This document shows, piece after piece, positions 1 to 64,000 of a stretch of 64,000 nucleotides of DNA. The notes beneath the pieces were generated by a model. That model saw nothing but the letters and a program-made list of their open reading frames with translations. It made no database searches and was not told the DNA's origin. Position 1 is the first letter of the stretch. The number at the start of each line of letters is the position of its first letter. The position numbers and the translations under genes were made by a program. The stretch comes from Phyllobacterium lublinensis (GTDB lineage: Bacteria; Pseudomonadota; Alphaproteobacteria; Rhizobiales; Rhizobiaceae). Where the stretch lies: assembly GCF_020164435.1 (NCBI RefSeq), contig NZ_JAIUDQ010000016.1, positions 1-64,000 of the forward strand. The letters are read 5' to 3'.

Positions 1-925
1 CGGGTGCTTCGGGTCGGTGCCACACGGTTTCGACTGCAACAGCCAGAAGCCCAAGGCCAATTATGTAAACGATCAGGCTCCTGACGCTGGGCGTAAAATT
101 AAGCACGATCATAACGCGGGCCACCGCCCATCCGGTAAAGAAGATACCGGTGAACAAGGCAATCCGGCGATACCAAAAGGCTGCCATCACATCATCCATC
201 GGGATCAGGCGAACTGTGGAGTGGTTGCCATCGTTCAGTTGCTGGCGATCAGTGCCGAGCAGGATGGCGGTCATTCGCATGATCACGCGCCACGCGATCA
301 ACGCGACCAGCATGGGCAACATGATCGCAGCCAGCAGCGGCGGCCAGGTAAAGGCCAGGAAAGCGCCGATGCTGGCAAAAGTAAAAACCATCAGTGGTGC
401 GATAGCGGCGAAGATCGTCCGGCCAATCAGGTGGTGCCGTGCTGGCGTGCCTACCTCCACCGTGGCTGAGGCAACATTCCGGCTGCCCCCGGTCACTAAA
501 CGCCGGAAGGCAAATTCGGCGCCAAAGCCCAGCGCCGCAAATGTGACGAAGAGCACGAGTATCGCTCCCGGACGATGTCCGCTGATCTCAGTCATGATTG
601 TGGAGCGAGCCTCCATAAATTCATCAGGTACCGCCGGAATGGCTTGCGCGATGCTCCGCAGATGCGCACGAACGGTATTCGACCAGAGCATGAAATCGCT
701 CGCGGTTGGTACAGCAGGTACTTCTGCGGCGGAGGGTGCACCCTTCGTGTTGATCCACGCTTTGATTTCCGGATCATCCAGGAGTTTGATCAGTTCCTCA
801 ACCTTTGCGGGCGGCGGCGCTGCCGCGGTCTGCGCTGGCGAAGGCGTGATAGACGCACACAGCAGTGCAAGGCTTAACGACAGCCAGACGCCCACCTTGT
901 CGGTCAAGATCGCACCAATTCGCAT
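1..925 (-). CDS. Mechanosensitive ion channel family protein (MscS type), 3' end outside window
   Basis: The reverse strand reads open from an ATG at 925 to the window edge (308 residues). An in-frame TGA sits directly before the ATG and an AGGGGA ribosome site precedes it, so the start is firm. The protein begins with a signal peptide (about residues 1-31, ending near SPAQT). A motif VEELIKLLDDPEIKAWI follows at about 41-57, then at least five hydrophobic segments near residues 118-142, 165-190, 194-218, 250-275 and 281-301. This N-terminal layout is typical of long alphaproteobacterial MscS-family channels that release solutes on hypo-osmotic shock. The pore and MscS beta domain would lie beyond base 1, so the family call is inference from the N-terminal half. 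Confidence 0.65.
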   Translation of the reverse strand, partial: MRIGAILTDKVGVWLSLSLALLCASITPSPAQTAAAPPPAKVEELIKLLDDPEIKAWINTKGAPSAAEVPAVPTASDFMLWSNTVRAHLRSIAQAIPAVPDEFMEARSTIMTEISGHRPGAILVLFVTFAALGFGAEFAFRRLVTGGSRNVASATVEVGTPARHHLIGRTIFAAIAPLMVFTFASIGAFLAFTWPPLLAAIMLPMLVALIAWRVIMRMTAILLGTDRQQLNDGNHSTVRLIPMDDVMAAFWYRRIALFTGIFFTGWAVARVMIVLNFTPSVRSLIVYIIGLGLLAVAVETVWHRPEAP

Positions 926-985
926 TCAAATCCCCTGACATTCGGTCCTACACCATACGCGCAATATATCGTCCTGTCTCGGGAA

Positions 986-1381
986 GTGGCCTCCAGTGCG
1001 CCGGCGAGCAATCGCGGGCGTCGGGCATTCGCGCGAGGTCAGGGCGACTTTGCTGATTTGGCTCGCGCTGGCGAAGGAACGATGCCTTCCCTGCCCGATA
1101 GCGGCTCGGTCGGTCGCTTGAGTGCGATAATTGGCGGACCTACAGGAGCTGGCGCAGGCGTAGGTGCTGGTGTTGGTTCCGCCATTGGAATGCCTTGGCT
1201 TGGGGGCGCGGTTGGAGCTGTAGCGCCGCATTTTGCAGGCCGTGCCGCGTTGACGGATTTGGGCTGCAAATACCTCGCCAATCAAATCAAGTCAGGTAGC
1301 GGCTTAAACCGGCAGGGAGTAGCCGCCGTGGTCCAGGCCCTGATTGCAAACATGGCCAGACAACAGGAGCAGTCGAAATGA
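986..1381 (+). CDS. Hypothetical glycine-rich protein, possibly C-terminal remnant of a larger (phage-like) protein
   Basis: 131 residues from a GTG start. Residues 50-75 are a glycine/alanine-rich hydrophobic stretch, followed by AGRAALTDLGCKYLANQI and a short basic tail. This layout recalls the extreme C-terminus of long phage or mobile-element proteins I have seen, but I cannot name a family. The frame stays open about 108 bases upstream of the GTG, into the 5' end of the divergent channel gene, without another start. That fits a truncated gene joined to a new neighbour. Its stop overlaps the start of the next small ORF (ATGA). Confidence 0.4.
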   Translation: MASSAPASNRGRRAFARGQGDFADLARAGEGTMPSLPDSGSVGRLSAIIGGPTGAGAGVGAGVGSAIGMPWLGGAVGAVAPHFAGRAALTDLGCKYLANQIKSGSGLNRQGVAAVVQALIANMARQQEQSK

Positions 1382-1518
1382 CATTTGCAACCTTCATCGT
1401 ATGCATCGGGATAGGCATTCTTTTCAGCTGGTCCATCTCGATCGTCACGTGGTTATTCACTTGGCCCCTGCAACCCAAGAAACCAATCGAGCGAAACTGG
1501 CGGGGTATACCGAAATGA
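1378..1518 (+). CDS. Small single-pass membrane protein
   Basis: A 46-residue ORF whose ATG overlaps the upstream TGA (ATGA), a common translational-coupling arrangement. Residues 3-30 form one hydrophobic segment rich in I, F and W, followed by a proline-lysine turn (PLQPKKPIERNW) and a basic tail. This suggests an N-out or N-in single-span peptide with a cytosolic basic end. Its own stop again overlaps an ATG (1515). No family is recognised. The coupled overlaps on both sides favour a real gene, although chance is possible at this size. Confidence 0.4.
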   Translation: MTFATFIVCIGIGILFSWSISIVTWLFTWPLQPKKPIERNWRGIPK

Positions 1519-1654
1519 AAGTGCTGGTATTGATGTTTATGGTCGGCATGGCGTGACTTCCGCGCTGGCATCCGATGACTACAATGACGAGCGACTGCCG
1601 CTTCCAGTTGACTTATCTGGATCTAACGCGCGTAACGGTTCTGGAGCCTATTGA
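1515..1654 (+). pseudogene. Possible secreted peptide gene broken by one frameshift
   Basis: An ATG overlapping the previous stop opens MKVLVLMFMVGMA, then a TGA at 1554-1556. Shifting one frame at this point (GTG at 1553) continues as VTSALASDDYNDERLPLP and ends at TAT-TGA (1652-1654). Joined, the two parts make a 46-residue peptide with a textbook signal sequence and a cleavage-like SALA-S junction. The single-base disruption could be a true mutation, a sequencing error or an unused coincidence. Confidence 0.3.
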
Positions 1655-1692
1655 TCCCGGTCTGATCGTTTATTTCGATTGCCGCTCTGATG

Positions 1693-1959
1693 TCAGCGCT
1701 GGTCCTGGCCTTTCCGTAGCTCAATCTTCGTTTGATTGATCCGGGACCTATTGCACTGGGGATTTGAGCGATAATGCTTGAATTGCGGCGGATCAGAATT
1801 GTAAGGCACTACATTCTTCATGCAATCAGGGCAGACGAAGATGTTCTTGGGAATTCGAAGCGCATCCTCAATCCCAATACGATCCAAGGATTGATCGTAC
1901 AGTCTCCTGAAGGCAATAGTCATCGGCGGGGAAGCTGTCTTACTTTTTGCGTCTGACAT
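1693..1959 (-). CDS. Small CxxC zinc-ribbon-like protein, unknown function
   Basis: 88 residues. The central motif IFVCPDCMKNVVPYN, with a later cysteine in SNPQCNR, suggests a small metal-binding knuckle; the N-terminus is basic and the C-terminus charged. The ATG at 1959 shares a base with the stop of the upstream gene (TAATG), so it is probably translationally coupled to the 1959-2195 gene. No family is recognised. Confidence 0.55.
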   Translation of the reverse strand: MSDAKSKTASPPMTIAFRRLYDQSLDRIGIEDALRIPKNIFVCPDCMKNVVPYNSDPPQFKHYRSNPQCNRSRINQTKIELRKGQDQR

Positions 1960-2195
1960 TAGCGTTTTTTCTTGAATTTTCGCAGCTCCGTCTCCACGGA
2001 TAGCAACACATTTTCATGCATAGCCAGGGCAGTATCATCCGCCAGCGCGATCATAGCCGCCAAAATTTCGTCTTTGCTCCAGCCGGCGTCGATCGCGTCC
2101 CCAAGCAGCCCAAGCATGTGGTCCTCTATTGCCCTCTGGCATTCGCCGAAGCGCTCAGGATGGAATGGAGGATGCTGTGGCCTCGGTATACTCAT
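1959..2195 (-). CDS. Small hypothetical protein, helical
   Basis: 78 residues from the ATG at 2195. The frame is open further upstream, but the upstream sequence does not look protein-like. The body (FGECQRAIEDHMLGLL and GWSKDEILAAMIALADD) resembles short, acidic, helical proteins that are frequent and uncharacterised in rhizobial accessory DNA. A lysine-rich end (RKFKKKR) follows. It is the upstream partner of the CxxC protein, with a one-base stop/start overlap. Confidence 0.55.
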   Translation of the reverse strand: MSIPRPQHPPFHPERFGECQRAIEDHMLGLLGDAIDAGWSKDEILAAMIALADDTALAMHENVLLSVETELRKFKKKR

Positions 2196-2274
2196 ACCCG
2201 AGGATATCCTATCTCGGACGGAGTACCAATAAGCCTGCGATGGCGTGGCAGGCCGGGCCAAGAACGCATATGGA

Positions 2275-2601
2275 TTACTTGGGTCTGCGATCCCGCGCCA
2301 AGGTTTTGCGCTTACCCCAACGCTGCAGCTTCTGGGGACCGGTAAACTCTGGCCGAGGGTTCGCCTCAACGTAGATGCCAGCTTCCCGCGCTGCCTCCAC
2401 AAACGCCACACGCGCTACAGCAGCAGAACAGCCTCCCTCAAGGCACTTCAAAAAAATCTCCAGGCACATTAGGTATTTTGGACCGCGTTCCTCCGGCCGT
2501 TTCTGAACGGCGAACACGGAAGCGTCATACGCAGTGTTGATGTTCGTCGTGGTGCCATGCTGCATGAGGGCGACGTTCTGAAAATACTTGTAATCTTCCA
2601 T
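2275..2601 (-). CDS. Hypothetical protein, cysteine-containing helical
   Basis: 108 residues starting MEDYKYFQNVALMQHG at 2601. The upstream extension of the frame runs into the 2665-2797 repeat and is rejected as non-coding. Features are a helical region EIFLKCLEGGCSAAVARVAF and a basic C-terminus (RWGKRKTLARDRRPK) suggestive of nucleic-acid contact. No family is recognised and no clear ribosome site precedes the ATG, so the start is uncertain. Confidence 0.45.
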   Translation of the reverse strand: MEDYKYFQNVALMQHGTTTNINTAYDASVFAVQKRPEERGPKYLMCLEIFLKCLEGGCSAAVARVAFVEAAREAGIYVEANPRPEFTGPQKLQRWGKRKTLARDRRPK

Positions 2602-2664
2602 GACCAGAAAACGGTAGCAGAATGGAGAGAGTTCCGGATTAGACCAATTGATGTAACGTCCAAC

Positions 2665-2797
2665 GTCGCAAAAAGACCCGGTCTGCGTTGAAGGCGGGCC
2701 GGGTCCTTTGAACATGGCTTAGTCGAGGGGGAAACGGCCACGTTCGGCTGACAGGTAACAGCTAATGAGTAAACGAGTGTGAGAGACTAAGGTTCCA
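2665..2797 (-). repeat. Copy 1 of a ~130-bp repeat ending in an intrinsic terminator
   Basis: This segment matches 6453-6581 over its whole length, for example the shared AACATGGCTTAG, CCACGTTCGGCTGACAGGTA and AAGGTTCCA. Read on the minus strand it ends with the hairpin GACCCGG...CCGGGTC (arms 2699-2705 and 2675-2681) followed by TTTTT, a classic Rho-independent terminator. Both copies sit just downstream of a minus-strand cluster of small genes. It may be a mobile 3'-UTR/terminator module or a small RNA. Confidence 0.7.
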
Positions 2798-2993
2798 AGC
2801 GATGGACAGCTTCTAAAGAAACAGGCTCGGCTTTAGGGGGCGGGGGTTGGGGCACCTTCGCCGAGCCTATGCTGCAAGGGACACAGCACTTGGTAATCAT
2901 ACCCTGATGTCCGATATCAAACCATCTACAAGAATGGGCTATGCCGGGGCCCATCCTTCCGGAACTAAATCCCAGCAGTCCACTCGCAGTCAA
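2787..2993 (-). CDS. Doubtful small ORF with CCxxC motif
   Basis: 68 codons from a TTG that overlaps the TGA of the upstream 39-codon ORF (TTGA). It contains MITKCCVPCSIGSA and a proline run, and its last codons enter the repeat. Coupling and the cysteine motif are weak support; composition is not convincing. Confidence 0.22.
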   Translation of the reverse strand: MTASGLLGFSSGRMGPGIAHSCRWFDIGHQGMITKCCVPCSIGSAKVPQPPPPKAEPVSLEAVHRLEP

Positions 2994-3109
2994 TAGCGGC
3001 AGTGGCCTGCCTTTGGATTGGAGCGCATTATTGCCTCCAGGTCTTCTAGAACCGAAAATACATCGTTGTCGGCGGTGGTGAGGCTGGTTAAGCCATTAAG
3101 CCTCTGCAT
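2990..3109 (-). CDS. Doubtful 39-residue ORF
   Basis: Reads MQRLNGLTSLTTADNDVF and continues as a plausible acidic helix (VLEDLEAIMRSN) to a stop at 2990-2992. It lies 24 bases downstream of the 3134-3502 gene on the same strand. Amino-acid composition looks protein-like, but there is no ribosome site and no known family. Confidence 0.25.
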   Translation of the reverse strand: MQRLNGLTSLTTADNDVFSVLEDLEAIMRSNPKAGHCRY

Positions 3110-3133
3110 CGCAGTTATCGAACAGGCATCGAC

Positions 3134-3502
3134 CTAGATGGTCTGCCCGGTGCCAACTGAGAGTACGCAAGTGTCTTCCCCTTCGAATAGCTCGAAATGA
3201 TTACGACGGTAAAACGCATGTCCGGTACTTAGTCCTTTCGGATTGGTCTTCACAATCTTCTTAGACCGCCTTGTCGTCGCGACCGCGACACGTTGCAGTT
3301 GCTCGATTTCGCAGCGGTTGAGCTCGATCTGCATGAGTTTGATTTTTTCTATCAGATCGGCCATCAAATCATCCATGACTCGCCCCAGAGATGCTTTCCT
3401 CACTTTTTGACCCAAATCGTCCATCTGCTGGCGTATGATCGCGGCTTCGATGGTTAGCGTGTCCAACTCAGACAATTCCGGCGATCGCCGTTTGGGTGTC
3501 AT
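3134..3502 (-). CDS. Coiled-coil hypothetical protein
   Basis: 122 residues. Residues 10-75 are a long amphipathic helix with heptad-like spacing (TIEAAIIRQQMDDLGQKVRK, then DLIEKIKLMQIELNRCEIEQ), probably a coiled coil. A basic segment (TTRRSKKIVKTNPKG) and a short folded tail follow. The ATG at 3502 overlaps the TGA of the upstream frameshifted gene (ATGA). It is the last well-supported gene of a three-gene minus-strand operon starting at 3876, and terminator repeat 2665-2797 lies downstream. Confidence 0.55.
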   Translation of the reverse strand: MTPKRRSPELSELDTLTIEAAIIRQQMDDLGQKVRKASLGRVMDDLMADLIEKIKLMQIELNRCEIEQLQRVAVATTRRSKKIVKTNPKGLSTGHAFYRRNHFELFEGEDTCVLSVGTGQTI

Positions 3503-3695
3503 GGTTCATTCCTTTCGGATATGCCGTCAAATTTGTGCTCGCTACAGTACTCCTGGCCGTAACGCCTTTCGAAGCCAAACGCTCCCCACGACTTGCAGTC
3601 CTCATGCATGCAGTAGTGTTCGAAAAGCCCGGTCGCGCCTTCTCCATATGCGCCGGATAGGGTTGTGGCGGCAGACTAATGGGTTCATCGCTCAT
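3499..3695 (-). pseudogene. Small cysteine/histidine zinc protein, frameshifted
   Basis: The start MSDEPISLPPQPYPAH (ATG 3695) is in one frame. From about 3630 the -1 frame carries a convincing zinc-site protein: GLFEHYCMHEDCKSWGAFGF followed by YCSEHKFDG. The HYCxHxxCxxWGxFGF...CxEH pattern is a small-protein type I recognise from rhizobial genomes. The frames meet near a CTTTTC run (3622-3630). The combined gene ends in a TGA that overlaps the next ATG, as expected for an intact operon member. Mutation, sequencing error and -1 frameshifting are all possible. Confidence 0.5.
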
Positions 3696-3876
3696 GTTTT
3701 TGGCGCTCCATGACTGATTCTATTTCGGCGACCCTATCTCTGATGGCTTTGAGGGCGTCTGGATAATCAATGGAGTTCTTGGCGAAGATTTCACTGCTTT
3801 CAATCACGGCGAGATCATCACGCAAATTCGACAGTTCTACCCGAAGCTCCTCCATTGTTGGCTCGTCTACGCCCAT
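3685..3876 (-). CDS. Small coiled-coil hypothetical protein
   Basis: 63 residues, strongly acidic/basic alternating helix (MEELRVELSNLRDDLAVIE; IRDRVAEIESVMERQKHER), likely coiled coil. It overlaps the start of the next gene by 11 bases, so it is the promoter-proximal gene of the 3876-3134 operon. Its start lies 114 bases from the divergent cassette start at 3991, so the LexA-like site could act on both directions. No family is recognised. Confidence 0.5.
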   Translation of the reverse strand: MGVDEPTMEELRVELSNLRDDLAVIESSEIFAKNSIDYPDALKAIRDRVAEIESVMERQKHER

Positions 3877-3955
3877 TTCCTCTCTCCCAACCTGAAGAAA
3901 TGCAACGTCTCATATTAGAAGCGGTTCCCCCGCTGCCAGTCGATCAGAGAGGACC

Positions 3956-3988
3956 TTGACTTGGTGGGAATATGTTCTCATTTTGTTC
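3956..3988 (+). promoter_or_regulatory. Sigma70-like promoter with embedded LexA-type box
   Basis: TTGACT (3956-3961), a 17-base spacer and CATTTT (3979-3984) form a -35/-10 pair. GTTC-TCATTTT-GTTC at 3974-3988 matches the GTTC-N7-GTTC operator of alphaproteobacterial LexA and covers the -10, as expected for a repressor site. The predicted transcript would start at or next to the ATG (3991), implying a leaderless message. The same arrangement is kept at 9828-9860. Regulation by LexA is inference. Confidence 0.65.
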
Positions 3989-3990
3989 TC

Positions 3991-4248
3991 ATGACAAGAA
4001 CGATGAGAACTTTGGGTGAGGCGGCTCGGCACAGCATGCTCGTGCGGGTAACTTGCCGCAAATGCAATAAGACCGGATTCTTCGTTGCAAGTGATCTGGC
4101 TACCGTCAATGGCCACGGTCGCACATTTAAAAGCCTGAAATTCCGCTGCCGGCAGTGCGATGTGGCTGACTGTGAAGTCGTACCATTCGAAGACGATCGT
4201 GACCGGGTTCACAAGAAGCGGACCGTGTGGCGTCCGGTACAGATGTAG
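3991..4248 (+). CDS. Cassette protein A (zinc ribbon), copy 1
   Basis: 85 residues from the ATG at 3991, chosen because the paralogue starts at the equivalent codon and because the promoter/LexA box lies immediately upstream. Cys22-x2-Cys25 (TCRKC) and Cys53-x2-Cys56 (FRCRQC) form a four-cysteine zinc ribbon around a DLATVNGHGRTFKSLKFRC core. A third cysteine pair member (Cys61) and a basic end (HKKRTVWRPVQM) follow. Similar small single-ribbon proteins occur in rhizobia without known function. It is followed after two bases by cassette protein B, so the pair is co-transcribed. DNA-damage induction is inferred from the promoter only. Confidence 0.75.
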   Translation: MTRTMRTLGEAARHSMLVRVTCRKCNKTGFFVASDLATVNGHGRTFKSLKFRCRQCDVADCEVVPFEDDRDRVHKKRTVWRPVQM

Positions 4249-4250
4249 CC

Positions 4251-4499
4251 ATGATGATGTCACTCGGAACCATTGGAGCATTGATCGACACCGATCATGT
4301 TCTTAGCGCCTGCTGCAACAACCCGACGTGTCGGCATTACGCGAGGCTCGATCTAGCGTTGTTGGCCAGCAAGATTGGTCGCAATCACAGCAGCATGCGT
4401 AAAGACTTAGTGCCGAAGCTAAAATGTTCGAAATGCAAGTCGAAAAACATCAGTCTGATCCTATCAGCGAAGAGCACGGAGGGGTTTGGTCATATGTAA
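4251..4499 (+). CDS. Cassette protein B (zinc ribbon), copy 1
   Basis: 82 residues. After MMMSLGTIGALIDTDH come Cys21/22-x4-Cys27 (CCNNPTCRHY) and Cys59-x2-Cys62 (LKCSKCKSK), a split zinc ribbon joined by a helix (LDLALLASKIGRNH). It ends in SLILSAKSTEGFGHM. Of three possible tandem ATGs the first (4251) keeps the same two-base gap as in the second copy. Function is unknown; the form suggests a small nucleic-acid- or protein-binding adaptor. A third, frameshifted relative lies at 8459-8702. Confidence 0.75.
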   Translation: MMMSLGTIGALIDTDHVLSACCNNPTCRHYARLDLALLASKIGRNHSSMRKDLVPKLKCSKCKSKNISLILSAKSTEGFGHM

Positions 4500-4587
4500 T
4501 CGGTGGCGAAGAATCGAGTTTCAACTTTTGGCAGTTGTGCCGCACGTTGATGCAACGGAAATTTTGAAACGTTTGTTGATTTAAAAG

Positions 4588-4619
4588 GGCAATCTATCGG
4601 CCTGTCACGCCGGAAGTTT
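4588..4619 (+). repeat. Conserved 32-base motif downstream of cassette copy 1
   Basis: GGCAATCTATCGGCCTGTCA followed by CGCCGGAAGTTT recurs at 10381-10412 with one mismatch. Here it is 88 bases after the cassette stop, in the second copy only 8 bases. It contains a short CGGC...GCCG palindrome but no T-run. It may mark the end of the duplicated unit or be an RNA processing/3' signal. Confidence 0.6.
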
Positions 4620-4645
4620 AGCCGCTCCTGGCCCTTGCGTAGGTT

Positions 4646-6052
4646 TTATTGCACCCGCCGGACATCGGGCAGGACCCAAGCTTTATCGAACAATGCTTTG
4701 GTCGGGGCGTAAAGTCGGAACATCAATTCGAAGTCTCGCTTAGGATCGGTGGGTATCCAGTTCGCGTCCTTGCCGTTCGGTGCTTGAGGTCCAAGAAAAA
4801 TGTCGATCGATCCATCCCCGTTTTTTTGGAGATCCGATATCTGCGAAGAGCGGCTCGCACGAGGCATGTTGCGGATCAGAGCATGGGTTTCCCGGTCATA
4901 TGCTGTCAGTGACCAATATTGCTCAACCGGAACGGCAGCGGGAACATTAAGGCGATATGTTTTAGCACCGTCAAAAGTCTCGCCATGCTCGTCCTTGATG
5001 GAAATCAGATAAAACTGTCCCGCACCCAGGCGCTTGATGCCGATATAGGCGTAGCTGTAAGTCAAACCTCGGATGTCGACCGGATAGGCGTCGGGTTCGT
5101 CAAACGAGGCCACTGCGGCCTTTACCAGGTCCGGATTTGCGGGAAAATTCCAATGTCCTTTTTCGTAAAAGGGTATCAGTTCTGTATCGTATTTTGCTTC
5201 GAGCCATTCGCGGGCTTCTTTGATGCCTCCCTCAAGCCGCTCGCGCGTCACCGCGTCCGGCTGGAATGGCTTGCCTTTCTCGATGCCCAACGATTTAAGC
5301 TGGTCGATCATGACCCGATCACGAGGCAGCCAGGGTTCACTCTGCACAATACGGTCGAGGGATTTGAAAAAGCTTGTGTCGTAGCGGATTGTCGAGTCGA
5401 ACAGAATGTCGCTGGCATCGGTGAAGACCGTCTCCGGGGGATTGGCGGCTTTGGAAAGCGGATAGACCTTCAGCCCCTTTGCGTAAGTGACTGCCTTCTC
5501 GATATCGTTATCGCTGTGACTGGCGAGGTTTGAGCGGAGAAGCGCGTATCCGCCATAGGTATTCGATACCAGGGGAATGTAGCCATCGGGAACCGGCTCT
5601 TTGTATCCAGGAGGCAGGATCAGGTATTTTCCTCCTTTACCCTGGTCGGCTCCTGACGGTCCGGCATCCTCTAGCGGCATTTGCCAGACGTCGACGATGT
5701 TGCCGTTGATCGAACCGCCCTCAGCAGCGGGCACCTCGATAACGACAGGTCCGATATCTCGCGTGTCAGTGAAAGTCATCAGATAGATCGCGTCTGGATT
5801 CGGTGTCAGGGTCTGATTGTGCCAGTCAAGCGGACGCGACCAATAGATGATCTCATTCACCTTGCCTTTGGTCTTTGTGAGCATCTCCTGCAGCATCAAG
5901 TCATAATTGACCGCCGGGATTCCCCAAATGACAGCTTCGACCGCGCGGCGCTCAACCGTCCGTTGTTTCAGTCCACTGGGGGATAAGGCATTGGCTACCG
6001 ATATCATCGCAACAAACGCCGATGCCGCCGCCACCAATTTAGCTCCTCTCAT
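4646..6052 (-). CDS. DUF1254/DUF1214 domain secreted protein
   Basis: 468 residues with a signal peptide (MRGAKLVAAASAFVAMISVANA). The N-terminal half carries the DUF1254 signature (AVEAVIWGIPAVNYDLMLQE; WHNQTLTPNPDAIYLMTF). The C-terminal half carries DUF1214 (YSYAYIGIKRLGAGQFYLIS; QYWSLTAYDRETHALI; GPQAPNGKDANWIPT). The full two-domain architecture is intact and the length is usual. The ATG at 6052 is preceded by AGGAGG. These periplasmic proteins are widespread in proteobacteria; their biochemical role is not established. No co-oriented neighbours suggest a pathway. Confidence 0.88.
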   Translation of the reverse strand: MRGAKLVAAASAFVAMISVANALSPSGLKQRTVERRAVEAVIWGIPAVNYDLMLQEMLTKTKGKVNEIIYWSRPLDWHNQTLTPNPDAIYLMTFTDTRDIGPVVIEVPAAEGGSINGNIVDVWQMPLEDAGPSGADQGKGGKYLILPPGYKEPVPDGYIPLVSNTYGGYALLRSNLASHSDNDIEKAVTYAKGLKVYPLSKAANPPETVFTDASDILFDSTIRYDTSFFKSLDRIVQSEPWLPRDRVMIDQLKSLGIEKGKPFQPDAVTRERLEGGIKEAREWLEAKYDTELIPFYEKGHWNFPANPDLVKAAVASFDEPDAYPVDIRGLTYSYAYIGIKRLGAGQFYLISIKDEHGETFDGAKTYRLNVPAAVPVEQYWSLTAYDRETHALIRNMPRASRSSQISDLQKNGDGSIDIFLGPQAPNGKDANWIPTDPKRDFELMFRLYAPTKALFDKAWVLPDVRRVQ

Positions 6053-6452
6053 GCCGCCGTCCTCCTGTTGTCGACCTGCAGACTTGTTTAATTCGTCGGT
6101 CAGGGAAAGTACGTAACCGTAAATGCGGTTTCGTTTTCCGATTAATTGTGCGGTATGGATGCAGAATTTTTAGCTCCAGAATTAGGATAGCTTTTTTCTG
6201 GGTGGCTGGCCCAATTGAGGGCGGGTACAACCGATGATCATATAGAAAGGGGCCCGCATTGGTGGCCTATCCCCGCAGCGTGAATTTCTCGGCTTAACTT
6301 GGTTCTGATTTAAGCGCACTTTAGGCCACATATTGCGCCACATAATGCGCCACAACTTTGGTGCGTTAATCAGAAACTCTGAATGTGATCAATAGTGCGC
6401 GCATTCTGGATTTGCGTCTCTACCGCATCGAACTTACCGTCTCCCATTGGAT
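6053..6452. other. Intergenic region upstream of the DUF1254 gene
   Basis: About 400 bases with no convincing ORF. It should hold the promoter of the minus-strand DUF1254 gene. The only visible structure is the 12-bp periodic motif at 6324-6356. Confidence 0.5.
6324..6356. repeat. Three iterons with 12-bp period
   Basis: Read on the minus strand: GTGGCGCATTAT, GTGGCGCAATAT, GTGGCC, three GTGG cores exactly 12 bases apart. The same architecture recurs at 10944-10978 (GTGGCGCGAAAT, GTGGAACGAAAT, GTGGCCC). One turn-plus periodicity suggests a protein-binding array; the function is unknown. Confidence 0.5.
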
Positions 6453-6581
6453 GCTGCGAAAAAGACCCGGTCCGCGTCGGACGGGCCAGGTCTCCTGAAC
6501 ATGGCTTAGCCGGGGTGACAGCCACGTTCGGCTGACAGGTAGCAGCCAATTTGCGAACGAGTGCCAGAAATTAAGGTTCCA
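6453..6581 (-). repeat. Copy 2 of the ~130-bp terminator repeat
   Basis: Paralogue of 2665-2797. On the minus strand it ends GACCTGG...GACGCGGACCGGGTC then TTTTTC, an intrinsic terminator; the second arm matches copy 1 exactly. It begins 11 bases after the stop of the 6593-6820 gene, so it forms that operon's 3' UTR. The internal conserved block (CTACCTGTCAGCCGAACGTG on the minus strand) is not needed for termination, which hints at an RNA role. Confidence 0.7.
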
Positions 6582-6592
6582 CGGTTTTGTCA

Positions 6593-6820
6593 TCATGCCC
6601 TGCGTATGATTTGGCCATCGTGCATTTCGAAAATTCCTGCGCACCCGCCTTGAGCAAAAAAATCCGCTTCAAGTTCGCGCCATGTGCCCAAATACGTAGC
6701 GCACGAACTGCAATGGATCGGGGTATAGCTGCTCACATTCTGCGTAAGGGCCAAATAGATCGTGTGGCAGCGGGGGCATTCCAATTTGTTATCAATTCGG
6801 TTCAGCTCAGTACTGGACAT
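6593..6820 (-). CDS. Small zinc-ribbon protein
   Basis: 75 residues with a strong ribosome site (GGAGGAGAGAGGAGC before the ATG at 6820). Cysteines ECPRCHTIY and IHCSSCATYLGTW make a four-cysteine ribbon. The C-terminus AGIFEMHDGQIIRRA is a pattern seen in rhizobial small zinc proteins of unknown function. It is the last gene of a minus-strand group from 7477, followed directly by terminator repeat copy 2. Confidence 0.65.
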   Translation of the reverse strand: MSSTELNRIDNKLECPRCHTIYLALTQNVSSYTPIHCSSCATYLGTWRELEADFFAQGGCAGIFEMHDGQIIRRA

Positions 6821-6873
6821 GCTCCTCTCTCCTCCAGCGGGACCCCTGTTGCGAAACTTGCGGGTAGACTGGG

Positions 6874-7128
6874 TTATGAGCCTTGCAAATTGGATCGCAG
6901 AGATAATGTTTCCGCAATGAAACGTTCCTGACGGACAGCGGCCGCCGCGATAACATTCTCATCGCGCAAACCACAGTCAAACAGCGTCATTACCCGTTTG
7001 GCCAGGCGGCGTTGCTTTTCCTCAGCGTTGGTAGACACCGAAAGTTCTCGGCAAGCACTGCGATGCGCTTGCTCCATCACATCCCAGTCTTCGTGAGAAT
7101 AGAATTTGAATGTCTTTAGATTTCCCAT
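6874..7128 (-). CDS. Small helical protein, intact member of a local paralogue pair
   Basis: 84 residues from the ATG at 7128, chosen for its GGAGG site; the open frame extends further upstream. It reads MGNLKTFKFYSHEDWDVMEQ, a helix with AKRVMTLFDCGLRDENVI, then a helical tail. The upstream neighbour (7116-7477) is a frameshifted paralogue sharing SxEDWxxMxxxH and LFxxGLRDExxIAxxAVxQE. I recognise the type as a common uncharacterised rhizobial small protein but know no function. Confidence 0.6.
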   Translation of the reverse strand: MGNLKTFKFYSHEDWDVMEQAHRSACRELSVSTNAEEKQRRLAKRVMTLFDCGLRDENVIAAAAVRQERFIAETLSLRSNLQGS

Positions 7129-7477
7129 GTTATTAACCTCCAGGGGCGGTGACGTGGGGGAACGACCGTCGTCTGCCACACCCGATTGTCATTCGAAGCC
7201 TTGACCCACGTTTCGGTCACTGTGGCTTTCAGGACCGCGCTGTCTCGCTGGCTCCAGATATTGGTCACGGTAACTTCCTGCTCCACGGCCCGCGTGGCAA
7301 TCAGCAACTCATCGCGCAAGCCTTGGCCGAAAAGATTCATTAAGTCCGAGCAAGTCGGTTAGCGTTCTTGTGCGTCTTGGGACAGCGATGCAGGATCGCA
7401 GATGCTTTGGCATGGCAGCGCTGCATCAGAGCCCAATCTTCGGAAGAATAATTATACTGAATGAGAAGGTGAAGCAT
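7116..7477 (-). pseudogene. Frameshifted paralogue of the 6874-7128 gene
   Basis: ATG at 7477 with GGGAGA site; reads YNYSSEDWALMQRCHAKASA to RLART then TAA near 7343. One frame over, LMNLFGQGLRDELLIATRAV continues exactly where the intact paralogue has VMTLFDCGLRDENVIAAAAV. The second part runs to 7116 with a longer, different C-terminus that overlaps the next gene. A single indel at the TTAATG overlap explains it. Two coupled ORFs or programmed shifting are less likely but not excluded. Confidence 0.6.
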
Positions 7478-7686
7478 GGAGTTCTCCCCATGGGTGTAAG
7501 GCGGGAGCACGTTCCATCTCTCTAGCACCAGTGGCCACAAATGCCTGGCGACTTTGGAATTGTCCTCCAGTGGACGCTTGGAGTCAATTTAATCGAATTA
7601 ATCGAACAAATTCGGACGCTTGTATCGGCCAGTTGGAACCATGCCTTGGCGTTTATCGTTTTTCCCCTCCGGAAAGGTCATGTGTG

Positions 7687-7863
7687 GTGAACGAAAAAGA
7701 GGTAAAGCCGGACATCGCAAAAGTGGTCAGAGAACAACTGAACCGCAGCGCCTATAAGCATGCGCTGCGCAGTCGCTACAAGCCGATCTCCGACGAGCCG
7801 ATGAGTGATGAGCTGCTAAAGCGGCTGGCAGAGCAAGAGGCCAAGAAGGACTCCGAAAAGTAA
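7687..7863 (+). CDS. NepR-like small protein (putative anti-sigma factor domain)
   Basis: 58 residues from a GTG at 7687 preceded by GGAAAGG (7672-7678); an adjacent GTG at 7684 is an alternative. The C-terminal half, LRSRYKPISDEPMSDELLKR, follows the pattern of NepR anti-sigma factors (LR-x-LY...EP-x-PD-x-x-x-x-LL). A helical N-terminus (IAKVVREQLNRSAYKHA) precedes it. NepR proteins bind the general-stress sigma factor EcfG and are released by PhyR. No phyR or ecfG is near, so this would be a stray paralogue. The assignment rests on a short pattern. Confidence 0.45.
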   Translation: MNEKEVKPDIAKVVREQLNRSAYKHALRSRYKPISDEPMSDELLKRLAEQEAKKDSEK

Positions 7864-7999
7864 ACTGTTAGACTTCGACGTCGGCATGTGTTCGCTGCAG
7901 TAGGGCCCGCATGCCCTGCTAGTGTAACCGGGAATTTATTTGATTGGGCGGAAACGTCGCTGTAGATCAAGCAGCCAGTCAAGATCACGGTGGGAGGCA

Positions 8000-8233
8000 A
8001 TGGTGACCAGCCTAGTCGACAAGGTGGCGATAGCCATGATCGCGGCAATGGACAGGAAACAAGCTTTTATACAGCATACGTCGAACCTCAAATCCGTCAG
8101 CATTGACGGACATGTGGACATGAAAGCGCTAGCGCGTGCTGCGATCCTTGCAGTACGCAGCGACCTTGACGCCGGGACGATGCGTGATGGCGATATCATT
8201 CCCTACCTGGACAGGTGGTTAGACGGAGCATGA
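8000..8233 (+). CDS. Small hypothetical protein
   Basis: 77 residues from the ATG at 8000 (GGGAGG just upstream; a GTG three bases on fits the spacing better). Two helices (LVDKVAIAMIAAMDRKQ; MKALARAAILAVRSDLDAG) and an acidic end (YLDRWLDGA). It has the look of short accessory proteins in rhizobial phages and plasmids, with no known role. It is followed after four bases by the next gene. Confidence 0.5.
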   Translation: MVTSLVDKVAIAMIAAMDRKQAFIQHTSNLKSVSIDGHVDMKALARAAILAVRSDLDAGTMRDGDIIPYLDRWLDGA

Positions 8234-8237
8234 AGAA

Positions 8238-8462
8238 ATGAGCAGTTTACGTGTGATCGATATGACGCTGGATCAGGCCTTGCAGATCCTTGCACGAGTG
8301 CATTTGCGCGAAGACAGCGAAGTGGGCTTCGTCATCGAGATAGGTGCAACCCCCAGCTTCGGCTCAATGGTGAGTGAGGGTGAATACGTCGACGCTTGGG
8401 CAGTTGTGTGGCAGTACACCCAAGGCGACAAGCCGACGCACAAGCCTGACAGCATAAATTGA
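8238..8462 (+). CDS. Small hypothetical protein
   Basis: 74 residues, compact and mixed alpha/beta in appearance (MTLDQALQILARVHLRED; GFVIEIGATPSFGSMV; AWAVVWQYTQGD). Downstream of the 8000-8233 gene by four bases; its TGA overlaps the TTG that could start the broken 8459-8702 gene. Unrecognised family. Confidence 0.5.
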   Translation: MSSLRVIDMTLDQALQILARVHLREDSEVGFVIEIGATPSFGSMVSEGEYVDAWAVVWQYTQGDKPTHKPDSIN

Positions 8463-8702
8463 CCGATCAATCCGACAACGGCATGTTCGGTGGGCTGATC
8501 GATCATCATGCAGATCTGGATATCGATGCCCTTGCGTTGAAGTTTGGCCGCAATCACGTCGATCACAGTTGATCTGTTGCGATTTTTAAAGTGCTCTAAA
8601 TGCGGTTCTAAGAGGTTGACGTTAATATACTCTCCGAAAGAACGATCGGCTAACATAGGCAGAGCGCACGAGAGTCCCAAACTAAGAAAAACCGACCGCT
8701 GA
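8459..8702 (+). pseudogene. Broken third copy of cassette protein B
   Basis: From TTG 8459 (or ATG 8483) one frame reads FGGLIDHHADLDIDALALKF and GRNHVDHS, then TGA at 8570-8572. The frame beginning GAT at 8571 continues VDLLRFLKCSKCGSKRLTLI up to TGA 8700-8702. Together they reproduce the cassette B order: GALID, the LDL...GRNH helix, DLVPKLKCSKC and SLILS. The first cysteine knuckle (CCNNPTC in the intact copies) is missing. A frameshift plus deletion best explains it. Confidence 0.55.
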
Positions 8703-9032
8703 TGGGGAGCAGCGGCCGGGTGCACTGACCAGTATCAGGGACTTGGGTGGGGTCAGCCACTCAAGGCTGCTCCTGCATGGTTAATAAATGATTAAGGTCG
8801 CGGGGATGGGTGAGGCCTGATGCGTTGAACGGGGTGACTCTTCATCAGGCCTCTGTCGGGGACGGGCCTCCAACGCGCTATAAACTTGCGAATGTGACAA
8901 ACGTTCCGTTTGCCGACCTGTGATGAGTACAACCCCTTGCGATATTCAGGGAAACCCCGATTGTCCCTCGCAACAATTGGGATAAACTTGATGGTAGGCT
9001 TTGGTCCCCCCTAACCAGCCTAACCTCTCACA
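8703..9032. other. Non-coding stretch with hairpins, possible small RNA
   Basis: No credible ORF. CCGCTG...CAGCGG (about 8696-8715) and the 11-bp inverted repeat at 8812-8853 are present, and the stretch ends in the terminator at 9033-9061. The terminator lies 330 bases beyond the last coding remnant, so an independent transcript is plausible. Confidence 0.35.
8812..8853. repeat. Perfect 11-bp inverted repeat, 20-base loop
   Basis: GAGGCCTGATG (8812-8822) and CATCAGGCCTC (8843-8853). No T-run follows on either strand, so it is not a standard terminator. It could be an RNA stem or an operator-like site. Confidence 0.6.
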
Positions 9033-9061
9033 CCGCCGCTGCCTCCCAGCGGCGGTTTTTT
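9033..9061 (+). terminator. Strong intrinsic terminator
   Basis: CCGCCGCTG, short loop, CAGCGGCGG (arms 9033-9041 and 9047-9055) followed directly by TTTTTT on the plus strand. Confidence 0.85.
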
Positions 9062-9270
9062 GATTCAACGCGGCCCAACATGGAGCGACAGCATCGGTCG
9101 GACGGGATATGCGCTCGCCTGCCATTTCGTTGGCCAAGACCGGAAACCAGAAAAACTGTCCTGTCCGCCCTGCCGTCACGTCTGGTTAACACAACCGACG
9201 CTGTCGCAGCATAAACGGGGTTTCACCGGAACTGTTCCGTCGGCTGAGCGGCCTTGCCTGTCTGGAGCAT

Positions 9271-9468
9271 TCATTTGAGAGATGCGTCGGAGACAAGCAT
9301 CGTGGTCTCGCCGACCTCGTTAATACTCGCCCTGATCTGTCTAGCCTCTTCAAACGCTTCGTTGATGAGATGTTGCAGGAGCCCGTATCCTTCATGATGG
9401 GCTCTATCCCGAACTTCGACCAGGATATCGCAAATGTCGTCAATGGCGAGGCGATTGGGTCTATCCAT
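9271..9468 (-). CDS. Small helical hypothetical protein
   Basis: 65 residues, MDRPNRLAIDDICDILVEVR then EGYGLLQHLINEAFEEARQI, a helical acidic small protein of unknown family. It sits 38 bases downstream of the 9507-9719 gene in the same direction and probably forms an operon with it, divergent from cassette copy 2. Confidence 0.5.
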   Translation of the reverse strand: MDRPNRLAIDDICDILVEVRDRAHHEGYGLLQHLINEAFEEARQIRASINEVGETTMLVSDASLK

Positions 9469-9506
9469 TTCAAACTCCCAGCGTGCTTTAAGCGTTCAGG
9501 GCACGG

Positions 9507-9719
9507 TCATTTCTTTCTCTTCGACTTTGTGGGTGACGCATCGTTGCGCGCCACGATTTCCGCGTAGTGGGAAAGCAGCCGCCTATAATGGTCAGCAGTC
9601 TGGAGAGAAATATCTTCCTTCTCGCCAGATCGGCTCGTTCGATAAACTTTTTCCTGCCCGGTTTCCAGCCGATCGATCGTCACCTGATACTCGCTGATGA
9701 CTCTCTTCAGGCGCTCCAT
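9507..9719 (-). CDS. Small coiled-coil protein with lysine-rich tail
   Basis: 70 residues: MERLKRVISEYQVTIDRLET, then a second helix LQTADHYRRLLSHYAEIVAR, then a basic tail ending KSKRKK. Divergent from cassette copy 2 and separated from its start by 144 bases, paralleling the coiled-coil gene that is divergent from copy 1. The two coiled-coil proteins are not obviously homologous. Confidence 0.5.
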   Translation of the reverse strand: MERLKRVISEYQVTIDRLETGQEKVYRTSRSGEKEDISLQTADHYRRLLSHYAEIVARNDASPTKSKRKK

Positions 9720-9827
9720 AAAGGCATTACGAGTACTATTGATGGTTTCACTCCACGCCCCGTTGCATCGAGAGTGTTAAACAATCTTCGGTTGTGTGCA
9801 AGAGAGAGCCGGGCACCATCGTCGACC

Positions 9828-9860
9828 TTGACTTGGTGGGAATACGTTCTCATTTTGTTC
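9828..9860 (+). promoter_or_regulatory. Sigma70-like promoter with embedded LexA-type box, copy 2
   Basis: TTGACT (9828-9833), 17-base spacer, CATTTT (9851-9856). GTTC-TCATTTT-GTTC at 9846-9860 again overlaps the -10. Sequence around the box differs from copy 1 (TACGTTCT versus TATGTTCT; TCTATGACTC versus TCATGACAAG) while both GTTC half-sites and the spacer are unchanged, suggesting selection on the box. Confidence 0.65.
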
Positions 9861-9863
9861 TCT

Positions 9864-10121
9864 ATGACTCGAACCCTCAAAACTCTAGGGCAGGCCGCTC
9901 GGCATGGCATGCTGGTGCGGGTGACTTGCCGGAAATGCGAGAAGACGGGATTTTTCGTTGCGAGTGATCTCGCCACCGTCAACGGCCACGGTCGTACGTT
10001 CAGGAGCCTGAAATTCCGCTGCCGGGAGTGCGATGTAGTCGACTGTGAAGTAGTGCCATTCGAAGACGATCGGGACGGGGTTCATAAAAAGCGGACCGTC
10101 TGGCGGCCGGTGCAGATGTAG
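9864..10121 (+). CDS. Cassette protein A (zinc ribbon), copy 2
   Basis: 85 residues from the ATG at 9864, aligned without gaps to the 3991-4248 product with nine substitutions by hand count. All four ribbon cysteines (TCRKC, FRCREC) are kept, as are Cys61 and the basic end. The frame is open far upstream, but the sequence before 9864 is promoter and shares no protein similarity. The start codon lies directly after the LexA-type box, so a leaderless message is predicted. Function is unknown. Confidence 0.75.
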   Translation: MTRTLKTLGQAARHGMLVRVTCRKCEKTGFFVASDLATVNGHGRTFRSLKFRCRECDVVDCEVVPFEDDRDGVHKKRTVWRPVQM

Positions 10122-10123
10122 CC

Positions 10124-10372
10124 ATGGTAATGACACTCGGCACCATTGGAGCATTGATCGATACTGATCATATGCTGCGCGCCTGCTGCAACAATCCAAA
10201 GTGCCGCCACTACGCCAAGCTTGACCTGGTGCTGCTGGCTGCAAAGCTTGGGCGAGATCACAGCACCATGCGGAATGATTTGGTACCCGAACTGAAATGT
10301 TCGAAATGCAAGTCGAAGAACATCAGTCTGATTCTCTCGGCGAAGAGCACTGAGGGGTTTGGACATGCGTGA
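10124..10372 (+). CDS. Cassette protein B (zinc ribbon), copy 2
   Basis: 82 residues, ungapped paralogue of 4251-4499 with 14 substitutions by hand count. The cysteine sites CCNNPKCRHY and LKCSKCKSK and the whole stretch KNISLILSAKSTEGFGH are unchanged. Most substitutions are conservative (R/K, S/T, I/L, N/D). Coupled to protein A by a two-base gap. The conserved 32-base motif follows at 10381. Confidence 0.75.
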   Translation: MVMTLGTIGALIDTDHMLRACCNNPKCRHYAKLDLVLLAAKLGRDHSTMRNDLVPELKCSKCKSKNISLILSAKSTEGFGHA

Positions 10373-10380
10373 TCAGGAAC

Positions 10381-10412
10381 GGCAATCTATCGGCCTGTCA
10401 CACCGGAAGTTT
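10381..10412 (+). repeat. Conserved 32-base motif downstream of cassette copy 2
   Basis: Partner of 4588-4619; differs at one base, which breaks one pair of its small palindrome. Located 8 bases after the cassette stop. Confidence 0.6.
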
Positions 10413-10547
10413 CAAGGTGAGATTGACAACAACCGTTAAATGGTCACCCATCTGCTGTGAACAATTTTGCGGGTTGAATAGCGCCAGCCTCGCGGAACGA
10501 CTTTGACCGGCAGACGTTGTGCTCCGGCACCAGAACCGGAGAAAGTC

Positions 10548-10913
10548 ATGAACACGCGCTTTTTCGCGCTGGGTCTCGTCGGCGGGCTGACGTGCCCTCT
10601 CGCGCTTGCCCAGGACGATGGTCAGACCGCTTTCAACAATAGCTGCCGCACTTGCCATACGATGAAGGAAGGCGACAACCGGCAAGGTCCGAACCTCGCC
10701 GGCATCGTCGGCCGCAAGGCCGGCTCATTGCCGGACTACAACTACTCGTCGTCGATGAAGCAGTCCGGCATTATCTGGGACGAGGCAAATCTCGACCAGT
10801 TCATCGCCAATCCCGACCAGGTGGTAAGAGGCAACAGCATGAAACCCTATGGCGGCATTACCGATGCCACGCAACGCAAGACGATCATCGAGTTCCTGAA
10901 GTCCGGCGACTAA
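10548..10913 (+). CDS. Class I c-type cytochrome, periplasmic
   Basis: 121 residues from the ATG at 10548, preceded by GGAG; the longer open frame upstream has no signal sequence. Signal peptide MNTRFFALGLVGGLTCPLALA. Heme attachment motif CRTCH near residue 34, then GPNLAGIVGRKAG and SMKPYGGI, which contains the sixth-ligand methionine near the end. The C-terminal helix is TQRKTIIEFLKS. This is the soluble monohaem cytochrome c2-like fold that shuttles electrons in the periplasm. No oxidase or reductase partner gene is nearby. Confidence 0.9.
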   Translation: MNTRFFALGLVGGLTCPLALAQDDGQTAFNNSCRTCHTMKEGDNRQGPNLAGIVGRKAGSLPDYNYSSSMKQSGIIWDEANLDQFIANPDQVVRGNSMKPYGGITDATQRKTIIEFLKSGD

Positions 10914-10943
10914 TTCTTTTCGGCATGAAACGGTCGGCACAAT

Positions 10944-10978
10944 GGGCCACATTTCGTTCCACATTTCGCGCCACATAG
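10944..10978. repeat. Three iterons with 12-bp period, second locus
   Basis: On the minus strand GTGGCGCGAAAT, GTGGAACGAAAT, GTGGCCC; cores 12 bases apart as at 6324-6356. It lies 30 bases downstream of the cytochrome gene. Confidence 0.5.
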
Positions 10979-11202
10979 CATAGAGCGAGGCGGGAAAATG
11001 CAACAAAAACAATAAACATGTTTTTCCTCGGAAGCCACCCGACGGAACCGAACTTTTATAAAAACCTAGCCGGAGATATGCGCGACTCATCGATCAAATT
11101 GAGCAAAATTCTTCCCACAGCTGGCTGGGGATGTCCTTACGGAACACTGCCGTTAGCTGCGCGTTGGTCCTCTATCAGACGAGGCAAGAGGTGGGGTTGG
11201 CA

Positions 11203-11322
11203 ATGTTTTCGACCGTTTCAGCGGAACTATTTTCAACCAGTAGGATAGCATATCCATTAGGGGCCATCGCCGCCATCGTGATCATCTGGGCATTTTTCAT
11301 AGTACGACGACGAATGCGGTAA
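11203..11322 (+). CDS. Possible small membrane protein
   Basis: 39 residues from the ATG at 11203, with AGAGGTGGGG upstream. One clear membrane segment, AYPLGAIAAIVIIWAFFIV, is followed by RRRMR (positive-inside anchor). The frame extends upstream without a better start. Size makes chance possible, but the membrane span and ribosome site support it. Confidence 0.35.
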   Translation: MFSTVSAELFSTSRIAYPLGAIAAIVIIWAFFIVRRRMR

Positions 11323-11326
11323 AGCA

Positions 11327-11563
11327 CTAATTGACATTGGTGATTAAAGGTATGCTCTCTCCGCCTTGAGCATTCAACCTCGCCTTAGTCAGGAGAGCTT
11401 CCCTCTCTGATCGGGTACGGTCTTTCATTGTTTTGAGAGCGGTACGAGAGACTCGAAAGCGACCGCAATTAGGGCAGAGAAACTCGACGAAATCCCCAGT
11501 GCGGGGCAATACCTCGTGCACTGGATCATCCGAAATCGGGCAATTGTGGTAGGTTCTTTTCAT
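11327..11563 (-). CDS. Small zinc-ribbon protein
   Basis: 78 residues from the ATG at 11563, which has an excellent GGAGGAACA ribosome site. NCPISDDPVHEV and FLCPNCGRFRVSRTALKTM form the metal site of a short zinc-ribbon type seen scattered in rhizobia. The C-terminus is basic and helical (RTRSEREALLTKARLN). Function is unknown; one more member of the small zinc-protein group in this region. Confidence 0.6.
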   Translation of the reverse strand: MKRTYHNCPISDDPVHEVLPRTGDFVEFLCPNCGRFRVSRTALKTMKDRTRSEREALLTKARLNAQGGESIPLITNVN

Positions 11564-11818
11564 TGTTCCTCCGGAATTGGGTAGTGGCCTACACCTGAGA
11601 GCTCTCGGGTCATCACTATGCAAAAGTGGATCAATTTTTTGCGGTGTCAGCAGCTAAATAAGGCTTGGTCAGTCATCGATGTTTTCGACCGCCCAAGCCC
11701 TATGCGTACAATATTGGGTTGAAGGGGGACCCAATGTTGTTCAACTTGCATGAGACGAATTGGGTTCCGGAAATGATCCGACAGTCTTTGCTAAGGTGGT
11801 GCAGTTTGGAGGACTAAA

Positions 11819-12142
11819 ATGGTGGGTGGTCATCTATCAATCGCGGCAATCAGCGCCCTGGTGCTTGCAAGCAGCGAGCAATCCACGCCTGGAGCTTCGA
11901 TCGGCGTCGGCAACCCCTATCCCGTCAGCAACTACACGTGTCAAGACGGCACGCATCTGGCAGTGCGTCTCCTCGGCGATAGAGCTTCGGTATCCGTCAA
12001 CGGCGCGAGCGCAGTCGATCTGCCCTCCATGGGACCAGATGGAACGACCTTTTCGAATGGCCAGCGGACGCTGACCATCGTGCAGGGACAGCTATCGTGG
12101 GGTGTTGGCCGGGCGGCGCCCTCCGCATGCATCGGCGGTTGA
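11819..12142 (+). CDS. MliC-like (C-type lysozyme inhibitor) secreted protein
   Basis: 107 residues, ATG at 11819 with GGAGG upstream. A short hydrophobic N-terminus (LSIAAISALVLASSEQ) suggests export. The mature part follows the MliC pattern: NYTCQDGTHLAVRLLGDRAS, then VDLPSMGPDGTTFSNGQRTL, ending in a cysteine (PSACIGG) that would pair with the first. MliC proteins bind and block C-type lysozyme in the periplasm or outer membrane. There is no lipobox, so a soluble periplasmic form is likely. Confidence 0.6.
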   Translation: MVGGHLSIAAISALVLASSEQSTPGASIGVGNPYPVSNYTCQDGTHLAVRLLGDRASVSVNGASAVDLPSMGPDGTTFSNGQRTLTIVQGQLSWGVGRAAPSACIGG

Positions 12143-12167
12143 GCGTCTAGCAATGTGGGACCGCTAA

Positions 12168-12320
12168 ATGGGTACACTCGCCATTTCATATCGGATTTCG
12201 AACAAGACCGTAAATGGGCAGGGCTACAAGGAGCGGCGTCAATCCTTGCTTGATGCTGTATTGGCCAATTCTAAAAGCTGTAGTTCTCGTCGCCGCCGCT
12301 TTGCAAATGGTGCCCCATGA
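12168..12320 (+). CDS. Short ORF, possibly truncated N-terminal fragment
   Basis: 50 codons, MGTLAISYRISNKTVNGQGY and KERRQSLLDAVLANSKS, which looks like the beginning of a real protein. It then turns into an arginine run (SSRRRRF) and stops, as if frameshifted or cut. No ribosome site is evident. It may be the stump of a gene. Confidence 0.3.
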   Translation: MGTLAISYRISNKTVNGQGYKERRQSLLDAVLANSKSCSSRRRRFANGAP

Positions 12321-12405
12321 CTTCACAGTTTCTTGGACCGCCACAGCTCGAACACTCGGCTTTAACCACAGTTCCTATCTTTGACTCTGCGACCAAAATC
12401 AGCTC

Positions 12406-12741
12406 CTACCTGCAACCCTTGCTTCTGATTGCCGATTCAATGGCATTTACCTTCCCTTTGGAAACCGCAACTTGACCTTCTTTATCGCCGCCAAAGGTAC
12501 TAGATGCCGGGACGCCCAGTAGGAATACACCTACGGCATCACCCGTAGCCGCTTGGTTCTGCTGCTTCGAAAGACTCGCTAGCGTATTTTGCTCTTTGAC
12601 CAGTTCCTGCGCCAAACCCTGACAGCCTAAGTTGGTATAAGCTGCCATGGGAATATCGACAGGCACGATTGCGTCCGGCCGTTTCGCACAGCCGGCCAAT
12701 CCCACGGCCACAACGACCGCAGCGGAAATTGACTTGTTCAT
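12406..12741 (-). CDS. Lipoprotein, unknown function
   Basis: 111 residues from the ATG at 12741 (AGGGGG upstream). The N-terminus MNKSISAAVVVAVGLAGCAK ends in an LAGC lipobox, so the mature protein is lipid-anchored at Cys18. A helical section follows (GLAQELVKEQNTLASLSKQQ), then a glycine/serine loop (LLGVPASSTFGGDKEG) and an end helix closed by GCR. Proteins of this form, small lipoproteins with KVNAIESA-like helices, are common in proteobacteria without known function. Confidence 0.65.
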   Translation of the reverse strand: MNKSISAAVVVAVGLAGCAKRPDAIVPVDIPMAAYTNLGCQGLAQELVKEQNTLASLSKQQNQAATGDAVGVFLLGVPASSTFGGDKEGQVAVSKGKVNAIESAIRSKGCR

Positions 12742-12901
12742 GATACTGCCCCCTAGACACTGCCCCAGCGTCGATCCGTAAATGAGCGGCAAAACTTGTG
12801 GGCTGTCAACACGGCTCCAGCGAAGTCGCCTGAAAACAAATGTGGATACGACGATGCGCCCCGCTTTCGTCGGTGGTTACTACGGCAGCGGGGGAATTTC
12901 A

Positions 12902-14059
12902 TTAGAACAATTTAACAGAGCTCATTTGGTTGAGCTTTGAATCGTAAGCAGCATTCAAACACATGACGTCTGAGCCGCATTTGTTTCGTTCCGCCAGAAA
13001 TGACCGTTGTGCGGCGAGGAGGCGTTTACGCAAGCCGGATTCGACATTGTTTCTTATCCAAAAATAAATTTGACCTAGAGCCCGATCTTTTGAGCGTAGG
13101 CCTCCATCAGAGCAGATCGCGCGTTCGGTGGGAGTTTGGGCTTTCGAACACGAGAAACTGGGCTCATGAATGCCTGTTGGCTGAGCCTGCTGGCGAAGTG
13201 ATTCTTCTGCATCCAAACAGACCTTGATTCCCTCCTTACTGGTGCGCTCTTTCACGACGTCGATATAGGGCAACCAAAGTTTGATCCATTGTTCAGCTCC
13301 CACCATTGCATTTCCTCGCTCAAATGCATCGCGGAAGCCTGATTCTAGATCGGCTGGTTCTGGCTTAAGTAATGATTGACAGAGAGGGGATCGAAGTAGC
13401 GCATATGAAATCCACCGGTTGACATACACATCAACGGTTGGCGCATCCCTAGGAGTAGTTAAGGCTGCTCCGTCATTCTCGAAAACATCAATCCCGAGCG
13501 AGCGTGCGAGTTCTGGAGTAAGCAGCGAAAACTGGCTTGGTCCTGCGACGGTGAAAAAGCGAATGGCTTCGATTCGATATCCCAGATAGGTTAGAAATGA
13601 ACCAATTTCCGCGTTTGCTACCCCGCTCTCACGGTATTCGCCATTTTCTTCGCGAAAGGCGGCATGAAATCCTATTTTGGATGAGGCAGACATATATCGC
13701 CTCGCTCCAGACAACCAAAGTAACCCGCAGGCAGAATAACACTCGCCATCTGGTAAAACTAACGTGGCAAAGTCACGGCGACGAATTTCAGCCCCTATCT
13801 CCAAAGACTCGTGGACCAATCCACCGGGACTGTTCAAGATAATTGTGGCTTTTGCCAAGTCCTTGGCGGCCTTGAAAAATCTGCTCGCGTCTCCGTCTAC
13901 GATTTCGCCCTTCAATGTAACGAACGAAACGTTCACTCCGTCAATTTTTAATACTTCAAAGTCTGCCGCCAGGCTTGCTCCTGGAAATGGCAAGTTGAAA
14001 GCCAGCAACGCCATAGCTATTCGCACGGCGGATGCCATAAAGGAAATTCGCAATCTCAC
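12902..14059 (-). CDS. Secreted ClpP-like serine protease domain fused to LprI-like (DUF1311) domain
   Basis: 385 residues. A signal peptide (to about residue 31, SLAADF) is followed by a ClpP/crotonase-like domain with the oxyanion loop ILNSPGGLVHESLEIG and the nucleophile-like site ECYSACGLLWLSGARRY. GFHAAFREENGEY follows, so Ser and His candidates are present. From about residue 300 a cysteine-rich LprI/DUF1311-type module begins: FSCSKAQTPTERAICSD, then LLAAQRSFLAERNKCGSD and CLNAAYDSKL. LprI of mycobacteria is a lysozyme inhibitor. A periplasmic proteolytic or binding role is inferred; the fusion is unusual but both halves look intact. Confidence 0.75.
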   Translation of the reverse strand: MRLRISFMASAVRIAMALLAFNLPFPGASLAADFEVLKIDGVNVSFVTLKGEIVDGDASRFFKAAKDLAKATIILNSPGGLVHESLEIGAEIRRRDFATLVLPDGECYSACGLLWLSGARRYMSASSKIGFHAAFREENGEYRESGVANAEIGSFLTYLGYRIEAIRFFTVAGPSQFSLLTPELARSLGIDVFENDGAALTTPRDAPTVDVYVNRWISYALLRSPLCQSLLKPEPADLESGFRDAFERGNAMVGAEQWIKLWLPYIDVVKERTSKEGIKVCLDAEESLRQQAQPTGIHEPSFSCSKAQTPTERAICSDGGLRSKDRALGQIYFWIRNNVESGLRKRLLAAQRSFLAERNKCGSDVMCLNAAYDSKLNQMSSVKLF

Positions 14060-14343
14060 CTAATAATCCCCCCAATCAAGATCGTTGCACTCAGCTTTTC
14101 GCTAAATGCGATATCAACTTCGCGAAAACATTCAAGCCGGCGCGCAGATACGCTTATCGTCGTATTAACTAATTGGTCTCAAACGAACCGAGTCTACTGA
14201 CCAAACCGCGCTCGGGATTGCTGGTGGTGCCCCCAAAGCTCATCCAATCTCCGCGCCATGTTTACCCCCTGCTTACCTAAAGTATGCGAGGGTTTTTGCC
14301 GACTCTCAGCGTCGCTGTATCTAATTGATTTTATTGGGAAAGT

Positions 14344-14420
14344 TGGCGCACCCGACAGGATTCGAACCTGTGACCTCTGCCTTCGGAGGGCAGCACTCTA
14401 TCCAGCTGAGCTACGGGTGC
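14344..14420 (-). tRNA. tRNA-Arg, anticodon CCG
   Basis: On the minus strand: acceptor stem GCACCCG/CGGGTGC, D-loop GCTCAGCTGGATAGAGT, anticodon stem CTGCC/GGCAG around loop CTCCGAA (anticodon CCG, codon CGG), T-loop GGTTCGAATCC, discriminator G and encoded CCA (14344-14346). The 3' end faces the accessory region at lower coordinates, the usual side for island integration. Confidence 0.96.
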
Positions 14421-14457
14421 TGATACAAGGCGTTGGCCTTACATGCGCGAAGCGTTT

Positions 14458-14760
14458 CTAACCGATGCGGGGCAAGGCTTCAATGGCGAATTTTGGAAAC
14501 GGTGCGGATATCCCAAGCCAGAGGTCGAACGAGTGGCGATCTGTTTCAGTCGTAACTCGACTGGGCGATGATACACCAATGGCCTGTGCAGCACGCTCTA
14601 CCAAACCAAGGTTCAGGATGCGCTCGCATTTCGGTTCCAGGAGGTGGATGAGCTTTGCCGTAGCTTCGACAGGATTCGTCACAATAACTCCGTTGATTCC
14701 TGTGGTGCATGGCGCGATGATGTCTGCGAACTGCTTGGCGGCCTTGAGCCGCGTCCACTG
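14458..14760 (-). pseudogene. Possible C-terminal gene remnant, unknown family
   Basis: The minus frame ending at TAG 14458 reads like genuine protein over about 100 residues (RLKAAKQFADIIAPCTTGIN; EATAKLIHLLEPKCERIL; LVERAAQAIGVSSPSRV). Its upstream extension runs antisense through the convincing 14777-15277 gene. So either it is the tail of a lost gene next to the tRNA, or a coincidence. No family is recognised. Confidence 0.3.
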
Positions 14761-14776
14761 AAAAGGGAGACTTCCC

Positions 14777-15277
14777 ATGGCGACCAAGACAGATTTCACT
14801 ACGGCGGAATGGAACGAACTGCTGGGCAGCGTCATGCTGGCGGGAATGGCGATCACGCTCGCGGATCCGAGCGGCCTGATCGGCATGACCAAAGAAGGAC
14901 TGGCGAGCGGCAGTGCCTTGCTCGCGGCCAAAGCCGATCCCAGTTCGAACACCCTGATCAAGTCGCTGGTTGCCGATTTCGAGACATCGGAGGGACGCTC
15001 AGCAGCGCGCGATGCTATCAAGGCAAGACTTGCTGGCAAGCAGCCGGCCGAAATGAAAAGCGCCATCCTGGAGACGCTCGGTCAGACCGCCGCGCTCGTT
15101 GACGCGAAAGCGCCGGCCGATGCGGCGGGGTTCAAGGCGTGGCTCCGTAGCATCAGCGAGCGCGTGGCGAATGCGGCCAGCGAAGGCGGTTTCCTGGGCT
15201 TTGGCGGTGAACAGGTGAGCGACGCCGAACGTTCGACACTTGACGAGATTTCAAAGGCGCTGAAACTCACGGCCTGA
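14777..15277 (+). CDS. Conserved hypothetical protein
   Basis: 166 residues, ATG at 14777 after AAGGGAG. The N-terminus FTTAEWNELLGSVMLAGMAI begins a mostly alpha-helical soluble protein with no signal peptide or metal motif (ETSEGRSAARDAIKARL; GFKAWLRSISERVANAAS; GFLGFGGEQVSDAE). Similar proteins occur widely in rhizobia without assigned function. It stands alone, converging with the aldehyde dehydrogenase gene. Confidence 0.7.
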   Translation: MATKTDFTTAEWNELLGSVMLAGMAITLADPSGLIGMTKEGLASGSALLAAKADPSSNTLIKSLVADFETSEGRSAARDAIKARLAGKQPAEMKSAILETLGQTAALVDAKAPADAAGFKAWLRSISERVANAASEGGFLGFGGEQVSDAERSTLDEISKALKLTA

Positions 15278-15449
15278 CCGATCGGATCGACATCATGTGG
15301 AGGTGGCTGGCGCAGATTGGGGCGCCGCCTCACGGCGACCGGCTTGATATTTAACGACAAAGTAAATTTAAGAAAAATATGAATATCGACGACAGGTTTT
15401 GTACTAAAAACCGCACCGCGTTACAAATGTTCGCATGACGCGATAAGGC

Positions 15450-15477
15450 GGACGTTCCCGGCGATGCGGGAACGTCC
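15450..15477. terminator. Hairpin between convergent genes
   Basis: GGACGTTCCCG and CGGGAACGTCC, an 11-bp perfect stem with a six-base loop, 17 bases beyond the stop of the minus-strand dehydrogenase and midway to the plus-strand gene. There is no T-run, so it would act as a weak or bidirectional terminator or 3' stabiliser. Confidence 0.55.
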
Positions 15478-15493
15478 AAAGGCAGATGCGGGA

Positions 15494-17038
15494 TCACTCG
15501 ATGTCGAATGAAACCCCCTGTGCCAGCGGAAGTGCAGACGAATAATTCACGGTGTTCGTCGCACGGCGCATATAGGCTTTCCATGCATCCGAGCCGGATT
15601 CACGTCCGCCACCGGTTTCCTTCTCGCCGCCAAAGGCGCCGCCGATTTCCGCACCGGAGGTTCCGATATTGACATTGGCTATGCCGCAATCCGAGCCATC
15701 CGCGCTCAGGAAACGCTCGGCCTCCTGCAGGTTCAAGGTAAAGATCGACGATGAGAGGCCCGCGCCGACAGCATTGTGATCAGCGATCGCCTGGTCGAAA
15801 TCGCTGTACATCATCACGTAGAGGATAGGGGCGAAGGTCTCCTCGAGCACAGGCCCAGCTTGCTTCGGCATTTCGACGATGGCAGGGCGAACATAATAGG
15901 CATTGTCGTGACCTGTATCGACACGTGCGCCGCCGGTCACTTTGCCGCCATGGTCAACGGCCTCGCGCAGTGATTTCTGCATCGTGTCGAATGCCGCCTT
16001 GTCGATAAGCGGTCCAACGAGGGCCGACGTTTCCAGGGGGCTGCCCACAGTGACGCTCTCATAGGCCTTTTTCAGGCGCGGAACCAATGTGTCATAGACG
16101 CTTTCATGCACGAAGAGGCGGCGGAGCGTCGTGCAACGCTGGCCGGCCGTTCCCATGGCACCGAAGGCAATGGCCCGCAGGGCCATGTCGAGATCGGCCG
16201 AAGGACAGACGATACCGGCATTGTTGCCGCCAAGCTCGAGAATCGAACGCGCAAAACGCTTGGCAAGACGCGGTCCTACCTCGCGACCCATTCGTGTCGA
16301 ACCGGTTGCCGAAACGAGAGCCACCTTCGGATGATCGACGAGGGCCTCACCAATGGTGCGGTCGCCCATCAGGGTCTGGGTAAGCCCGGCGGGGACGTCC
16401 CCAAAGCGGGCTACGGCGCGCTCAAAAATGGCCTGGCAGGCAAGGGCTGTCAGGGGTGTTTTCTCGGAGGGTTTCCAGACGACCGCATTGCCGCAGACGA
16501 GTGCCAGCGCCGTATTCCACGACCACACCGCCACGGGGAAATTAAAGGCAGAAATGACGCCGACGACGCCAAGCGGATGCCAGGTTTCCATCATGCGGTG
16601 ACCTGGCCGCTCAGTAGCAATCGTCAGGCCATAGAGCTGACGCGACAAGCCGACGGCAAAATCGCAGATGTCGATCATTTCCTGTACTTCGCCCAGACCT
16701 TCGGAAGGGATCTTGCCTGCCTCGATCGAGACAAGGCGGCCCAGTTCGGTTTTCCGGGCACGCAGTTCTTCGCCAAACAGGCGCACAAGTTCGCCGCGCT
16801 TTGGCGCCGGCACAAGGCGCCACTGGCGGAAGGCTGCGTCAGCCTTCTCGATCGCCTTGGCCGTATCGCTGGCGGAATGAGTGGCGATATCTGCGATCTT
16901 CTCGCCGGTCACCGGACTGAAGGACGGCATGTTGCCGCCCGTATAGGCGGCCTCGTTAACTTCGAGTTTCGTGAGGAGCGATCTTACTTCCTGAGCAATG
17001 GTCATCTTGCTTCCCTTCATTACTTGTATGTTTGACAT
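15494..17038 (-). CDS. L-2-aminoadipate-6-semialdehyde dehydrogenase (ALDH7 / AmaB type)
   Basis: 514 residues from the ATG at 17038 (AGGAG site); an internal ATG at 17005 with AGGGAAG is equally possible and closer to relatives. ALDH superfamily: FNFPVAVWSWNTALALVCGN, VWKPSEKTP, SATGSTRMGREVG, the glutamate in ELGGNNAGIV, catalytic cysteine in GTAGQRCTTLRRL, and FGGEKETGGGRESGSDAWK. The features and neighbours (HglS and a pipecolate-oxidase-like protein) point to the ALDH7/antiquitin group. That group oxidises 2-aminoadipate semialdehyde to 2-aminoadipate in lysine breakdown. It lies 44 bases downstream of hglS on the same strand, probably one operon. Confidence 0.85.
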   Translation of the reverse strand: MSNIQVMKGSKMTIAQEVRSLLTKLEVNEAAYTGGNMPSFSPVTGEKIADIATHSASDTAKAIEKADAAFRQWRLVPAPKRGELVRLFGEELRARKTELGRLVSIEAGKIPSEGLGEVQEMIDICDFAVGLSRQLYGLTIATERPGHRMMETWHPLGVVGVISAFNFPVAVWSWNTALALVCGNAVVWKPSEKTPLTALACQAIFERAVARFGDVPAGLTQTLMGDRTIGEALVDHPKVALVSATGSTRMGREVGPRLAKRFARSILELGGNNAGIVCPSADLDMALRAIAFGAMGTAGQRCTTLRRLFVHESVYDTLVPRLKKAYESVTVGSPLETSALVGPLIDKAAFDTMQKSLREAVDHGGKVTGGARVDTGHDNAYYVRPAIVEMPKQAGPVLEETFAPILYVMMYSDFDQAIADHNAVGAGLSSSIFTLNLQEAERFLSADGSDCGIANVNIGTSGAEIGGAFGGEKETGGGRESGSDAWKAYMRRATNTVNYSSALPLAQGVSFDIE

Positions 17039-17082
17039 GACCGGCTCCTATCAGCCGGACTGGATTTTTTTGACGCTACGGC

Positions 17083-18489
17083 TCAGTCTGCCATCACGAC
17101 AGGCTTGAAGTGCTGCCGGCAGCGCTCAATGGATGCCTTTTGCAGGCCCTCATAATGCGCGAATGCATCCAGCACAGGCGCGCCGAGATCAGCTTCGAAC
17201 TCCCGTTGGCTCGGGCTCGCAGCAAATTTCTGGCTGGCATCGTCACCGAGATTGGATTGGAAGATACCAGCCGCACTCACGGGCAGGAAGTCTTCATAAA
17301 CAATCGGATCGAACTGCACGGCACCAAGCGCCACGAGCGCTTCGATATCCGATGCGTCACGCGGTGACAGGCTCTTGTGCGGGAAACTCTTTACAACCGT
17401 ATAGCGGAAGTAGCCCAGACCTTGCCTGCGCATGCTATCCCAATCGTCTGGGAAAGCTTTGAATACCTCAGTGAGGGCTGCGGTGTACTCGTCCGCATTG
17501 GAGCCATCGGGTGCAGGACGGACCACCTTGCGCGACTCAGTGAGCAGGCGGTCATAGAGAGCTCTTCCCTTCGGCGTCAGGGCGACGCCGCGCTGCTCGA
17601 TCTCTCCAAAACGCGCCGTGTGCGAGCCGGCTTCCCATGCACCATTGGCGTTCTGGAAGGAGACGCTCTCTTCCAATGCCTTGAACGACGTTTGCCGCAA
17701 CAGGATGGGGCAGGCACGTGTGGGCGGACCTTCGATCACTGCCTTGGGCGAGATGCCGTATGCAGGCATCAACGCCTGCACGGCATCGATGTTGAGCGTA
17801 CGGGGTGTCAGGTGATTGATATGAGGCCCTTTGAAGGAAACCACGTCGGCGATCAGCCGATGTGCATCATGCAGGCGGCGATAAAGGTCTCCGCTCACGC
17901 TGGCCCGATCGTGCCAGCGAAAAGTCTCAACGATTTCCTTGACGAAGAGTGCCGCATCATCAAGTCCAAGGCCACCCTCGGCTTCGTTCTTCTCAACGAG
18001 AGAAATGGCTGTTGCGGTAAAGATCTGTCGGGCCTGCAGTGTTGTGCGAGCTTCCTCGCGCAGTGCGGCGTCGGCGATGAGGTCGAGCCGCAACAGCGAT
18101 GTGAACACACGAAACGGGTTGATCTTCAGCGCGGCATCGCCAACCGGACGAAACGCCGTTGAATGCACAGGCACCCCCGCTTCGCTGAGATCGTAGTAGC
18201 CCACGGGATACATGCCCATGACGGCGAACACGCGGCGGAGCATCGAAAGCTCGGCTGGCGTGCCCACGCGGATCGCCCCGTGACGTTCTTCCGAAATACG
18301 GTCAAGCGTATCGGTCTGTTCCAGCCGGTATCTGAGCTCGGGCGAAGCCGCAAGTGTGTTGGAGTTGACCTTTGCCACGAGGGAAAGAAGAGTTCCGTAG
18401 GCCGGTACCTCGGCCCGGTACATGGACGACATCGCTGAAGAAAATGACGCCCGGATCACGTCTGTAGAGATAAACGTGGCTGATTTCAT
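17083..18489 (-). CDS. hglS: 2-oxoadipate dioxygenase/decarboxylase (HglS, DUF1338)
   Basis: 468 residues from the ATG at 18489 (MKSATFISTDVIRASF). The frame is open for 68 more codons upstream, but these overlap the divergent LysR gene. Family signs are the HxxxR motif in EERHGAIRVGT, the metal histidine in GPHINHLTPRTLNID, and the glutamate in RFGEIEQRGVALTPKGRALYD. HglS is an Fe(II) enzyme that turns 2-oxoadipate into D-2-hydroxyglutarate, late in the pipecolate/2-aminoadipate route of lysine catabolism. It is first in an operon with the semialdehyde dehydrogenase and divergent from a LysR regulator, its likely controller. Confidence 0.85.
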   Translation of the reverse strand: MKSATFISTDVIRASFSSAMSSMYRAEVPAYGTLLSLVAKVNSNTLAASPELRYRLEQTDTLDRISEERHGAIRVGTPAELSMLRRVFAVMGMYPVGYYDLSEAGVPVHSTAFRPVGDAALKINPFRVFTSLLRLDLIADAALREEARTTLQARQIFTATAISLVEKNEAEGGLGLDDAALFVKEIVETFRWHDRASVSGDLYRRLHDAHRLIADVVSFKGPHINHLTPRTLNIDAVQALMPAYGISPKAVIEGPPTRACPILLRQTSFKALEESVSFQNANGAWEAGSHTARFGEIEQRGVALTPKGRALYDRLLTESRKVVRPAPDGSNADEYTAALTEVFKAFPDDWDSMRRQGLGYFRYTVVKSFPHKSLSPRDASDIEALVALGAVQFDPIVYEDFLPVSAAGIFQSNLGDDASQKFAASPSQREFEADLGAPVLDAFAHYEGLQKASIERCRQHFKPVVMAD

Positions 18490-18613
18490 GGTGATAAGTT
18501 CCGCTTTATTGATGCGACAGCAAATTCTTGTGCTGTCATGCTCAATCTGGATTATAGATGGGAATAGTGCCCGGCAATTACGATGATTCAAACTGGGTTG
18601 ATGCGAGAAGAGA

Positions 18614-19540
18614 ATGAAGTTAACGCGGCGCCTGATCCCTGACATCGATATCCTGCAGACATTCGAATGTGCGGCAAGGCATGGCAGTTTCACGCAGGCG
18701 GCAAGGGAGTTGAACCTGACCCAGAGCGCGGTCAGCCGCCAGATGAGCGAACTGGAGGGGCAGATCGGCGTGCTGCTGTTCGAACGGGTGCGACAGCGAG
18801 TCGTGCTTTGCGAGGCGGGTCAGAAGTTCCTTCCGGAAGTGCGGCGTTTGCTTGGCCTGACTGAGGAGACCATGTTGCGCGCCATGGCGGCCTCACAATC
18901 GGGCTCATCGCTAAGCATAGCGACGCTCCCAACATTTGGCAGCCGCTGGCTCATGCCACGACTGCCGGATTTTTTGAGCCGACATCCGGAAATTACACTC
19001 AGTGTGGCCTCGCGTTCGCAGCCCTTCGACTTCGAGGAAGAGCCATTCGACCTTGCAATCCACTACGGTCAGCCGGTATGGGCGCATGCTACCTGCACCT
19101 ATCTGTGCAGCGAACTGATCGTGCCCGTCGGAAGTCCAGGACTATGCGCCTCGAACCCCGTTGCGCTACCCTCGGACCTTGCAGCTTCGGCGCCGCTTCT
19201 GCATCTGTCGACGCGCCCCAAGGCCTGGGCTTCCTGGTTCGAGACTGCAGGAGCAGACGTCTCCAGTCCCTACAAGGGTCATCGTTTCGAGCATTTCTCC
19301 ATGGTCATCGAAGCAGCGCTGGCGGGGCTCGGTTTCGCTTTGTTGCCGCGCTATCTCATTGAACACGAACTGGAAACGGGTCGACTTCAGGTTATGTTCG
19401 ACCAGCCGCTCCAGACTGAAAACAGCTACTATCTCGTTGTTCCTGACCACAGACGAGAAAATCCGTTGGCTCAGATATTCTTCACATGGATCGCCGATCA
19501 GGTGAATGACCCCAAGACCGAAGCGCAGGTCATTCGCTAG
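18614..19540 (+). CDS. LysR-family transcriptional regulator (GcvA-like)
   Basis: 308 residues. N-terminal winged HTH (DILQTFECAARHGSFTQAAR; LTQSAVSRQMSELEGQIGVL; LFERVRQRVVL), then a periplasmic-binding-like effector domain (SLSIATLPTFGSRWLMPRLP; EEEPFDLAIHYGQPVWA; LAGLGFALLPRYLIEHEL). The PTFGSRWLMPRLPDF stretch is typical of the GcvA/AmpR branch. It is divergent from hglS with 124 bases between starts and followed by the oxidase gene. It is therefore likely to control both arms of the lysine/pipecolate cluster. The effector is unknown. Confidence 0.9.
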   Translation: MKLTRRLIPDIDILQTFECAARHGSFTQAARELNLTQSAVSRQMSELEGQIGVLLFERVRQRVVLCEAGQKFLPEVRRLLGLTEETMLRAMAASQSGSSLSIATLPTFGSRWLMPRLPDFLSRHPEITLSVASRSQPFDFEEEPFDLAIHYGQPVWAHATCTYLCSELIVPVGSPGLCASNPVALPSDLAASAPLLHLSTRPKAWASWFETAGADVSSPYKGHRFEHFSMVIEAALAGLGFALLPRYLIEHELETGRLQVMFDQPLQTENSYYLVVPDHRRENPLAQIFFTWIADQVNDPKTEAQVIR

Positions 19541-19646
19541 CCGCATCATGTCTTCGACGATTTTCACTTCCGCTGGCGAAAACAGGATTTATAACGACGA
19601 ATGACCAAGACTGCCGGCCACTGCCGGCCCGACCCGACGGTGACCC

Positions 19647-20930
19647 ATGTTGAATGACGATCGCTCCCACGGCCTTTGGGAAAAGACGGCCCCGCCGGCA
19701 CCCGCAACTGAACGGTTGCAGGGAAGTATCAGCGTTGATGTGGCGGTCATCGGTGCCGGGTTCACCGGACTGTCGGCGGCATTGCACCTGGCGGAAGCTG
19801 GATCGAAGGTCGCCGTCGTGGATGCTGTCGAAATCGGATTTGGCGGATCGGGTCGCAATGTCGGACTAGTCAATGCCGGCATGTGGGTGATGCCGAACGA
19901 TTTGCCGGGTGTTCTCGGCCAGCTGCATGGTGAACGCCTTCTGGATCTTCTCGGCAATGCGCCGCAGTCCGTGTTCAACCTTGTGGACCGGCACAAGATC
20001 GATTGCGAGCTGGAACGCACCGGAACCCTGCATTGTGCTGTTGGCGCTGAAGGTGTCAAGCAACTCGAACAGCGCGCCGAACAGTGGCTGGCGCGGGGTG
20101 CCGCTGTCCGCCTGCTCGATGCGAGGGAAACCGCAACCAAGGTTGGTTCCACGGCCTACATGGGCGCGCTGCTGGACAACCGCGCCGGCACGATACAGCC
20201 GCTAGGTTATGTGCGCGGATTGGCAAGGGCAGCGCTTGGTGCTGGTGCAGCAATCTACACCGGAACGCCAGTGGCCGCGACGGAGCGCGCCGGCAACCGC
20301 TGGATCCTGCGCACGCCGCACGGAGCCGTGTCGGCGGACTGGGTGGTGGTTGCCACGAACGCTTACACGACGTCGCCCTGGCCGGAACTTCGCTCGGAAC
20401 TGTTGCACCTGCCCTATTTCAACTTCGCCACCACACCGCTGCCCGAGGATGTCAGGAATACGATTCTGCCCGAGCGGCAGGGTGGTTGGGATACGAAGGA
20501 GATATTGAGTTCCTTCCGCATGGACCAATCCGGGAGACTGGTTTTCGGCAGCGTCGGCGCCCTGCGCGGTACCGGCATGGCGGTTCACAAGGCCTGGGCG
20601 GCACGGTCGATCGCCAAGATATTCCCGCAGGTCAAGGACATCACCTTTGAAGCGGGATGGTATGGCCAGATCGGCATGACCAGTGACAGCCTGCCACGGT
20701 TCCACATACTGGCGCCGAATATCATCAGCTTCAGTGGCTACAACGGGCGCGGAATCGCACCAGGGACAGTGTTCGGACGCATCCTGGCAGAGCACATCAT
20801 CGGCAAGATCACCGACGCGGACTTGCCGCTGCCTGTGTCCCAGCCGAAAGAACAGGGCCTGCGCGCCATCCGCGAAGGCTATTACGAAGTCGGGGCGCAA
20901 CTCGCGCATCTGGTGGGGAACCGGTTCTAA
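19647..20930 (+). CDS. FAD-dependent amine/amino-acid oxidoreductase, probable L-pipecolate oxidase (AmaA type)
   Basis: 427 residues of the DadA/glycine-oxidase-like family. A Rossmann FAD site sits near the N-terminus (VDVAVIGAGFTGLSAALHLA, then the acidic end of strand 2 in VVDA). A substrate-domain middle and a C-terminal flavin contact (FSGYNGRGIAPGTVFGRILA) follow. With the adjacent semialdehyde dehydrogenase and HglS it fits AmaA, which oxidises L-pipecolate to piperideine-6-carboxylate. Sequence alone would allow other amine substrates, so the substrate is inferred from context. 106 bases downstream of the LysR gene. Confidence 0.8.
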   Translation: MLNDDRSHGLWEKTAPPAPATERLQGSISVDVAVIGAGFTGLSAALHLAEAGSKVAVVDAVEIGFGGSGRNVGLVNAGMWVMPNDLPGVLGQLHGERLLDLLGNAPQSVFNLVDRHKIDCELERTGTLHCAVGAEGVKQLEQRAEQWLARGAAVRLLDARETATKVGSTAYMGALLDNRAGTIQPLGYVRGLARAALGAGAAIYTGTPVAATERAGNRWILRTPHGAVSADWVVVATNAYTTSPWPELRSELLHLPYFNFATTPLPEDVRNTILPERQGGWDTKEILSSFRMDQSGRLVFGSVGALRGTGMAVHKAWAARSIAKIFPQVKDITFEAGWYGQIGMTSDSLPRFHILAPNIISFSGYNGRGIAPGTVFGRILAEHIIGKITDADLPLPVSQPKEQGLRAIREGYYEVGAQLAHLVGNRF

Positions 20931-21030
20931 GACTCATCGCTTGTTGTGGTGTTCGTTTAGACGTGCCGCCGCGTTAACCTGACCTTCGCAATCGCTTGCC
21001 ATTCTTCGCGTGCCGACATATTTCTAACGG

Positions 21031-21891
21031 ATGGATAGCAGGAAGCCGATGCGGCACACCAGACCGAGCGTCTCAGCCAGCATTCTCGCCGCGGTCAGGA
21101 ACCGCAATAAACGCCCGATGGGCGTCACAAGGATCGTGCGTAACGATCTGCTGATCGCTTCCTACAATGTCCACAAATGTGTTGGCATCGACAAGAAATT
21201 CGATCCCGATCGGATTGCCCATGTGATTGGCGAGATTGGTGCAGATGTCATCGCCATTCAGGAGGCCGACAAGCGGTTCGGCGAACGGTCAGGTCTCCTC
21301 GACCTTGCACGCCTTCATCGTGAGAACAGTCTTGTCCCGGTGCCCGTGACATCGCTATACCCGAAAGGCCATGGCTGGCACGGCAATCTCCTGCTGTTCC
21401 GGGAGGGTGTCGTTCGACGGGTTCAGCAACTCGGTCTCCCAGGGCTCGAACCGCGGGGCGCACTGGTGGTCGACATCGATCTTGAAGCAGGCCCCTTACG
21501 CATCATTGCGGCGCATCTGGGCCTGCTCAGACATTCCCGGCAGCAGCAATCGGAAGCAATCGTGCGCGCCGTGCAGTCCGATCCTGGCCGCCCGACCTTG
21601 CTGATGGGTGACCTGAATGAATGGCGCGTTGGCAAGGGCTCCTCGCTGCATTTCCTGCATCCGGTTTTCGATCCGGCGAAGAATGCCGTGCCGAGTTTCC
21701 CGTCGCGATTCCCGGTTCTTGCGCTTGACCGGGTTCTCGGCCATCCGCACAATCTGGTCACGGCCATCGAGGTTCATGATACCCCATTGGCGCGTGTCGC
21801 ATCCGATCATTTGCCCATCAAGGCCCATGTCGACCTGAAATCTGCCTTGGCCGAGAGCGAAGTCAGAGATAAGGCGAGCCTAGCCAGATAA
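21031..21891 (+). CDS. Endonuclease/exonuclease/phosphatase family protein
   Basis: 286 residues. EEP-fold motifs: LLIASYNVHKCVGIDKKFD (Asn of the metal site), IGADVIAIQEADKRF (metal Glu), PTLLMGDLNEWR (catalytic Asp/Asn), ASDHLPIKAHV (terminal Asp-His). The first ~30 residues are basic and may be dispensable; a later Met at MGVTRIVRND is an alternative start. Its 3' end overlaps the convergent cardiolipin synthase gene by 29 bases. EEP/PLD neighbours are common in Hyphomicrobiales, suggesting membrane-lipid related phosphodiesterase activity, but the substrate is unknown. Confidence 0.88.
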   Translation: MDSRKPMRHTRPSVSASILAAVRNRNKRPMGVTRIVRNDLLIASYNVHKCVGIDKKFDPDRIAHVIGEIGADVIAIQEADKRFGERSGLLDLARLHRENSLVPVPVTSLYPKGHGWHGNLLLFREGVVRRVQQLGLPGLEPRGALVVDIDLEAGPLRIIAAHLGLLRHSRQQQSEAIVRAVQSDPGRPTLLMGDLNEWRVGKGSSLHFLHPVFDPAKNAVPSFPSRFPVLALDRVLGHPHNLVTAIEVHDTPLARVASDHLPIKAHVDLKSALAESEVRDKASLAR

Positions 21892-23323
21892 TCCGGTCGA
21901 TCAACCGTACCCAGAACGACCGTGCTCGCAGACTCTGCAGGAGGACGGGCTTTGCCGTCGCCATGGCGGTATCAACGAGACCTTCGACGTCGCGTGCAAA
22001 TTGTGCATCCATGACCTCGAGGTCGACCTCGAAATTCAGCCGTAACGAGCGCGGATCGAGATTCGACGAGCCGACATAGGCCCACAAGCCATCGATCACC
22101 AACAGCTTGGAATGATTGAAATTGCCGCTGGCACGCCAGATGCGGCAATGGCCCTTGAGTATCTGGTCGAACTGCGCCGTCATGGCGCGATCAACCAGCT
22201 TGAGATTGTTGATGGCCGGAACGATGACGTCGACTTCGACTCCACGACGTGCAGCCGTGACGATGGCGCTGACAAGTTCCCGGTCCGGCAGGAAATAGGG
22301 TGACATGATGCGGATGCGCGACTGCGCGACGGAGAATGCGCCCATCAGCATGCGGTGATTAGCTTCAAGACTCCGGTCGGGACCCGATGGTACCGCGCGG
22401 ATGAAGACAGGTTCTCCGGCGCGTTTTTCCGGTGAACCAATGAGCCACGGTTCGCCGGACAGAACTTCCCTGGTGGTAAATCGCCAGTCCTCAGACGCAA
22501 TATGGAACAGATCCGTGACGATGGGACCGGTAAGACGGAAATGCGTGTCCCGCGCATTGTCTTCGCCCACGACTTCCGCCGAAAAGCCGGCGCGGATGTT
22601 CATGCCCCCGGTGAAGGCGATAGTGCCATCCACGATCAGGATCTTCCTGTGGGTTCGAAGGTTCGCATAGGGCAAGCGGAGGCCCATGATGATGTTGCCA
22701 TTGAACACATTGACCGGGACGCCGCCCTTGGCCAGATAGCCGACAATGCTTGGGATGGAATAGCGGGCGCCGACGGCATCAATGAGGACGCGAACCTCAA
22801 CCCCCCGTTTGACCGCTGCTATCAGGGCATCGGCGATGCGCAGCCCGATCTTGTCGCGGTCAAAAATATAGGTCTCCACCAGGATGCTGCGCTTTGCCGT
22901 ATCGATCGCTTCAAGCATGGCGCAATAGGCTTTGTCGCCGCTTTGCAGCATGGCAATCTCGTTGCCAGTCGTAAGCCTGCAACGACTCACCCGATCTCCG
23001 ACTGTCTTCATGGCTACAAAGCGCTTGTCGAAATGGGCCAGAACGTTCTGCTCGCTTGCGTCAAAGCGCATGAGATGGTCCTGGCCGATCTCGTGCAGGA
23101 AAGCGCGTTGCGAGGAGATTGAAGAGCGGCGGATGCGATTGATGCCGGCGACCGCATAGATCACGGCGCCGATCACCGGTGAAAGGATGATGACGCCGAC
23201 CCAGCCGATGGCCGCGCGCACTTCCTCCTTGGTCATCGTCGCGTGAATTGCGGCAGGAACACCGAGAGCGAGAGAGAGCACGAAGAGGATGTGCGGCCAA
23301 TAGGTAGGGAGAAAATCACCCAT
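21863..23323 (-). CDS. cls: Cardiolipin synthase (phospholipase D family)
   Basis: 486 residues. Two N-terminal membrane spans (WPHILFVLSLALGVPAAI; IGWVGVIILSPVIGAVIYAV) are followed by two PLD domains. The first has THRKILIVDGTIAFTGGMNI (about residue 225), the second HSKLLVIDGLWAYVGSSNLD with PRSLRLNFEVDLEV (about residue 405). Both HKD catalytic sites are complete. Such enzymes join two phosphatidylglycerols, or PG with another phospholipid, to make cardiolipin in the inner membrane. Length and layout are usual. Confidence 0.92.
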   Translation of the reverse strand: MGDFLPTYWPHILFVLSLALGVPAAIHATMTKEEVRAAIGWVGVIILSPVIGAVIYAVAGINRIRRSSISSQRAFLHEIGQDHLMRFDASEQNVLAHFDKRFVAMKTVGDRVSRCRLTTGNEIAMLQSGDKAYCAMLEAIDTAKRSILVETYIFDRDKIGLRIADALIAAVKRGVEVRVLIDAVGARYSIPSIVGYLAKGGVPVNVFNGNIIMGLRLPYANLRTHRKILIVDGTIAFTGGMNIRAGFSAEVVGEDNARDTHFRLTGPIVTDLFHIASEDWRFTTREVLSGEPWLIGSPEKRAGEPVFIRAVPSGPDRSLEANHRMLMGAFSVAQSRIRIMSPYFLPDRELVSAIVTAARRGVEVDVIVPAINNLKLVDRAMTAQFDQILKGHCRIWRASGNFNHSKLLVIDGLWAYVGSSNLDPRSLRLNFEVDLEVMDAQFARDVEGLVDTAMATAKPVLLQSLRARSFWVRLIDRIIWLGSPYL

Positions 23324-23340
23324 CGTTGCTTGGCTTCATG

Positions 23341-24840
23341 TCAGGACATTGAATCCCGGCGCGAACGCCATTCGGCCAGTGATACTGGTTGATCTGGAAT
23401 GCGAATCTCAAAGCTCGTCCCCGCCCCCTCATTCTCGCGCAATTCGATGGTTCCTCCATGGGCCCGTACCAGCTCATGTACGATGGCCAGCCCAAGACCG
23501 GTGCCGCCCGAGCGAGCGGAGCCCTTGAAGGCCGTGAACAGGTTTTCTCGCGCCTTTGGCGGCAGGCCCGGTCCCGTATCCTCCACCCCGATTATCGACG
23601 TCGTGCCGATTTGCCCTGCCGTGATTGTCAACCGCTTGACCACTGACGGATCACTGCGGGTGTCTCCCGCCATGGCCTGAACGGAGTTGCGGCAAAGATT
23701 GGAAATGACCCGGAAGAACTGGTCGGGATCGGCATCGATTTCAAAAGTTTCCGGCACCAGATTCCTGAATTCTATACCGGACTTGGCATCCAGATTGAGC
23801 ATTTCCTCAACGTCACTGACGACAGTGCGCAGTTTTACGCGCCTGCGTTGCGGCGGTGCCTCCTGCGTACCGCCGTAGGCAAGGACGGTCTGCGAATAAT
23901 GGATGGCTCGGTCGATTGTACGCACAAGCTTCGGGACGAAGCGTTGCATGGTCGGATCGCTCGTATTGGCGAGGTGGTCGGACATGAGCTGCGCCGACGA
24001 CAGAATATTGCGCATGTCGTGGTTGATCTTGGAAACGGCAAGACCGAGATCGGCAAGGTGCTTTTGCTCTGACAGTGTGCGTTGCAATTGGCGCTGCATG
24101 TCTGCGAGCTCGCGCTGGGCAATGCCGAGTTCATCCTCCCGCGGCTCCGGCTTTATAATCCTTTGCGGATCATCGGGTGATTGTGCGAACGCCAGCATAT
24201 TGGCGCTCATGCGCTGGATGGGGCGAATGAGCAGGCGGCTGATGGCAATGAACACGAGACTGGCTGTGATCAGTGAAATGAACAGAGAAATGAGTGCCAC
24301 ATTGCGAGCGTACTGCAGCATGGCATTGCGCAGCGGCGTATCGGATGTGAGCAGTTCGATGACCTTGCCGGTATCGCCGACGGGGCCATAGACCCTGATA
24401 ACGCGGTGTCCTCCATTGATCAGGGTGTCGAGGGCATCCCGGATTACGGTAACCGGGTCAGTCACGGTAATGTCGATGTGCTTGTCGACCTTCGAGGGCA
24501 TTTCAGACACCGCGAGCAGTCGGGATGCGCCTTGCTCACGCAGTACTATCGCCTTCGTACCGGTTGCGAGCAGAACGTCATCCTGGACTGACTGGGGTAT
24601 ATCCTTGTCGTCGCTTGCTGCGAGCACCACGCTGGCCGCGGCAACCGTGTTGAGCCGGTCCGAAAGCCAGCGCATACGCATGTCGGCAACGGTAGGCACG
24701 AAAATCATGACTTCGGCGAGCAGCCCGAAGAGAAGGGTGAGACGCAGCAGTTTTCCGGAAAGGCGCTTCAGAACCGGCAAGCGCTGGCCCGCATGCAACT
24801 GCATGGCGGTCATTTCTGGCTTTTGCTGCGTTGCCGTCAT
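23341..24840 (-). CDS. Orphan sensor histidine kinase
   Basis: 499 residues. A transmembrane span near residues 30-50 is followed by a periplasmic sensor loop of about 120 residues and a second span (VALISLFISLITASLVFIAI). A HAMP linker follows (ISRLLIRPIQRMSANMLAFA). The dimerisation helix carries the phosphoacceptor in LAVSKINHDMRNILSSAQ, and the ATPase has N box FRVISNLCRNSVQAMAGD, G1 VEDTGPGLP and G2 SGGTGLGLAIVHEL. A complete kinase, but no response regulator gene is adjacent. It sits between cardiolipin synthase and rpmH and may sense envelope state; that is inference. Confidence 0.9.
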   Translation of the reverse strand: MTATQQKPEMTAMQLHAGQRLPVLKRLSGKLLRLTLLFGLLAEVMIFVPTVADMRMRWLSDRLNTVAAASVVLAASDDKDIPQSVQDDVLLATGTKAIVLREQGASRLLAVSEMPSKVDKHIDITVTDPVTVIRDALDTLINGGHRVIRVYGPVGDTGKVIELLTSDTPLRNAMLQYARNVALISLFISLITASLVFIAISRLLIRPIQRMSANMLAFAQSPDDPQRIIKPEPREDELGIAQRELADMQRQLQRTLSEQKHLADLGLAVSKINHDMRNILSSAQLMSDHLANTSDPTMQRFVPKLVRTIDRAIHYSQTVLAYGGTQEAPPQRRRVKLRTVVSDVEEMLNLDAKSGIEFRNLVPETFEIDADPDQFFRVISNLCRNSVQAMAGDTRSDPSVVKRLTITAGQIGTTSIIGVEDTGPGLPPKARENLFTAFKGSARSGGTGLGLAIVHELVRAHGGTIELRENEGAGTSFEIRIPDQPVSLAEWRSRRDSMS

Positions 24841-25097
24841 CTGTACTCCGTCAACGTTCGGGTGTAAGCCAAACGCCTGACTGGCACAATAGAACCTTTC
24901 TTGCCTGGAAGCATTTGCCTTTTTTGATTTTTTTGAATCGCTTCCGTGAATTGACTTATCTTTATCATCACTCTATAAGCCGCGCACGTCCGGGTTGACC
25001 GCCCCGGCGGCGTATTTTTATGCGCTAATGGCGGTCCTGATATGCTCCTGTCAAAGAACAGACCACAAGAAGGGCCGCACACCGCGGTATTTAACAA

Positions 25098-25232
25098 ATG
25101 AAGCGTACTTATCAGCCATCCAAACTTGTCCGCGCACGTCGTCACGGGTTCCGCGCCCGCATGGCAACGGCAGGCGGCCGCAAGGTTATTGCAGCGCGTC
25201 GCGCTCGTGGTCGCAAGCGGTTGTCGGCATAA
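25098..25232 (+). CDS. rpmH: 50S ribosomal protein L34
   Basis: 44 residues, [20 protein letters not shown] continuing to a GRKRLSA end: the near-invariant L34 sequence with complete KRTxQPS start. It is a basic protein buried in the large ribosomal subunit. The 257 bases upstream contain no other gene and should hold the promoter. It is followed after 37 bases by rnpA, the classical pair. Confidence 0.98.
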
Positions 25233-25269
25233 GGCAGTCCGCACGGTTCCGTGCGGTTGGCACTACAGA

Positions 25270-25632
25270 ATGAATGAGCAAAAACCACTCCGCCTTCGCA
25301 AGAGAGCGGAGTTTTTGGCTGTTCGGGGAGGAGAAAAGCGCCGTGGCGCTTATTTTCTGATCGAAGTCAAGGAGCGGGAGGATCAGGGTGGTCCTCCACG
25401 CGTCGGTTTTACGGTCACCAAGAAGAACGGAAATGCTGTTATCCGCAACCGCATCAAGCGCCGCCTGCGTGAGGCCGTGCGCGTCAATGTTGCAGATGAC
25501 ATGCACCCCGGAACAGACTATGTGATCGTTGCTCGTCGCGACGCGCTCAATGCGCCGTTCGTGGATCTGACCCGGGAACTCTCGAAACGGGTTTCCAAGA
25601 AAACACAGACTCGGCGTTCGTCGAAGCCTTAA
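25270..25632 (+). CDS. rnpA: Ribonuclease P protein component
   Basis: 120 residues from the ATG at 25270 ([20 protein letters not shown]); the frame is open upstream across rpmH, which is disregarded. The family signature [20 protein letters not shown] with KRRLREAVR is present. RnpA binds the RNase P RNA and aids 5' maturation of tRNAs. Co-transcribed with rpmH and yidC. The C-terminus ([12 protein letters not shown]) is slightly longer and more basic than in enterobacteria. Confidence 0.96.
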
Positions 25633-25665
25633 CGGCGCGGCCGGACCCGACCCCAAGGACTGACA

Positions 25666-27513
25666 ATGGAAACCAACCGTAATTTCTTCATCACCATTGC
25701 CTTGTCCATTGTGATCCTGACGCTTTGGCAGGTGTTCTACATGAACCCCAAGATCGAAGCGCAGCGCGAACAGGCCCAGATCGAGGCTACGCGGCAAGGA
25801 CAGACGCGCGTTGATGGACAGCCAATTGCACCCGCCGGCACCGCTGAGGGGGCAGGCAACCTGCCATCCTCGACGCCTGCCACGCCCGGCGCCAATATTC
25901 CTGGCCAGTCGCAGGATGCCGCTCAGGCAGGTAGCTTGACCCGCGCTGCCGCCCTTGGTCAGTCCGGCCGCGTCAAGATCGACACACCGAGCCTGCGGGG
26001 ATCGATCAATCTCACCGCGGCGCGCCTCGACGATTTGCAGCTCAAAGAGTATCACGAGACGGTCGACAACAATTCGCCGAACATCGAGTTGTTGAGCCCT
26101 GCGCAGTTGGCAGACGGCTATTTTGCCGAAATCGGCTTTACCGGCAACGATTTGACCGGCACCGTCCCGGGCCCGACGACAGTCTGGACCGTGGAAGGCA
26201 ACGACACGCTGACCTCGACAACGCCAGTTACGCTTGTCTACACCAATGACAAGGGCCTGACGTTCAAACGCACATTCAGTGTCGATGACCATTATATGTT
26301 CGCCGTGAAAGATACGGTGACAAACAACACAGGCGCTCCCGTCTCACTTGCCTCCTATGGTCGTGTCACACGCTTCTCGAAGCCGGTACATCCCAGCACA
26401 TATGTTCTGCATGAAGGGCCGATCGGTGTGATTGGCGACGATGGACTGCAGGAAGTTACCTTCGCCAAAATCGAGAAGGAAAGAGAAGTCCAACTGCCGA
26501 AGTCATCCACGGGCGGCTGGATCGGGATCACCGACAAGTATTGGGCGGCGACGCTCGTTCCTCCGGCGGACAAGCCGTTCCAGGCGCGCATGGCCTATTT
26601 CGATGATGGGCGCGCGCGCTACCAGACCGATTTTCTGTCGGACCCGACCACGATCGAAGCTGGCCAATCTGCGACGATCGAGAACCTGATTTTCGCTGGC
26701 GCGAAGGAAGTCGGCAGGATCAATGCCTATGAAAAAGACCGCAACATCCGGCAGTTCGAACTGCTGATCGATTGGGGCTGGTTCTATTTCATCACCAAGC
26801 CGATGTTCTACCTGATCGATTGGCTCTATAAGGCCATCGGCAATTTTGGCGTCGCGATCCTGGTGGTTACGGTGCTGCTCAAGGCCGTATTCTTCCCGCT
26901 GGCCAACAAGTCGTACGCGTCCATGGCGCGCATGAAACTTGTTCAGCCGAAGATGACCGAAATCCGCGAGAAATACGCGGACGACAAGGTCAAGCAGCAG
27001 CAGGCGATGATGGAACTGTACAAGACGGAAAAGATCAATCCGATCGCGGGTTGCTGGCCGATCCTGATCCAGATTCCGGTGTTCTTCGCGCTATACAAGG
27101 TTCTGTACGTCACCATTGAAATGCGTCATGCGCCGTTCTTTGGCTGGATTCAGGATCTCGCCGCGCCGGATCCAACATCATTGTTCAATCTGTTCGGATT
27201 GCTGCCCTGGGCTGTTCCAGCCTTCCTGATGATCGGTGTCTGGCCGTTGATCATGGGTGTGACGATGTTCCTGCAGATGCGCATGAACCCCACGCCCCCC
27301 GATCCGACACAGCAGATGATCTTCAACTGGATGCCGCTGATCTTCACGTTCATGCTCGCGAGCTTCCCGGCTGGTCTGGTCATCTACTGGGCATGGAACA
27401 ACACGCTGTCGATCATCCAGCAAGGGATCATCATGAAACGGCAGGGCGTGAAGGTCGAGCTGTGGGACAACCTTGCAGGCATGTTCAAGAAAAAGCCCAA
27501 ACCTGCAGAGTAA
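25666..27513 (+). CDS. yidC: Membrane protein insertase YidC
   Basis: 615 residues. N-terminal span (NFFITIALSIVILTLWQVFY), a proline/alanine-rich linker, the large periplasmic beta domain of Gram-negative YidC, then the conserved five-span insertase core. The core includes FGVAILVVTVLLKAVFFPLA, NPIAGCWPILIQIPVFFALY, and FNWMPLIFTFMLASFPAGLV with a hydrophilic arginine context. The C-terminus KKKPKPAE is basic. It inserts and folds inner-membrane proteins with or without SecYEG. Position after rnpA is conserved; terminator hairpin 27542-27567 follows. Confidence 0.98.
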   Translation: METNRNFFITIALSIVILTLWQVFYMNPKIEAQREQAQIEATRQGQTRVDGQPIAPAGTAEGAGNLPSSTPATPGANIPGQSQDAAQAGSLTRAAALGQSGRVKIDTPSLRGSINLTAARLDDLQLKEYHETVDNNSPNIELLSPAQLADGYFAEIGFTGNDLTGTVPGPTTVWTVEGNDTLTSTTPVTLVYTNDKGLTFKRTFSVDDHYMFAVKDTVTNNTGAPVSLASYGRVTRFSKPVHPSTYVLHEGPIGVIGDDGLQEVTFAKIEKEREVQLPKSSTGGWIGITDKYWAATLVPPADKPFQARMAYFDDGRARYQTDFLSDPTTIEAGQSATIENLIFAGAKEVGRINAYEKDRNIRQFELLIDWGWFYFITKPMFYLIDWLYKAIGNFGVAILVVTVLLKAVFFPLANKSYASMARMKLVQPKMTEIREKYADDKVKQQQAMMELYKTEKINPIAGCWPILIQIPVFFALYKVLYVTIEMRHAPFFGWIQDLAAPDPTSLFNLFGLLPWAVPAFLMIGVWPLIMGVTMFLQMRMNPTPPDPTQQMIFNWMPLIFTFMLASFPAGLVIYWAWNNTLSIIQQGIIMKRQGVKVELWDNLAGMFKKKPKPAE

Positions 27514-27541
27514 CGGCAGGTTGATTGAAAAACAGACGAAA

Positions 27542-27567
27542 GCCCCCGGTACGCCGGGGGCTTTTGC
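27542..27567 (+). terminator. Intrinsic terminator after yidC
   Basis: GCCCCCGG-TACG-CCGGGGGC followed by TTTTGCTTT, 29 bases after the yidC stop. Confidence 0.85.
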
Positions 27568-27623
27568 TTTGCAGCGGTTGACAAGCTGCCAAGAAACATT
27601 GATTGCAACGCTAACGACGTCAG

Positions 27624-28307
27624 ATGGACAATGAATTGAGCGAAGCGCAAGGCAAGACAAACAGACTGATCGAGAAAGGCAGATTGCTTTTCGCGCAGGG
27701 CTGGGTATTCATCCGCGGCGTTCCCGCCATGAAGTTCCTGCCACCCGAGGGGCCGCTTGAGATCGCTTTCGCGGGGCGGTCCAATGTTGGAAAGTCTTCG
27801 CTGATCAACGCCATCATTGGCCAGAAGGGCCTGGCACGGACGTCCAATACGCCGGGTCGCACGCAGGAACTCAACTATTTCGTTCCAGATGGCCATTCAG
27901 GCGAAAACGGCGATCTGCCGCCGCTCGCTATTGTTGATATGCCCGGTTACGGGTTTGCAGAAGCGCCAAAGGAACAGGTGGATGCCTGGACCCGGCTGGT
28001 GTTTGATTATTTGCGCGGGCGGACGACTCTCAAGCGCGTATACGTGCTTATCGATGCTCGGCACGGCGTTAAGAAGAACGATGCCGAAGTGTTGGATCTG
28101 CTCGATCGCGCAGCGGTTTCCTATCAGATCGTCCTCACCAAGATCGACAAGATCAAGGCCGCAGGCGTCCCGCGTCTGATGGAAGAAACGGCGCAGGCCA
28201 TCAAGAAACGCGCGGCCGCCTATCCGCAGATCCTCGCAACGTCTTCTGAAAAAGGAGCGGGGCTGGACGAACTGCGCGCCGCTGTCGCACTGCTCCTCGA
28301 AGAATAG
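27624..28307 (+). CDS. yihA: Ribosome biogenesis GTP-binding protein YihA/YsxC (EngB)
   Basis: 227 residues. Complete TRAFAC GTPase: G1 [18 protein letters not shown]2 with [14 protein letters not shown]3 [13 protein letters not shown]4 VLTKIDKI, G5 [10 protein letters not shown]. It helps late assembly of the 50S subunit. The start is the ATG at 27624; the N-terminal extension (about 35 residues before [10 protein letters not shown]) is typical of alphaproteobacterial homologues. Separated from argB by the inserted sigma/fasciclin module. Confidence 0.96.
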
Positions 28308-28398
28308 GCACGCAGGCGTAAAAAGGCCCCGCATGTTCCGGGGTGGACCATACGGGGCAAGTGCGCAGATGCCTGTCTGCGCAAAGCAGGCAAAAGCC

Positions 28399-28950
28399 CT
28401 ACATTTTCGGCAGCAGAACCTTGTCGATCACATGGATGACGCCGTTCGACTGCTTCACATCGGCAATCGTTACATTGGCGACGGTACCGTTCTCGTCGGT
28501 CAGCGTAAGCTTCTTGCCCTTGTACTTGGCAGTCCAGATGCAGCCGCCCACGGTCTTGACCGGGTGGGCGCCCTCATCATCATCGACCATCTTCATGATC
28601 GCTTTGGCCGACGCGTCAGCCGCGACTACGTGACAAGTCAGGATCTTCGTCAGCCTGTCCTTGTTTTCCGGCTTGAGCAGGGTTTCGACGGTCCCTTTGG
28701 GAAGGGCGGCGAATGCTTCATTGGTCGGGGCGAATACCGTGAACGGACCTTTGCCTTCGAGCGTCTCGACTAGGCCTGCCGCCTTGACGGCGGCAACCAG
28801 AGTAGTGTGGTCCTTCGAGTTCACGGCGTTTTCAATAATGTTCTTGTTTTCATACATGGGAGCGCCGCCCACATTCGGGTTCTTGGCGAGCGCCGCACCG
28901 GCAATAAGGATGGTTGAAAGCGCGATCAGGCGAAGCGATTTGTTTAGCAT
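28399..28950 (-). CDS. Secreted fasciclin-domain protein
   Basis: 183 residues from the ATG at 28950 (GGAG seven bases upstream; a GTG four codons earlier is less likely). Signal peptide MLNKSLRLIALSTILIAGAA to ALA. One FAS1 domain has H1 box GPFTVFAPTNEAFAALP, the mid helix LTKILTCHVVAADASAKAIM and the H2 box DVKQSNGVIHVIDKVLLP. FAS1 proteins mediate adhesion or surface interactions. It lies directly after an anti-sigma/ECF sigma pair on the same strand, recalling the SigK-RskA-fasciclin (MPT70/83) module of mycobacteria, so it is probably the sigma factor's target. Confidence 0.92.
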   Translation of the reverse strand: MLNKSLRLIALSTILIAGAALAKNPNVGGAPMYENKNIIENAVNSKDHTTLVAAVKAAGLVETLEGKGPFTVFAPTNEAFAALPKGTVETLLKPENKDRLTKILTCHVVAADASAKAIMKMVDDDEGAHPVKTVGGCIWTAKYKGKKLTLTDENGTVANVTIADVKQSNGVIHVIDKVLLPKM

Positions 28951-29052
28951 CTTTATCTCCACTGTTTGGGTCCCCTCTGTTGAGGTTCAGTGGAGATACG
29001 GCAGCTCGGATGCTAAAGTTTCAGCCCAACGCATATTTTGTTGAAGTTTTTC

Positions 29053-29766
29053 TCAGATCCCCCGGACTGTTCCGGCGGCAACCACGGCGCCGGTTGGTGC
29101 TCCGCTCGGTGAGCCGCCCACGGGTTCGACAGTAATGGCCAGTGTTGTGCCATCACGCAATTTATCGGCAACAGGCTGGGGCAGATCAAACGCGGTTACC
29201 TGCGGCGACGTAATCACTCCTAGCGAGACGGGAGCCTCGTTGCCGGCGATGAGCCACAGTTCAAGCGAACGGTCCTGTGGAACGTCACCGGCGACAAGGG
29301 AGACCTTCAGTAGTCTCGTTTGATCGTCAAAGACCGCGAGCGTGCGGACAGGACTTCCATCTGCGACCATGGAAGCGACCAGTTGAGGCGAGGACGTCGT
29401 AGTGGGGGGCTGGATCAGATCGCGGCCAAAGCCGAATACGGCAAGGGCGAAGGCGGCGAATGCCAGACCTCGCCAGAAGGTGACGCTGTTCCACAACGGG
29501 ATGCTTGCCGGCGGCTGTTCTGTTCCAAACAAGCGATGATCAATCCTGTTTTTCAAGTCGCCCGGAGCGGGTTCAGCCACGAACTGCTCGTTGAGCGGAT
29601 CGAAGTGCTGCTGCCAACGCGCAACAAGCCGGGCAAAGGCCTGGTCGGTTTCGATACGGCGCGCGACCACGCGCCGCTCCTCGGCGGGAAGCACGCCCAA
29701 CACGTATTCAGCGGCGATGAGGTCATCGCCTTCCGGGATTGTGTCTTCGGGTGGTATCGAGCTCAT
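29053..29766 (-). CDS. Anti-sigma factor (RskA type)
   Basis: 237 residues from the ATG at 29766, which overlaps the sigma gene stop (coupled). The cytosolic N-terminus is an anti-sigma domain (DDLIAAEYVLGVLPAEERRV, then RWQQHFDPLNEQF). One membrane span (FWRGLAFAAFALAVFGFG) follows, then a periplasmic RskA C-terminal domain (RSLELWLIAGNEAPVSLGVI, ITVEPVGGSPSGAPTGAVVA). No zinc HxxxCxxC motif is visible. It would hold the adjacent ECF sigma factor at the membrane until proteolysis releases it. Confidence 0.9.
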   Translation of the reverse strand: MSSIPPEDTIPEGDDLIAAEYVLGVLPAEERRVVARRIETDQAFARLVARWQQHFDPLNEQFVAEPAPGDLKNRIDHRLFGTEQPPASIPLWNSVTFWRGLAFAAFALAVFGFGRDLIQPPTTTSSPQLVASMVADGSPVRTLAVFDDQTRLLKVSLVAGDVPQDRSLELWLIAGNEAPVSLGVITSPQVTAFDLPQPVADKLRDGTTLAITVEPVGGSPSGAPTGAVVAAGTVRGI

Positions 29767-30302
29767 CCCTCCAGGCATTCCTTCAGTTTCATCAGGCTGC
29801 GACGCAGCCACGTTCTCATTGTATTCAAGGGCACGCTGTAGCGGTTGGCCAGTGCCTCGTAGCTGTCGCCGTTCAGATAGGCGCCGCGTACGGCCGCGGC
29901 CCGAACCGCCTCCAATTGGTCGAGGCAGTCATGCAGACGCTGCGCCTCGCCCCTGGTCACGGCAGACTGTTCGGGATTGGGCGAGGGCTCGGCAACGTCC
30001 ACGGCCTGATCCAGTTCAGCCGCAACCGGCTTGCGTGCCCGCAGGGTATCGATGCAGTGATTGCGTGCGATGGCAACCAGCCACGAAATGGGGCTGGTAT
30101 CAGCCACGGCAAATCGATCTGCCTTGTTCCATATCCTGACGTAGATGTCCTGCAGCGCGTCCTCAGCTTCCGTACGGTTACCCAAGACACGCAGACAGAC
30201 GCCAAAAAGTTTCGCGCTGGTAGAGGCGTAAAGAACGTCGAAGGCTGCGCGGTCCCGTAGCGAGACTCGTGAGATAAGCTCCGATATGCCTTCAGGCGTC
30301 AT
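29763..30302 (-). CDS. ECF-type RNA polymerase sigma factor (SigK-like)
   Basis: 179 residues from the ATG at 30302 (MTPEGISELISRVSLRDR); a TTG 21 codons upstream is less likely. Region 2 has LFGVCLRVLGNRTEAEDALQ and YVRIWNKADRF; region 4 has VRGAYLNGDSYEALANRYSV and TMRTWLRRSLMKLKECL. It overlaps the anti-sigma gene by four bases. Gene order sigma, RskA-like anti-sigma, fasciclin supports a membrane-signal-controlled regulon that includes the fasciclin protein and probably the operon itself. Confidence 0.92.
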   Translation of the reverse strand: MTPEGISELISRVSLRDRAAFDVLYASTSAKLFGVCLRVLGNRTEAEDALQDIYVRIWNKADRFAVADTSPISWLVAIARNHCIDTLRARKPVAAELDQAVDVAEPSPNPEQSAVTRGEAQRLHDCLDQLEAVRAAAVRGAYLNGDSYEALANRYSVPLNTMRTWLRRSLMKLKECLEG

Positions 30303-30468
30303 GCGGTTGGGGTTTCCAGCTGACCGATGGGGTAAGTTAAATCCGTCGAGACGTTCTGCTGTCAATGGAGGATGACAAAAACCTATCCGAAGTTCCTAAA
30401 TCATGTTTGCCCGAAACCGTCTTTAACGGTAAGAACCCCCGACCTTCCCAAGCCGGAGCCTCGCATCC

Positions 30469-31371
30469 ATGTCCTCCACGTCCGACATCGACCAAACCGC
30501 CGAAATCCAGGCGAGCCTTCTCTCTGCGGCACTGCCTTACATGCAGCGCTACGAAAACAAGACTGTCGTCGTGAAATATGGCGGTCATGCCATGGGCGAT
30601 GCGACATTGGGCAAGGCCTTTGCCCGTGACATCGCTCTCCTCAAACAGTCCGGCATCAATCCGATCGTTGTACATGGTGGCGGCCCGCAGATCGCTTCAA
30701 TGCTCGCACGCATGGGTATTGAATCGAAGTTCGAAGGCGGCCTTCGCGTTACCGATGCGAAAACCCTCGAAATTGTCGAAATGGTCCTCGCAGGATCCAT
30801 CAACAAGGAGATCGTTGCTCTGATCAATGCTGAGGGCGAGTGGGCGATCGGCCTCTGCGGCAAGGATGGCAATATGGTCTTTGCCGAGAAGGCCAAGAAA
30901 ACCGTCATCGATCCTGATTCGAATATCGAAAAGATCGTTGACCTTGGCTTCGTCGGCGAACCCGTCGAGATAGACCGTACGCTCCTCGATCTGCTTGCCC
31001 GGTCCGAGATGATCCCGGTTATTGCGCCCGTCGCTCCCGGACGCGATGGCCATACCTACAACATCAATGCCGATACATTCGCTGGAGCCATCGCGGGTGC
31101 GCTGGCGGCTTCACGCCTGCTGTTCCTCACCGATGTGCCAGGTGTTCTCGACAAGAACAAGGAACTGATCAAGGAGCTGTCCGTCAGTCAGGCCCGCGCC
31201 CTCATCAAGGACGGTACGATTTCCGGCGGTATGATCCCGAAGGTTGAAACCTGCATCGATGCGATTAACCGCGGCGTCGAAGGTGTCGTCATCCTCAATG
31301 GCAAGACGCCCCATTCGGTCTTGCTGGAGCTCTTCACGGAACGCGGTGCCGGCACGCTGCTCGTTCCTTAA
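30469..31371 (+). CDS. argB: Acetylglutamate kinase
   Basis: 300 residues. Amino-acid kinase fold: [11 protein letters not shown] (phosphate-binding glycine loop), [56 protein letters not shown], and the conserved [16 protein letters not shown] near the end. It phosphorylates N-acetylglutamate, the second and usually feedback-controlled step of arginine synthesis. The N-terminal helix ([20 protein letters not shown]) is the kind that in arginine-sensitive hexameric enzymes mediates assembly, so arginine inhibition is likely. Confidence 0.97.
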
Positions 31372-31393
31372 GGGGAGCAGTACCGCGCTCTGA

Positions 31394-31876
31394 CTATCGC
31401 CGGAGGTGTTCAAGCGGGATTTTACCCGGTCCCTTGATGTTTTGCAGGACGAGTTGGGTGTGTACATCCCGCACACCCTTCAGCCGCATCAGCCGGTGCA
31501 TGACGAAGTCATTGAGGTCGTCCACTGTTGGCACCATGACATGCAACAGGAAATCGTGTTCACCCGTCATGGTCCAACAGGATGAAACTTCATCCATGCG
31601 CTGAATCTCGGCGATGAAGCGTTCGGGCGAATCATCGCTATGGGTGTTGAGCCGGACTTGCACGAAGACTTCCACCATCAGACCTATCGCCCGCCTGTCG
31701 ATGGTGGCTGCAAAGCCCTTGATCACGCCGCTGTCTTGCAGGTGCTCGAACCGACGAGCGCATGGTGTCGCAGAAAGCCCGATCATTTGCGCAAGGTCGG
31801 TTACAGCAATCCGGCCATTGTCCCGCAGGATTTGCAGCATCTTGATCTCGAAATCGCTCAATTGAGTTGATGTCAC
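31394..31876 (-). CDS. Lrp/AsnC family transcriptional regulator
   Basis: 160 residues from a GTG at 31876. N-terminal HTH (DFEIKMLQILRDNGRIAVTD; LSATPCARRFEHLQDSGVI) and RAM effector domain (VEVFVQVRLNTHSDDSPERF; CWTMTGEHDFLLHVMVP; VRDVHTQLVLQNIKGP). Divergent from phhA with about 120 bases between, so it probably activates phenylalanine hydroxylase in response to an aromatic amino acid. The pairing of lrp-like and phhA genes is common; the effector here is inferred. Confidence 0.92.
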   Translation of the reverse strand: MTSTQLSDFEIKMLQILRDNGRIAVTDLAQMIGLSATPCARRFEHLQDSGVIKGFAATIDRRAIGLMVEVFVQVRLNTHSDDSPERFIAEIQRMDEVSSCWTMTGEHDFLLHVMVPTVDDLNDFVMHRLMRLKGVRDVHTQLVLQNIKGPGKIPLEHLRR

Positions 31877-31999
31877 TCAAAGCACTTCCATCTTGGTGAG
31901 TTTTCACCCAAATCTATGCGATATTGAGACGATTAGGTCAATGTCCCTCCTGTCCTCGTTTTATCCTTGTACAAAGATCATGGATTGGAGGAGCATCCG

Positions 32000-32833
32000 A
32001 TGACTATCACCGTCGAAGCCTATGCCCACGAATGTGCCGCGCAGGGATTGCGAGGCAATTATGCCGCGTGCCAAGCTGACTTCACTGTCGAACAGCGATA
32101 TGACTATTCGGACGAGGATCAGGAAGTTTGGCGCACGCTTTGCGATCGTCAGACACAATTGACTTCGAAACTTGCGCACCACTCCTACCTAGACGGGGTC
32201 GATGCGCTAGGGCTGCTGGACCGCATACCGGATTTTCACGAAGTCAGCGATCGTTTGCGGAAATTGACCGGATGGGAAATCGTTGCCGTACCGGGGTTGA
32301 TTCCGAATGAACCCTTTTTTGACCATCTTGCCAATCGGCGTTTCCCGGTGACGAACTGGCTACGTAGCAAGAAAGAGCTCGACTACATCGTCGAACCCGA
32401 CATGTTCCATGACTTCTTTGGTCACGTCCCGATTTTGAGCCAGCCTGTCTTTGCCGATTTCATGCAGCTCTATGGTGAGAAAGGTGGCGCTGCGGCACGC
32501 ATGGGCGGCGAGCAACTTGCTGCCAGGCTCTATTGGTACACGGCGGAATTCGGGTTGATGAAGGAAGAGGGAGCGCCACTCAAAGCATTTGGCGCTGGCC
32601 TCATGTCGTCATACAGCGAACTGCAGTTCGCTGTAACAAGTGTCGACGCCCATCATGTGCCGTTCGATCTCGAAACCGTGATGCGCACGAACTACGAAAT
32701 CGACAAGTTTCAAAGAGCCTATTTTGTCCTGCCGTCATTTACAGCGCTTAAAGAATCGTTCGAGCAAGCGGACATGGCGCAACTGATCGAGCGATGGAAG
32801 GATGCGGAGCCCTTGGATCCGGCAGCCGTCTGA
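32000..32833 (+). CDS. phhA: Phenylalanine 4-monooxygenase
   Basis: 277 residues from the ATG at 32000, preceded by GGAGGAG. Non-haem iron, pterin-dependent hydroxylase converting phenylalanine to tyrosine. Iron ligands lie in EPDMFHDFFGHVPILSQP (two histidines) and the downstream glutamate in the YWYTAEFGLMKEEG stretch. Pterin contacts fall in WEIVAVPGLIPNEPFFDHLA. Length and the YDYSDEDQEVWRTLCDRQ start are typical of bacterial PhhA. Likely controlled by the divergent Lrp-type regulator. No 4a-carbinolamine dehydratase gene is adjacent. Confidence 0.96.
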   Translation: MTITVEAYAHECAAQGLRGNYAACQADFTVEQRYDYSDEDQEVWRTLCDRQTQLTSKLAHHSYLDGVDALGLLDRIPDFHEVSDRLRKLTGWEIVAVPGLIPNEPFFDHLANRRFPVTNWLRSKKELDYIVEPDMFHDFFGHVPILSQPVFADFMQLYGEKGGAAARMGGEQLAARLYWYTAEFGLMKEEGAPLKAFGAGLMSSYSELQFAVTSVDAHHVPFDLETVMRTNYEIDKFQRAYFVLPSFTALKESFEQADMAQLIERWKDAEPLDPAAV

Positions 32834-32876
32834 GCCAACTATACAGCCAACGATAGTTTGTTGGTTGTAGTCGGCT
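32833..32876. terminator. Imperfect hairpin between convergent phhA and GGDEF genes
   Basis: AGCCAACTATACAGCCAAC pairs with GTTGGTTGTAGTCGGCT across a short AT-rich loop. It fills the whole gap between the two stops and could end transcription from both sides. Confidence 0.45.
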
Positions 32877-33631
32877 CACGCGGCATGTTGCATTTTGGAC
32901 TGAATGCAGACGCAATTGCGACCGCTGCGCTTGGCCTCGTAGAGCCGACGGTCGGCGATCTGGAAATAGTCGGCGATGGTTCGCGATGAAACGCCGACGA
33001 CGCCGCCAATGCTGACGCTGAGGGGTATAAGCTCATTCTCCGGCGTCCGGTATTCGATGTTATTGACTTCCAGACGAATGGTTTCGGCGATGGACTTGAC
33101 CTGGGCTTCATCGTCGGTTGCAAGATACACAGCGAACTCCTCGCCGCCGATGCGACCCAGGCTGTCGTCCGGTCCAATCGAGTCGTCGATTCGTTGTGCG
33201 ATTGCCATCAGTGCGCCATCACCATTGTAGTGCCCGTGCATGTCGTTGATTTTCTTGAAGTGATCGGCATCGATGATAAGCAGCGAACCCCTCTGGCGCA
33301 CGCGCATGTCTTCCATGTGGTTGAAAAAGGCTTCGCGATTGAGCAAGCCCGTCATGCTGTCACGGGATGATTTTTCAAATAGCTTGGCATTGGTAATCTC
33401 GAGCTCAAGCATGACCGTGTTAAGCGTCGCAAGGGTTTGCCGCAGCTTTTCGGATTGCCGGAAGACCAGAAACGAGATCGCGGGCGAGATCACCAGGGGG
33501 CAAACGGTGGCAATGACGTAACCTCTTGGGTCGTGCATGTCGTTGGCGCTCATCATGACGCCGGTGATCAGCAGTGAACATGCCACTGAAATGACCATGA
33601 CCATCGCGCATTTGAGGAGAATTCTGTTCAT
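32876..33631 (-). CDS. Membrane-bound diguanylate cyclase (GGDEF)
   Basis: 251 residues. Two N-terminal spans (CAMVMVISVACSLLITGVMM; YVIATVCPLVISPAISFLVF), a coiled signalling helix (LRQTLATLNTVMLELEITNA) and a full GGDEF domain (SRDSMTGLLNREAFFNHMED; LLIIDADHFKKINDMHGHYN; LGRIGGEEFAVYLA). The active GGEEF and metal Asp are present, so cyclic-di-GMP synthesis is expected. The RxxD inhibitory site usually found before GGEEF is absent, so product inhibition may be lacking. No EAL domain. Confidence 0.93.
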   Translation of the reverse strand: MNRILLKCAMVMVISVACSLLITGVMMSANDMHDPRGYVIATVCPLVISPAISFLVFRQSEKLRQTLATLNTVMLELEITNAKLFEKSSRDSMTGLLNREAFFNHMEDMRVRQRGSLLIIDADHFKKINDMHGHYNGDGALMAIAQRIDDSIGPDDSLGRIGGEEFAVYLATDDEAQVKSIAETIRLEVNNIEYRTPENELIPLSVSIGGVVGVSSRTIADYFQIADRRLYEAKRSGRNCVCIQSKMQHAA

Positions 33632-33806
33632 GAAGTTGCGACCTGCAGCACCATTTGGGTACTACGACGAATGAATGAACCGGCTGTTAGCGAAAAAATT
33701 AAAAACGGTCGTAGTTCAGACTTTTTTCGTCTATTGATTCTGGATTGAAACAGGATCGCTTCTTGCTGTTTCGGTTTTTCGTAAAACGGTGGAACTTGAG
33801 TCGCGT

Positions 33807-34526
33807 ATGACAAATAAACCGGATCCTTTGAATTTTGCCCATGTGACCGATTGGGTGTTCGACCTCGACAATACCCTTTATCCGCATCATTCCAATCTGT
33901 TTTCCCAGATTGATGTGAAGATGACGGGATATGTCGCTGATCTCCTGAAACTGTCCCATACCGACGCGCGGGAACTTCAGAAACGGTTCTACAAGGATTA
34001 CGGCACCACGCTCAAAGGCCTGATGGATCGCTATGATATCGATCCGGATGATTTTCTGCAGAAGGTTCACGACATCGACTATTCGTGGCTCGTGCCGAAC
34101 CCTTCGCTGGCAACAGCCATCAAGCAGCTTCCAGGCCGCAAGTTCATCTTCACCAATGGAGATCGCGGTCATGCCGAGCGCGCTGCCCGCCAGCTTGGCG
34201 TGCTCGATCAGTTCGACGATATTTTCGACATACGGGCAGCGGCACTAACGCCAAAGCCAGCGCGCGAAACCTATGACCGGTTTCTCGACCTGCACAGGAT
34301 CGAAGCCGGCAGTTGCGTCATGTTCGAGGACCTCGCGCGAAATCTCGTCGAACCCAAGGCTCTCGGAATGACGACTGTGCTGATTGTTCCGCACAATTTC
34401 GAGCCGACATTCTCTGAGATATGGGAGCGGGATCCCGGCAATACTGATCATGTCGACTACGTGACAGATGACCTTACCTCGTTCCTCAATTCCATCCTGC
34501 CGATGAGCGCGCGCGAGACCGTCTGA
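33807..34526 (+). CDS. HAD hydrolase, pyrimidine 5'-nucleotidase family
   Basis: 239 residues from the ATG at 33807; a GTG six codons upstream is possible. HAD motif I is WVFDLDNTLYPHH, motif II FIFTNGDRGHAER, motif III/IV SCVMFEDLARNLVEPKALGM. The DLDNTLYP start and NGDRGHAERAARQLGV match the SDT1/pyrimidine-nucleotidase branch, which dephosphorylates UMP/CMP-like nucleotides. In related genomes this gene follows argB; here about 2.4 kb separate them. Confidence 0.9.
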   Translation: MTNKPDPLNFAHVTDWVFDLDNTLYPHHSNLFSQIDVKMTGYVADLLKLSHTDARELQKRFYKDYGTTLKGLMDRYDIDPDDFLQKVHDIDYSWLVPNPSLATAIKQLPGRKFIFTNGDRGHAERAARQLGVLDQFDDIFDIRAAALTPKPARETYDRFLDLHRIEAGSCVMFEDLARNLVEPKALGMTTVLIVPHNFEPTFSEIWERDPGNTDHVDYVTDDLTSFLNSILPMSARETV

Positions 34527-34527
34527 C

Positions 34528-35370
34528 CTATTCCAGGTCGTAGAAGGTCCGAATGACTTCCCAGGCTTCGTCGGCTTTGTCGACGAAGGTGATGAGTTCG
34601 AGATCAGACGGCGAGATGACTCCTTGCTCGGCGAGAAAATCGAAGTCGACGGCCTTTTCCCAGAATGACTTGCCGAACAGCAGGAACGGAATACGCTCCA
34701 TTCGCCCGGTCTGGATGAGCGTAAGTGCTTCAAATGTCTCGTCCATCGTGCCGAATCCGCCGGGGAAGATCGCCATGGCTTTTGCGCGCATGAGAAAATG
34801 CATCTTGCGGATAGCGAAATAATGGAAGTTGAAGCAAAGCTCCGGCGTGACATAGGCATTGGGAGCCTGTTCGTGCGGCAGAACGATATTGAGGCCAATC
34901 GTTGGCGCGCCAACATCAGCTGCTCCACGGTTGCCTGCTTCCATCACGCCAGGACCACCGCCCGTGACAACGACAAATTCACGATTATACGTCGTCGATG
35001 AATAGGTTGAGCAGAGCTGGGCGAATTTGCGTGCCTCAGCGTAATAATGCGCATTGGCTTCCAGGTTCTTCTTCTGCGTCGCATTCTTGGCTGCCCAGGC
35101 AGCACCGCCCGGCTCAGGAATGCGCGCTCCGCCAAACATTACCACGGTAGAGCGAATTCCCCGGGCGGCGAGTGCCATTTCCGGCTTGAGCAATTCCAGC
35201 TGAAGCCGAACGGCGCGCAACTCGCGGCGCGTCATGAATTCCGGGTCTGCGAAGGCAAGGCGATAGGTGTCGGACTGCGTCTGTGGCGTTTCCGGCGCGG
35301 TTTCGACGCGGCGCACCGCTTCGGAGGAGTGGGAGAACGGTGTCCAGCTATTCTTTTCGTCAGTATTCAA
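34528..35370 (-). CDS. LOG family protein (cytokinin riboside 5'-monophosphate phosphoribohydrolase type)
   Basis: 280 residues. The lysine-decarboxylase-like/LOG signature is complete: VVTGGGPGVMEAGNRGAADV and IFPGGFGTMDETFEALTLIQ. The long N-terminal helical extension (residues 1-70) is typical of the TIGR00730 subgroup in alphaproteobacteria. LOG enzymes split ribose-5-phosphate from nucleotide monophosphates; cytokinin activation is known for some and is only a possibility here. Converges with the HAD gene, one base between stops. Confidence 0.9.
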   Translation of the reverse strand: MNTDEKNSWTPFSHSSEAVRRVETAPETPQTQSDTYRLAFADPEFMTRRELRAVRLQLELLKPEMALAARGIRSTVVMFGGARIPEPGGAAWAAKNATQKKNLEANAHYYAEARKFAQLCSTYSSTTYNREFVVVTGGGPGVMEAGNRGAADVGAPTIGLNIVLPHEQAPNAYVTPELCFNFHYFAIRKMHFLMRAKAMAIFPGGFGTMDETFEALTLIQTGRMERIPFLLFGKSFWEKAVDFDFLAEQGVISPSDLELITFVDKADEAWEVIRTFYDLE

Positions 35371-35520
35371 TTGTTTTACTCCTTCTGCGGACGCCCGTGA
35401 CGTTTACAGACATAAAATTCCACTCGCCATCAAACATGGTAGCGCCGAGATTGACCCTCTCACAGACTTATCTTACTAGGCCAGTGTTCTTAACCGCCCG
35501 TGTAATGGAGTGACCAGCAA

Positions 35521-36375
35521 ATGTCCAAGCCCGATCTGAGCAGCCTCGAAAAGACGATCGACAAGGCCTTCGATGAGCGCGAAACGATCAGCACCGAAAC
35601 GCGTGGCGAAGCTCGTGATGCCGTCGAGACCTCCCTGCTGCTGCTTGACAGCGGGCAGGTGCGTGTCGCCGAGAGACAGCCCGACGGTGTCTGGAAGGTC
35701 AATGAATGGCTGAAGAAGGCCGTACTCCTGTCGTTCCGACTCAATCCGATGGGATTGATCGACGGGGCGCCTGGCGGTTCGGTGTGGTGGGACAAGGTGC
35801 CCTCGAAGTTTGACGGCTGGGGTGCAACGGAATTCGCCAAGGCGGGAATAAGAACCGTTCCCGGCGCCATCGTTCGCCGATCGGCCTACATCGCACCAGG
35901 TGCAATCCTGATGCCATCCTTCGTCAATCTCGGCGCCTATGTCGGCGAGGGGACCATGGTCGATACCTGGGCCGGTGTCGGCTCCTGCGCGCAGATTGGC
36001 AAGCATGTGCATTTGTCGGGCGGCGTCGGCATCGGCGGGGTGCTTGAACCCATGCAGGCTGGTCCGACCATCATTGAGGACAATTGCTTCATCGGTGCGC
36101 GTTCGGAAGTCGTCGAAGGCTGCATTGTGCGCGAGGGTTCGGTCCTCGGCATGGGCGTTTTCATTGGCAAGTCGACAAAGATCATCGATCGCGCGACCGG
36201 AGATATCTTCTATGGCGAAGTTCCGCCCTATTCAGTGGTCGTGGCAGGGTCGCTTCCTGGCAAGACATTTGCCAACGGCCAGCCCGGCCCCAGCCTCTAT
36301 TGCGCCGTAATCGTCAAGCGCGTCGACGAACAGACCCGTTCCAAGACATCGATCAACGAATTGCTGCGCGACTGA
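35521..36375 (+). CDS. dapD: 2,3,4,5-tetrahydropyridine-2,6-dicarboxylate N-succinyltransferase
   Basis: 284 residues. N-terminal helical domain ([20 protein letters not shown]), then left-handed beta-helix hexapeptide repeats ([60 protein letters not shown]) and a C-terminal cap. It transfers succinyl from CoA to tetrahydrodipicolinate in the succinylase branch of diaminopimelate/lysine synthesis. dapE lies 1.1 kb downstream, separated by a minus-strand reductase gene. Confidence 0.97.
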
Positions 36376-36388
36376 TCAGGCAGATAGC

Positions 36389-37414
36389 TCAAGGAAGGTT
36401 GTTCCGGATCTGCTCGACCGTATGGGAGCGGAGCGGCTTTCCTTCAGCCTGCTTGATGCTGGCGACGATCCGCCGGGTAAAAGGTGCGTCGATGTTCTTT
36501 TTGCCCGCCAGATCGAGAATAACGCCTTGGAGATGGTCGATTTCCGTGGGGCGTCCGCGTTCCAAATCCTCCCACATGGACGATCGGGCACGCGGATCGA
36601 TATTGAGCATCTTTTTGGCAATGATACGGAAGAGGAAGTTAGGCAGGCGCAGGATCCACGGCAACAGCAGCGGCGATAGGCCCTGAACCTTGCCTGGCTT
36701 GATACCATTCGCTTTCAGCACGTTGATGCCTTCGCTGATTTGATCGGCGAGGAGCAGTCTCCAGTTTCGATCTGAAAGCTGCGCCGAAAGCGGAAGGTTC
36801 GACAAGGCGTTAGGCGCGTTGTTGAGATTTATCAAGAGCTTGCCCCACAACACACCCTGCATGTCCGGTTCGTGACGAACATTGAAGCCAGGCACTGATA
36901 GGTCATCGGCAAGGTCACCTGACTTGTCGTCGATGAGGACTGTGCCTTCGGTCGTGCGCCTGACCGTCAGCGGAACAACGTCTAGCTCGGACTGGACGAC
37001 GTTGAAGGGCACCATGCCGGAAACGACGGTGAAGCCAGCCGGCAGTTTCCGGTGCAAAACCTGGGCGTTCCCGACGCCGTTCTGCAGACTCACCACGCTT
37101 GCCGTGGTTGGTGCGTGGTGCCCGATGAGTTCTGCCATCTCCTCGGTAGAGCCGCTCTTGACGGCAACGAGGATGATGTCTGCCCGGTCGAATGCGACGA
37201 CTGGGTCGACTGTCAAGATCAAGCGCTCCGGCGGGATCAGCTTTTCGGTCCCATCCAGGTCGACGACTTTCAGTCCGTGTTCGCCGAGCGCGGCTTCGAC
37301 CTGTGGTCTGACCAGAAAGATGACGTCCTTGCCCGCCGCTGCGAGGCAGCCGCCCGCATAGCAACCGATCGATCCGGCACCAGCGATGACAATACGGATA
37401 TCGTTTGCGATCAT
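36389..37414 (-). CDS. 2-dehydropantoate 2-reductase family (ApbA/PanE)
   Basis: 341 residues. NADP Rossmann site IRIVIAGAGSIGCYAGGCLA, then VKSGSTEEMAELIGHHAP and SLQNGVGNAQVL. The C-terminal helical domain has WGKLLINLNNAPNALSNLPL, the catalytic-lysine region of PanE. A pantoate-forming role in coenzyme A synthesis is possible, but paralogues of this family act on other 2-oxo acids, so the substrate is uncertain. It lies on the opposite strand between dapD and dapE. Confidence 0.85.
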   Translation of the reverse strand: MIANDIRIVIAGAGSIGCYAGGCLAAAGKDVIFLVRPQVEAALGEHGLKVVDLDGTEKLIPPERLILTVDPVVAFDRADIILVAVKSGSTEEMAELIGHHAPTTASVVSLQNGVGNAQVLHRKLPAGFTVVSGMVPFNVVQSELDVVPLTVRRTTEGTVLIDDKSGDLADDLSVPGFNVRHEPDMQGVLWGKLLINLNNAPNALSNLPLSAQLSDRNWRLLLADQISEGINVLKANGIKPGKVQGLSPLLLPWILRLPNFLFRIIAKKMLNIDPRARSSMWEDLERGRPTEIDHLQGVILDLAGKKNIDAPFTRRIVASIKQAEGKPLRSHTVEQIRNNLP

Positions 37415-37510
37415 GATGCTGTCCTGGTTGACCCGAGGGGTATTTAAACAGATGCCGCCAATGCGATCCAGTAGGTGACAGCATGACGCTTTTCATTTAT
37501 CGCTTTTTGC

Positions 37511-38698
37511 ATGAAATCCTCGACCGATCCCGTACAAAATCTCGCCCAGCTCATTGCCTGCCCGTCGGTTACGCCCGCGGAAGGTGGCGCCTTGACTGCC
37601 ATCCAGACCATGCTCGCCCCGCTTGGCTTTTCAGTTGAAAGGCCGGTCTTCAGTGAGGCGGGCACGCCCGATGTGGAAAACCTTTACGCGCGTCGCTCGG
37701 GCAATGGGCCGCACCTGATGTTTGCGGGCCACACGGACGTCGTGCCGGTCGGCGACGAAATTGCATGGACCGTTCCGCCGTTCTCAGCCGAAATTCGCAA
37801 CGGGGAAATGTATGGCCGCGGCGCCGTGGACATGAAGGGCGGTATCGCTTGCTTTGTCGCTGCGGTGGCGCGCTGTCTTGAAAAGAATTCTGCGCTCAAA
37901 GGCTCGATTTCCTTCGTGATCACCGGTGACGAAGAGGGCCCCTCGATCAATGGAACAGGCAAGCTGCTGGAATGGGCCAAGGCAAAGGGTGAAAGCTGGG
38001 ATGCCGCCATTGTCGGTGAGCCGACCAATCCGGCCAGGCTCGGCGACATGATCAAGGTCGGCAGGCGCGGCTCCCTGTCAGGAACCATCACAGTGCAAGG
38101 CGTTCAGGGGCATGCTGCCTATCCGCACCTGGCGGACAATCCCGTACGTGGACTCGTGACGCTGGTGGACAGCCTGCTCTATCCGGTATTTGACGAGGGC
38201 ACCAAAGATTTTCAGCCGACCAATCTCGAAGTGACCACGATCGATGTCGGCAATCCGGCGGTCAATGTCATCCCCAACACCGCCACGGCTACTTTCAACA
38301 TCCGCTTCAATGACACGTGGACCGACGAAACCCTGATGGCGGAAATTCACAATCGCCTTGATCAGGCATCACGCCGGCACAAGCTTCGGCCCGGCAAGAG
38401 CGAGCCCGTGAACTACGAGCTCAACTGGCGGAACCGGGTAAGTCACGTCTTCCTGACCCATGACGAGAAGCTGATCGGCCTCCTGAGTTCGTCCATCGAG
38501 AAGGTTACGGGCACGCGGCCGCAGCTTTCGACATCGGGCGGCACGTCCGATGCCCGTTTCATCAAGGACTATTGTCCGGTCGTCGAGTTCGGGCTGGTCG
38601 GCAAGACGATGCATATGGTCGACGAACGTGTGGCCATTGCCGATCTCGAAACGCTGACCCAAGTATATGAGCGGTTCATCTCCGATTTTTTTGCGTAA
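37511..38698 (+). CDS. dapE: Succinyl-diaminopimelate desuccinylase
   Basis: 395 residues, M20 metallopeptidase. Zinc site motifs: [54 protein letters not shown] and the terminal [13 protein letters not shown]. The dimerisation lid is present ([20 protein letters not shown]). It removes succinate from N-succinyl-LL-diaminopimelate, feeding peptidoglycan and lysine synthesis. Start ATG at 37511. Confidence 0.96.
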
Positions 38699-38713
38699 TG
38701 AACATGAGTGATC

Positions 38714-39325
38714 ATGCCGGATTTTGATGAAATTCAGCGATATCTGTGGGGCGCCTGGCGGATGATGAATGGTCATGCCGACGGGCTTGATCTTCTCGAT
38801 TTTTCCGAGGACGGGTTTTGGCAATCGTTCCATGCCATCACGATTTCGCTGCCGCCGCTCATTCTCGGATGGATCATCTTCGCCAATGACATGATCGCGC
38901 TGCGCCCGGAGACGGGCAACCGTTTTTCTATCATGGGCCGGGTAGCTTTTGTTGATCTCTCCTCCTGGGTTCTACCGTTGGTCGTGATCGCCCTCAGTGC
39001 GCGGCAACTTGGCATTGCCAAGCGTTTCAGCCCCTATGTCGTGGCTAGCAATTGGGGCACCGCCATCGGAGCCTGGCTGATGGTACCTGCGACGCTCGCG
39101 CGGGTACTGCTGCCAGGTTGGCCAACCCTCGCCACGGGTTTCGGACTGCTACTTTACGGCGCTATCTTGTTCCTGACCTATCGCCTGACCCATATCGCAC
39201 TGAAAAAGTCACATGCCTATACAGTCATGTTCTTCGTCGCGCTTGTCGCCGGCTCGCTGTTCCTGATGGTCCTGCTTCAGGCAGTACTGGGGATTTCTCT
39301 GCCTGATCCGGCGGTCATCGGATAA
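38714..39325 (+). CDS. Integral membrane protein, unknown function
   Basis: 203 residues from the ATG at 38714 (a GTG two codons upstream also fits). Five or so membrane spans, including [60 protein letters not shown] and [20 protein letters not shown]. Located between dapE and truA, where related genomes also keep an uncharacterised membrane protein. The 3' end overlaps truA, coming from the other strand, by 49 bases. Transporter-like in appearance, with no defining motif. Confidence 0.8.
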
Positions 39326-40062
39326 TCGACGCCCATGAGGTATAGACCGTAGGGCGGGGCGACGGGACCGCACGCCCTGCGGTCGCGTGCTTCCAGAGCA
39401 GCGCTGACGTCATCCGCATTCCATCGGCCGCACCCGACTTCATTGAGGGTTCCAGCGAAGGAACGGATCTGGTTGTGCAGGAACGATCGGGCCGAGGCAC
39501 GGATTTCGATGATTTCGCCGTTTCGCGAAACGCTGAGGAGATCAAGCGTCTTTACCGGGCTCTTGGACTGGCACTGGGTCGCGCGGAAGGTGGTGAAGTC
39601 ATGCGTTCCAATGAGCCGTTGCGCCGCATCGTGCATGGCTTCTGCGTCGAGAGGTTTCTTCACCCACCATGCGCGATGTGCTTCGAGAGGAGCAGGCGGC
39701 CGGCGATTGACGATACGGTAGAGATAGTGCCGGCCGGTCGCGGAAAACCGGGCATCAAATTCATCGCCGACGAGTTCGACATTGATGATGCCGACTGTCT
39801 CTCCAGCGATCACGAGATGCGCATTCAGGGCCTCGCGCACTTTGGAACTGCTCCAGTTCCTGGTCAGGTCGACATGGGCGATCTGCGCAGTCGCGTGAAC
39901 GCCTGAATCGGTGCGGCCCGCTGCGCCAAGCGCAACCTTGTCGCCGCAGAACTTGAATATTGCCTGTTCTATGGCAGCCTGAACCGTATGGCCGTTGTCC
40001 TGCCGCTGCCAACCCGCATAGGGTGTGCCGTCATACTCGACTGTGAGTTTGTAACGGGGCAC
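39277..40062 (-). CDS. truA: tRNA pseudouridine(38-40) synthase
   Basis: 261 residues from a GTG at 40062. Motifs: [20 protein letters not shown], the catalytic aspartate in [20 protein letters not shown], and the closing [20 protein letters not shown]. It converts uridines 38-40 of the anticodon arm to pseudouridine. It is third in a minus-strand operon def-fmt-GNAT-truA; its start shares one base with the GNAT stop. Confidence 0.95.
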
Positions 40063-40559
40063 TAAAGCACTCCGAAAGCGGCAGCATAGATCAGCGTGCC
40101 TGACGACGGTGCGTCACCAAAGGCCAAGGCTTGCAGGTATTCGCCTTGATACTGGCTTGCAAAACCTGATGCACGCCGGTGCTCGTAGCCAAAGCGCCCG
40201 TAATATTCGGGTTCACCCAGAACCACCGAAAGCTTTTCACCGGCATATGCCAAGTGCTCGTGTGCGCTTCGCACAAGTTCGCTTCCTATCGCCTGTCCCT
40301 GGTAATCGGGAGAAACTGCGAGCGGCGCCAGAGCCACGGCATCGAAGTCCCGCGTTCCGGTCACCTTCAATCGCGAAAACAGGATGTGGCCGACCATGGC
40401 CTCCTGTTTCAAAGCGACGAGTTCGAGCACCACATCATGGTCCTGTCGCAGACGGCTCACAAGGTCATCTTCGTCGGATCCCTGAAAGGCTGATCGAAGA
40501 AGGTCGGAAATGGACGCATGGTCCCCGGAGACTGCCGTACGGATCGATACGCCATTCAT
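40062..40559 (-). CDS. GNAT family N-acetyltransferase
   Basis: 165 residues. Acetyl-CoA site [20 protein letters not shown] with the Q-x-x-G-x-G/A-like loop, then [20 protein letters not shown], the YjbI/YhbS-like subgroup motif. Stop and start overlap both neighbours (1 base with truA, 4 with fmt), so it is embedded in the fmt-truA operon. The substrate is unknown; relatives are annotated only as GNAT proteins. Confidence 0.88.
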
Positions 40560-41491
40560 GGCAGCCGCGTCCCCTGCATGATCTTCGCGCCGCGCTGGAA
40601 CTCTTGTCCGTCCATGGCTTTGCCACCGGCTCGCTGCAGCGAGCGCAGGCGTACTGCTCCTTCGCCGCAGGCAATGCGCAGGTCATCATCCAGCACCGAC
40701 CCCGGTTCGCCGACGCCGGTTGCCAGGATGGAGCGCAAAAGCTTCACACGTTCAAGGTCGCCGCCAATCTCCATCTCGCACCAGGTGCCAGGAAAAGGGG
40801 CAAGCCCGCGGATGCGGTTGTGGACGTCGATGGCCGGCCGCGTCCAGTCGATCCGGGTTTCTGCCTTGGTGATTTTCGAAGCGTAGGTAATGCCGTCGTC
40901 CGATTGCGGCGTCAGGGTCAGGCTGTCCCGCTCCAGCGCCGCCATGGCGCGGACCATGAGATCCGCACCGGCCATGCTCAGGTGATCATGCAGTTCGCCT
41001 GCGGTCATGTCGGCCGTGATCTTGATCTTTTCCACCATGGCCACCGGACCGGTGTCGAGACCTTCATCCATCTTCATGATCATGATGCCGGTCTCAAGAT
41101 CGCCAGCCATGATTGCCCGCTGGATCGGCGCAGCACCGCGCCAGCGCGGCAGCAGCGAGGCATGGCCGTTGTAGCAACCAAGACGCGTTCCCTCCAGAAT
41201 CGCCGGGGGCAGGATAAGTCCATAGGCCACGACAACGGCAACATCGGCCTCAAGATCGCGAAATGCCTGCTGTTCGTCTTCACCCTTCAGGCTTGTGGGC
41301 GTGCGCACCTCTATGCCGAACTGCTCCGCATTTCGCTGGACGGGGGAAGGCGTGAGTTCCAGGCCGCGGCGACCTGCCGGCCGCGGCGGCTGGCTGTAAA
41401 CGGCGACGATCTCATGGCCCTGGCCGATCAAGGCATTGAGGATGGGGACCGAGAAGTCCGGCGTCCCCATGAAGATGATGCGCAAGCTCAT
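40556..41491 (-). CDS. fmt: Methionyl-tRNA formyltransferase
   Basis: 311 residues. [40 protein letters not shown], the formyl-folate site [20 protein letters not shown] and [15 protein letters not shown]. The C-terminal tRNA-binding beta barrel is present. It formylates Met-tRNAi for translation start. Forms an operon with the upstream peptide deformylase gene (four-base gap). Confidence 0.97.
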
Positions 41492-41495
41492 CGGT

Positions 41496-42026
41496 CTAGA
41501 CCGCCAGTTTGCTCGGTGGACGATCCTTGGCGAGCTTCTTGAATTTCTTGACGACCATCTCGCGCTTCAACCGGGAAATATGGTCTATGAAAAGAACGCC
41601 ATTGAGATGGTCGATCTCATGCTGAAGGCACGTGGCGAGCAGGCCATCGGCAGGGATTTCCTGGCTCTTGCCGTCGAGATCGACATATGCCACGCGAACT
41701 TCCGCGGGACGCTCCACTTCCGCATAGTAATCGGGGATGGACAGGCAGCCCTCTTCGTAGACATTGCGTTCGGCGCTCGACGACAGGATCTGCGGGTTGA
41801 TGAAAACCTGCGGTGCCCTGGGTTCGTCTTCCTTGGCCAGGTCGATGACCAGCATCCGCAGCGGCTCGCCCACCTGGATGGCGGCAAGCCCAATGCCCGG
41901 AGCATCATACATGGTGTCCAGCATATCGGTGGCGAACTTGCGCAAATCGGCGTCGAAGCGCTCCACCGGCTTTGAAACCTGGCGCAACAATGGATCAGGA
42001 AGGATGACAAGTGGTTTGATAGACAT
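41496..42026 (-). CDS. def: Peptide deformylase
   Basis: 176 residues from the ATG at 42026, which has AGGTGA six bases upstream (an ATG two codons before is too close to that site). Class I motifs are all present: [25 protein letters not shown] with the metal cysteine, and [15 protein letters not shown] with the metal histidines and catalytic glutamate. It removes the N-formyl group from new proteins; first gene of the def-fmt-GNAT-truA operon. Confidence 0.97.
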
Positions 42027-42221
42027 GAGCATTCACCTAATATCTGAAGCCGACTTTGTCCATATGGAGTCGTTGTGACGAGCCATTCTGGAAAACAGCA
42101 CAATACCTATCGATAAAGGTCATCGTTGCTTTTGGTTGCAGGATCGAGGTGAAAGTCGCCTGCCAGAAAATGTTCTTGTTTTGATCTCACATTTGCCGAC
42201 CGAATCGGTTAATCTGCGTGG

Positions 42222-43457
42222 ATGGAAACGTCAATTTCGCTCAACCAAACGCTGTTTCAGCTCGGTGCCAGCTCGATATCACTGGGAGCTACGCTGCTCG
42301 CAGGTGCGATTATAGCGGTACTTGTCATTGTTTTCGCCGGCATTGCGGTGTCGCGCGCGACACGCATGCGGCTTGTTGCTGAGGTACAGGCGGAGGATCG
42401 GGCACGCGATGCCGAGGCGCGGATGGGCGAAATCCTCAAGAGCCAGGCCGAGATGCAAGGGCGGATGCAGACCATGGCCGAGTTGTTCGGCTCAAGGCAG
42501 GCTGAACTCAATCAGTCAATCCGCGAACGGCTCGACGGGATGACCAGCCGCATCGGCCAGACGATGACCGAACAGACGCAATCGACCCATGCAAATCTGG
42601 CCAAGCTGCAGGAGCGACTGGCTGTCATTGACACGGCTCAGAACAATATTCAGGCGCTTGCCGGGCAGGTGGTCCAGCTGCAGGCCATTCTTGCCAACAA
42701 ACAGACCCGAGGTGCTTTCGGTCAGGCGCGGATGGAAGCGATCATAGCCGATGGCCTGCCACAGGGCGCTTACGAATTCCAGTCAACGCTCTCCAACGGC
42801 AGCCGGCCGGACTGCGTGGTACGCATGCCCAATGGTGCGCCGAATCTCGTGATCGACGCGAAATTCCCCTTGGAGGCCTGGAATGCCATTCGCGACGCTG
42901 AAGGTCCAGAATCGAAGAAAATCGCACTGGCGCAGTTCCGCCGTGATGTTGAGGTGCATATCCGCGATGTCGCCGAGAAATACCTGATCAATGGCGAAAC
43001 GCAGGACACAGCCTTTCTCTTCGTGCCGTCCGAATCGATATTTGCCGAGATTCATGAGAATTTTGAAGGTGTGGTCCAGAAGGCTCATCGTGCGCGCATC
43101 GTGATTGTTTCACCGTCGCTCCTGATGCTGTCCATTCAGGTCATTCAGGCGGTCCTCAAGGATGTGCGCATGCGGGAGCAGGCCCATCTCATTCAGGGCG
43201 AGGTTATCCGACTCATGGAGGATGTGGGCCGCCTTGATGACCGCGTTCGTCGTTTGCAGACGCATTTCGGCCAGGCGAACAAGGACATTGACGATATCCT
43301 GGTTTCGTCAAGCAAGGTAACCAAGCGCGGACAAAAGATCGAGGCTCTTGAGTTTGCCGAACCGGTCGGTGAAGCCGTTAAGGATGTGGATGCTGGCCGT
43401 TCTGCCGCCTCGGCGACGGGTCAGTTGCGCTTGCGCGTTGTCGAAGGTGATGATTAA
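42222..43457 (+). CDS. rmuC: DNA recombination protein RmuC
   Basis: 411 residues. An N-terminal membrane anchor (LLAGAIIAVLVIVFAGIAVS) is followed by a long coiled coil (residues 50-150) and the RmuC nuclease-like core (GAFGQARMEAIIADGLPQGA; PNLVIDAKFPLEAWNAIRDA; DTAFLFVPSESIFAEIHENF). The C-terminal helix covers VGRLDDRVRRLQTHFGQANK. RmuC limits DNA inversion at short repeats in E. coli; its mechanism is unclear. Divergent from the def operon. Confidence 0.92.
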   Translation: METSISLNQTLFQLGASSISLGATLLAGAIIAVLVIVFAGIAVSRATRMRLVAEVQAEDRARDAEARMGEILKSQAEMQGRMQTMAELFGSRQAELNQSIRERLDGMTSRIGQTMTEQTQSTHANLAKLQERLAVIDTAQNNIQALAGQVVQLQAILANKQTRGAFGQARMEAIIADGLPQGAYEFQSTLSNGSRPDCVVRMPNGAPNLVIDAKFPLEAWNAIRDAEGPESKKIALAQFRRDVEVHIRDVAEKYLINGETQDTAFLFVPSESIFAEIHENFEGVVQKAHRARIVIVSPSLLMLSIQVIQAVLKDVRMREQAHLIQGEVIRLMEDVGRLDDRVRRLQTHFGQANKDIDDILVSSSKVTKRGQKIEALEFAEPVGEAVKDVDAGRSAASATGQLRLRVVEGDD

Positions 43458-43554
43458 CGATGACGACAGGGCCCAGCTGCGGCCCTGATGTCGGAATGAC
43501 GCTAGCCGTACCGCGTTTCATGCGCTAACCCTGCCTCAAATAGCGCAGGACATC

Positions 43555-45570
43555 ATGGCTCAATCGACAACTGAACAGGCAATTTTCCTCGGCATCGACA
43601 CTGGCGGTACCTATACCGATGCGGTGCTCTGGTCGGAGCAACGGGGCGTCATTGCCAAGGCGAAGGCGTTGACCACGCGGCATGACCTCAGCGTCGGCAT
43701 TTCGGGGGCGGTCGAGCGTATTGTTACGCAAGCATCGGTTCGTTCTGCCGACATCAGGCTCGTTTCCATGTCCACGACGCTTGCTACCAACGCTCTTGTC
43801 GAGGGACAGGGCGGCCGCATCGCACTGGTCATGGTTGGTTTCTCGCGTGGTGATCTGGAAAAGGCCGATCTCGCCACAGCCCTTGGGTCGGATCCGGTCG
43901 TTTTCCTTCCTGGTGGCCATGACGTTTATGGCCGTGCCCAGCCGTTCGATATGGCCGAATTGGTGGAAGCCTTGCCCTCGCTGTGCCAGGAGGTAACGGG
44001 TTTTGCCGTCTGCTCCTACTTTGCCGTACGAAATCCTGAACACGAAATCGCCATACGCGACTTGATCCGCAAGGAAACCGGGCTCCCCGTCACCTGCAGC
44101 CATGAACTCTCGGCCAAGCTCAATGGTCCGCGCCGTGCCCTGACGACGGTCCTCAACGCCCGCCTCATTGCCATGATCGACAGGCTGGTGGCCGCAACCG
44201 AAACGTTTCTCGACCGGCGCGGCATCCATGCGCCGCTGATGGTCGTAAGGGGCGATGGCGCGCTTGTTTCTGCCGCCTTCGCTAGGCATCGTCCAATCGA
44301 GACCATATTGTCAGGGCCGGCAGCAAGCCTCGTCGGTGCCCGTCACATGACCGGGCTGGACAATGCGATTGTCTCGGATATTGGTGGAACGACCACCGAT
44401 GTTGCGGTTCTGGACAAGGGGAGACCGCGCCTCGATCCCAATGGCGCAACGGTCGGTGGATTTCGCACCATGGTGGAAGCCGTGGCCATGCGCACCTTCG
44501 GCCTCGGCGGCGATTCGGAAGTATCGCTCGATGACAACACCATGGCTCCGCGCATCAAGCTTGGTCCACGTCGGCTTGTTCCGTTGTCGCTGCTGGCCGC
44601 AAATCATGGGGCAAACGTCATCGACCACCTGGCCCGCCAGGTCAAGGCGACCAATGCCGGACGACTTGATGGGCGATTTGCACTCCTTACCGGCGTCCCT
44701 GCGCAGATGGCGTCTGGCCTCAGCAAAGGCGAAGCCGAGCTTTACGGACACATTACCAACGAGCCGCAACCGCTTGACCGGCTGCTGGGTTCTGTTTCCC
44801 AGGCTGCAACAATAAACCGCCTCGTCGCGCGGGGACTCGTGCATCTGTCGGGTTTCACGCCTTCGGATGCGTGTCACGTCCTTGGGCTGCAGGGCAACTG
44901 GAACGCGGAGGCAGCCCGTTACGGCGCCATTCTCTATGCGAGGCGCAAGGACGGTTCTGGGCGACCGCTTTGCGATACGCCGGAGGAAGTGGCTCATCGC
45001 ACCTATGACGCCCTGATTCGACGTTCGTCCGAAGTAGTTCTCGAGACTGTATTCGCCGAAGACGGACTGGAAGGGCCGGAGACAGTGGCAAGCCCCCTCA
45101 TTCAGCGTGCACTTTCGCGCGAAACTGGAATTGCCGGTGCCAGGTTGAACATCGACCGGCCTGTCATAGGGCTCGGAGCTTCGGCGCCGGTCTATTATCC
45201 CGCGGTCGGCGAGATGCTTGGCACGCGGTGCATTGTTCCGCACGATACGGATGTGGCCAATGCGCTGGGCGCCGTTGTCGGCCAGGTGCGCGTATCAGTG
45301 GAAGCACATGTCAGCCAGCCGGTCGAAGGCCTATATCGTGTCATGGCCGGAGAGGTGGTCAAGGACTTTCAGATCGAAGACGAGGCAATTGCGTTCGCTG
45401 AGGCTACTTTGAGAGTCCAGGCCGGGCAAATGGCGCTGGATGCGGGCACCGACGAAGCCGAGATCCGTATCGCCAAGGAGATCAGTGCTGCAATGGTCGA
45501 GGATCAACGCAAATTCATCGAAGCGATATTGATTGCGACTGCCTCGGGCAGGCCGCGTATCGCCCATTGA
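43555..45570 (+). CDS. Hydantoinase/oxoprolinase family protein (HyuA-like)
   Basis: 671 residues. Hydantoinase A N-terminal domain (FLGIDTGGTYTDAVLWSEQR; STTLATNALVEGQGGRIALV) and the ATPase-like central part (ETILSGPAASLVGARHMTGL; IVSDIGGTTTDVAVLDKGRP; VEAVAMRTFGLGGDSEVSLD). These are actin-like fold motifs of ATP-dependent hydantoin/oxoproline hydrolases. The C-terminal portion keeps GLGASAPVYYPAVGEML. No HyuB partner gene is next to it, so the substrate is open. Standalone transcription is likely. Confidence 0.88.
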   Translation: MAQSTTEQAIFLGIDTGGTYTDAVLWSEQRGVIAKAKALTTRHDLSVGISGAVERIVTQASVRSADIRLVSMSTTLATNALVEGQGGRIALVMVGFSRGDLEKADLATALGSDPVVFLPGGHDVYGRAQPFDMAELVEALPSLCQEVTGFAVCSYFAVRNPEHEIAIRDLIRKETGLPVTCSHELSAKLNGPRRALTTVLNARLIAMIDRLVAATETFLDRRGIHAPLMVVRGDGALVSAAFARHRPIETILSGPAASLVGARHMTGLDNAIVSDIGGTTTDVAVLDKGRPRLDPNGATVGGFRTMVEAVAMRTFGLGGDSEVSLDDNTMAPRIKLGPRRLVPLSLLAANHGANVIDHLARQVKATNAGRLDGRFALLTGVPAQMASGLSKGEAELYGHITNEPQPLDRLLGSVSQAATINRLVARGLVHLSGFTPSDACHVLGLQGNWNAEAARYGAILYARRKDGSGRPLCDTPEEVAHRTYDALIRRSSEVVLETVFAEDGLEGPETVASPLIQRALSRETGIAGARLNIDRPVIGLGASAPVYYPAVGEMLGTRCIVPHDTDVANALGAVVGQVRVSVEAHVSQPVEGLYRVMAGEVVKDFQIEDEAIAFAEATLRVQAGQMALDAGTDEAEIRIAKEISAAMVEDQRKFIEAILIATASGRPRIAH

Positions 45571-45674
45571 GCATTCTTTCCGCCAGAGCATAAATCCTGT
45601 TCACTATTGATCAATTGACGGGGAATACCGGAGCGTGTTCAAGGATAGGATAGGAAATCTGGAAGGAACGGATC

Positions 45675-47852
45675 ATGAGTGAACGCATCGAAATCAATGG
45701 TTTGAAGGTGGCCAAGGAGCTGTATGACTTCGTTGTGAACGAAGCCATGCCGGGGACCAATGTCGATGCCGAGCAGTTCTGGTCCGGTTTGGTGCAAATC
45801 ATCCATGATCTCGCGCCGCGAAACCGCGAACTCTTGCAGAAACGCGACGCTTTTCAGGAGAAGCTGGACACCTTCTACAAGGAAAAGCGCAACACTGGAT
45901 ATAGCCACGAAGAATACGAGGCTTTCCTCAGGCATATTGGCTATCTGTTGCCGGAGGGCGCGGCCTTTTCGGTCTCGACCAGCAATGTGGATCCGGAAAT
46001 TGCCGTAACCGCAGGCCCACAACTCGTCGTCCCGGTAATGAACGCCCGTTATGCCCTTAATGCAGCCAATGCGCGCTGGGGCTCGCTCTACGACGCGTTG
46101 TATGGCACCGATGCCATTCCCGAAGCAGGCGGCGCCGAAAGAGGAAAGACATTCAATCCTGTGCGCGGCGCCAAGGTCATTGCCTGGGCCAAAGCCTTTC
46201 TCGACGACAGCGTGCCACTGACAGGAGCGAGCTGGAACGATGTTTCAGCACTGCGCATTGACAATCAGGAGCTTGCCTTGCAAGCCGGCGGGCAATCGGT
46301 TTCCCTGCAAGATGCAGCACAGTTCGCAGGTTACAGGGGCGAGGCCAATGCGCCGACCGCGATCCTCCTGGTAAAGAATGGATTGCATATCGAGATCGTC
46401 ATCAATGCTGATCATGCCATCGGCAGGAGTGATCCCGCTCATATTGCCGATGTACTTCTGGAATCTGCCCTGACGACCATCCAGGACTGCGAGGATTCCG
46501 TTGCGGCGGTGGATGCAGAAGACAAGGTTGTGGTCTATCGCAACTGGCTCGGCCTGATGAATGGCGATCTCGAAGATACGTTTGAAAAAGGCGGCAAAAG
46601 CGTTACGCGCAAGCTTAATGCTGACCGGGAATATATCGGTAAGGACGAAAAACCGCTGACGGTACCCGGTCGCTCTTTGATGCTGGTGCGTAATGTCGGT
46701 CACCTGATGACCAATCCGGCGATCCTGGACAGGGATGGCAATGAGGTTCCGGAAGGCATCATGGATGCGGCGATCACAGCGCTGGCATCCCTCCACGACA
46801 TCGGACCGGGTGGCCGCCACATGAATTCGCGTTCCGGATCGATGTATGTGGTCAAGCCGAAGATGCATGGCCCGGAAGAGGTGGCGTTCGCGTCCGAATT
46901 GTTCGGACGTGTGGAAGAATTGCTCGGCATGAAGCCGAATACGATGAAGATGGGGATTATGGATGAGGAGCGCCGCACGACGGTCAACCTCAAGGAAGCC
47001 ATTCGCGCCGCAAAGGAACGGGTTGTCTTCATCAATACCGGATTCCTCGACCGCACCGGTGATGAAATCCATACTTCCATGGAAGCAGGTCCGATGATCC
47101 GCAAGGGCGACATGAAGCAGGCCTCCTGGATCGGTGCCTACGAGAACTGGAACGTCGATGTCGGTCTTGAATGCGGACTTTCCGGCCATGCCCAGATCGG
47201 AAAGGGCATGTGGGCAATGCCCGACCTCATGGCAGCCATGCTGGAGCAGAAGATCGCACACCCCAAGGCGGGCGCGAACACCGCTTGGGTTCCGTCGCCA
47301 ACGGCGGCAACTTTGCATGCGACGCATTATCACAAGGTGAATGTCGCTGAGGTTCAGACTGGATTGAAGGCGCGTGGCCGGGCGAAGCTCAGCGATATAC
47401 TGTCGGTGCCCGTTGCTTCGCGTCCTAACTGGACGCCTGAGGATATCCAGCGGGAGCTGGACAACAACGCCCAGGGCATTCTCGGCTATGTCGTGCGTTG
47501 GGTGGATCAGGGGGTGGGCTGCTCGAAAGTGCCCGACATCAACAATATTGGCCTCATGGAAGACCGTGCGACCTTGCGCATATCCGCCCAGCACATCGCG
47601 AACTGGCTGCATCATGGCGTTGCCACCGAGGCGCAGGTGCTTGAAACTTTGAAACGCATGGCAGCTGTCGTGGACAAGCAAAACGCCGGCGATCCGCTCT
47701 ATCAGCCGATGGCGACGGATTTCGACGGCTCCATCACCTTCCAGGCCGCATGCGATCTCGTGTTCAAGGGCCGCGAACAGCCCAATGGCTATACAGAGCC
47801 GGTCTTGCATCGGCGCCGGCTTGAGCTCAAGGCCAGGCAGGCCAGCGCTTAA
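45675..47852 (+). CDS. glcB: Malate synthase G
   Basis: 725 residues, the monomeric G isoform. Key regions: [20 protein letters not shown] type core (here [15 protein letters not shown]), [20 protein letters not shown], the active site stretch [40 protein letters not shown] and [17 protein letters not shown]. It condenses glyoxylate with acetyl-CoA to malate, for growth on two-carbon compounds or glycolate. No isocitrate lyase in view. Start ATG at 45675 after GGAAGG. Confidence 0.97.
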
Positions 47853-47867
47853 GACCGCGCGAAACCA

Positions 47868-48383
47868 ATGGCCCGCGTCCGCCCCGTCAGTTATCTCACC
47901 CTCATCTTCTGGATGATGGCGAGGCTGGCGGTCGCGGAAGAGGCGCGACCGGCCGTTGAAATTGTCGATTGGGGACTGACCGGCGCCAAGGAAGTTGGCT
48001 CGGAACCGTCACCGGATACGCCTACGGGCGTAAACCGGCTGGTTGAAGGACCGGTCGAGGTGACACGCACCACAAGAATTCATGCCTGCATAGGTACGAG
48101 TTTCGGCGTTCTCTATCGAGTGTCTGCGGCTGATGACGCTGGTGCTGTGCCGATCAAGGTCGTGGTTCTCCACCCACAGATCAGCACTCCGGATGGTAGG
48201 CTCATGGAAAAGAGCAGCTGGCCCGATACCGCCGTTTCCCAGCGTCGCTATGCGGGGTGGGTCTTCGAGGAGAATTTCGAGCTCGTCTCCGGTTCTTGGA
48301 CAATCTCGTTGGAGGACATGGCCGGCAAGGAACTGACCTCAAAGAGCTTCAGCGTGACTGCAGGCAATTGCCCGATTTCATGA
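47868..48383 (+). CDS. DUF3859-type secreted protein
   Basis: 171 residues with a signal peptide (SYLTLIFWMMARLAVAEEAR). The mature part, VEIVDWGLTGAKEVGSEPSP, then FGVLYRVSAADDAGAVPIKV and RRYAGWVFEENFELVSGSWT, is an all-beta domain of the DUF3859 type. It ends TAGNCPIS. Function is unknown. It is 15 bases downstream of glcB and may be read from the same transcript. Confidence 0.75.
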   Translation: MARVRPVSYLTLIFWMMARLAVAEEARPAVEIVDWGLTGAKEVGSEPSPDTPTGVNRLVEGPVEVTRTTRIHACIGTSFGVLYRVSAADDAGAVPIKVVVLHPQISTPDGRLMEKSSWPDTAVSQRRYAGWVFEENFELVSGSWTISLEDMAGKELTSKSFSVTAGNCPIS

Positions 48384-48438
48384 GCTGATGATTCTGATAC
48401 GCTAACCAATCAACGGGTGGCGAAGGACGTTACGTCGA

Positions 48439-49263
48439 ATGAGCTGCACAAGGAGTTCCGCCTGGCTTGCCAGGCTGTTTGTCATTGCGCTTGCGTGCGG
48501 CGCTGGCCTGCCTGCTGCTGCGGGCGCTGAATCCGATCTTTATCGGGCCTCCGCCGTCGTTTCCGGCCAAGGTGAGGAGAACAGGGCGATTGGACTGGCC
48601 CAATGCCTGGAGGACGTCCTCGTAAAGGTATCGGGCGATCCGCGTCTGATGACGGACCGGAATGTCGCCGAACTCAAACGAAGGGCTGGCGAGTTCGTGG
48701 ATCGGTTTGCGTACCGGGACCGGATGTCAGGCGTCCCGATCCATGACGAGCAGGGATCCTATGACCGCCCGCACGATCTGAGTGCGGAGTTCGATGTGGC
48801 GAAGATCGATGAGATTTTAAGGTCACTCGGGCGGCAGCCCTGGCTCTCGCCGCGGCCGCGTGTTGTAGTGTTTCTTGCAGTATTCGGGAGGAAAGCAGAT
48901 TTTGCCCTGGCCAGTGATGGCGATGCCGATATGCGCACATCGCTTGCAGCTGCAGCGGCACGGGTGGGGTTGCCGATGGCCCTGCCGACAAGCGCTCAAC
49001 TCGAACAGCGAGAACTGAATGCCAGCACGTTGTCACGCGCGGATGTTCCGAAACGCGAAACTCTGGCCACCACCGAAGACGTTGCGCTGGCCGGAACATT
49101 GCAGTGGAGCGACGAGGCGCTTGGCTGGGTCGCAAGCTGGCGCATGCGATCAGATGCAACGGATTATCGATGGCAAATTCGCGGTGTCGGCTTCGACGAC
49201 TCGTTCCGCAATGGCATGCGGGGTGCAGCGCAAGTCCTTTCCGGTCATGGCAAGCCGCAATAG
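48439..49263 (+). CDS. DUF2066-type secreted protein
   Basis: 274 residues with an N-terminal signal sequence (LFVIALACGAGLPAAAGAES). Start of the mature protein YRASAVVSGQGEENRAIGLA and LEDVLVKVSGDPRLMTDRNV matches DUF2066, found in many proteobacteria beside cell-envelope genes. The remainder (PWLSPRPRVVVFLAVFGRKA; LAGTLQWSDEALGWVASWRM) is an alpha/beta domain. No function is established. Confidence 0.78.
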   Translation: MSCTRSSAWLARLFVIALACGAGLPAAAGAESDLYRASAVVSGQGEENRAIGLAQCLEDVLVKVSGDPRLMTDRNVAELKRRAGEFVDRFAYRDRMSGVPIHDEQGSYDRPHDLSAEFDVAKIDEILRSLGRQPWLSPRPRVVVFLAVFGRKADFALASDGDADMRTSLAAAAARVGLPMALPTSAQLEQRELNASTLSRADVPKRETLATTEDVALAGTLQWSDEALGWVASWRMRSDATDYRWQIRGVGFDDSFRNGMRGAAQVLSGHGKPQ

Positions 49264-49317
49264 GTTGACCGCAATGATGCACGCCTACTTGTTTGCTGGC
49301 TGATTCTTGTTTAGGCG

Positions 49318-50010
49318 ATGCGCATGAAACTGCTCGCGATCGACACCGCCGCCAATCTTTGCTCCGTCGCCGTTTTTGATGTCGGAACGGGGTCTTTGTT
49401 GGCTGAAGTTATCGAGGATATCGGCAAGGGGCATGCCGAGCGCCTGATGGCGGTGATCGAACAGGCACTGGAACAGAGTACGAGTCTCATCACCGATATT
49501 GGCAAGATCGCCGTCAGTATCGGCCCGGGCTCCTTTACAGGAGTCCGTGTCGGCGTATCGGCCGCACGCGGCCTTGCGCTTGCGCTTCGATGCCCCGTCG
49601 TCGGAATCAGCACCCTGCAGTCGCTGGCCCATGACGCTGCAAGGTCAAATCCGGGCAAGGCGATCCTGTCTATCATCGATGCGCGCCGCGAAGAACTCTA
49701 CGCCCAGTTCTTCAACGCAGATGGATCGGCGGAATCGGAACCCATGGTGACGAGCCTGCCGCTGATACTTGGACAATTGGCAGAGCGGGTAACTGTGCAT
49801 GTCCTTGCTGGTTCAGGTGCGTCGCTCGTCAATGAAAAGCTCGGTCAGCGCCTCGACATCGCTGTGGAGGGGGCGACCGGAAGCATTGAGGCCGTCGCGC
49901 GGCTGGGAGCGATCCTTGTTTCCGATGGCGCGCCAAAGCCGCTTTACTTGCGCGGTCTCGATGTCAAACCGCAACAGGGCTTTGTGCTCAAAAGGAAGGT
50001 TGCTGAATGA
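49318..50010 (+). CDS. tsaB: tRNA threonylcarbamoyladenosine biosynthesis protein TsaB
   Basis: 230 residues (a second ATG at 49324 is an alternative start). ASKHA-fold motifs LLAIDTAANLCSVAVFDVG and SIGPGSFTGVRVGVSAARGL, then ARREELYAQFF. TsaB is the inactive scaffold paralogue of TsaD and acts with TsaC, TsaD and TsaE to make t6A37 in ANN-decoding tRNAs. Overlaps rimI by four bases, a conserved pair. Confidence 0.94.
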   Translation: MRMKLLAIDTAANLCSVAVFDVGTGSLLAEVIEDIGKGHAERLMAVIEQALEQSTSLITDIGKIAVSIGPGSFTGVRVGVSAARGLALALRCPVVGISTLQSLAHDAARSNPGKAILSIIDARREELYAQFFNADGSAESEPMVTSLPLILGQLAERVTVHVLAGSGASLVNEKLGQRLDIAVEGATGSIEAVARLGAILVSDGAPKPLYLRGLDVKPQQGFVLKRKVAE

Positions 50011-50510
50011 TCGGCTTTCCCTTCGACAATATGCGGTCGCGCAGCTTTGTCATCGAACCTGTTGTGCGCGCCGATGCGGTACAACTTGCAGCTCTGCATG
50101 CCCTGACCTTCCGGCAGCCCTGGAGCGATGATGATTTTCACGCGCTGCTGGTCGAAGACAATGTGTTCGGATTCATTGCCCGGGAACAGGGAAATCCCAA
50201 GGCAATGGCTGGCGGCTTCGTTGTGGCAAGGCTCGTTCTCGACGAGGCGGAAATCCTGACGATCGCTGTGGCACCCCCGGCGCAGCGCAAGGGGCTTGGG
50301 CACGCCTTGATGGATGCAACGCTTCGTCACCTGCACAATGCCCGCGCCAGTATGCTCTTTCTGGAAGTAGATGAACTCAATATACCGGCTCTGGCACTTT
50401 ATCGCAGGCTCGGTTTCAAACAGGTCGGAAAACGGCCAGGCTATTACGAGACTGCCGCAGGACGTTCGAGTGCATTGACCATGCGCCGCGACCTCAAGGC
50501 AGGTCGCTGA
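50007..50510 (+). CDS. rimI: Ribosomal-protein-alanine N-acetyltransferase RimI
   Basis: 167 residues, GNAT fold: LVLDEAEILTIAVAPPAQRK and GLGHALMDATLRHLHN give the acetyl-CoA loop (QRKGLG); the end LALYRRLGFKQVGKRPGYYE is the RimI-specific block. It acetylates the N-terminus of ribosomal protein S18 and possibly other targets. tsaB-rimI-plsC order is conserved; start ATG overlaps the tsaB stop. Confidence 0.92.
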   Translation: MIGFPFDNMRSRSFVIEPVVRADAVQLAALHALTFRQPWSDDDFHALLVEDNVFGFIAREQGNPKAMAGGFVVARLVLDEAEILTIAVAPPAQRKGLGHALMDATLRHLHNARASMLFLEVDELNIPALALYRRLGFKQVGKRPGYYETAAGRSSALTMRRDLKAGR

Positions 50511-50511
50511 C

Positions 50512-51363
50512 ATGATCTCCTGGCTGCGGTTCATAGTCATGGCGACGGCATTTGCCCTGACGATTCTTTGCCTTGTGCCACTGCAATATGTGTTCCTTAA
50601 AACGGGGTGGGGTCCCCGCATTGCCACGCCGATGCTTTTTCACAGGATCGTCAGCCGCTTGCTTGGCTTCCGCATCCGTTTGCACGGCGAGATGGCAAAG
50701 GAACGGCCACTCCTGCTCACCGCCAACCACACGTCCTGGACCGATATCGTAATCCTTGGTTCCCTGCGTGAAATGGCCTTTATTGCCAAGGCGGAAGTGG
50801 CCACGTGGCCACTGTTCGGCATGCTTGCCAAGCTGCAGCGCACGGTCTTCATCGAACGCGAGAAGCGCGGCAAAACCCACCATCAGGCCAGCGTCATCGC
50901 AACCCGTCTTGCGGCAGGCGACCCAATGGTGCTTTTTGCCGAAGGCACAACGTCCGATGGTAATCGTGTTCTGCCGTTCAAGACGTCACTTTTCGGCGCC
51001 GCGCAGGTTGCAATTCGCGAAACCAATGTCGAGACGGTAACTGTGCAGCCTGTTGCAATTGCTTATACCCGCGTTCACGGCATGCCGATGGGCCGCGTCC
51101 ACCGCCCCCTTGTTGCGTGGCCAGGTGACGTGCCGTTGGCTCCAAGCCTGATTGGTCTACTCAAGGACGGTGCCGTCGACGTTGACGTATGGTTTGGCGA
51201 ACCGGTGGTCATCGACGCAAAAAGTGACCGCAAGGTATTGGCGCGAACGATGGAAGAGCGAGTGCGTGCCATGGTTCATACCTCGCTCATGGGGCGAGAC
51301 CTCGTCAGCCTTCAGGGCGAAAGCCGCGAGGACCCTATTCTCAACGGCACCAAAAACCGTTAG
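50512..51363 (+). CDS. 1-acylglycerol-3-phosphate acyltransferase family (PlsC-like)
   Basis: 283 residues. N-terminal span ([20 protein letters not shown]), the HX4D catalytic motif in [24 protein letters not shown], and the glycerophosphate-binding block [20 protein letters not shown]. It transfers acyl chains to lysophosphatidic acid or a related lyso-lipid such as lyso-ornithine lipid, at the inner membrane. Which acceptor is used cannot be told from sequence. One base after rimI, probably same operon. Confidence 0.9.
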
Positions 51364-51373
51364 AAGCCTGCCC

Positions 51374-52813
51374 ATGGACGATATCAGCATTACAAACAAG
51401 CCGGATGAAGACTCCGGATCCCTGGCGCATTCGGTGGCGCTTGGCAACACGCGCAAGGTCTATGTCAAGACCTATGGCTGCCAGATGAATGTCTATGACA
51501 GCCAGCGCATGGCCGACAGTCTTGCGGCTGAGGGCTACAGTGCAACCGACAATGCAGACGACGCAGACCTGGTGCTGATCAATACCTGCCATATCCGCGA
51601 GAAGGCTTCGGAAAAGCTCTATTCGGCGCTTGGCCGCCTGCGCAAGATGAAAGATGCAAGGGCTAAGGAAGGCCGCGAGTTGACTGTCGGCGTTGCCGGT
51701 TGCGTCGCCCAGGCCGAAGGCGACGAGATTACTCGCCGGGCACCGGTCGTCGATCTGGTGGTTGGCCCGCAAACCTATCACCGCTTGCCGCTGGCGCTCG
51801 CCCGCGTGCGCCAGGGGGAGCGCGTGGTCGAGACCGAGTATGCGATTGAAGACAAGTTCGAGCATCTGCCCGCGCCTGGCAGGGAGCAAACAAGGAGCCG
51901 GGGCGTAACGGCATTTTTGACCGTGCAGGAAGGTTGCGACAAGTTTTGCACATTCTGCGTCGTGCCCTATACGCGCGGATCGGAAGTTTCACGCCCCGTC
52001 GCCCAGATTGTCCGAGAAGCCGAGAAGCTGGCGGATGCGGGCGTACGCGAACTGACTTTGCTTGGCCAGAACGTCAATGCCTGGCACGGCGAAGGTGCTG
52101 ATGGACGCGAGTGGGGTCTTGGCGAGTTGCTGTATCGTCTGGCGGAGATCCCCGGCATCGCGCGTTTGCGTTACGTGACCAGTCATCCGCGGGATATGGA
52201 TGACACGTTGATCAACGCCCATCGCGACCTCGAAATGCTGATGCCCTATCTGCATCTGCCGGTCCAGTCGGGTTCCGATCGGATACTCAAGGCCATGAAC
52301 CGCAAGCACACCGGCGCGGACTATAGGCGTCTGATCGAGCGTATTCGCGGCGCCCGCTCGGATATCGCACTGTCGGGAGACTTCATTGTCGGCTTTCCGG
52401 GTGAGAGCGAGCAGGATTTCGAAGACACGATGCAGATCGTCCGGGACGTCACCTACGCGGCAGCCTACTCGTTCAAATACTCGCCACGACCCGGTACGCC
52501 CGGCGCAGACATGGATGGTCATGTCGAAGAGGCGGTAAAGGATGCCAGGTTGCAGCGTCTGCAGGCGTTGCTCAGCGAACAGCAATATGCGTTCCAGCGC
52601 AGCCTTATCGGAAAGTCGATGGATGTGCTGATTGAAAAGGCCGGTCGTGTGCCGGGCCAGATGGTGGGACGATCTCCCTGGTTACAACCTGTAATTATAG
52701 ATGTACACGGCGGTCGAATCGGCGACATTATCAATGTGCGAATCATCGACACCGGCACCAACAGCTTGATTGGTGTCCGGGAGATGAACTCGGCGAGCAA
52801 TGGGACTATATAA
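51374..52813 (+). CDS. miaB: tRNA-2-methylthio-N6-dimethylallyladenosine synthase
   Basis: 479 residues from the ATG at 51374; the frame is open upstream inside plsC but homology begins here. UPF0004 domain with cysteines in [16 protein letters not shown] and [15 protein letters not shown]. Radical-SAM site [19 protein letters not shown], then [14 protein letters not shown], and a C-terminal TRAM domain. It carries two iron-sulfur clusters and adds the methylthio group to i6A37 of tRNAs. 10 bases after plsC. Confidence 0.97.
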
Positions 52814-52842
52814 GAGGCTGAACACTTTTTCAGGAGAGCCGT

Positions 52843-53862
52843 TTGAACGCCACCGAAAAGCTGAAACCCACTCCCTCCGGAGCCTCGGATCTGGCGCATA
52901 TCGTTCTGACTTTTGACAATAACCGGCTGGCAAGTGCGCTGTTCGGTCAGTTCGATGAAAATCTTGCCCGCATTGAGCAGAAACTGGGCGTTGACGTTCG
53001 CTCCAAGGGTAATCAGCTTGCCATCCGTGGTGAGCCCGGCGCGACCGAGCAAGCGCGCAGGACACTCGACAGGCTCTATGAACAATTGCAGAAGGGCCAT
53101 GATATCTCCGCGTCCGATGTCGATGGCGCATTGCGCATGGCGATTGCCGCCGACGATCAGTTGACGCTCCCGACGATGGAAAACAAGAGCAAGATGGCTG
53201 CTGCCCAGATATCAACGCGCAAAAAGACAATTTTTGCCCGCACACCGACGCAGGATGCGTATATGCGGGCGCTGGACCGTTCGGAACTGGTGTTCGGAGT
53301 GGGGCCCGCTGGTACCGGCAAGACTTATCTGGCAGTGGCTCATGCAGCAATGCTGCTCGAGCGCGGCCTTGTGGACCGGATCATTCTTTCAAGGCCTGCG
53401 GTGGAAGCCGGCGAACGGCTTGGGTTCCTCCCCGGGGATATGAAGGAGAAAGTCGATCCCTATCTGCGGCCGCTCTATGACGCGCTCTACGACATGATGC
53501 CTGCCGACAAGGTCGAGCGAGCCATTGCCGCCGGCGTGATTGAAATAGCACCGCTTGCCTTCATGCGCGGACGAACGCTGGCACATTCGGCAATTATTCT
53601 CGACGAGGCACAGAACACGACATCCATGCAAATGAAGATGTTCCTGACACGTCTCGGTGAAAATGCCCGGATGATCATCACTGGCGATCCGAGCCAGATT
53701 GATCTGCCGCCCGGGCAAAAATCCGGTCTGGTCGAAGCGCTTCGTATTCTTGATGGCGTCAGCGGCATCGTGACCGTCCGGTTCACCGACGTGGACGTGG
53801 TCCGGCATCCGCTGGTCGCTGCCATCGTCCGGGCCTATGACAAGGAAGGCGCCAAGCCCTGA
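52843..53862 (+). CDS. PhoH family protein (YbeZ)
   Basis: 339 residues from a TTG at 52843 (GGAGAG upstream). Walker [21 protein letters not shown], Walker [21 protein letters not shown], sensor [20 protein letters not shown]; an N-terminal KH-like part (residues 20-95). PhoH-type ATPases work with the endoribonuclease YbeY in rRNA handling. phoH, ybeY and the CBS protein overlap or abut, the conserved ybeZYX cluster. Confidence 0.94.
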
Positions 53863-54379
53863 GCGGCGTGGCGACAATAGCTTGATTACGATCGATGTTC
53901 TTGTTGAGACGGGCGGCTGGGCCGACGAGTCGGCGCTACGCGATTTGTCGACACGTGCCATCGCTGCCGCCTGGCAGCAGCTGGATGATGGTGAGCAACC
54001 GGAGAGCGAGCTTAGCCTCGTGTTCACCGATGATGCCGCGATCAGGGAGCTCAACAATGATTGGCGTGACAAGGACAAGCCAACCAATGTCCTGTCATTT
54101 CCTGCGTTCGCGCTGACGCCGGGCCAGAAACCTGGACCCATGCTTGGCGACATCGTCATTGCCCGGGAAACTGTGGCACGCGAAGCACTGGATGAGCAGA
54201 AGCCCTTCGACGATCATCTGACGCATCTTGTTGTCCATGGATTTCTGCATCTACTTGGCTATGATCATCTGACGGAGGCAGAAGCCGAGGAGATGGAGGC
54301 GTTGGAACGCAAAATTCTGGCGCGTCTTGCAATCCCGGACCCATATGCGCTATCCGTCATTGACGATCAATCCGATTGA
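53837..54379 (+). CDS. ybeY: Endoribonuclease YbeY
   Basis: 180 residues from the ATG at 53837, which overlaps phoH by 26 bases; a TTG at 53881 would give a start closer to relatives. The zinc motif [20 protein letters not shown] is complete (three histidines), and [16 protein letters not shown] precedes it. It is a single-strand endoribonuclease needed for 16S rRNA 3' maturation and ribosome quality control. Confidence 0.95.
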
Positions 54380-54384
54380 GGACC

Positions 54385-55470
54385 ATGTCTGACACGTCGC
54401 ACCAGAACGATCCTGCCGCGCCCGCCAAGGGAATAGCGGGGCAGGAGAGTGATGCCGAAGGGCAGAGTATCACCAGAGCGCACCCAGAAAAGCGCTCGCT
54501 TCTTTCCGCAATCTTTCCATTCCTGCGTGCCCGTCCAGGGACCTCCCTGCGTGAGGACCTGGACGCCGCCTTGGCTGAGGATCATCACGGCGATACTGCG
54601 TTTTCGCCGGAAGAGCGTGCCATGCTGCACAATATCCTGCGTCTTCGCGAATTGCGGGTCGAGGATGTGATGATTCCACGCGCCGATATTGAGGCAGTGG
54701 AAATCGCCACAACCCTCGGCGACCTTCTTGAGCTGTTCGAGAAGTCGGGCCATTCGCGCATGCCGGTCTTTGCCGAGACCCTGGATGATCCCCGCGGGAT
54801 GGTGCACATCCGTGATGTGGTTAACCACATCACCAAGATATCGAGGGTCAAGGCTTCCCGCAGATCGTCTGCCCGGACACCGAAGGCGCCCATTTCAGCG
54901 AAGTTCAATCTTGCGAATGTTGATCTTACCAAGTCGATCGCAGAACTGAACCTGATGCGGCCGGTTCTGTTCGTGCCTCCGTCAATGCTGGCCAATGATC
55001 TGATGGGACGCATGCAGGCGCAGCGCATCCAGATCGCCCTGGTCATCGATGAGTATGGCGGGACCGATGGGCTGGTATCGCTTGAAGACATCGTCGAAAT
55101 GGTAGTTGGCAATATTGAAGACGAACATGACGACGATGAAGTCATGATCATCGAAGAGCCGGAAGGCGTGTTCATTGCCGATGCGCGCGCCGACCTTGAC
55201 GAGGTTTCGGGGAAGATCGGCGCTGGTTTCGTCATTGGCGAACATGGCGAGGATGTTGATACTGTCGGCGGGCTGATCTTCTCGATTCTTGGCCGTATCC
55301 CTGTGCGCGGCGAAATGGTGCAGGCGGTACCAGGTTATGAATTCCACGTGCTGGAAGCTGATCCACGCCGTATCCGCAAGGTGCGCATTGTGCCGTTGCG
55401 CCATGTTGAACGCCGACCGCGCACGGTACGACAAGGCATGGCCGAGGAGCCGGCGGAAACGGACGAATGA
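54385..55470 (+). CDS. CBS-domain hemolysin/CorC family protein
   Basis: 361 residues from the ATG at 54385 (a TTG three codons earlier is possible). Two CBS domains (VMIPRADIEAVEIATTLGDL with HSRMPVFAETLDDPRGMVHI; MLANDLMGRMQAQRIQIALV with DEYGGTDGLVSLEDIVEMVV) and a CorC/transporter-associated C-terminal domain (IADARADLDEVSGKIGAGFV). The long form between ybeY and lnt is the YbeX/CorC type, linked to magnesium/cobalt efflux and ribosome physiology. An insertion of about 35 residues rich in arginine and serine lies between the CBS motifs. Confidence 0.92.
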   Translation: MSDTSHQNDPAAPAKGIAGQESDAEGQSITRAHPEKRSLLSAIFPFLRARPGTSLREDLDAALAEDHHGDTAFSPEERAMLHNILRLRELRVEDVMIPRADIEAVEIATTLGDLLELFEKSGHSRMPVFAETLDDPRGMVHIRDVVNHITKISRVKASRRSSARTPKAPISAKFNLANVDLTKSIAELNLMRPVLFVPPSMLANDLMGRMQAQRIQIALVIDEYGGTDGLVSLEDIVEMVVGNIEDEHDDDEVMIIEEPEGVFIADARADLDEVSGKIGAGFVIGEHGEDVDTVGGLIFSILGRIPVRGEMVQAVPGYEFHVLEADPRRIRKVRIVPLRHVERRPRTVRQGMAEEPAETDE

Positions 55471-55527
55471 TTGGCACAAGTCTCACCGTATAAGACTGAA
55501 GAAAGACAGGAAGTGGTGGGGCTTGGC

Positions 55528-57117
55528 ATGATCCAGCGTCTGGCAGGTAAGGTCATCCTTTTGTCGGGCTGGCGGCGGGCCGGCTTGGCCGTTCTCATGG
55601 GCGCACTGGCGAGCTTCGCGCTCCCTCCTTACGATTTTTTCGCCGTTTGCCTCGTATCATTCCCGGTTCTCGTCTGGTTGATCGACGGTGCCGTGGACAA
55701 TGCAGGCGCAGGACCAATTCGCCGGCTCTTGCCGGCTGCCGCGATCGGCTGGTGGTTCGGTTTCGGATATTTCGTCTTTGGGCTCTGGTGGATCGGCAAC
55801 GCGCTGCTGGTCGATGCGGAAAATTTTGCTTGGGCCATACCCTTTGCCATCTTCGGCCTGCCCGCATTCCTTGCTTTTTTCTACGCTCTGGCGACAGCGC
55901 TCGCACGCCTGTTCTGGAGTGACGGGATTGGCCGTGTCCTGGCTCTTGCCTTCGGTTTTGGCATTGCCGAATGGCTGCGTTCCTTTGTCCTGACCGGGTT
56001 CCCCTGGAACGCCATCGGGTATGCCGCCATGCCTGTACCCGTATTGATGCAGTCGTCTGTGATAACCGGACTGTTGGCCATGAACGTACTTGCCGTGATC
56101 GTGTTTGCCATGCCGGCGCTGCTGGTGGATCGTCGGGATATAAAGACAGGTCTTGCCCTGGTCATCCTCTTGGTTTCTGCCCATGTTGGCTACGGTGTCT
56201 ACCGGCTCAGTACGGCACCCATCGAAGCCAAGGGGCCGCAAGTGCGCATCGTACAGCCGTCGATCGCGCAGGATCTCAAGTGGGAGGCTACGGCACGCAA
56301 GGATATCTTCGCCAAGTATCTTGCAATGACCAGCGAGGCACCGAAGGACGGCAAGCCGAGGCCCCAGGTGATCATCTGGCCGGAGACCTCGGTCCCGTAC
56401 ATTCTGACCAAGGCGCCGGAAGCGCTGAAGGGCATTGCCGACACCTTGCAGGACGGGCAGGTCCTGCTTGCCGGCGCTATTCGTGTTGAAGAGCCAGGCG
56501 GTGGAGAGGAACCTCTCTACTACAATTCAATATTCGCAATCGATAGCAACGGCGAGATCACTGGTGCAGCGGACAAGGTTCATCTGGTGCCATTCGGTGA
56601 ATATCTGCCGTTTGAAAAGATGCTGCGTCGGTTCGGGGTCAACGAGGTAGTCGAGATGCCTGGCGGATTTACCGCTGCCGCGTCACGGCGTTCCCTTCCG
56701 GTCACCGATGCATTCAACGTACTTCCGCTGATCTGCTATGAGGCAATCTTCCCGGCGGAAATGAGTTATCAGGGTCCGCCGGCAGCCGCGATAGTCAACG
56801 TCACCAACGACGCCTGGTATGGAGACACGCCCGGTCCGTACCAGCATTTCCGTCAAGCGCAGTTACGGGCGGTCGAGCAGGGTCTTCCTCTGGTGCGCGC
56901 CGCCAATAATGGCCTTTCCGGCGTGGTCGATCCCTATGGTCGAATCATCGATGCGCTCGCCTTGAATGCCGTTGGGGTGGTCGATGCGGCGGTTCCAGCG
57001 AAGGCGCAGCTACCCTTGGGTGAGGCTGCCCGTCGATATCAATTCTGGGTTGTAATTTGCCTCGTTCTGATTGCATCACTGGCGTATTTTTTGCGCCGAA
57101 GGACAAGGGTTGGTTGA
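55528..57117 (+). CDS. lnt: Apolipoprotein N-acyltransferase
   Basis: 529 residues from the ATG at 55528 (MIQRLAGKVILLSGWRRAGL); the frame extends 19 codons upstream without homology. Six or more spans in the N-terminal half, then a nitrilase-like periplasmic domain. The catalytic glutamate is in VIIWPETSVPYILT, the lysine in DKVHLVPFGEYLPFEKML and the cysteine in VLPLICYEAIFPAEMSYQ. It adds the third acyl chain to outer-membrane lipoproteins. Confidence 0.96.
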   Translation: MIQRLAGKVILLSGWRRAGLAVLMGALASFALPPYDFFAVCLVSFPVLVWLIDGAVDNAGAGPIRRLLPAAAIGWWFGFGYFVFGLWWIGNALLVDAENFAWAIPFAIFGLPAFLAFFYALATALARLFWSDGIGRVLALAFGFGIAEWLRSFVLTGFPWNAIGYAAMPVPVLMQSSVITGLLAMNVLAVIVFAMPALLVDRRDIKTGLALVILLVSAHVGYGVYRLSTAPIEAKGPQVRIVQPSIAQDLKWEATARKDIFAKYLAMTSEAPKDGKPRPQVIIWPETSVPYILTKAPEALKGIADTLQDGQVLLAGAIRVEEPGGGEEPLYYNSIFAIDSNGEITGAADKVHLVPFGEYLPFEKMLRRFGVNEVVEMPGGFTAAASRRSLPVTDAFNVLPLICYEAIFPAEMSYQGPPAAAIVNVTNDAWYGDTPGPYQHFRQAQLRAVEQGLPLVRAANNGLSGVVDPYGRIIDALALNAVGVVDAAVPAKAQLPLGEAARRYQFWVVICLVLIASLAYFLRRRTRVG

Positions 57118-57217
57118 CATTTCAGGTGCCGACCTATCGAATAATGCTATATTTGGCCGCTAAATATATTAGTGATAAAATTCATTTTCAGCCCCATTTC
57201 ATACGAATGAGATTTTC

Positions 57218-57628
57218 ATGTCTGATAATAAAAAGAGACCTAATCCAGTAGACGTGCACGTCGGAGCACGCATAAGACTGCGACGCAACATGATCGGTTT
57301 GAGCCAGGAGAAACTTGGTGAAAGCCTGGGAATTACTTTTCAGCAAATACAGAAATATGAAAAAGGCATGAATCGCGTCGGTGCCAGCCGGCTGCAGGCC
57401 ATTGGCAACATCCTCAATGTGCCGGTTACATTTTTCTTTGACGATATGCCCGGTCAATCCGACAAGCCGAAGGGCTTCGACGAAGAGAGTGAAACCACCT
57501 ATGTCGTGGGCTTCCTGAACAGCTCGGAGGGAATTCAGCTCGCCCGTGCGTTCGCCAAGATCACCGATGCGAAAGTCAGGCGGAAAATTCTCGACCTGGT
57601 CCGGACATTGGGGGACGAGGAAGAATAA
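57218..57628 (+). CDS. XRE-family transcriptional regulator
   Basis: 136 residues. HTH of Cro/CI type from about residue 14 to 70 (RIRLRRNMIGLSQEKLGESL; ITFQQIQKYEKGMNRVGASR; LNVPVTFFFDDMPG), then an acidic linker and a helical C-terminus (LARAFAKITDAKVRRKILDL). This single-domain regulator between lnt and metK is conserved across Hyphomicrobiales. The region just upstream is unusually AT-rich (57120-57215), suitable for a strong promoter. Targets are unknown. Confidence 0.92.
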   Translation: MSDNKKRPNPVDVHVGARIRLRRNMIGLSQEKLGESLGITFQQIQKYEKGMNRVGASRLQAIGNILNVPVTFFFDDMPGQSDKPKGFDEESETTYVVGFLNSSEGIQLARAFAKITDAKVRRKILDLVRTLGDEEE

Positions 57629-57753
57629 TCGTTTGAGACGACCGGCGCCGTCCAGGTGGTTCCCCGGTTTTGGAAAAAAATTCTCAAACTGTCGATTGTT
57701 TGAAAATGAAAGCAATTGACTGATCCCTTCGTCCTTGGCAAACACTACGCAGC

Positions 57754-57777
57754 CCCGCCCGGGCTTTCTCGGGCGGG
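57754..57777 (+). promoter_or_regulatory. GC-rich hairpin in the metK leader
   Basis: CCCGCCCG and CGGGCGGG form an eight-base stem with an eight-base loop, followed by AGTTCTTTCGCTTT, only 29 bases before the metK GTG. It could be the terminator of the XRE gene or a leader attenuator. I could not match it to a known SAM riboswitch class. Confidence 0.5.
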
Positions 57778-57806
57778 AGTTCTTTCGCTTTCAAGAGGGG
57801 TTCCCC

Positions 57807-59072
57807 GTGACACGCAGTTCATATCTTTTTACCAGTGAGTCCGTATCGGAAGGTCATCCAGACAAGGTCTGCGACCGTATTTCCGATGAAATCGTCGACA
57901 TGATCTACAAAGAGGCAAAGAAGACGGGCGTTGATCCGTGGACTGTGCGTATTGCATGCGAAACGCTGGCAACCACCAACCGCGTCGTTATCGCGGGTGA
58001 AGTGCGCGTGCCGGACACTCTATTGAAGAAAGACAAGAACGGCGTGGTGGTCAAGGATGCCAAGGGTCATCCTGTCATCAATCCATCGAGGTTCCGGGCG
58101 GCCGCCCGCCGCGCTATCCGCGACATCGGATACGAGCAGGACGGCTTCAACTGGAGGACAGCAAAGATCGACGTGCTGCTGCATCCGCAGTCAGCTGACA
58201 TCGCCCAGGGTGTGGACAATGCAGCCGACCGCCAGGGCGAGGAAGGTGCCGGAGACCAGGGCATCATGTTCGGATATGCTTGCCGGGAGACGCCGGATCT
58301 CATGCCCGCTCCGATCTATTACTCCCACAAAATTCTCGAGCTCCTGGCCGGTGCCCGCCACAAGGGCGAGGGTGATGCCGGGAAGCTTGGGCCTGACGCC
58401 AAGAGCCAGGTGACCGTGCGTTATGTGGACGGTGTAGCGGCGGAAGCGACACAGATCGTGCTTTCGACGCAGCATCTCGATTCGAGCTGGGATTCCAAGA
58501 AGGTTCGCAAGGTTGTCGAACCCTATATCCGCGAAGCACTCGGCGATCTGAAGATTGCCGATGATTGCGTATGGTACATCAACCCGACCGGCAAGTTCGT
58601 CATTGGCGGGCCAGATGGCGATGCCGGACTGACCGGCCGCAAGATCATCGTTGATACTTACGGCGGCGCTGCTCCCCATGGCGGCGGTGCATTCTCGGGC
58701 AAGGACACCACCAAGGTCGACCGTTCAGCCGCCTATGCAGCTCGGTATCTGGCGAAGAACGTGGTTGCCGCGGGCTTTGCAGATCGCTGCACCATCCAGC
58801 TTTCCTATGCGATTGGCGTTGCGCAGCCGCTTTCGGTTTACGTCGACCTGCATGGAACTGGCAGTGTGAAGGAAGATGCTGTGGAAGCGGCGCTGCGCAA
58901 GGTGATGGACCTTTCACCTTCCGGCATTCGCAAGCATCTCGACCTCAACAAGCCGATCTACGCGAAGACCTCAGCCTATGGCCATTTTGGCCGCAAGCCG
59001 GGCCGCGACGGTTCCTTCTCGTGGGAGAAGACTGATCTGGCAAAGCAGCTGAAGACAGCCCTGGCCGCCTGA
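57807..59072 (+). CDS. metK: S-adenosylmethionine synthetase
   Basis: 421 residues from the GTG at 57807, supported by AAGAGGGG seven bases upstream and by homology starting [20 protein letters not shown]. Motifs: [37 protein letters not shown], and the P-loop [20 protein letters not shown]. It makes S-adenosylmethionine from methionine and ATP. The central insertion ([18 protein letters not shown]) is usual for the alphaproteobacterial form. Followed after 16 bases by trmB. Confidence 0.97.
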
Positions 59073-59088
59073 GCGGCCGTGGCGGAAC

Positions 59089-59793
59089 ATGCCGATGGAT
59101 GAGCCAAGGCGCGAGCGTTCGACGGAAGCATTCTTCGGCAGACGAAGCGGAAAGGCGTTGCGCCCTTTGCAGCGCTCGATTCGCGATGAGTTGCTGCCGC
59201 TGCTCAAACTCGATCTGACAAGCCCACCGCCAGCCGACCTTCGCAGTCTGTTTTCTGCGGAGGTGGGCACGGTGAGAATGGAGATCGGCTTTGGCGGCGG
59301 CGAACACTTGCTGCACGAAGCTGCGCGCTGCCCGACGGCAGGGTTCATTGGCATCGAACCATTCGTCAACAGCATGGCGAAACTGGTTGTCGACCTCCAT
59401 GACAACCCGCTTCAGAACATCCGGCTCTATGACGACGATGCGACCCAGGTCCTCGATTGGTTGCCAGAGGCCTCGCTGAACGGCATCGATCTGTTCTATC
59501 CCGATCCGTGGCCGAAAAAGAAGCACTGGAAACGTCGTTTCGTCAGTCAGAAGAATCTTGACCGTTTTGCGCGGGTGCTGAAGCACGGCAGCCTGTTCCG
59601 GTTTGCCTCTGACATTGACACCTATGTGAACTGGACGCTGCAGCATTGCCGCGACCACGACGATTTCGATTGGCAAGCGACAACCTCTGCCGACTGGCAT
59701 ACGCCTTACGAAGCGTGGCCCGGCACGCGTTATGAACAGAAGGCGCATCGCGAAGGCCGGACGGGCGCCTACCTGACCTTCCTGCGGCGGTAG
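59089..59793 (+). CDS. trmB: tRNA (guanine-N7-)-methyltransferase
   Basis: 234 residues. SAM site [36 protein letters not shown], then the tRNA-binding catalytic block [20 protein letters not shown] and the terminal [12 protein letters not shown]. It methylates G46 in the tRNA variable loop using the product of the upstream metK. metK-trmB order is conserved. Confidence 0.96.
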
Positions 59794-59823
59794 ATGCGCT
59801 GAACCCTTGCACGCATTTCACGT

Positions 59824-59893
59824 GACAGCTTCCTGACAGTTTTCTAGTATCATTCTAATGGTGAGGAGACTGCTGGGAGGCTGTCAGTTTTTT
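59824..59893 (+). terminator. Probable intrinsic terminator after trmB
   Basis: GACAGCTTCC (59824-59833) pairs, with one G-U, with GGGAGGCTGTC (59876-59886), followed by AGTTTTTTG. The long loop makes it less certain. Confidence 0.45.
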
Positions 59894-60015
59894 GTCGTTG
59901 ATCCCATGAATTTGTTCCGTCGCGAATTCATGATTCCTGCGTCGGCATCTTTCCCGCTTTTTCCCTAAGCTATTTAAAATCAATGGCCGATGGCCAGCAT
60001 GGGAGGATTTCCACA

Positions 60016-60966
60016 ATGCGTAAGATGTTGCTTGCTTTCGTTGCCGCCGGGGCAATGGTACTGTCTGGACAGGCTTTTGCCGCGGACTACAAGATCATGG
60101 CTCCAGCCGCTCCTGGTGGTGGTTGGGATCAGACCGCACGTACGCTCCAGACAGCCCTCCAGGATGAGAAGATCTCAGGCAGCGTTCAGGTTGTGAACGT
60201 TCCTGGTGCCGGTGGCACGATTGGCCTCGCGCAGTTTGCAAATTCCGCCAAAGGTGATCCCTCTCAGCTGATCGTTGGCGGTTATGTCATGGTCGGTGCC
60301 ATCCTGACCAATGCATCTCCGGTAACTCTGGATCAGGTCACGCCAATTGCCCGTCTGACCGGCGAATACGAAGCGCTGGTCGTCCCCGCAGATTCCCCCA
60401 TCAAGACGATGGCTGATCTTGTTGAAAAACTGAAGGCAGATCCCGGCGCTGTGTCGTGGGGTGGTGGTTCGGCAGGCGGTACGGACCACATTACTGCTGG
60501 TCTGATTGCAAAAGCAGCAGGTGTTGATCCGACAAAGGTCAACTACATTGCGTTCTCCGGTGGTGGTGAAGCGCTGGCAGCCATTCTTGGCGGTCAGGTT
60601 ACCGTCGGGATTTCCGGATATGGAGAGTTCGAATCGCAGATCAAGGCGGGTGCGCTGCGCATCATCGGCATTTCCAGCGACGCCAAGGTAGCAGGTATCG
60701 ATGCACCGACCTTCAAGGAAGGCGGCGTGGATGTTTCGATCCAGAATTGGCGCATGGTTGCCGCGGCTCCAGGCATTTCCGCCGAACAGGAAGCTGCAAT
60801 CGGTGCTGATGTTGAAAAGCTGGTGAAGTCGAAGAGCTGGCAGGACCAGCTCAAGGCCAAGGGCTGGGCCGACACCTATCTTGCTGGCGACGCGTTCAAG
60901 GCACAGCTGGCAAAGGATACTGAAGCAACGTCTGCAATCCTGAAAGACATTGGCCTCGTAAAATGA
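60016..60966 (+). CDS. Tripartite tricarboxylate transporter substrate-binding protein (TctC)
   Basis: 316 residues from the ATG at 60016 (GGGAGGA upstream). Signal peptide MRKMLLAFVAAGAMVLSGQA to AFAADY. Bug/TctC fold: KIMAPAAPGGGWDQTARTLQ, VVNVPGAGGTIGLAQFANSA, the AWGGGSAGGTDHITAGL-type ligand loop (here VSWGGGSAGGTDHITAG), NYIAFSGGGEALAAILGGQV. It binds a carboxylate in the periplasm for the TctAB permease encoded just downstream. The ligand cannot be read from sequence. Confidence 0.92.
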   Translation: MRKMLLAFVAAGAMVLSGQAFAADYKIMAPAAPGGGWDQTARTLQTALQDEKISGSVQVVNVPGAGGTIGLAQFANSAKGDPSQLIVGGYVMVGAILTNASPVTLDQVTPIARLTGEYEALVVPADSPIKTMADLVEKLKADPGAVSWGGGSAGGTDHITAGLIAKAAGVDPTKVNYIAFSGGGEALAAILGGQVTVGISGYGEFESQIKAGALRIIGISSDAKVAGIDAPTFKEGGVDVSIQNWRMVAAAPGISAEQEAAIGADVEKLVKSKSWQDQLKAKGWADTYLAGDAFKAQLAKDTEATSAILKDIGLVK

Positions 60967-61445
60967 CGCAAGAGTCGCCGAGTTCCGAAACGCGCCGCCC
61001 TGATTGGGCGGCGCTGGTTATCGCAGCAGCCATCGCGATTCTGGCTGCTGTCATCGTTTATAGTACGGCGACGGCCAAGGGCGGCAGCGCGACGAGGATC
61101 GGACCATCGGCATTTCCCTACGCCATCGCGGGGTGCCTGTTCCTGCTGTCGATCTGGACCGTATTCGAAGCGATGCGCGGAGACTTTCCGGAGCGGGAAA
61201 AACAGGAAATTCAGCCTGTCATCTGGATTGTCGGCGGATTGGCGGCGCAGATGCTGCTCTTGCACATAACCGGCTTTGCAATAGCGACAGGATTGCTGTT
61301 TGCAGCCACTGCGCGGGCATTCGGCAAGGGGCCGTTGTGGATGACAATCCCGATCGGCATCGTTCTATCATTCATCGTCTGGGTCATCTTTGCCAAGGGA
61401 TTGCAGTTGACGCTCCCGGCAGGACCGCTCGAACGTCTTATTTAG
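60963..61445 (+). CDS. Tripartite tricarboxylate transporter small membrane subunit (TctB)
   Basis: 160 residues, start overlapping tctC by four bases. Four spans: LVIAAAIAILAAVIVYSTAT, FPYAIAGCLFLLSIWTVFEA, IWIVGGLAAQMLLLHITGFA and IPIGIVLSFIVWVIFAKGLQ. The TRIGPSAFPYAIAG motif and end LTLPAGPLERLI are TctB-typical. Partner of the large TctA subunit. Confidence 0.9.
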   Translation: MTQESPSSETRRPDWAALVIAAAIAILAAVIVYSTATAKGGSATRIGPSAFPYAIAGCLFLLSIWTVFEAMRGDFPEREKQEIQPVIWIVGGLAAQMLLLHITGFAIATGLLFAATARAFGKGPLWMTIPIGIVLSFIVWVIFAKGLQLTLPAGPLERLI

Positions 61446-61457
61446 GTCAGAGCCATT

Positions 61458-62975
61458 ATGGATAGTTTCACACTGTTGGCGCATGGGTTTGCGGTTGCGA
61501 TGCAGCCGCTCAATCTGCTCTATGCCCTGATTGGCGTAACCTTGGGCACCGCCGTGGGCGTGTTGCCGGGCATAGGACCGGCGCTGACGGTCGCGTTGCT
61601 TCTCCCGGTCACCTATAAGCTGGACCCGGCCGGATCGTTGATCATGTTTGCCGGCATTTATTATGGCGGCATGTATGGCGGTTCGACGACGTCAATCCTC
61701 TTGAATACGCCGGGTGAGAGCTCCTCCATTGTTACCGCCCTGGAAGGCAACAAGATGGCGCGGGCCGGGCGGGGCGGCCCCGCGCTTGCAACCGCTGCCA
61801 TAGGGTCTTTTGTTGCCGGCCTGATTGCAACGATGGCACTTGCCCTGATTGCGCCGACGATCGTAAAATTTGCCCTTTCGTTCGGCCCTGCGGAATATTT
61901 CGCGTTGATGGTTCTCGCCTTCATGACCGTTTCCGCGGCCTTTGGCGACTCAACGCTCCGTGGATTGACGGCGCTGTTTCTTGGGCTCGCGCTCGGTCTG
62001 ATCGGCATCGATCTGCAAACCGGACAGGCGAGGCTGGCTTTCGGTATTCCCGATCTGCTCGACGGTGTGGAGGTAACGACACTCGCGGTCGCACTCTTCG
62101 CGGTCGGCGAAAGTCTGAGCGTCGCTGCCGCCCATCGCTATGGCGAAGAAAAGATCGAAGCGATCAAGGGCTCCGTCTGGATGAACCGGGAAGACTGGTC
62201 GAGATCGTGGAAGCCCTGGCTGCGCGGCACGTTCATCGGTTTCCCGATCGGCGCCATGCCAGCCGGCGGCGCAGAAATCGGCACATTCCTGTCCTATTCG
62301 GTAGAGAAGCAGCTTTCAAAGAAACCGGAAGAGTTCGGTAAAGGCGCCATTGAGGGGGTTGCCGGCCCTGAGGCGGCGAACAATGCATCGGCTGCCGGTA
62401 CGCTTGTCCCGCTGCTGACGCTTGGACTGCCGACAAGTGCGACAGCTGCCATCATGCTTGCTGGATTCCAGCAGTTCGGCCTTCAGCCCGGCCCATTGCT
62501 GTTTGCCAACAATCCGCAAATCGTCTGGGGTTTGATCGCCAGCCTGCTCGTCGCCAATTTCATGCTGCTGGTTCTGAATTTGCCGCTGGTGGGCCTGTGG
62601 GTACGGCTGTTGTCGATCCCCAGACATTGGCTCTATGCCGGCATTCTGGTGTTTGCCACGCTTGGCACCATCGGAGCCAATCCGTCGACGTTCGAGCTTG
62701 GCATGCTGCTGGCGTTCGGCGTGCTTGGATACATACTGCGCCGCTTCGGGTACCCGATCGCACCCGTTGTGGTTGGTTTGATTCTCGGCCCCATGGCAGA
62801 GCAGCAGTTGCGCCGCGCGCTGGCAATTAGCCAGGGTGACCCCACAGTGCTCGTTCATTCACCCATTGCGGTGATTCTGCTGATACTGGCAGTCTGCGCC
62901 GTGGTGGTGCCATTGATCATGCGCGCGCGCGGCAAAGGCAAAGTGCTCTCATCACTGGCAGCGAGCGAAGACTGA
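61458..62975 (+). CDS. Tripartite tricarboxylate transporter large permease subunit (TctA)
   Basis: 505 residues with about 12 spans. Family signatures [40 protein letters not shown] and the repeat-related [40 protein letters not shown], all intact. It uses an ion gradient to import the ligand delivered by TctC. Last gene of the tctCBA operon; no two-component TctDE pair is in the window. Confidence 0.95.
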
Positions 62976-62992
62976 CCACTAGCCAGCCTGGA

Positions 62993-63022
62993 ATCCACCG
63001 GAAGAGTTTAGTTCCGGTGGAT
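62993..63022. terminator. Hairpin shared by tctA and the minus-strand mini-gene
   Basis: ATCCACCGGAA and TTCCGGTGGAT, a perfect 11-bp stem with an eight-base loop. On the minus strand it contains the stop codon and last codons of the 63008-63172 gene. No T-run on either side. Confidence 0.55.
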
Positions 63023-63172
63023 GGTGCGGAACTGAACCGGGTCGATGCCGAGAGCACGCAGATCAGAAGCTGCCGGCTGTTCGCCGAGCCGCGTTGCCGA
63101 TGCTACTGCGACCGCACTGCCGAGCATGGTGAAAAACTGGCCTATCCTGGAATGGATGTGTCTCTTGGTCAT
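63008..63172 (-). CDS. Small conserved-type protein, unknown function
   Basis: 54 residues, MTKRHIHSRIGQFFTMLGSA, then VAVASATRLGEQPAASDLRA and LGIDPVQFRTIHRN. A ribosome site (AGGAT) precedes the ATG at 63172. The end pattern LRxLGIDPxxFRxI occurs in short alphaproteobacterial proteins related in form to DUF1127 peptides, so I consider it real. Convergent with tctA. Confidence 0.65.
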   Translation of the reverse strand: MTKRHIHSRIGQFFTMLGSAVAVASATRLGEQPAASDLRALGIDPVQFRTIHRN

Positions 63173-63379
63173 TGTTCTATCCTTTTTCGCATGATGTTGC
63201 GATGCAGCATAGATAGGAGAGATGGCTGGGGATGATTAGCCCTCAGAGTGCAGAGCAGCTATGCGAAAATGCATGCCAGAATCGTCAATTCGGAGGGAGT
63301 TGCGAGAAATTCTTCTCCAAGCTTGAAAACAGCAAGCCGTTTCGGTATATAGAAGTCATATTCTTGGTCGATAGAACAG

Positions 63380-63410
63380 GAGTGGGTCCAGACCGGTCCC
63401 GCTCTTTTTT
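63380..63410 (+). terminator. Intrinsic terminator-like hairpin upstream of rimP
   Basis: GAGTGGG-TCC and GGTCCCGCTC form a stem with one mismatch, followed by TTTTTT. It lies 34 bases before the rimP start with no plus-strand gene close upstream, so it may act as a leader attenuator. Confidence 0.6.
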
Positions 63411-63443
63411 GTTTCTTAAGGCCGAAACAGGGAAAAAATTTGC

Positions 63444-64000
63444 GTGACAGACAGCGCTGAATCAGAACACGGAACGGTCTCCGCCAAGGAGCGTGAAGAA
63501 CGCATCATCACTGAAACAGGTGTCGATGCGCGCGTTGCCGGTATCATTGAGCCGGTACTGGAGTCCATAGGCTTCCGCCTGGTTCGAGTACGTCTTTCCG
63601 GCCTCAATGGACTGACATTGCAGATCATGACAGAGCGCAACGATGGCACGATGACCGTCGAAGATTGCGAGCTGGTCAGCCGCACACTATCGCCGGTTCT
63701 GGATGTCGAGGATCCGATCGATCGGCACTACCATCTGGAGGTCTCGTCGCCTGGCATCGATCGTCCGTTGGTTCGCAAGTCGGACTTCGCCACCTGGTCC
63801 GGTCACATCGTCAAGGTCGACACGTCAGCCGTTCTTGAAGGCCGCAAGAAGTTTCGTGGCCGCATCGCTGCTGTATCGGCCGATGCCGTAACAGTCGAAA
63901 GCGACCAGGCGAGTTATGGCGACAAGCCCGTTATTGAGGTGCCCTTCGAGATGATCTCGGATGCACGGTTGGTTTTGACGGATGACCTCATCCGCGATGC
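63444..64000 (+). CDS. rimP: Ribosome maturation factor RimP, 3' end outside window
   Basis: 185 residues visible from a GTG at 63444. N-terminal domain [60 protein letters not shown] with [10 protein letters not shown], the RimP signature, and the start of the SH3-like C-terminal domain ([20 protein letters not shown]). It assists 30S subunit assembly. nusA-infB usually follow. The acidic N-terminal extension of about 25 residues is common in alphaproteobacteria. Confidence 0.95.

Follow-up and report, generated by a model that had tools for sequence, protein, structure and literature searches.

Zinc-ribbon-like gene pairs probably controlled by LexA in Phyllobacterium and related bacteria, and their possible link to SRAP proteins

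Proteins of the SRAP (HMCES/YedK) family act by crosslinking at abasic sites of single-stranded DNA. Two reports describe SRAP/HMCES as attaching itself covalently to such sites (PMC9436759, PMC10250235), and a further one (PMC3765255) describes two uncharacterised Zn-ribbon-like domains in gene neighbourhoods that contain SRAP and Ku. For alphaproteobacteria, the sequence GTTC-N7-GTTC has been reported as the LexA site (PMC8565304, PMC3323433). The locus considered here lies in a 64,000-nucleotide stretch of DNA from Phyllobacterium lublinensis (contig NZ_JAIUDQ010000016.1), which was analysed as a whole and is referred to as the window. The Phyllobacterium host is a soil bacterium.

Two cassettes lie 5.9 kb apart on the forward strand of the window and share an identical layout, namely a promoter block, gene A, gene B and a 3′ element. 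In cassette 1, a predicted −35 hexamer, TTGACT (3956..3961), is followed after a 17-base spacer by a −10 assigned by eye, CATTTT (3979..3984), which falls within a candidate LexA box, GTTCTCATTTTGTTC (3974..3988). The transcription start is predicted, by eye and from this geometry, at or next to 3991, and A1 (3991..4248), which encodes an 85-aa C4 zinc-ribbon-like protein, would therefore be leaderless. B1 (4251..4499) encodes an 82-aa protein that is likewise C4 zinc-ribbon-like, and the 3′ element, a 32-bp sequence common to both cassettes that gave no tRNA call, follows at 4588..4619. Cassette 2 repeats the predicted −35 (9828..9833), the candidate box GTTCTCATTTTGTTC (9846..9860), the by-eye −10 CATTTT (9851..9856), A2 (9864..10121, 85 aa), B2 (10124..10372, 82 aa) and the 3′ element (10381..10412), and in each cassette the gap between A and B is two bases. 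The −35 calls derive from the repeated block and, for cassette 1, from the TTGAC geometry of the A family; the box calls derive from the motif and its conservation in that family; and the genes are supported by their ORFs and codon bias, with alignment for A, conserved cysteines for B and structure models for A1 and B1. A decayed B-like remnant in two frames is present at 8480..8645.

These coordinates agree with the first-pass annotation, which had described a repeated −35, a box over the −10, genes of 85 and 82 codons and a two-base gap. Half-sites and spacer had been said to be unchanged between the cassettes, and in fact the entire 35-bp promoter block, TTGACTTGGTGGGAATAYGTTCTCATTTTGTTCTC, is present at both 3956-3990 and 9828-9862 (mean of 0.00 in 100 shuffles). 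Protein identities estimated by hand at about 89% and 83% came to 76/85 (89.4%) for A and 68/82 (82.9%) for B, and the silent divergence noted alongside them was borne out, with third positions accounting for 31 of 42 base differences in A and 33 of 51 in B (by codon position, 8/3/31 and 11/7/33). Among the differing codons, 28 were synonymous and 9 were not between A1 and A2, while the corresponding numbers for B1 and B2 were 31 and 14. From this excess of synonymous codons and third-position changes, the sense frames of both genes look selected.

Matches to protein A were found in 24 of 99 relatives, and among genomes of the same family an A profile matched at least 82 of 394, covering at least 44 of 109 genera, when the best 13 candidates per genome were scored. 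At class level, at least 3 of 385 genomes matched; here only the best 14 candidates per genome were scored, so that rarity of A outside the family is not proved. The family counts below derive from a retrieved subset of these loci with 103 profile matches, of which 87 rows were kept. One of these (L054) matches B only, leaving 86 A genes that represent 72 genomes and 34 genera (assigned by hand for the per-genus counts), and some counts use all 87 rows. The 16 rows dropped were second-domain matches, matches weaker than 1e-8 and copies without an N-terminus, the last including C1:504769 in L093, L163:5762 and L169:5947, where no box was seen. A matches weaker than about 1e-8, and several additional Phyllobacterium places (e.g., G007:C2:132410, G002:C2:451974 and G008:C41:2898), also stand outside the counts.

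The bare motif GTTC-N7-GTTC occurs twice in the window against 2.23 expected, and 175 times in the genome against 169 for a reversed-pattern control, and these statistics alone give no support to a LexA reading. Upstream of A genes, an exact box was found within 120 bp of the start, on either strand, in 69 of the 86 genes, which come from 59 of the 72 genomes and 30 of the 34 genera, compared with at most 4 of 87 rows for controls using GTTC at other spacings or seven other four-letter words at ten spacings. Whether homologues would lack the box had been raised at the outset as a question that could undo the LexA reading, and its retention across these genera speaks in favor of that reading. 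Within 60 bp upstream, the exact box was present in 64 of 87 rows, while GTTC pairs with spacers of 3–6 and 8–12 gave 0 of 87 and a spacer of 2 gave two. Ordered by distance bin from closest to most distant, 12/12, 19/21, 23/27 and 10/27 rows carried the box within 60 bp. The exact box was absent from 17 of 86 A genes, or from 18 of 87 rows, five of these being one base off. Among lone B-like genes, whose starts were guessed, 3 of 19 matches had a box within 150 bp.

A stricter form of the motif, GTTCNNNWTDYGTTC, occurs 18 times in the host genome compared with 2 in the reversed control, and five of the 18 are A cassettes. Strict boxes also lie 55 bp upstream of lexA (a full-length ORF with a PF01726 match above cut-off), before a gene read by eye as imuA that is itself upstream of an IMS-domain gene, before two further IMS-domain (dinB-type) genes, at uvrA/ssb (named by eye), and approximately 310 bp upstream of a dnaE-like gene (by eye). 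The box of one dinB-type gene, ATATGTTCTAGTTTTGTTCTC, is close to the cassette's own sequence. For 7 of the 18 strict sites no gene was assigned, and recA of the host genome showed no exact box. One strict site, C1:401033, overlaps an AGGAG stretch before an 81-aa CxxC ORF and may be a ribosome site. The operator that the first-pass annotation had called apparent is thus seconded by the conserved box and by strict boxes at lexA, imuA, dinB and uvrA/ssb. Because the box is kept across the A family and is shared with core SOS genes, we consider it very likely that the A genes are under LexA control, with both LexA binding and induction inferred from sequence.

We also compared the geometry of the predicted promoters across the family. 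TTGAC starts at −38 to −34 from the ATG in 58 of 87 rows, compared with 143 of 28,346 ATGs of the same loci (0.5%), and 4 of 87 rows have a Shine-Dalgarno-like word within the final 20 bases, compared with 16% of those loci's ATGs. Since the TTGAC position and a 17-base spacer would place the start point on or next to the ATG, A is predicted to be leaderless. Of the 86 A genes, 35 have the box at −16 to −20 and 27 have it at −26 to −30, and so, as read from these alignments of predicted elements, it takes two positions about one helical turn apart on a fixed promoter geometry. On a tree built from 89 columns, in which 34 of 82 inner branches are open, box position switched at least three times. 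The distance from TTGAC to the ATG is constant whereas the box shifts by about a helical turn, which points to an operator and away from inherited flanking sequence.

Four cysteines are invariant in a 19-row alignment of A, down to 33% identity, and B has four conserved cysteines of its own. Searches with A and B returned nothing above curated cut-off or clearly significant in Pfam (best E 0.011) or NCBIfam (best E 0.0043) and nothing clearly significant in PHROGs, which has no curated cut-offs (best E 0.011), and the best match of the A profile to PDB sequences had an E of 0.057. The structure models are of medium confidence (mean pLDDT 76 for A and 78 for B) and similar in the order of their elements, with one extra helix in predicted B and a low-confidence C-terminal helix in predicted A. 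Fold searches yielded nothing at E ≤ 1e-3 in the PDB (where A reached an E of 0.24 at best and B one of 0.053) or among viral structures (best E 1.8e-3), and hence no family was assigned on structure. Of the initial description of A and B as zinc proteins, the conserved cysteines and the models fit zinc ribbons, whereas a fold match at E ≤ 1e-3 was not obtained.

A comparison of the A and B profiles gave a probability of 47 and an E of 2e-4, three genomic places were matched by both profiles alike, and with an E limit of 10 the B profile recovered 82 of the 86 A proteins (along with 38 of their 86 reversed versions and 13 of the 86 shuffled ones). Taken together, these sequence comparisons lend moderate support to A and B being probable paralogues. 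In four loci (L013, L014, L015 and L168), A and B are fused into one ORF. Matches to the B profile were found in at least 64 of 297 family genomes (best 18 candidates per genome scored), many of them with no A nearby, and among the 297 genomes sampled those with E < 1e-30 came from no genomes but that of the window and a second Phyllobacterium. Outside Phyllobacterium, most of the A genes fetched had no adjoining B match, so strict pair linkage appears to be mainly a feature of this genus. The expectation that the pair and its box would recur together across homologues therefore held for the box, while strict A-B linkage was found mainly within Phyllobacterium.

At least 18 of 86 loci, representing 7 of 34 genera, have an SRAP (PF02586) gene no more than 1.7 kb from A. 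This number is a lower bound, since the search used a single MCNLYN-type query, supplemented by one gene recognized by eye (L144), on flanks of up to 6 kb, some of them shorter; SRAP genes at 2.3 kb (L163) and at over 5 kb (L146 and L167) were left uncounted. Seven of the SRAP neighbours were confirmed by Pfam. SRAP is present in 92 of 99 relatives, with one to eight matches each, and on this basis we estimate a chance expectation of less than one such neighbour. In L094, L164, L106, L015 and L014, the SRAP gene is divergent, its match starting 87–98 bp from the ATG of A, and a box lies between the two genes in all five loci, with two boxes in L015. In L145 and L160, SRAP directly follows A on the same strand. 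Other neighbours of A confirmed by Pfam are ATP-dependent ligase domains (L143 and L144) and a photolyase (L112). No SRAP was seen within 1.7 kb in 68 of 86 loci. The two cassettes of the window are among these, and the one SRAP match in their genome lies on a different contig. SRAP linkage changed at least 12 times on the tree, indicating that it is labile or was gained repeatedly.

The box evidence together with the frequent SRAP neighbour suggests that A and B probably belong to the bacterial DNA-damage response, of which they would be an overlooked part; we regard a role in this response as likely. Our overall reading, that A and B are zinc ribbons induced in the SOS response to assist SRAP where single-stranded DNA is damaged, we place at a probability of roughly 0.6. 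Under this reading, each cassette would be a LexA-repressed, leaderless two-gene operon, in which LexA bound to GTTC-N7-GTTC overlies both the −10 and the transcription start and keeps the operon silent. Upon DNA damage, LexA would cleave itself with RecA, freeing RNA polymerase to start an mRNA on or beside the ATG of A, and A and then B would be translated. The two products would be expected to bind zinc and DNA, attaching to single-stranded or lesion-bearing DNA as a pair, or as a single chain in the fused forms. There they may cooperate with SRAP by loading it, by shielding the stretch or by handing the lesion on, a partnership to which we give even odds.

A different role under the same LexA control would have A and B act on transcription or division by docking on RNA polymerase, a regulator or a division protein. 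The small size, zinc-ribbon-like pattern, SOS box and Phyllobacterium copy number would fit a regulator equally well, and the majority of loci have no adjoining SRAP. However, linkage to SRAP in seven genera and in several orientations, along with the ligase and photolyase neighbours, is explained more easily by DNA repair, and we consider a transcription or division role unlikely.

The genomic setting raises the further possibility that the cassette is mainly a passenger of mobile elements or accessory islands that carries an SOS promoter, for example one serving phage or plasmid conflict or transfer. The first-pass annotation had reported two copies in one island; the two cassettes in the window stand, but the genome as a whole carries six dispersed A-like places, five with a box and the sixth cut at its N-terminus. 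These dispersed copies, the nine plasmid records that carry A, the decayed B, the accessory setting with numerous small ORFs, and a GC content of 0.50-0.58 over 1-15 kb compared with 0.57-0.61 over 15-20 kb would all suit a passenger. Against this, a search of 50,697 phage records for a phage origin of the cassette gave no match, the upstream sequence of the single viral contig match equals that of a Phyllobacterium genome locus, and in several genera A recurs in the same chromosomal setting, such as next to lon and a gene read by eye as HU-like, or near a photolyase. We therefore judge a passenger origin rather improbable, somewhat more so than a role in transcription or division. A is high in copy number in Phyllobacterium, and 10 of the 11 nearest A loci are from this genus, the eleventh being from a Rhizobiales isolate. 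At the A place, three of five Phyllobacterium plasmid records list no feature and two list a hypothetical protein that proved antisense on inspection, while a Mesorhizobium record has a sense-strand gene there; the plasmid gene table is incomplete.

We consider it very unlikely that the direct repeat is unrelated to LexA, serving a different regulator or being just promoter sequence inherited with the gene. Chance-level occurrence of the bare motif in window and genome, and conservation of the entire 35-bp block within Phyllobacterium, would agree with such an origin, but across the family the half-sites and their spacing are kept while the place of the box and its flanks vary, and the same box stands at lexA, imuA and dinB. 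That A is not a gene, and that the true ORF is the antisense one, annotated as a hypothetical protein opposite A in records of P. zundukense and Phyllobacterium sp. T1018, is extremely unlikely given the four cysteines invariant across 19 aligned A sequences with identities as low as 33%, the third-position bias in the sense frame and the interruption of the antisense frame in A2.

If our reading of A and B as damage-induced helpers of SRAP is right, a large bacterial group would have one more conserved, poorly annotated gene family in its SOS response, and SRAP/HMCES proteins would gain a concrete candidate partner. The two operator positions on a fixed, predicted leaderless promoter would also offer a natural comparison of repressor placement without an mRNA leader. 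A more specific proposal, which we offer tentatively and would at present lean against, is that these widespread and largely overlooked leaderless SOS genes of Rhizobiaceae-type bacteria are zinc ribbons dedicated to SRAP, above all to a divergent MCNLYN-type subfamily, and form a module for handling abasic sites or crosslinks whose single LexA operator can occupy either of two sites, a helical turn apart, while the promoter geometry stays the same.

Compared with known C4 zinc ribbons, such as the MCM N-terminal, HypA and SIRT2 modules, A and B share two cysteine pairs approximately 30 residues apart and, in the models, strand pairs, but differ in that their sequence matches fall below curated cut-offs and their fold matches are weak. 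As in the SRAP neighbourhoods of PMC3765255, small Zn-ribbon-like proteins are encoded next to SRAP here, and a few loci have an ATP-dependent ligase nearby. That paper ties its Zn domains to SRAP plus Ku, and A and B are compared with them through their SRAP and ligase neighbours; its main-text passages on these domains do not mention a LexA box or a leaderless promoter. Because of the Zn-ribbon-like domains near SRAP and Ku that it reports, the original statement that no system of this kind had been described needs a qualifier, and we would limit it to LexA-controlled zinc ribbons like A and B, none of which we recognized in the literature searched, with subscription journals mostly outside that search. 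With the alphaproteobacterial LexA regulon, the cassettes share a GTTC-N7-GTTC box placed over the predicted promoter and identical in form to those at the host's lexA, imuA and dinB, whereas the apparent targets here are uncharacterised, predicted leaderless zinc-ribbon-like genes.

Outside Phyllobacterium, in two loci from other genera (L194 and L207), we observed by eye an apparent C-terminus of a distant A protein, the 85-aa member of the pair, immediately 5′ of a gene resembling B, its 82-aa partner. On this reading, the A-B gene order may predate Phyllobacterium. For the genome of L207, the place to compare in the family-level A-profile and B-profile searches is G509:C8 (genome G509, contig 8).

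Within the window, the interval separating the two A-B cassettes holds a decayed B-like stretch, split over two frames (8480-8645), and also an Rfam match to the Rhizobiales sRNA Atu_At1 (9095-9201, minus strand; 82.8 bits vs a gathering score of 60, E = 4.8e-13). Three small minus-strand genes, encoding DUF982 (2275-2715), coiled-coil-like (3685-3876) and zinc-ribbon-like (6593-6820) products, were found again close to A in other Phyllobacterium loci. A 32-bp element lies 3′ of each cassette (4588-4619 and 10381-10412), and its core 15-mer also occurs 3′ of a P. zundukense A-B pair (L161, 13016-13030). The element resembles, by eye, the anticodon arm of tRNA-Asp; no tRNA was called there by ARAGORN.

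A short second protein with a LexA DNA-binding domain (PF01726, 40.9 bits) is encoded in locus L037 (G000:C1:407557), among genes that appear prophage-like by eye, 37 kb from an A-B copy at C1:444838. Upstream of the B-like gene in another fetched locus, L206, a TTGAC is followed by GATCCTATTTGATC in place of the GTTC box, and this sequence looks like an altered form of the GTTC-N7-GTTC operator.
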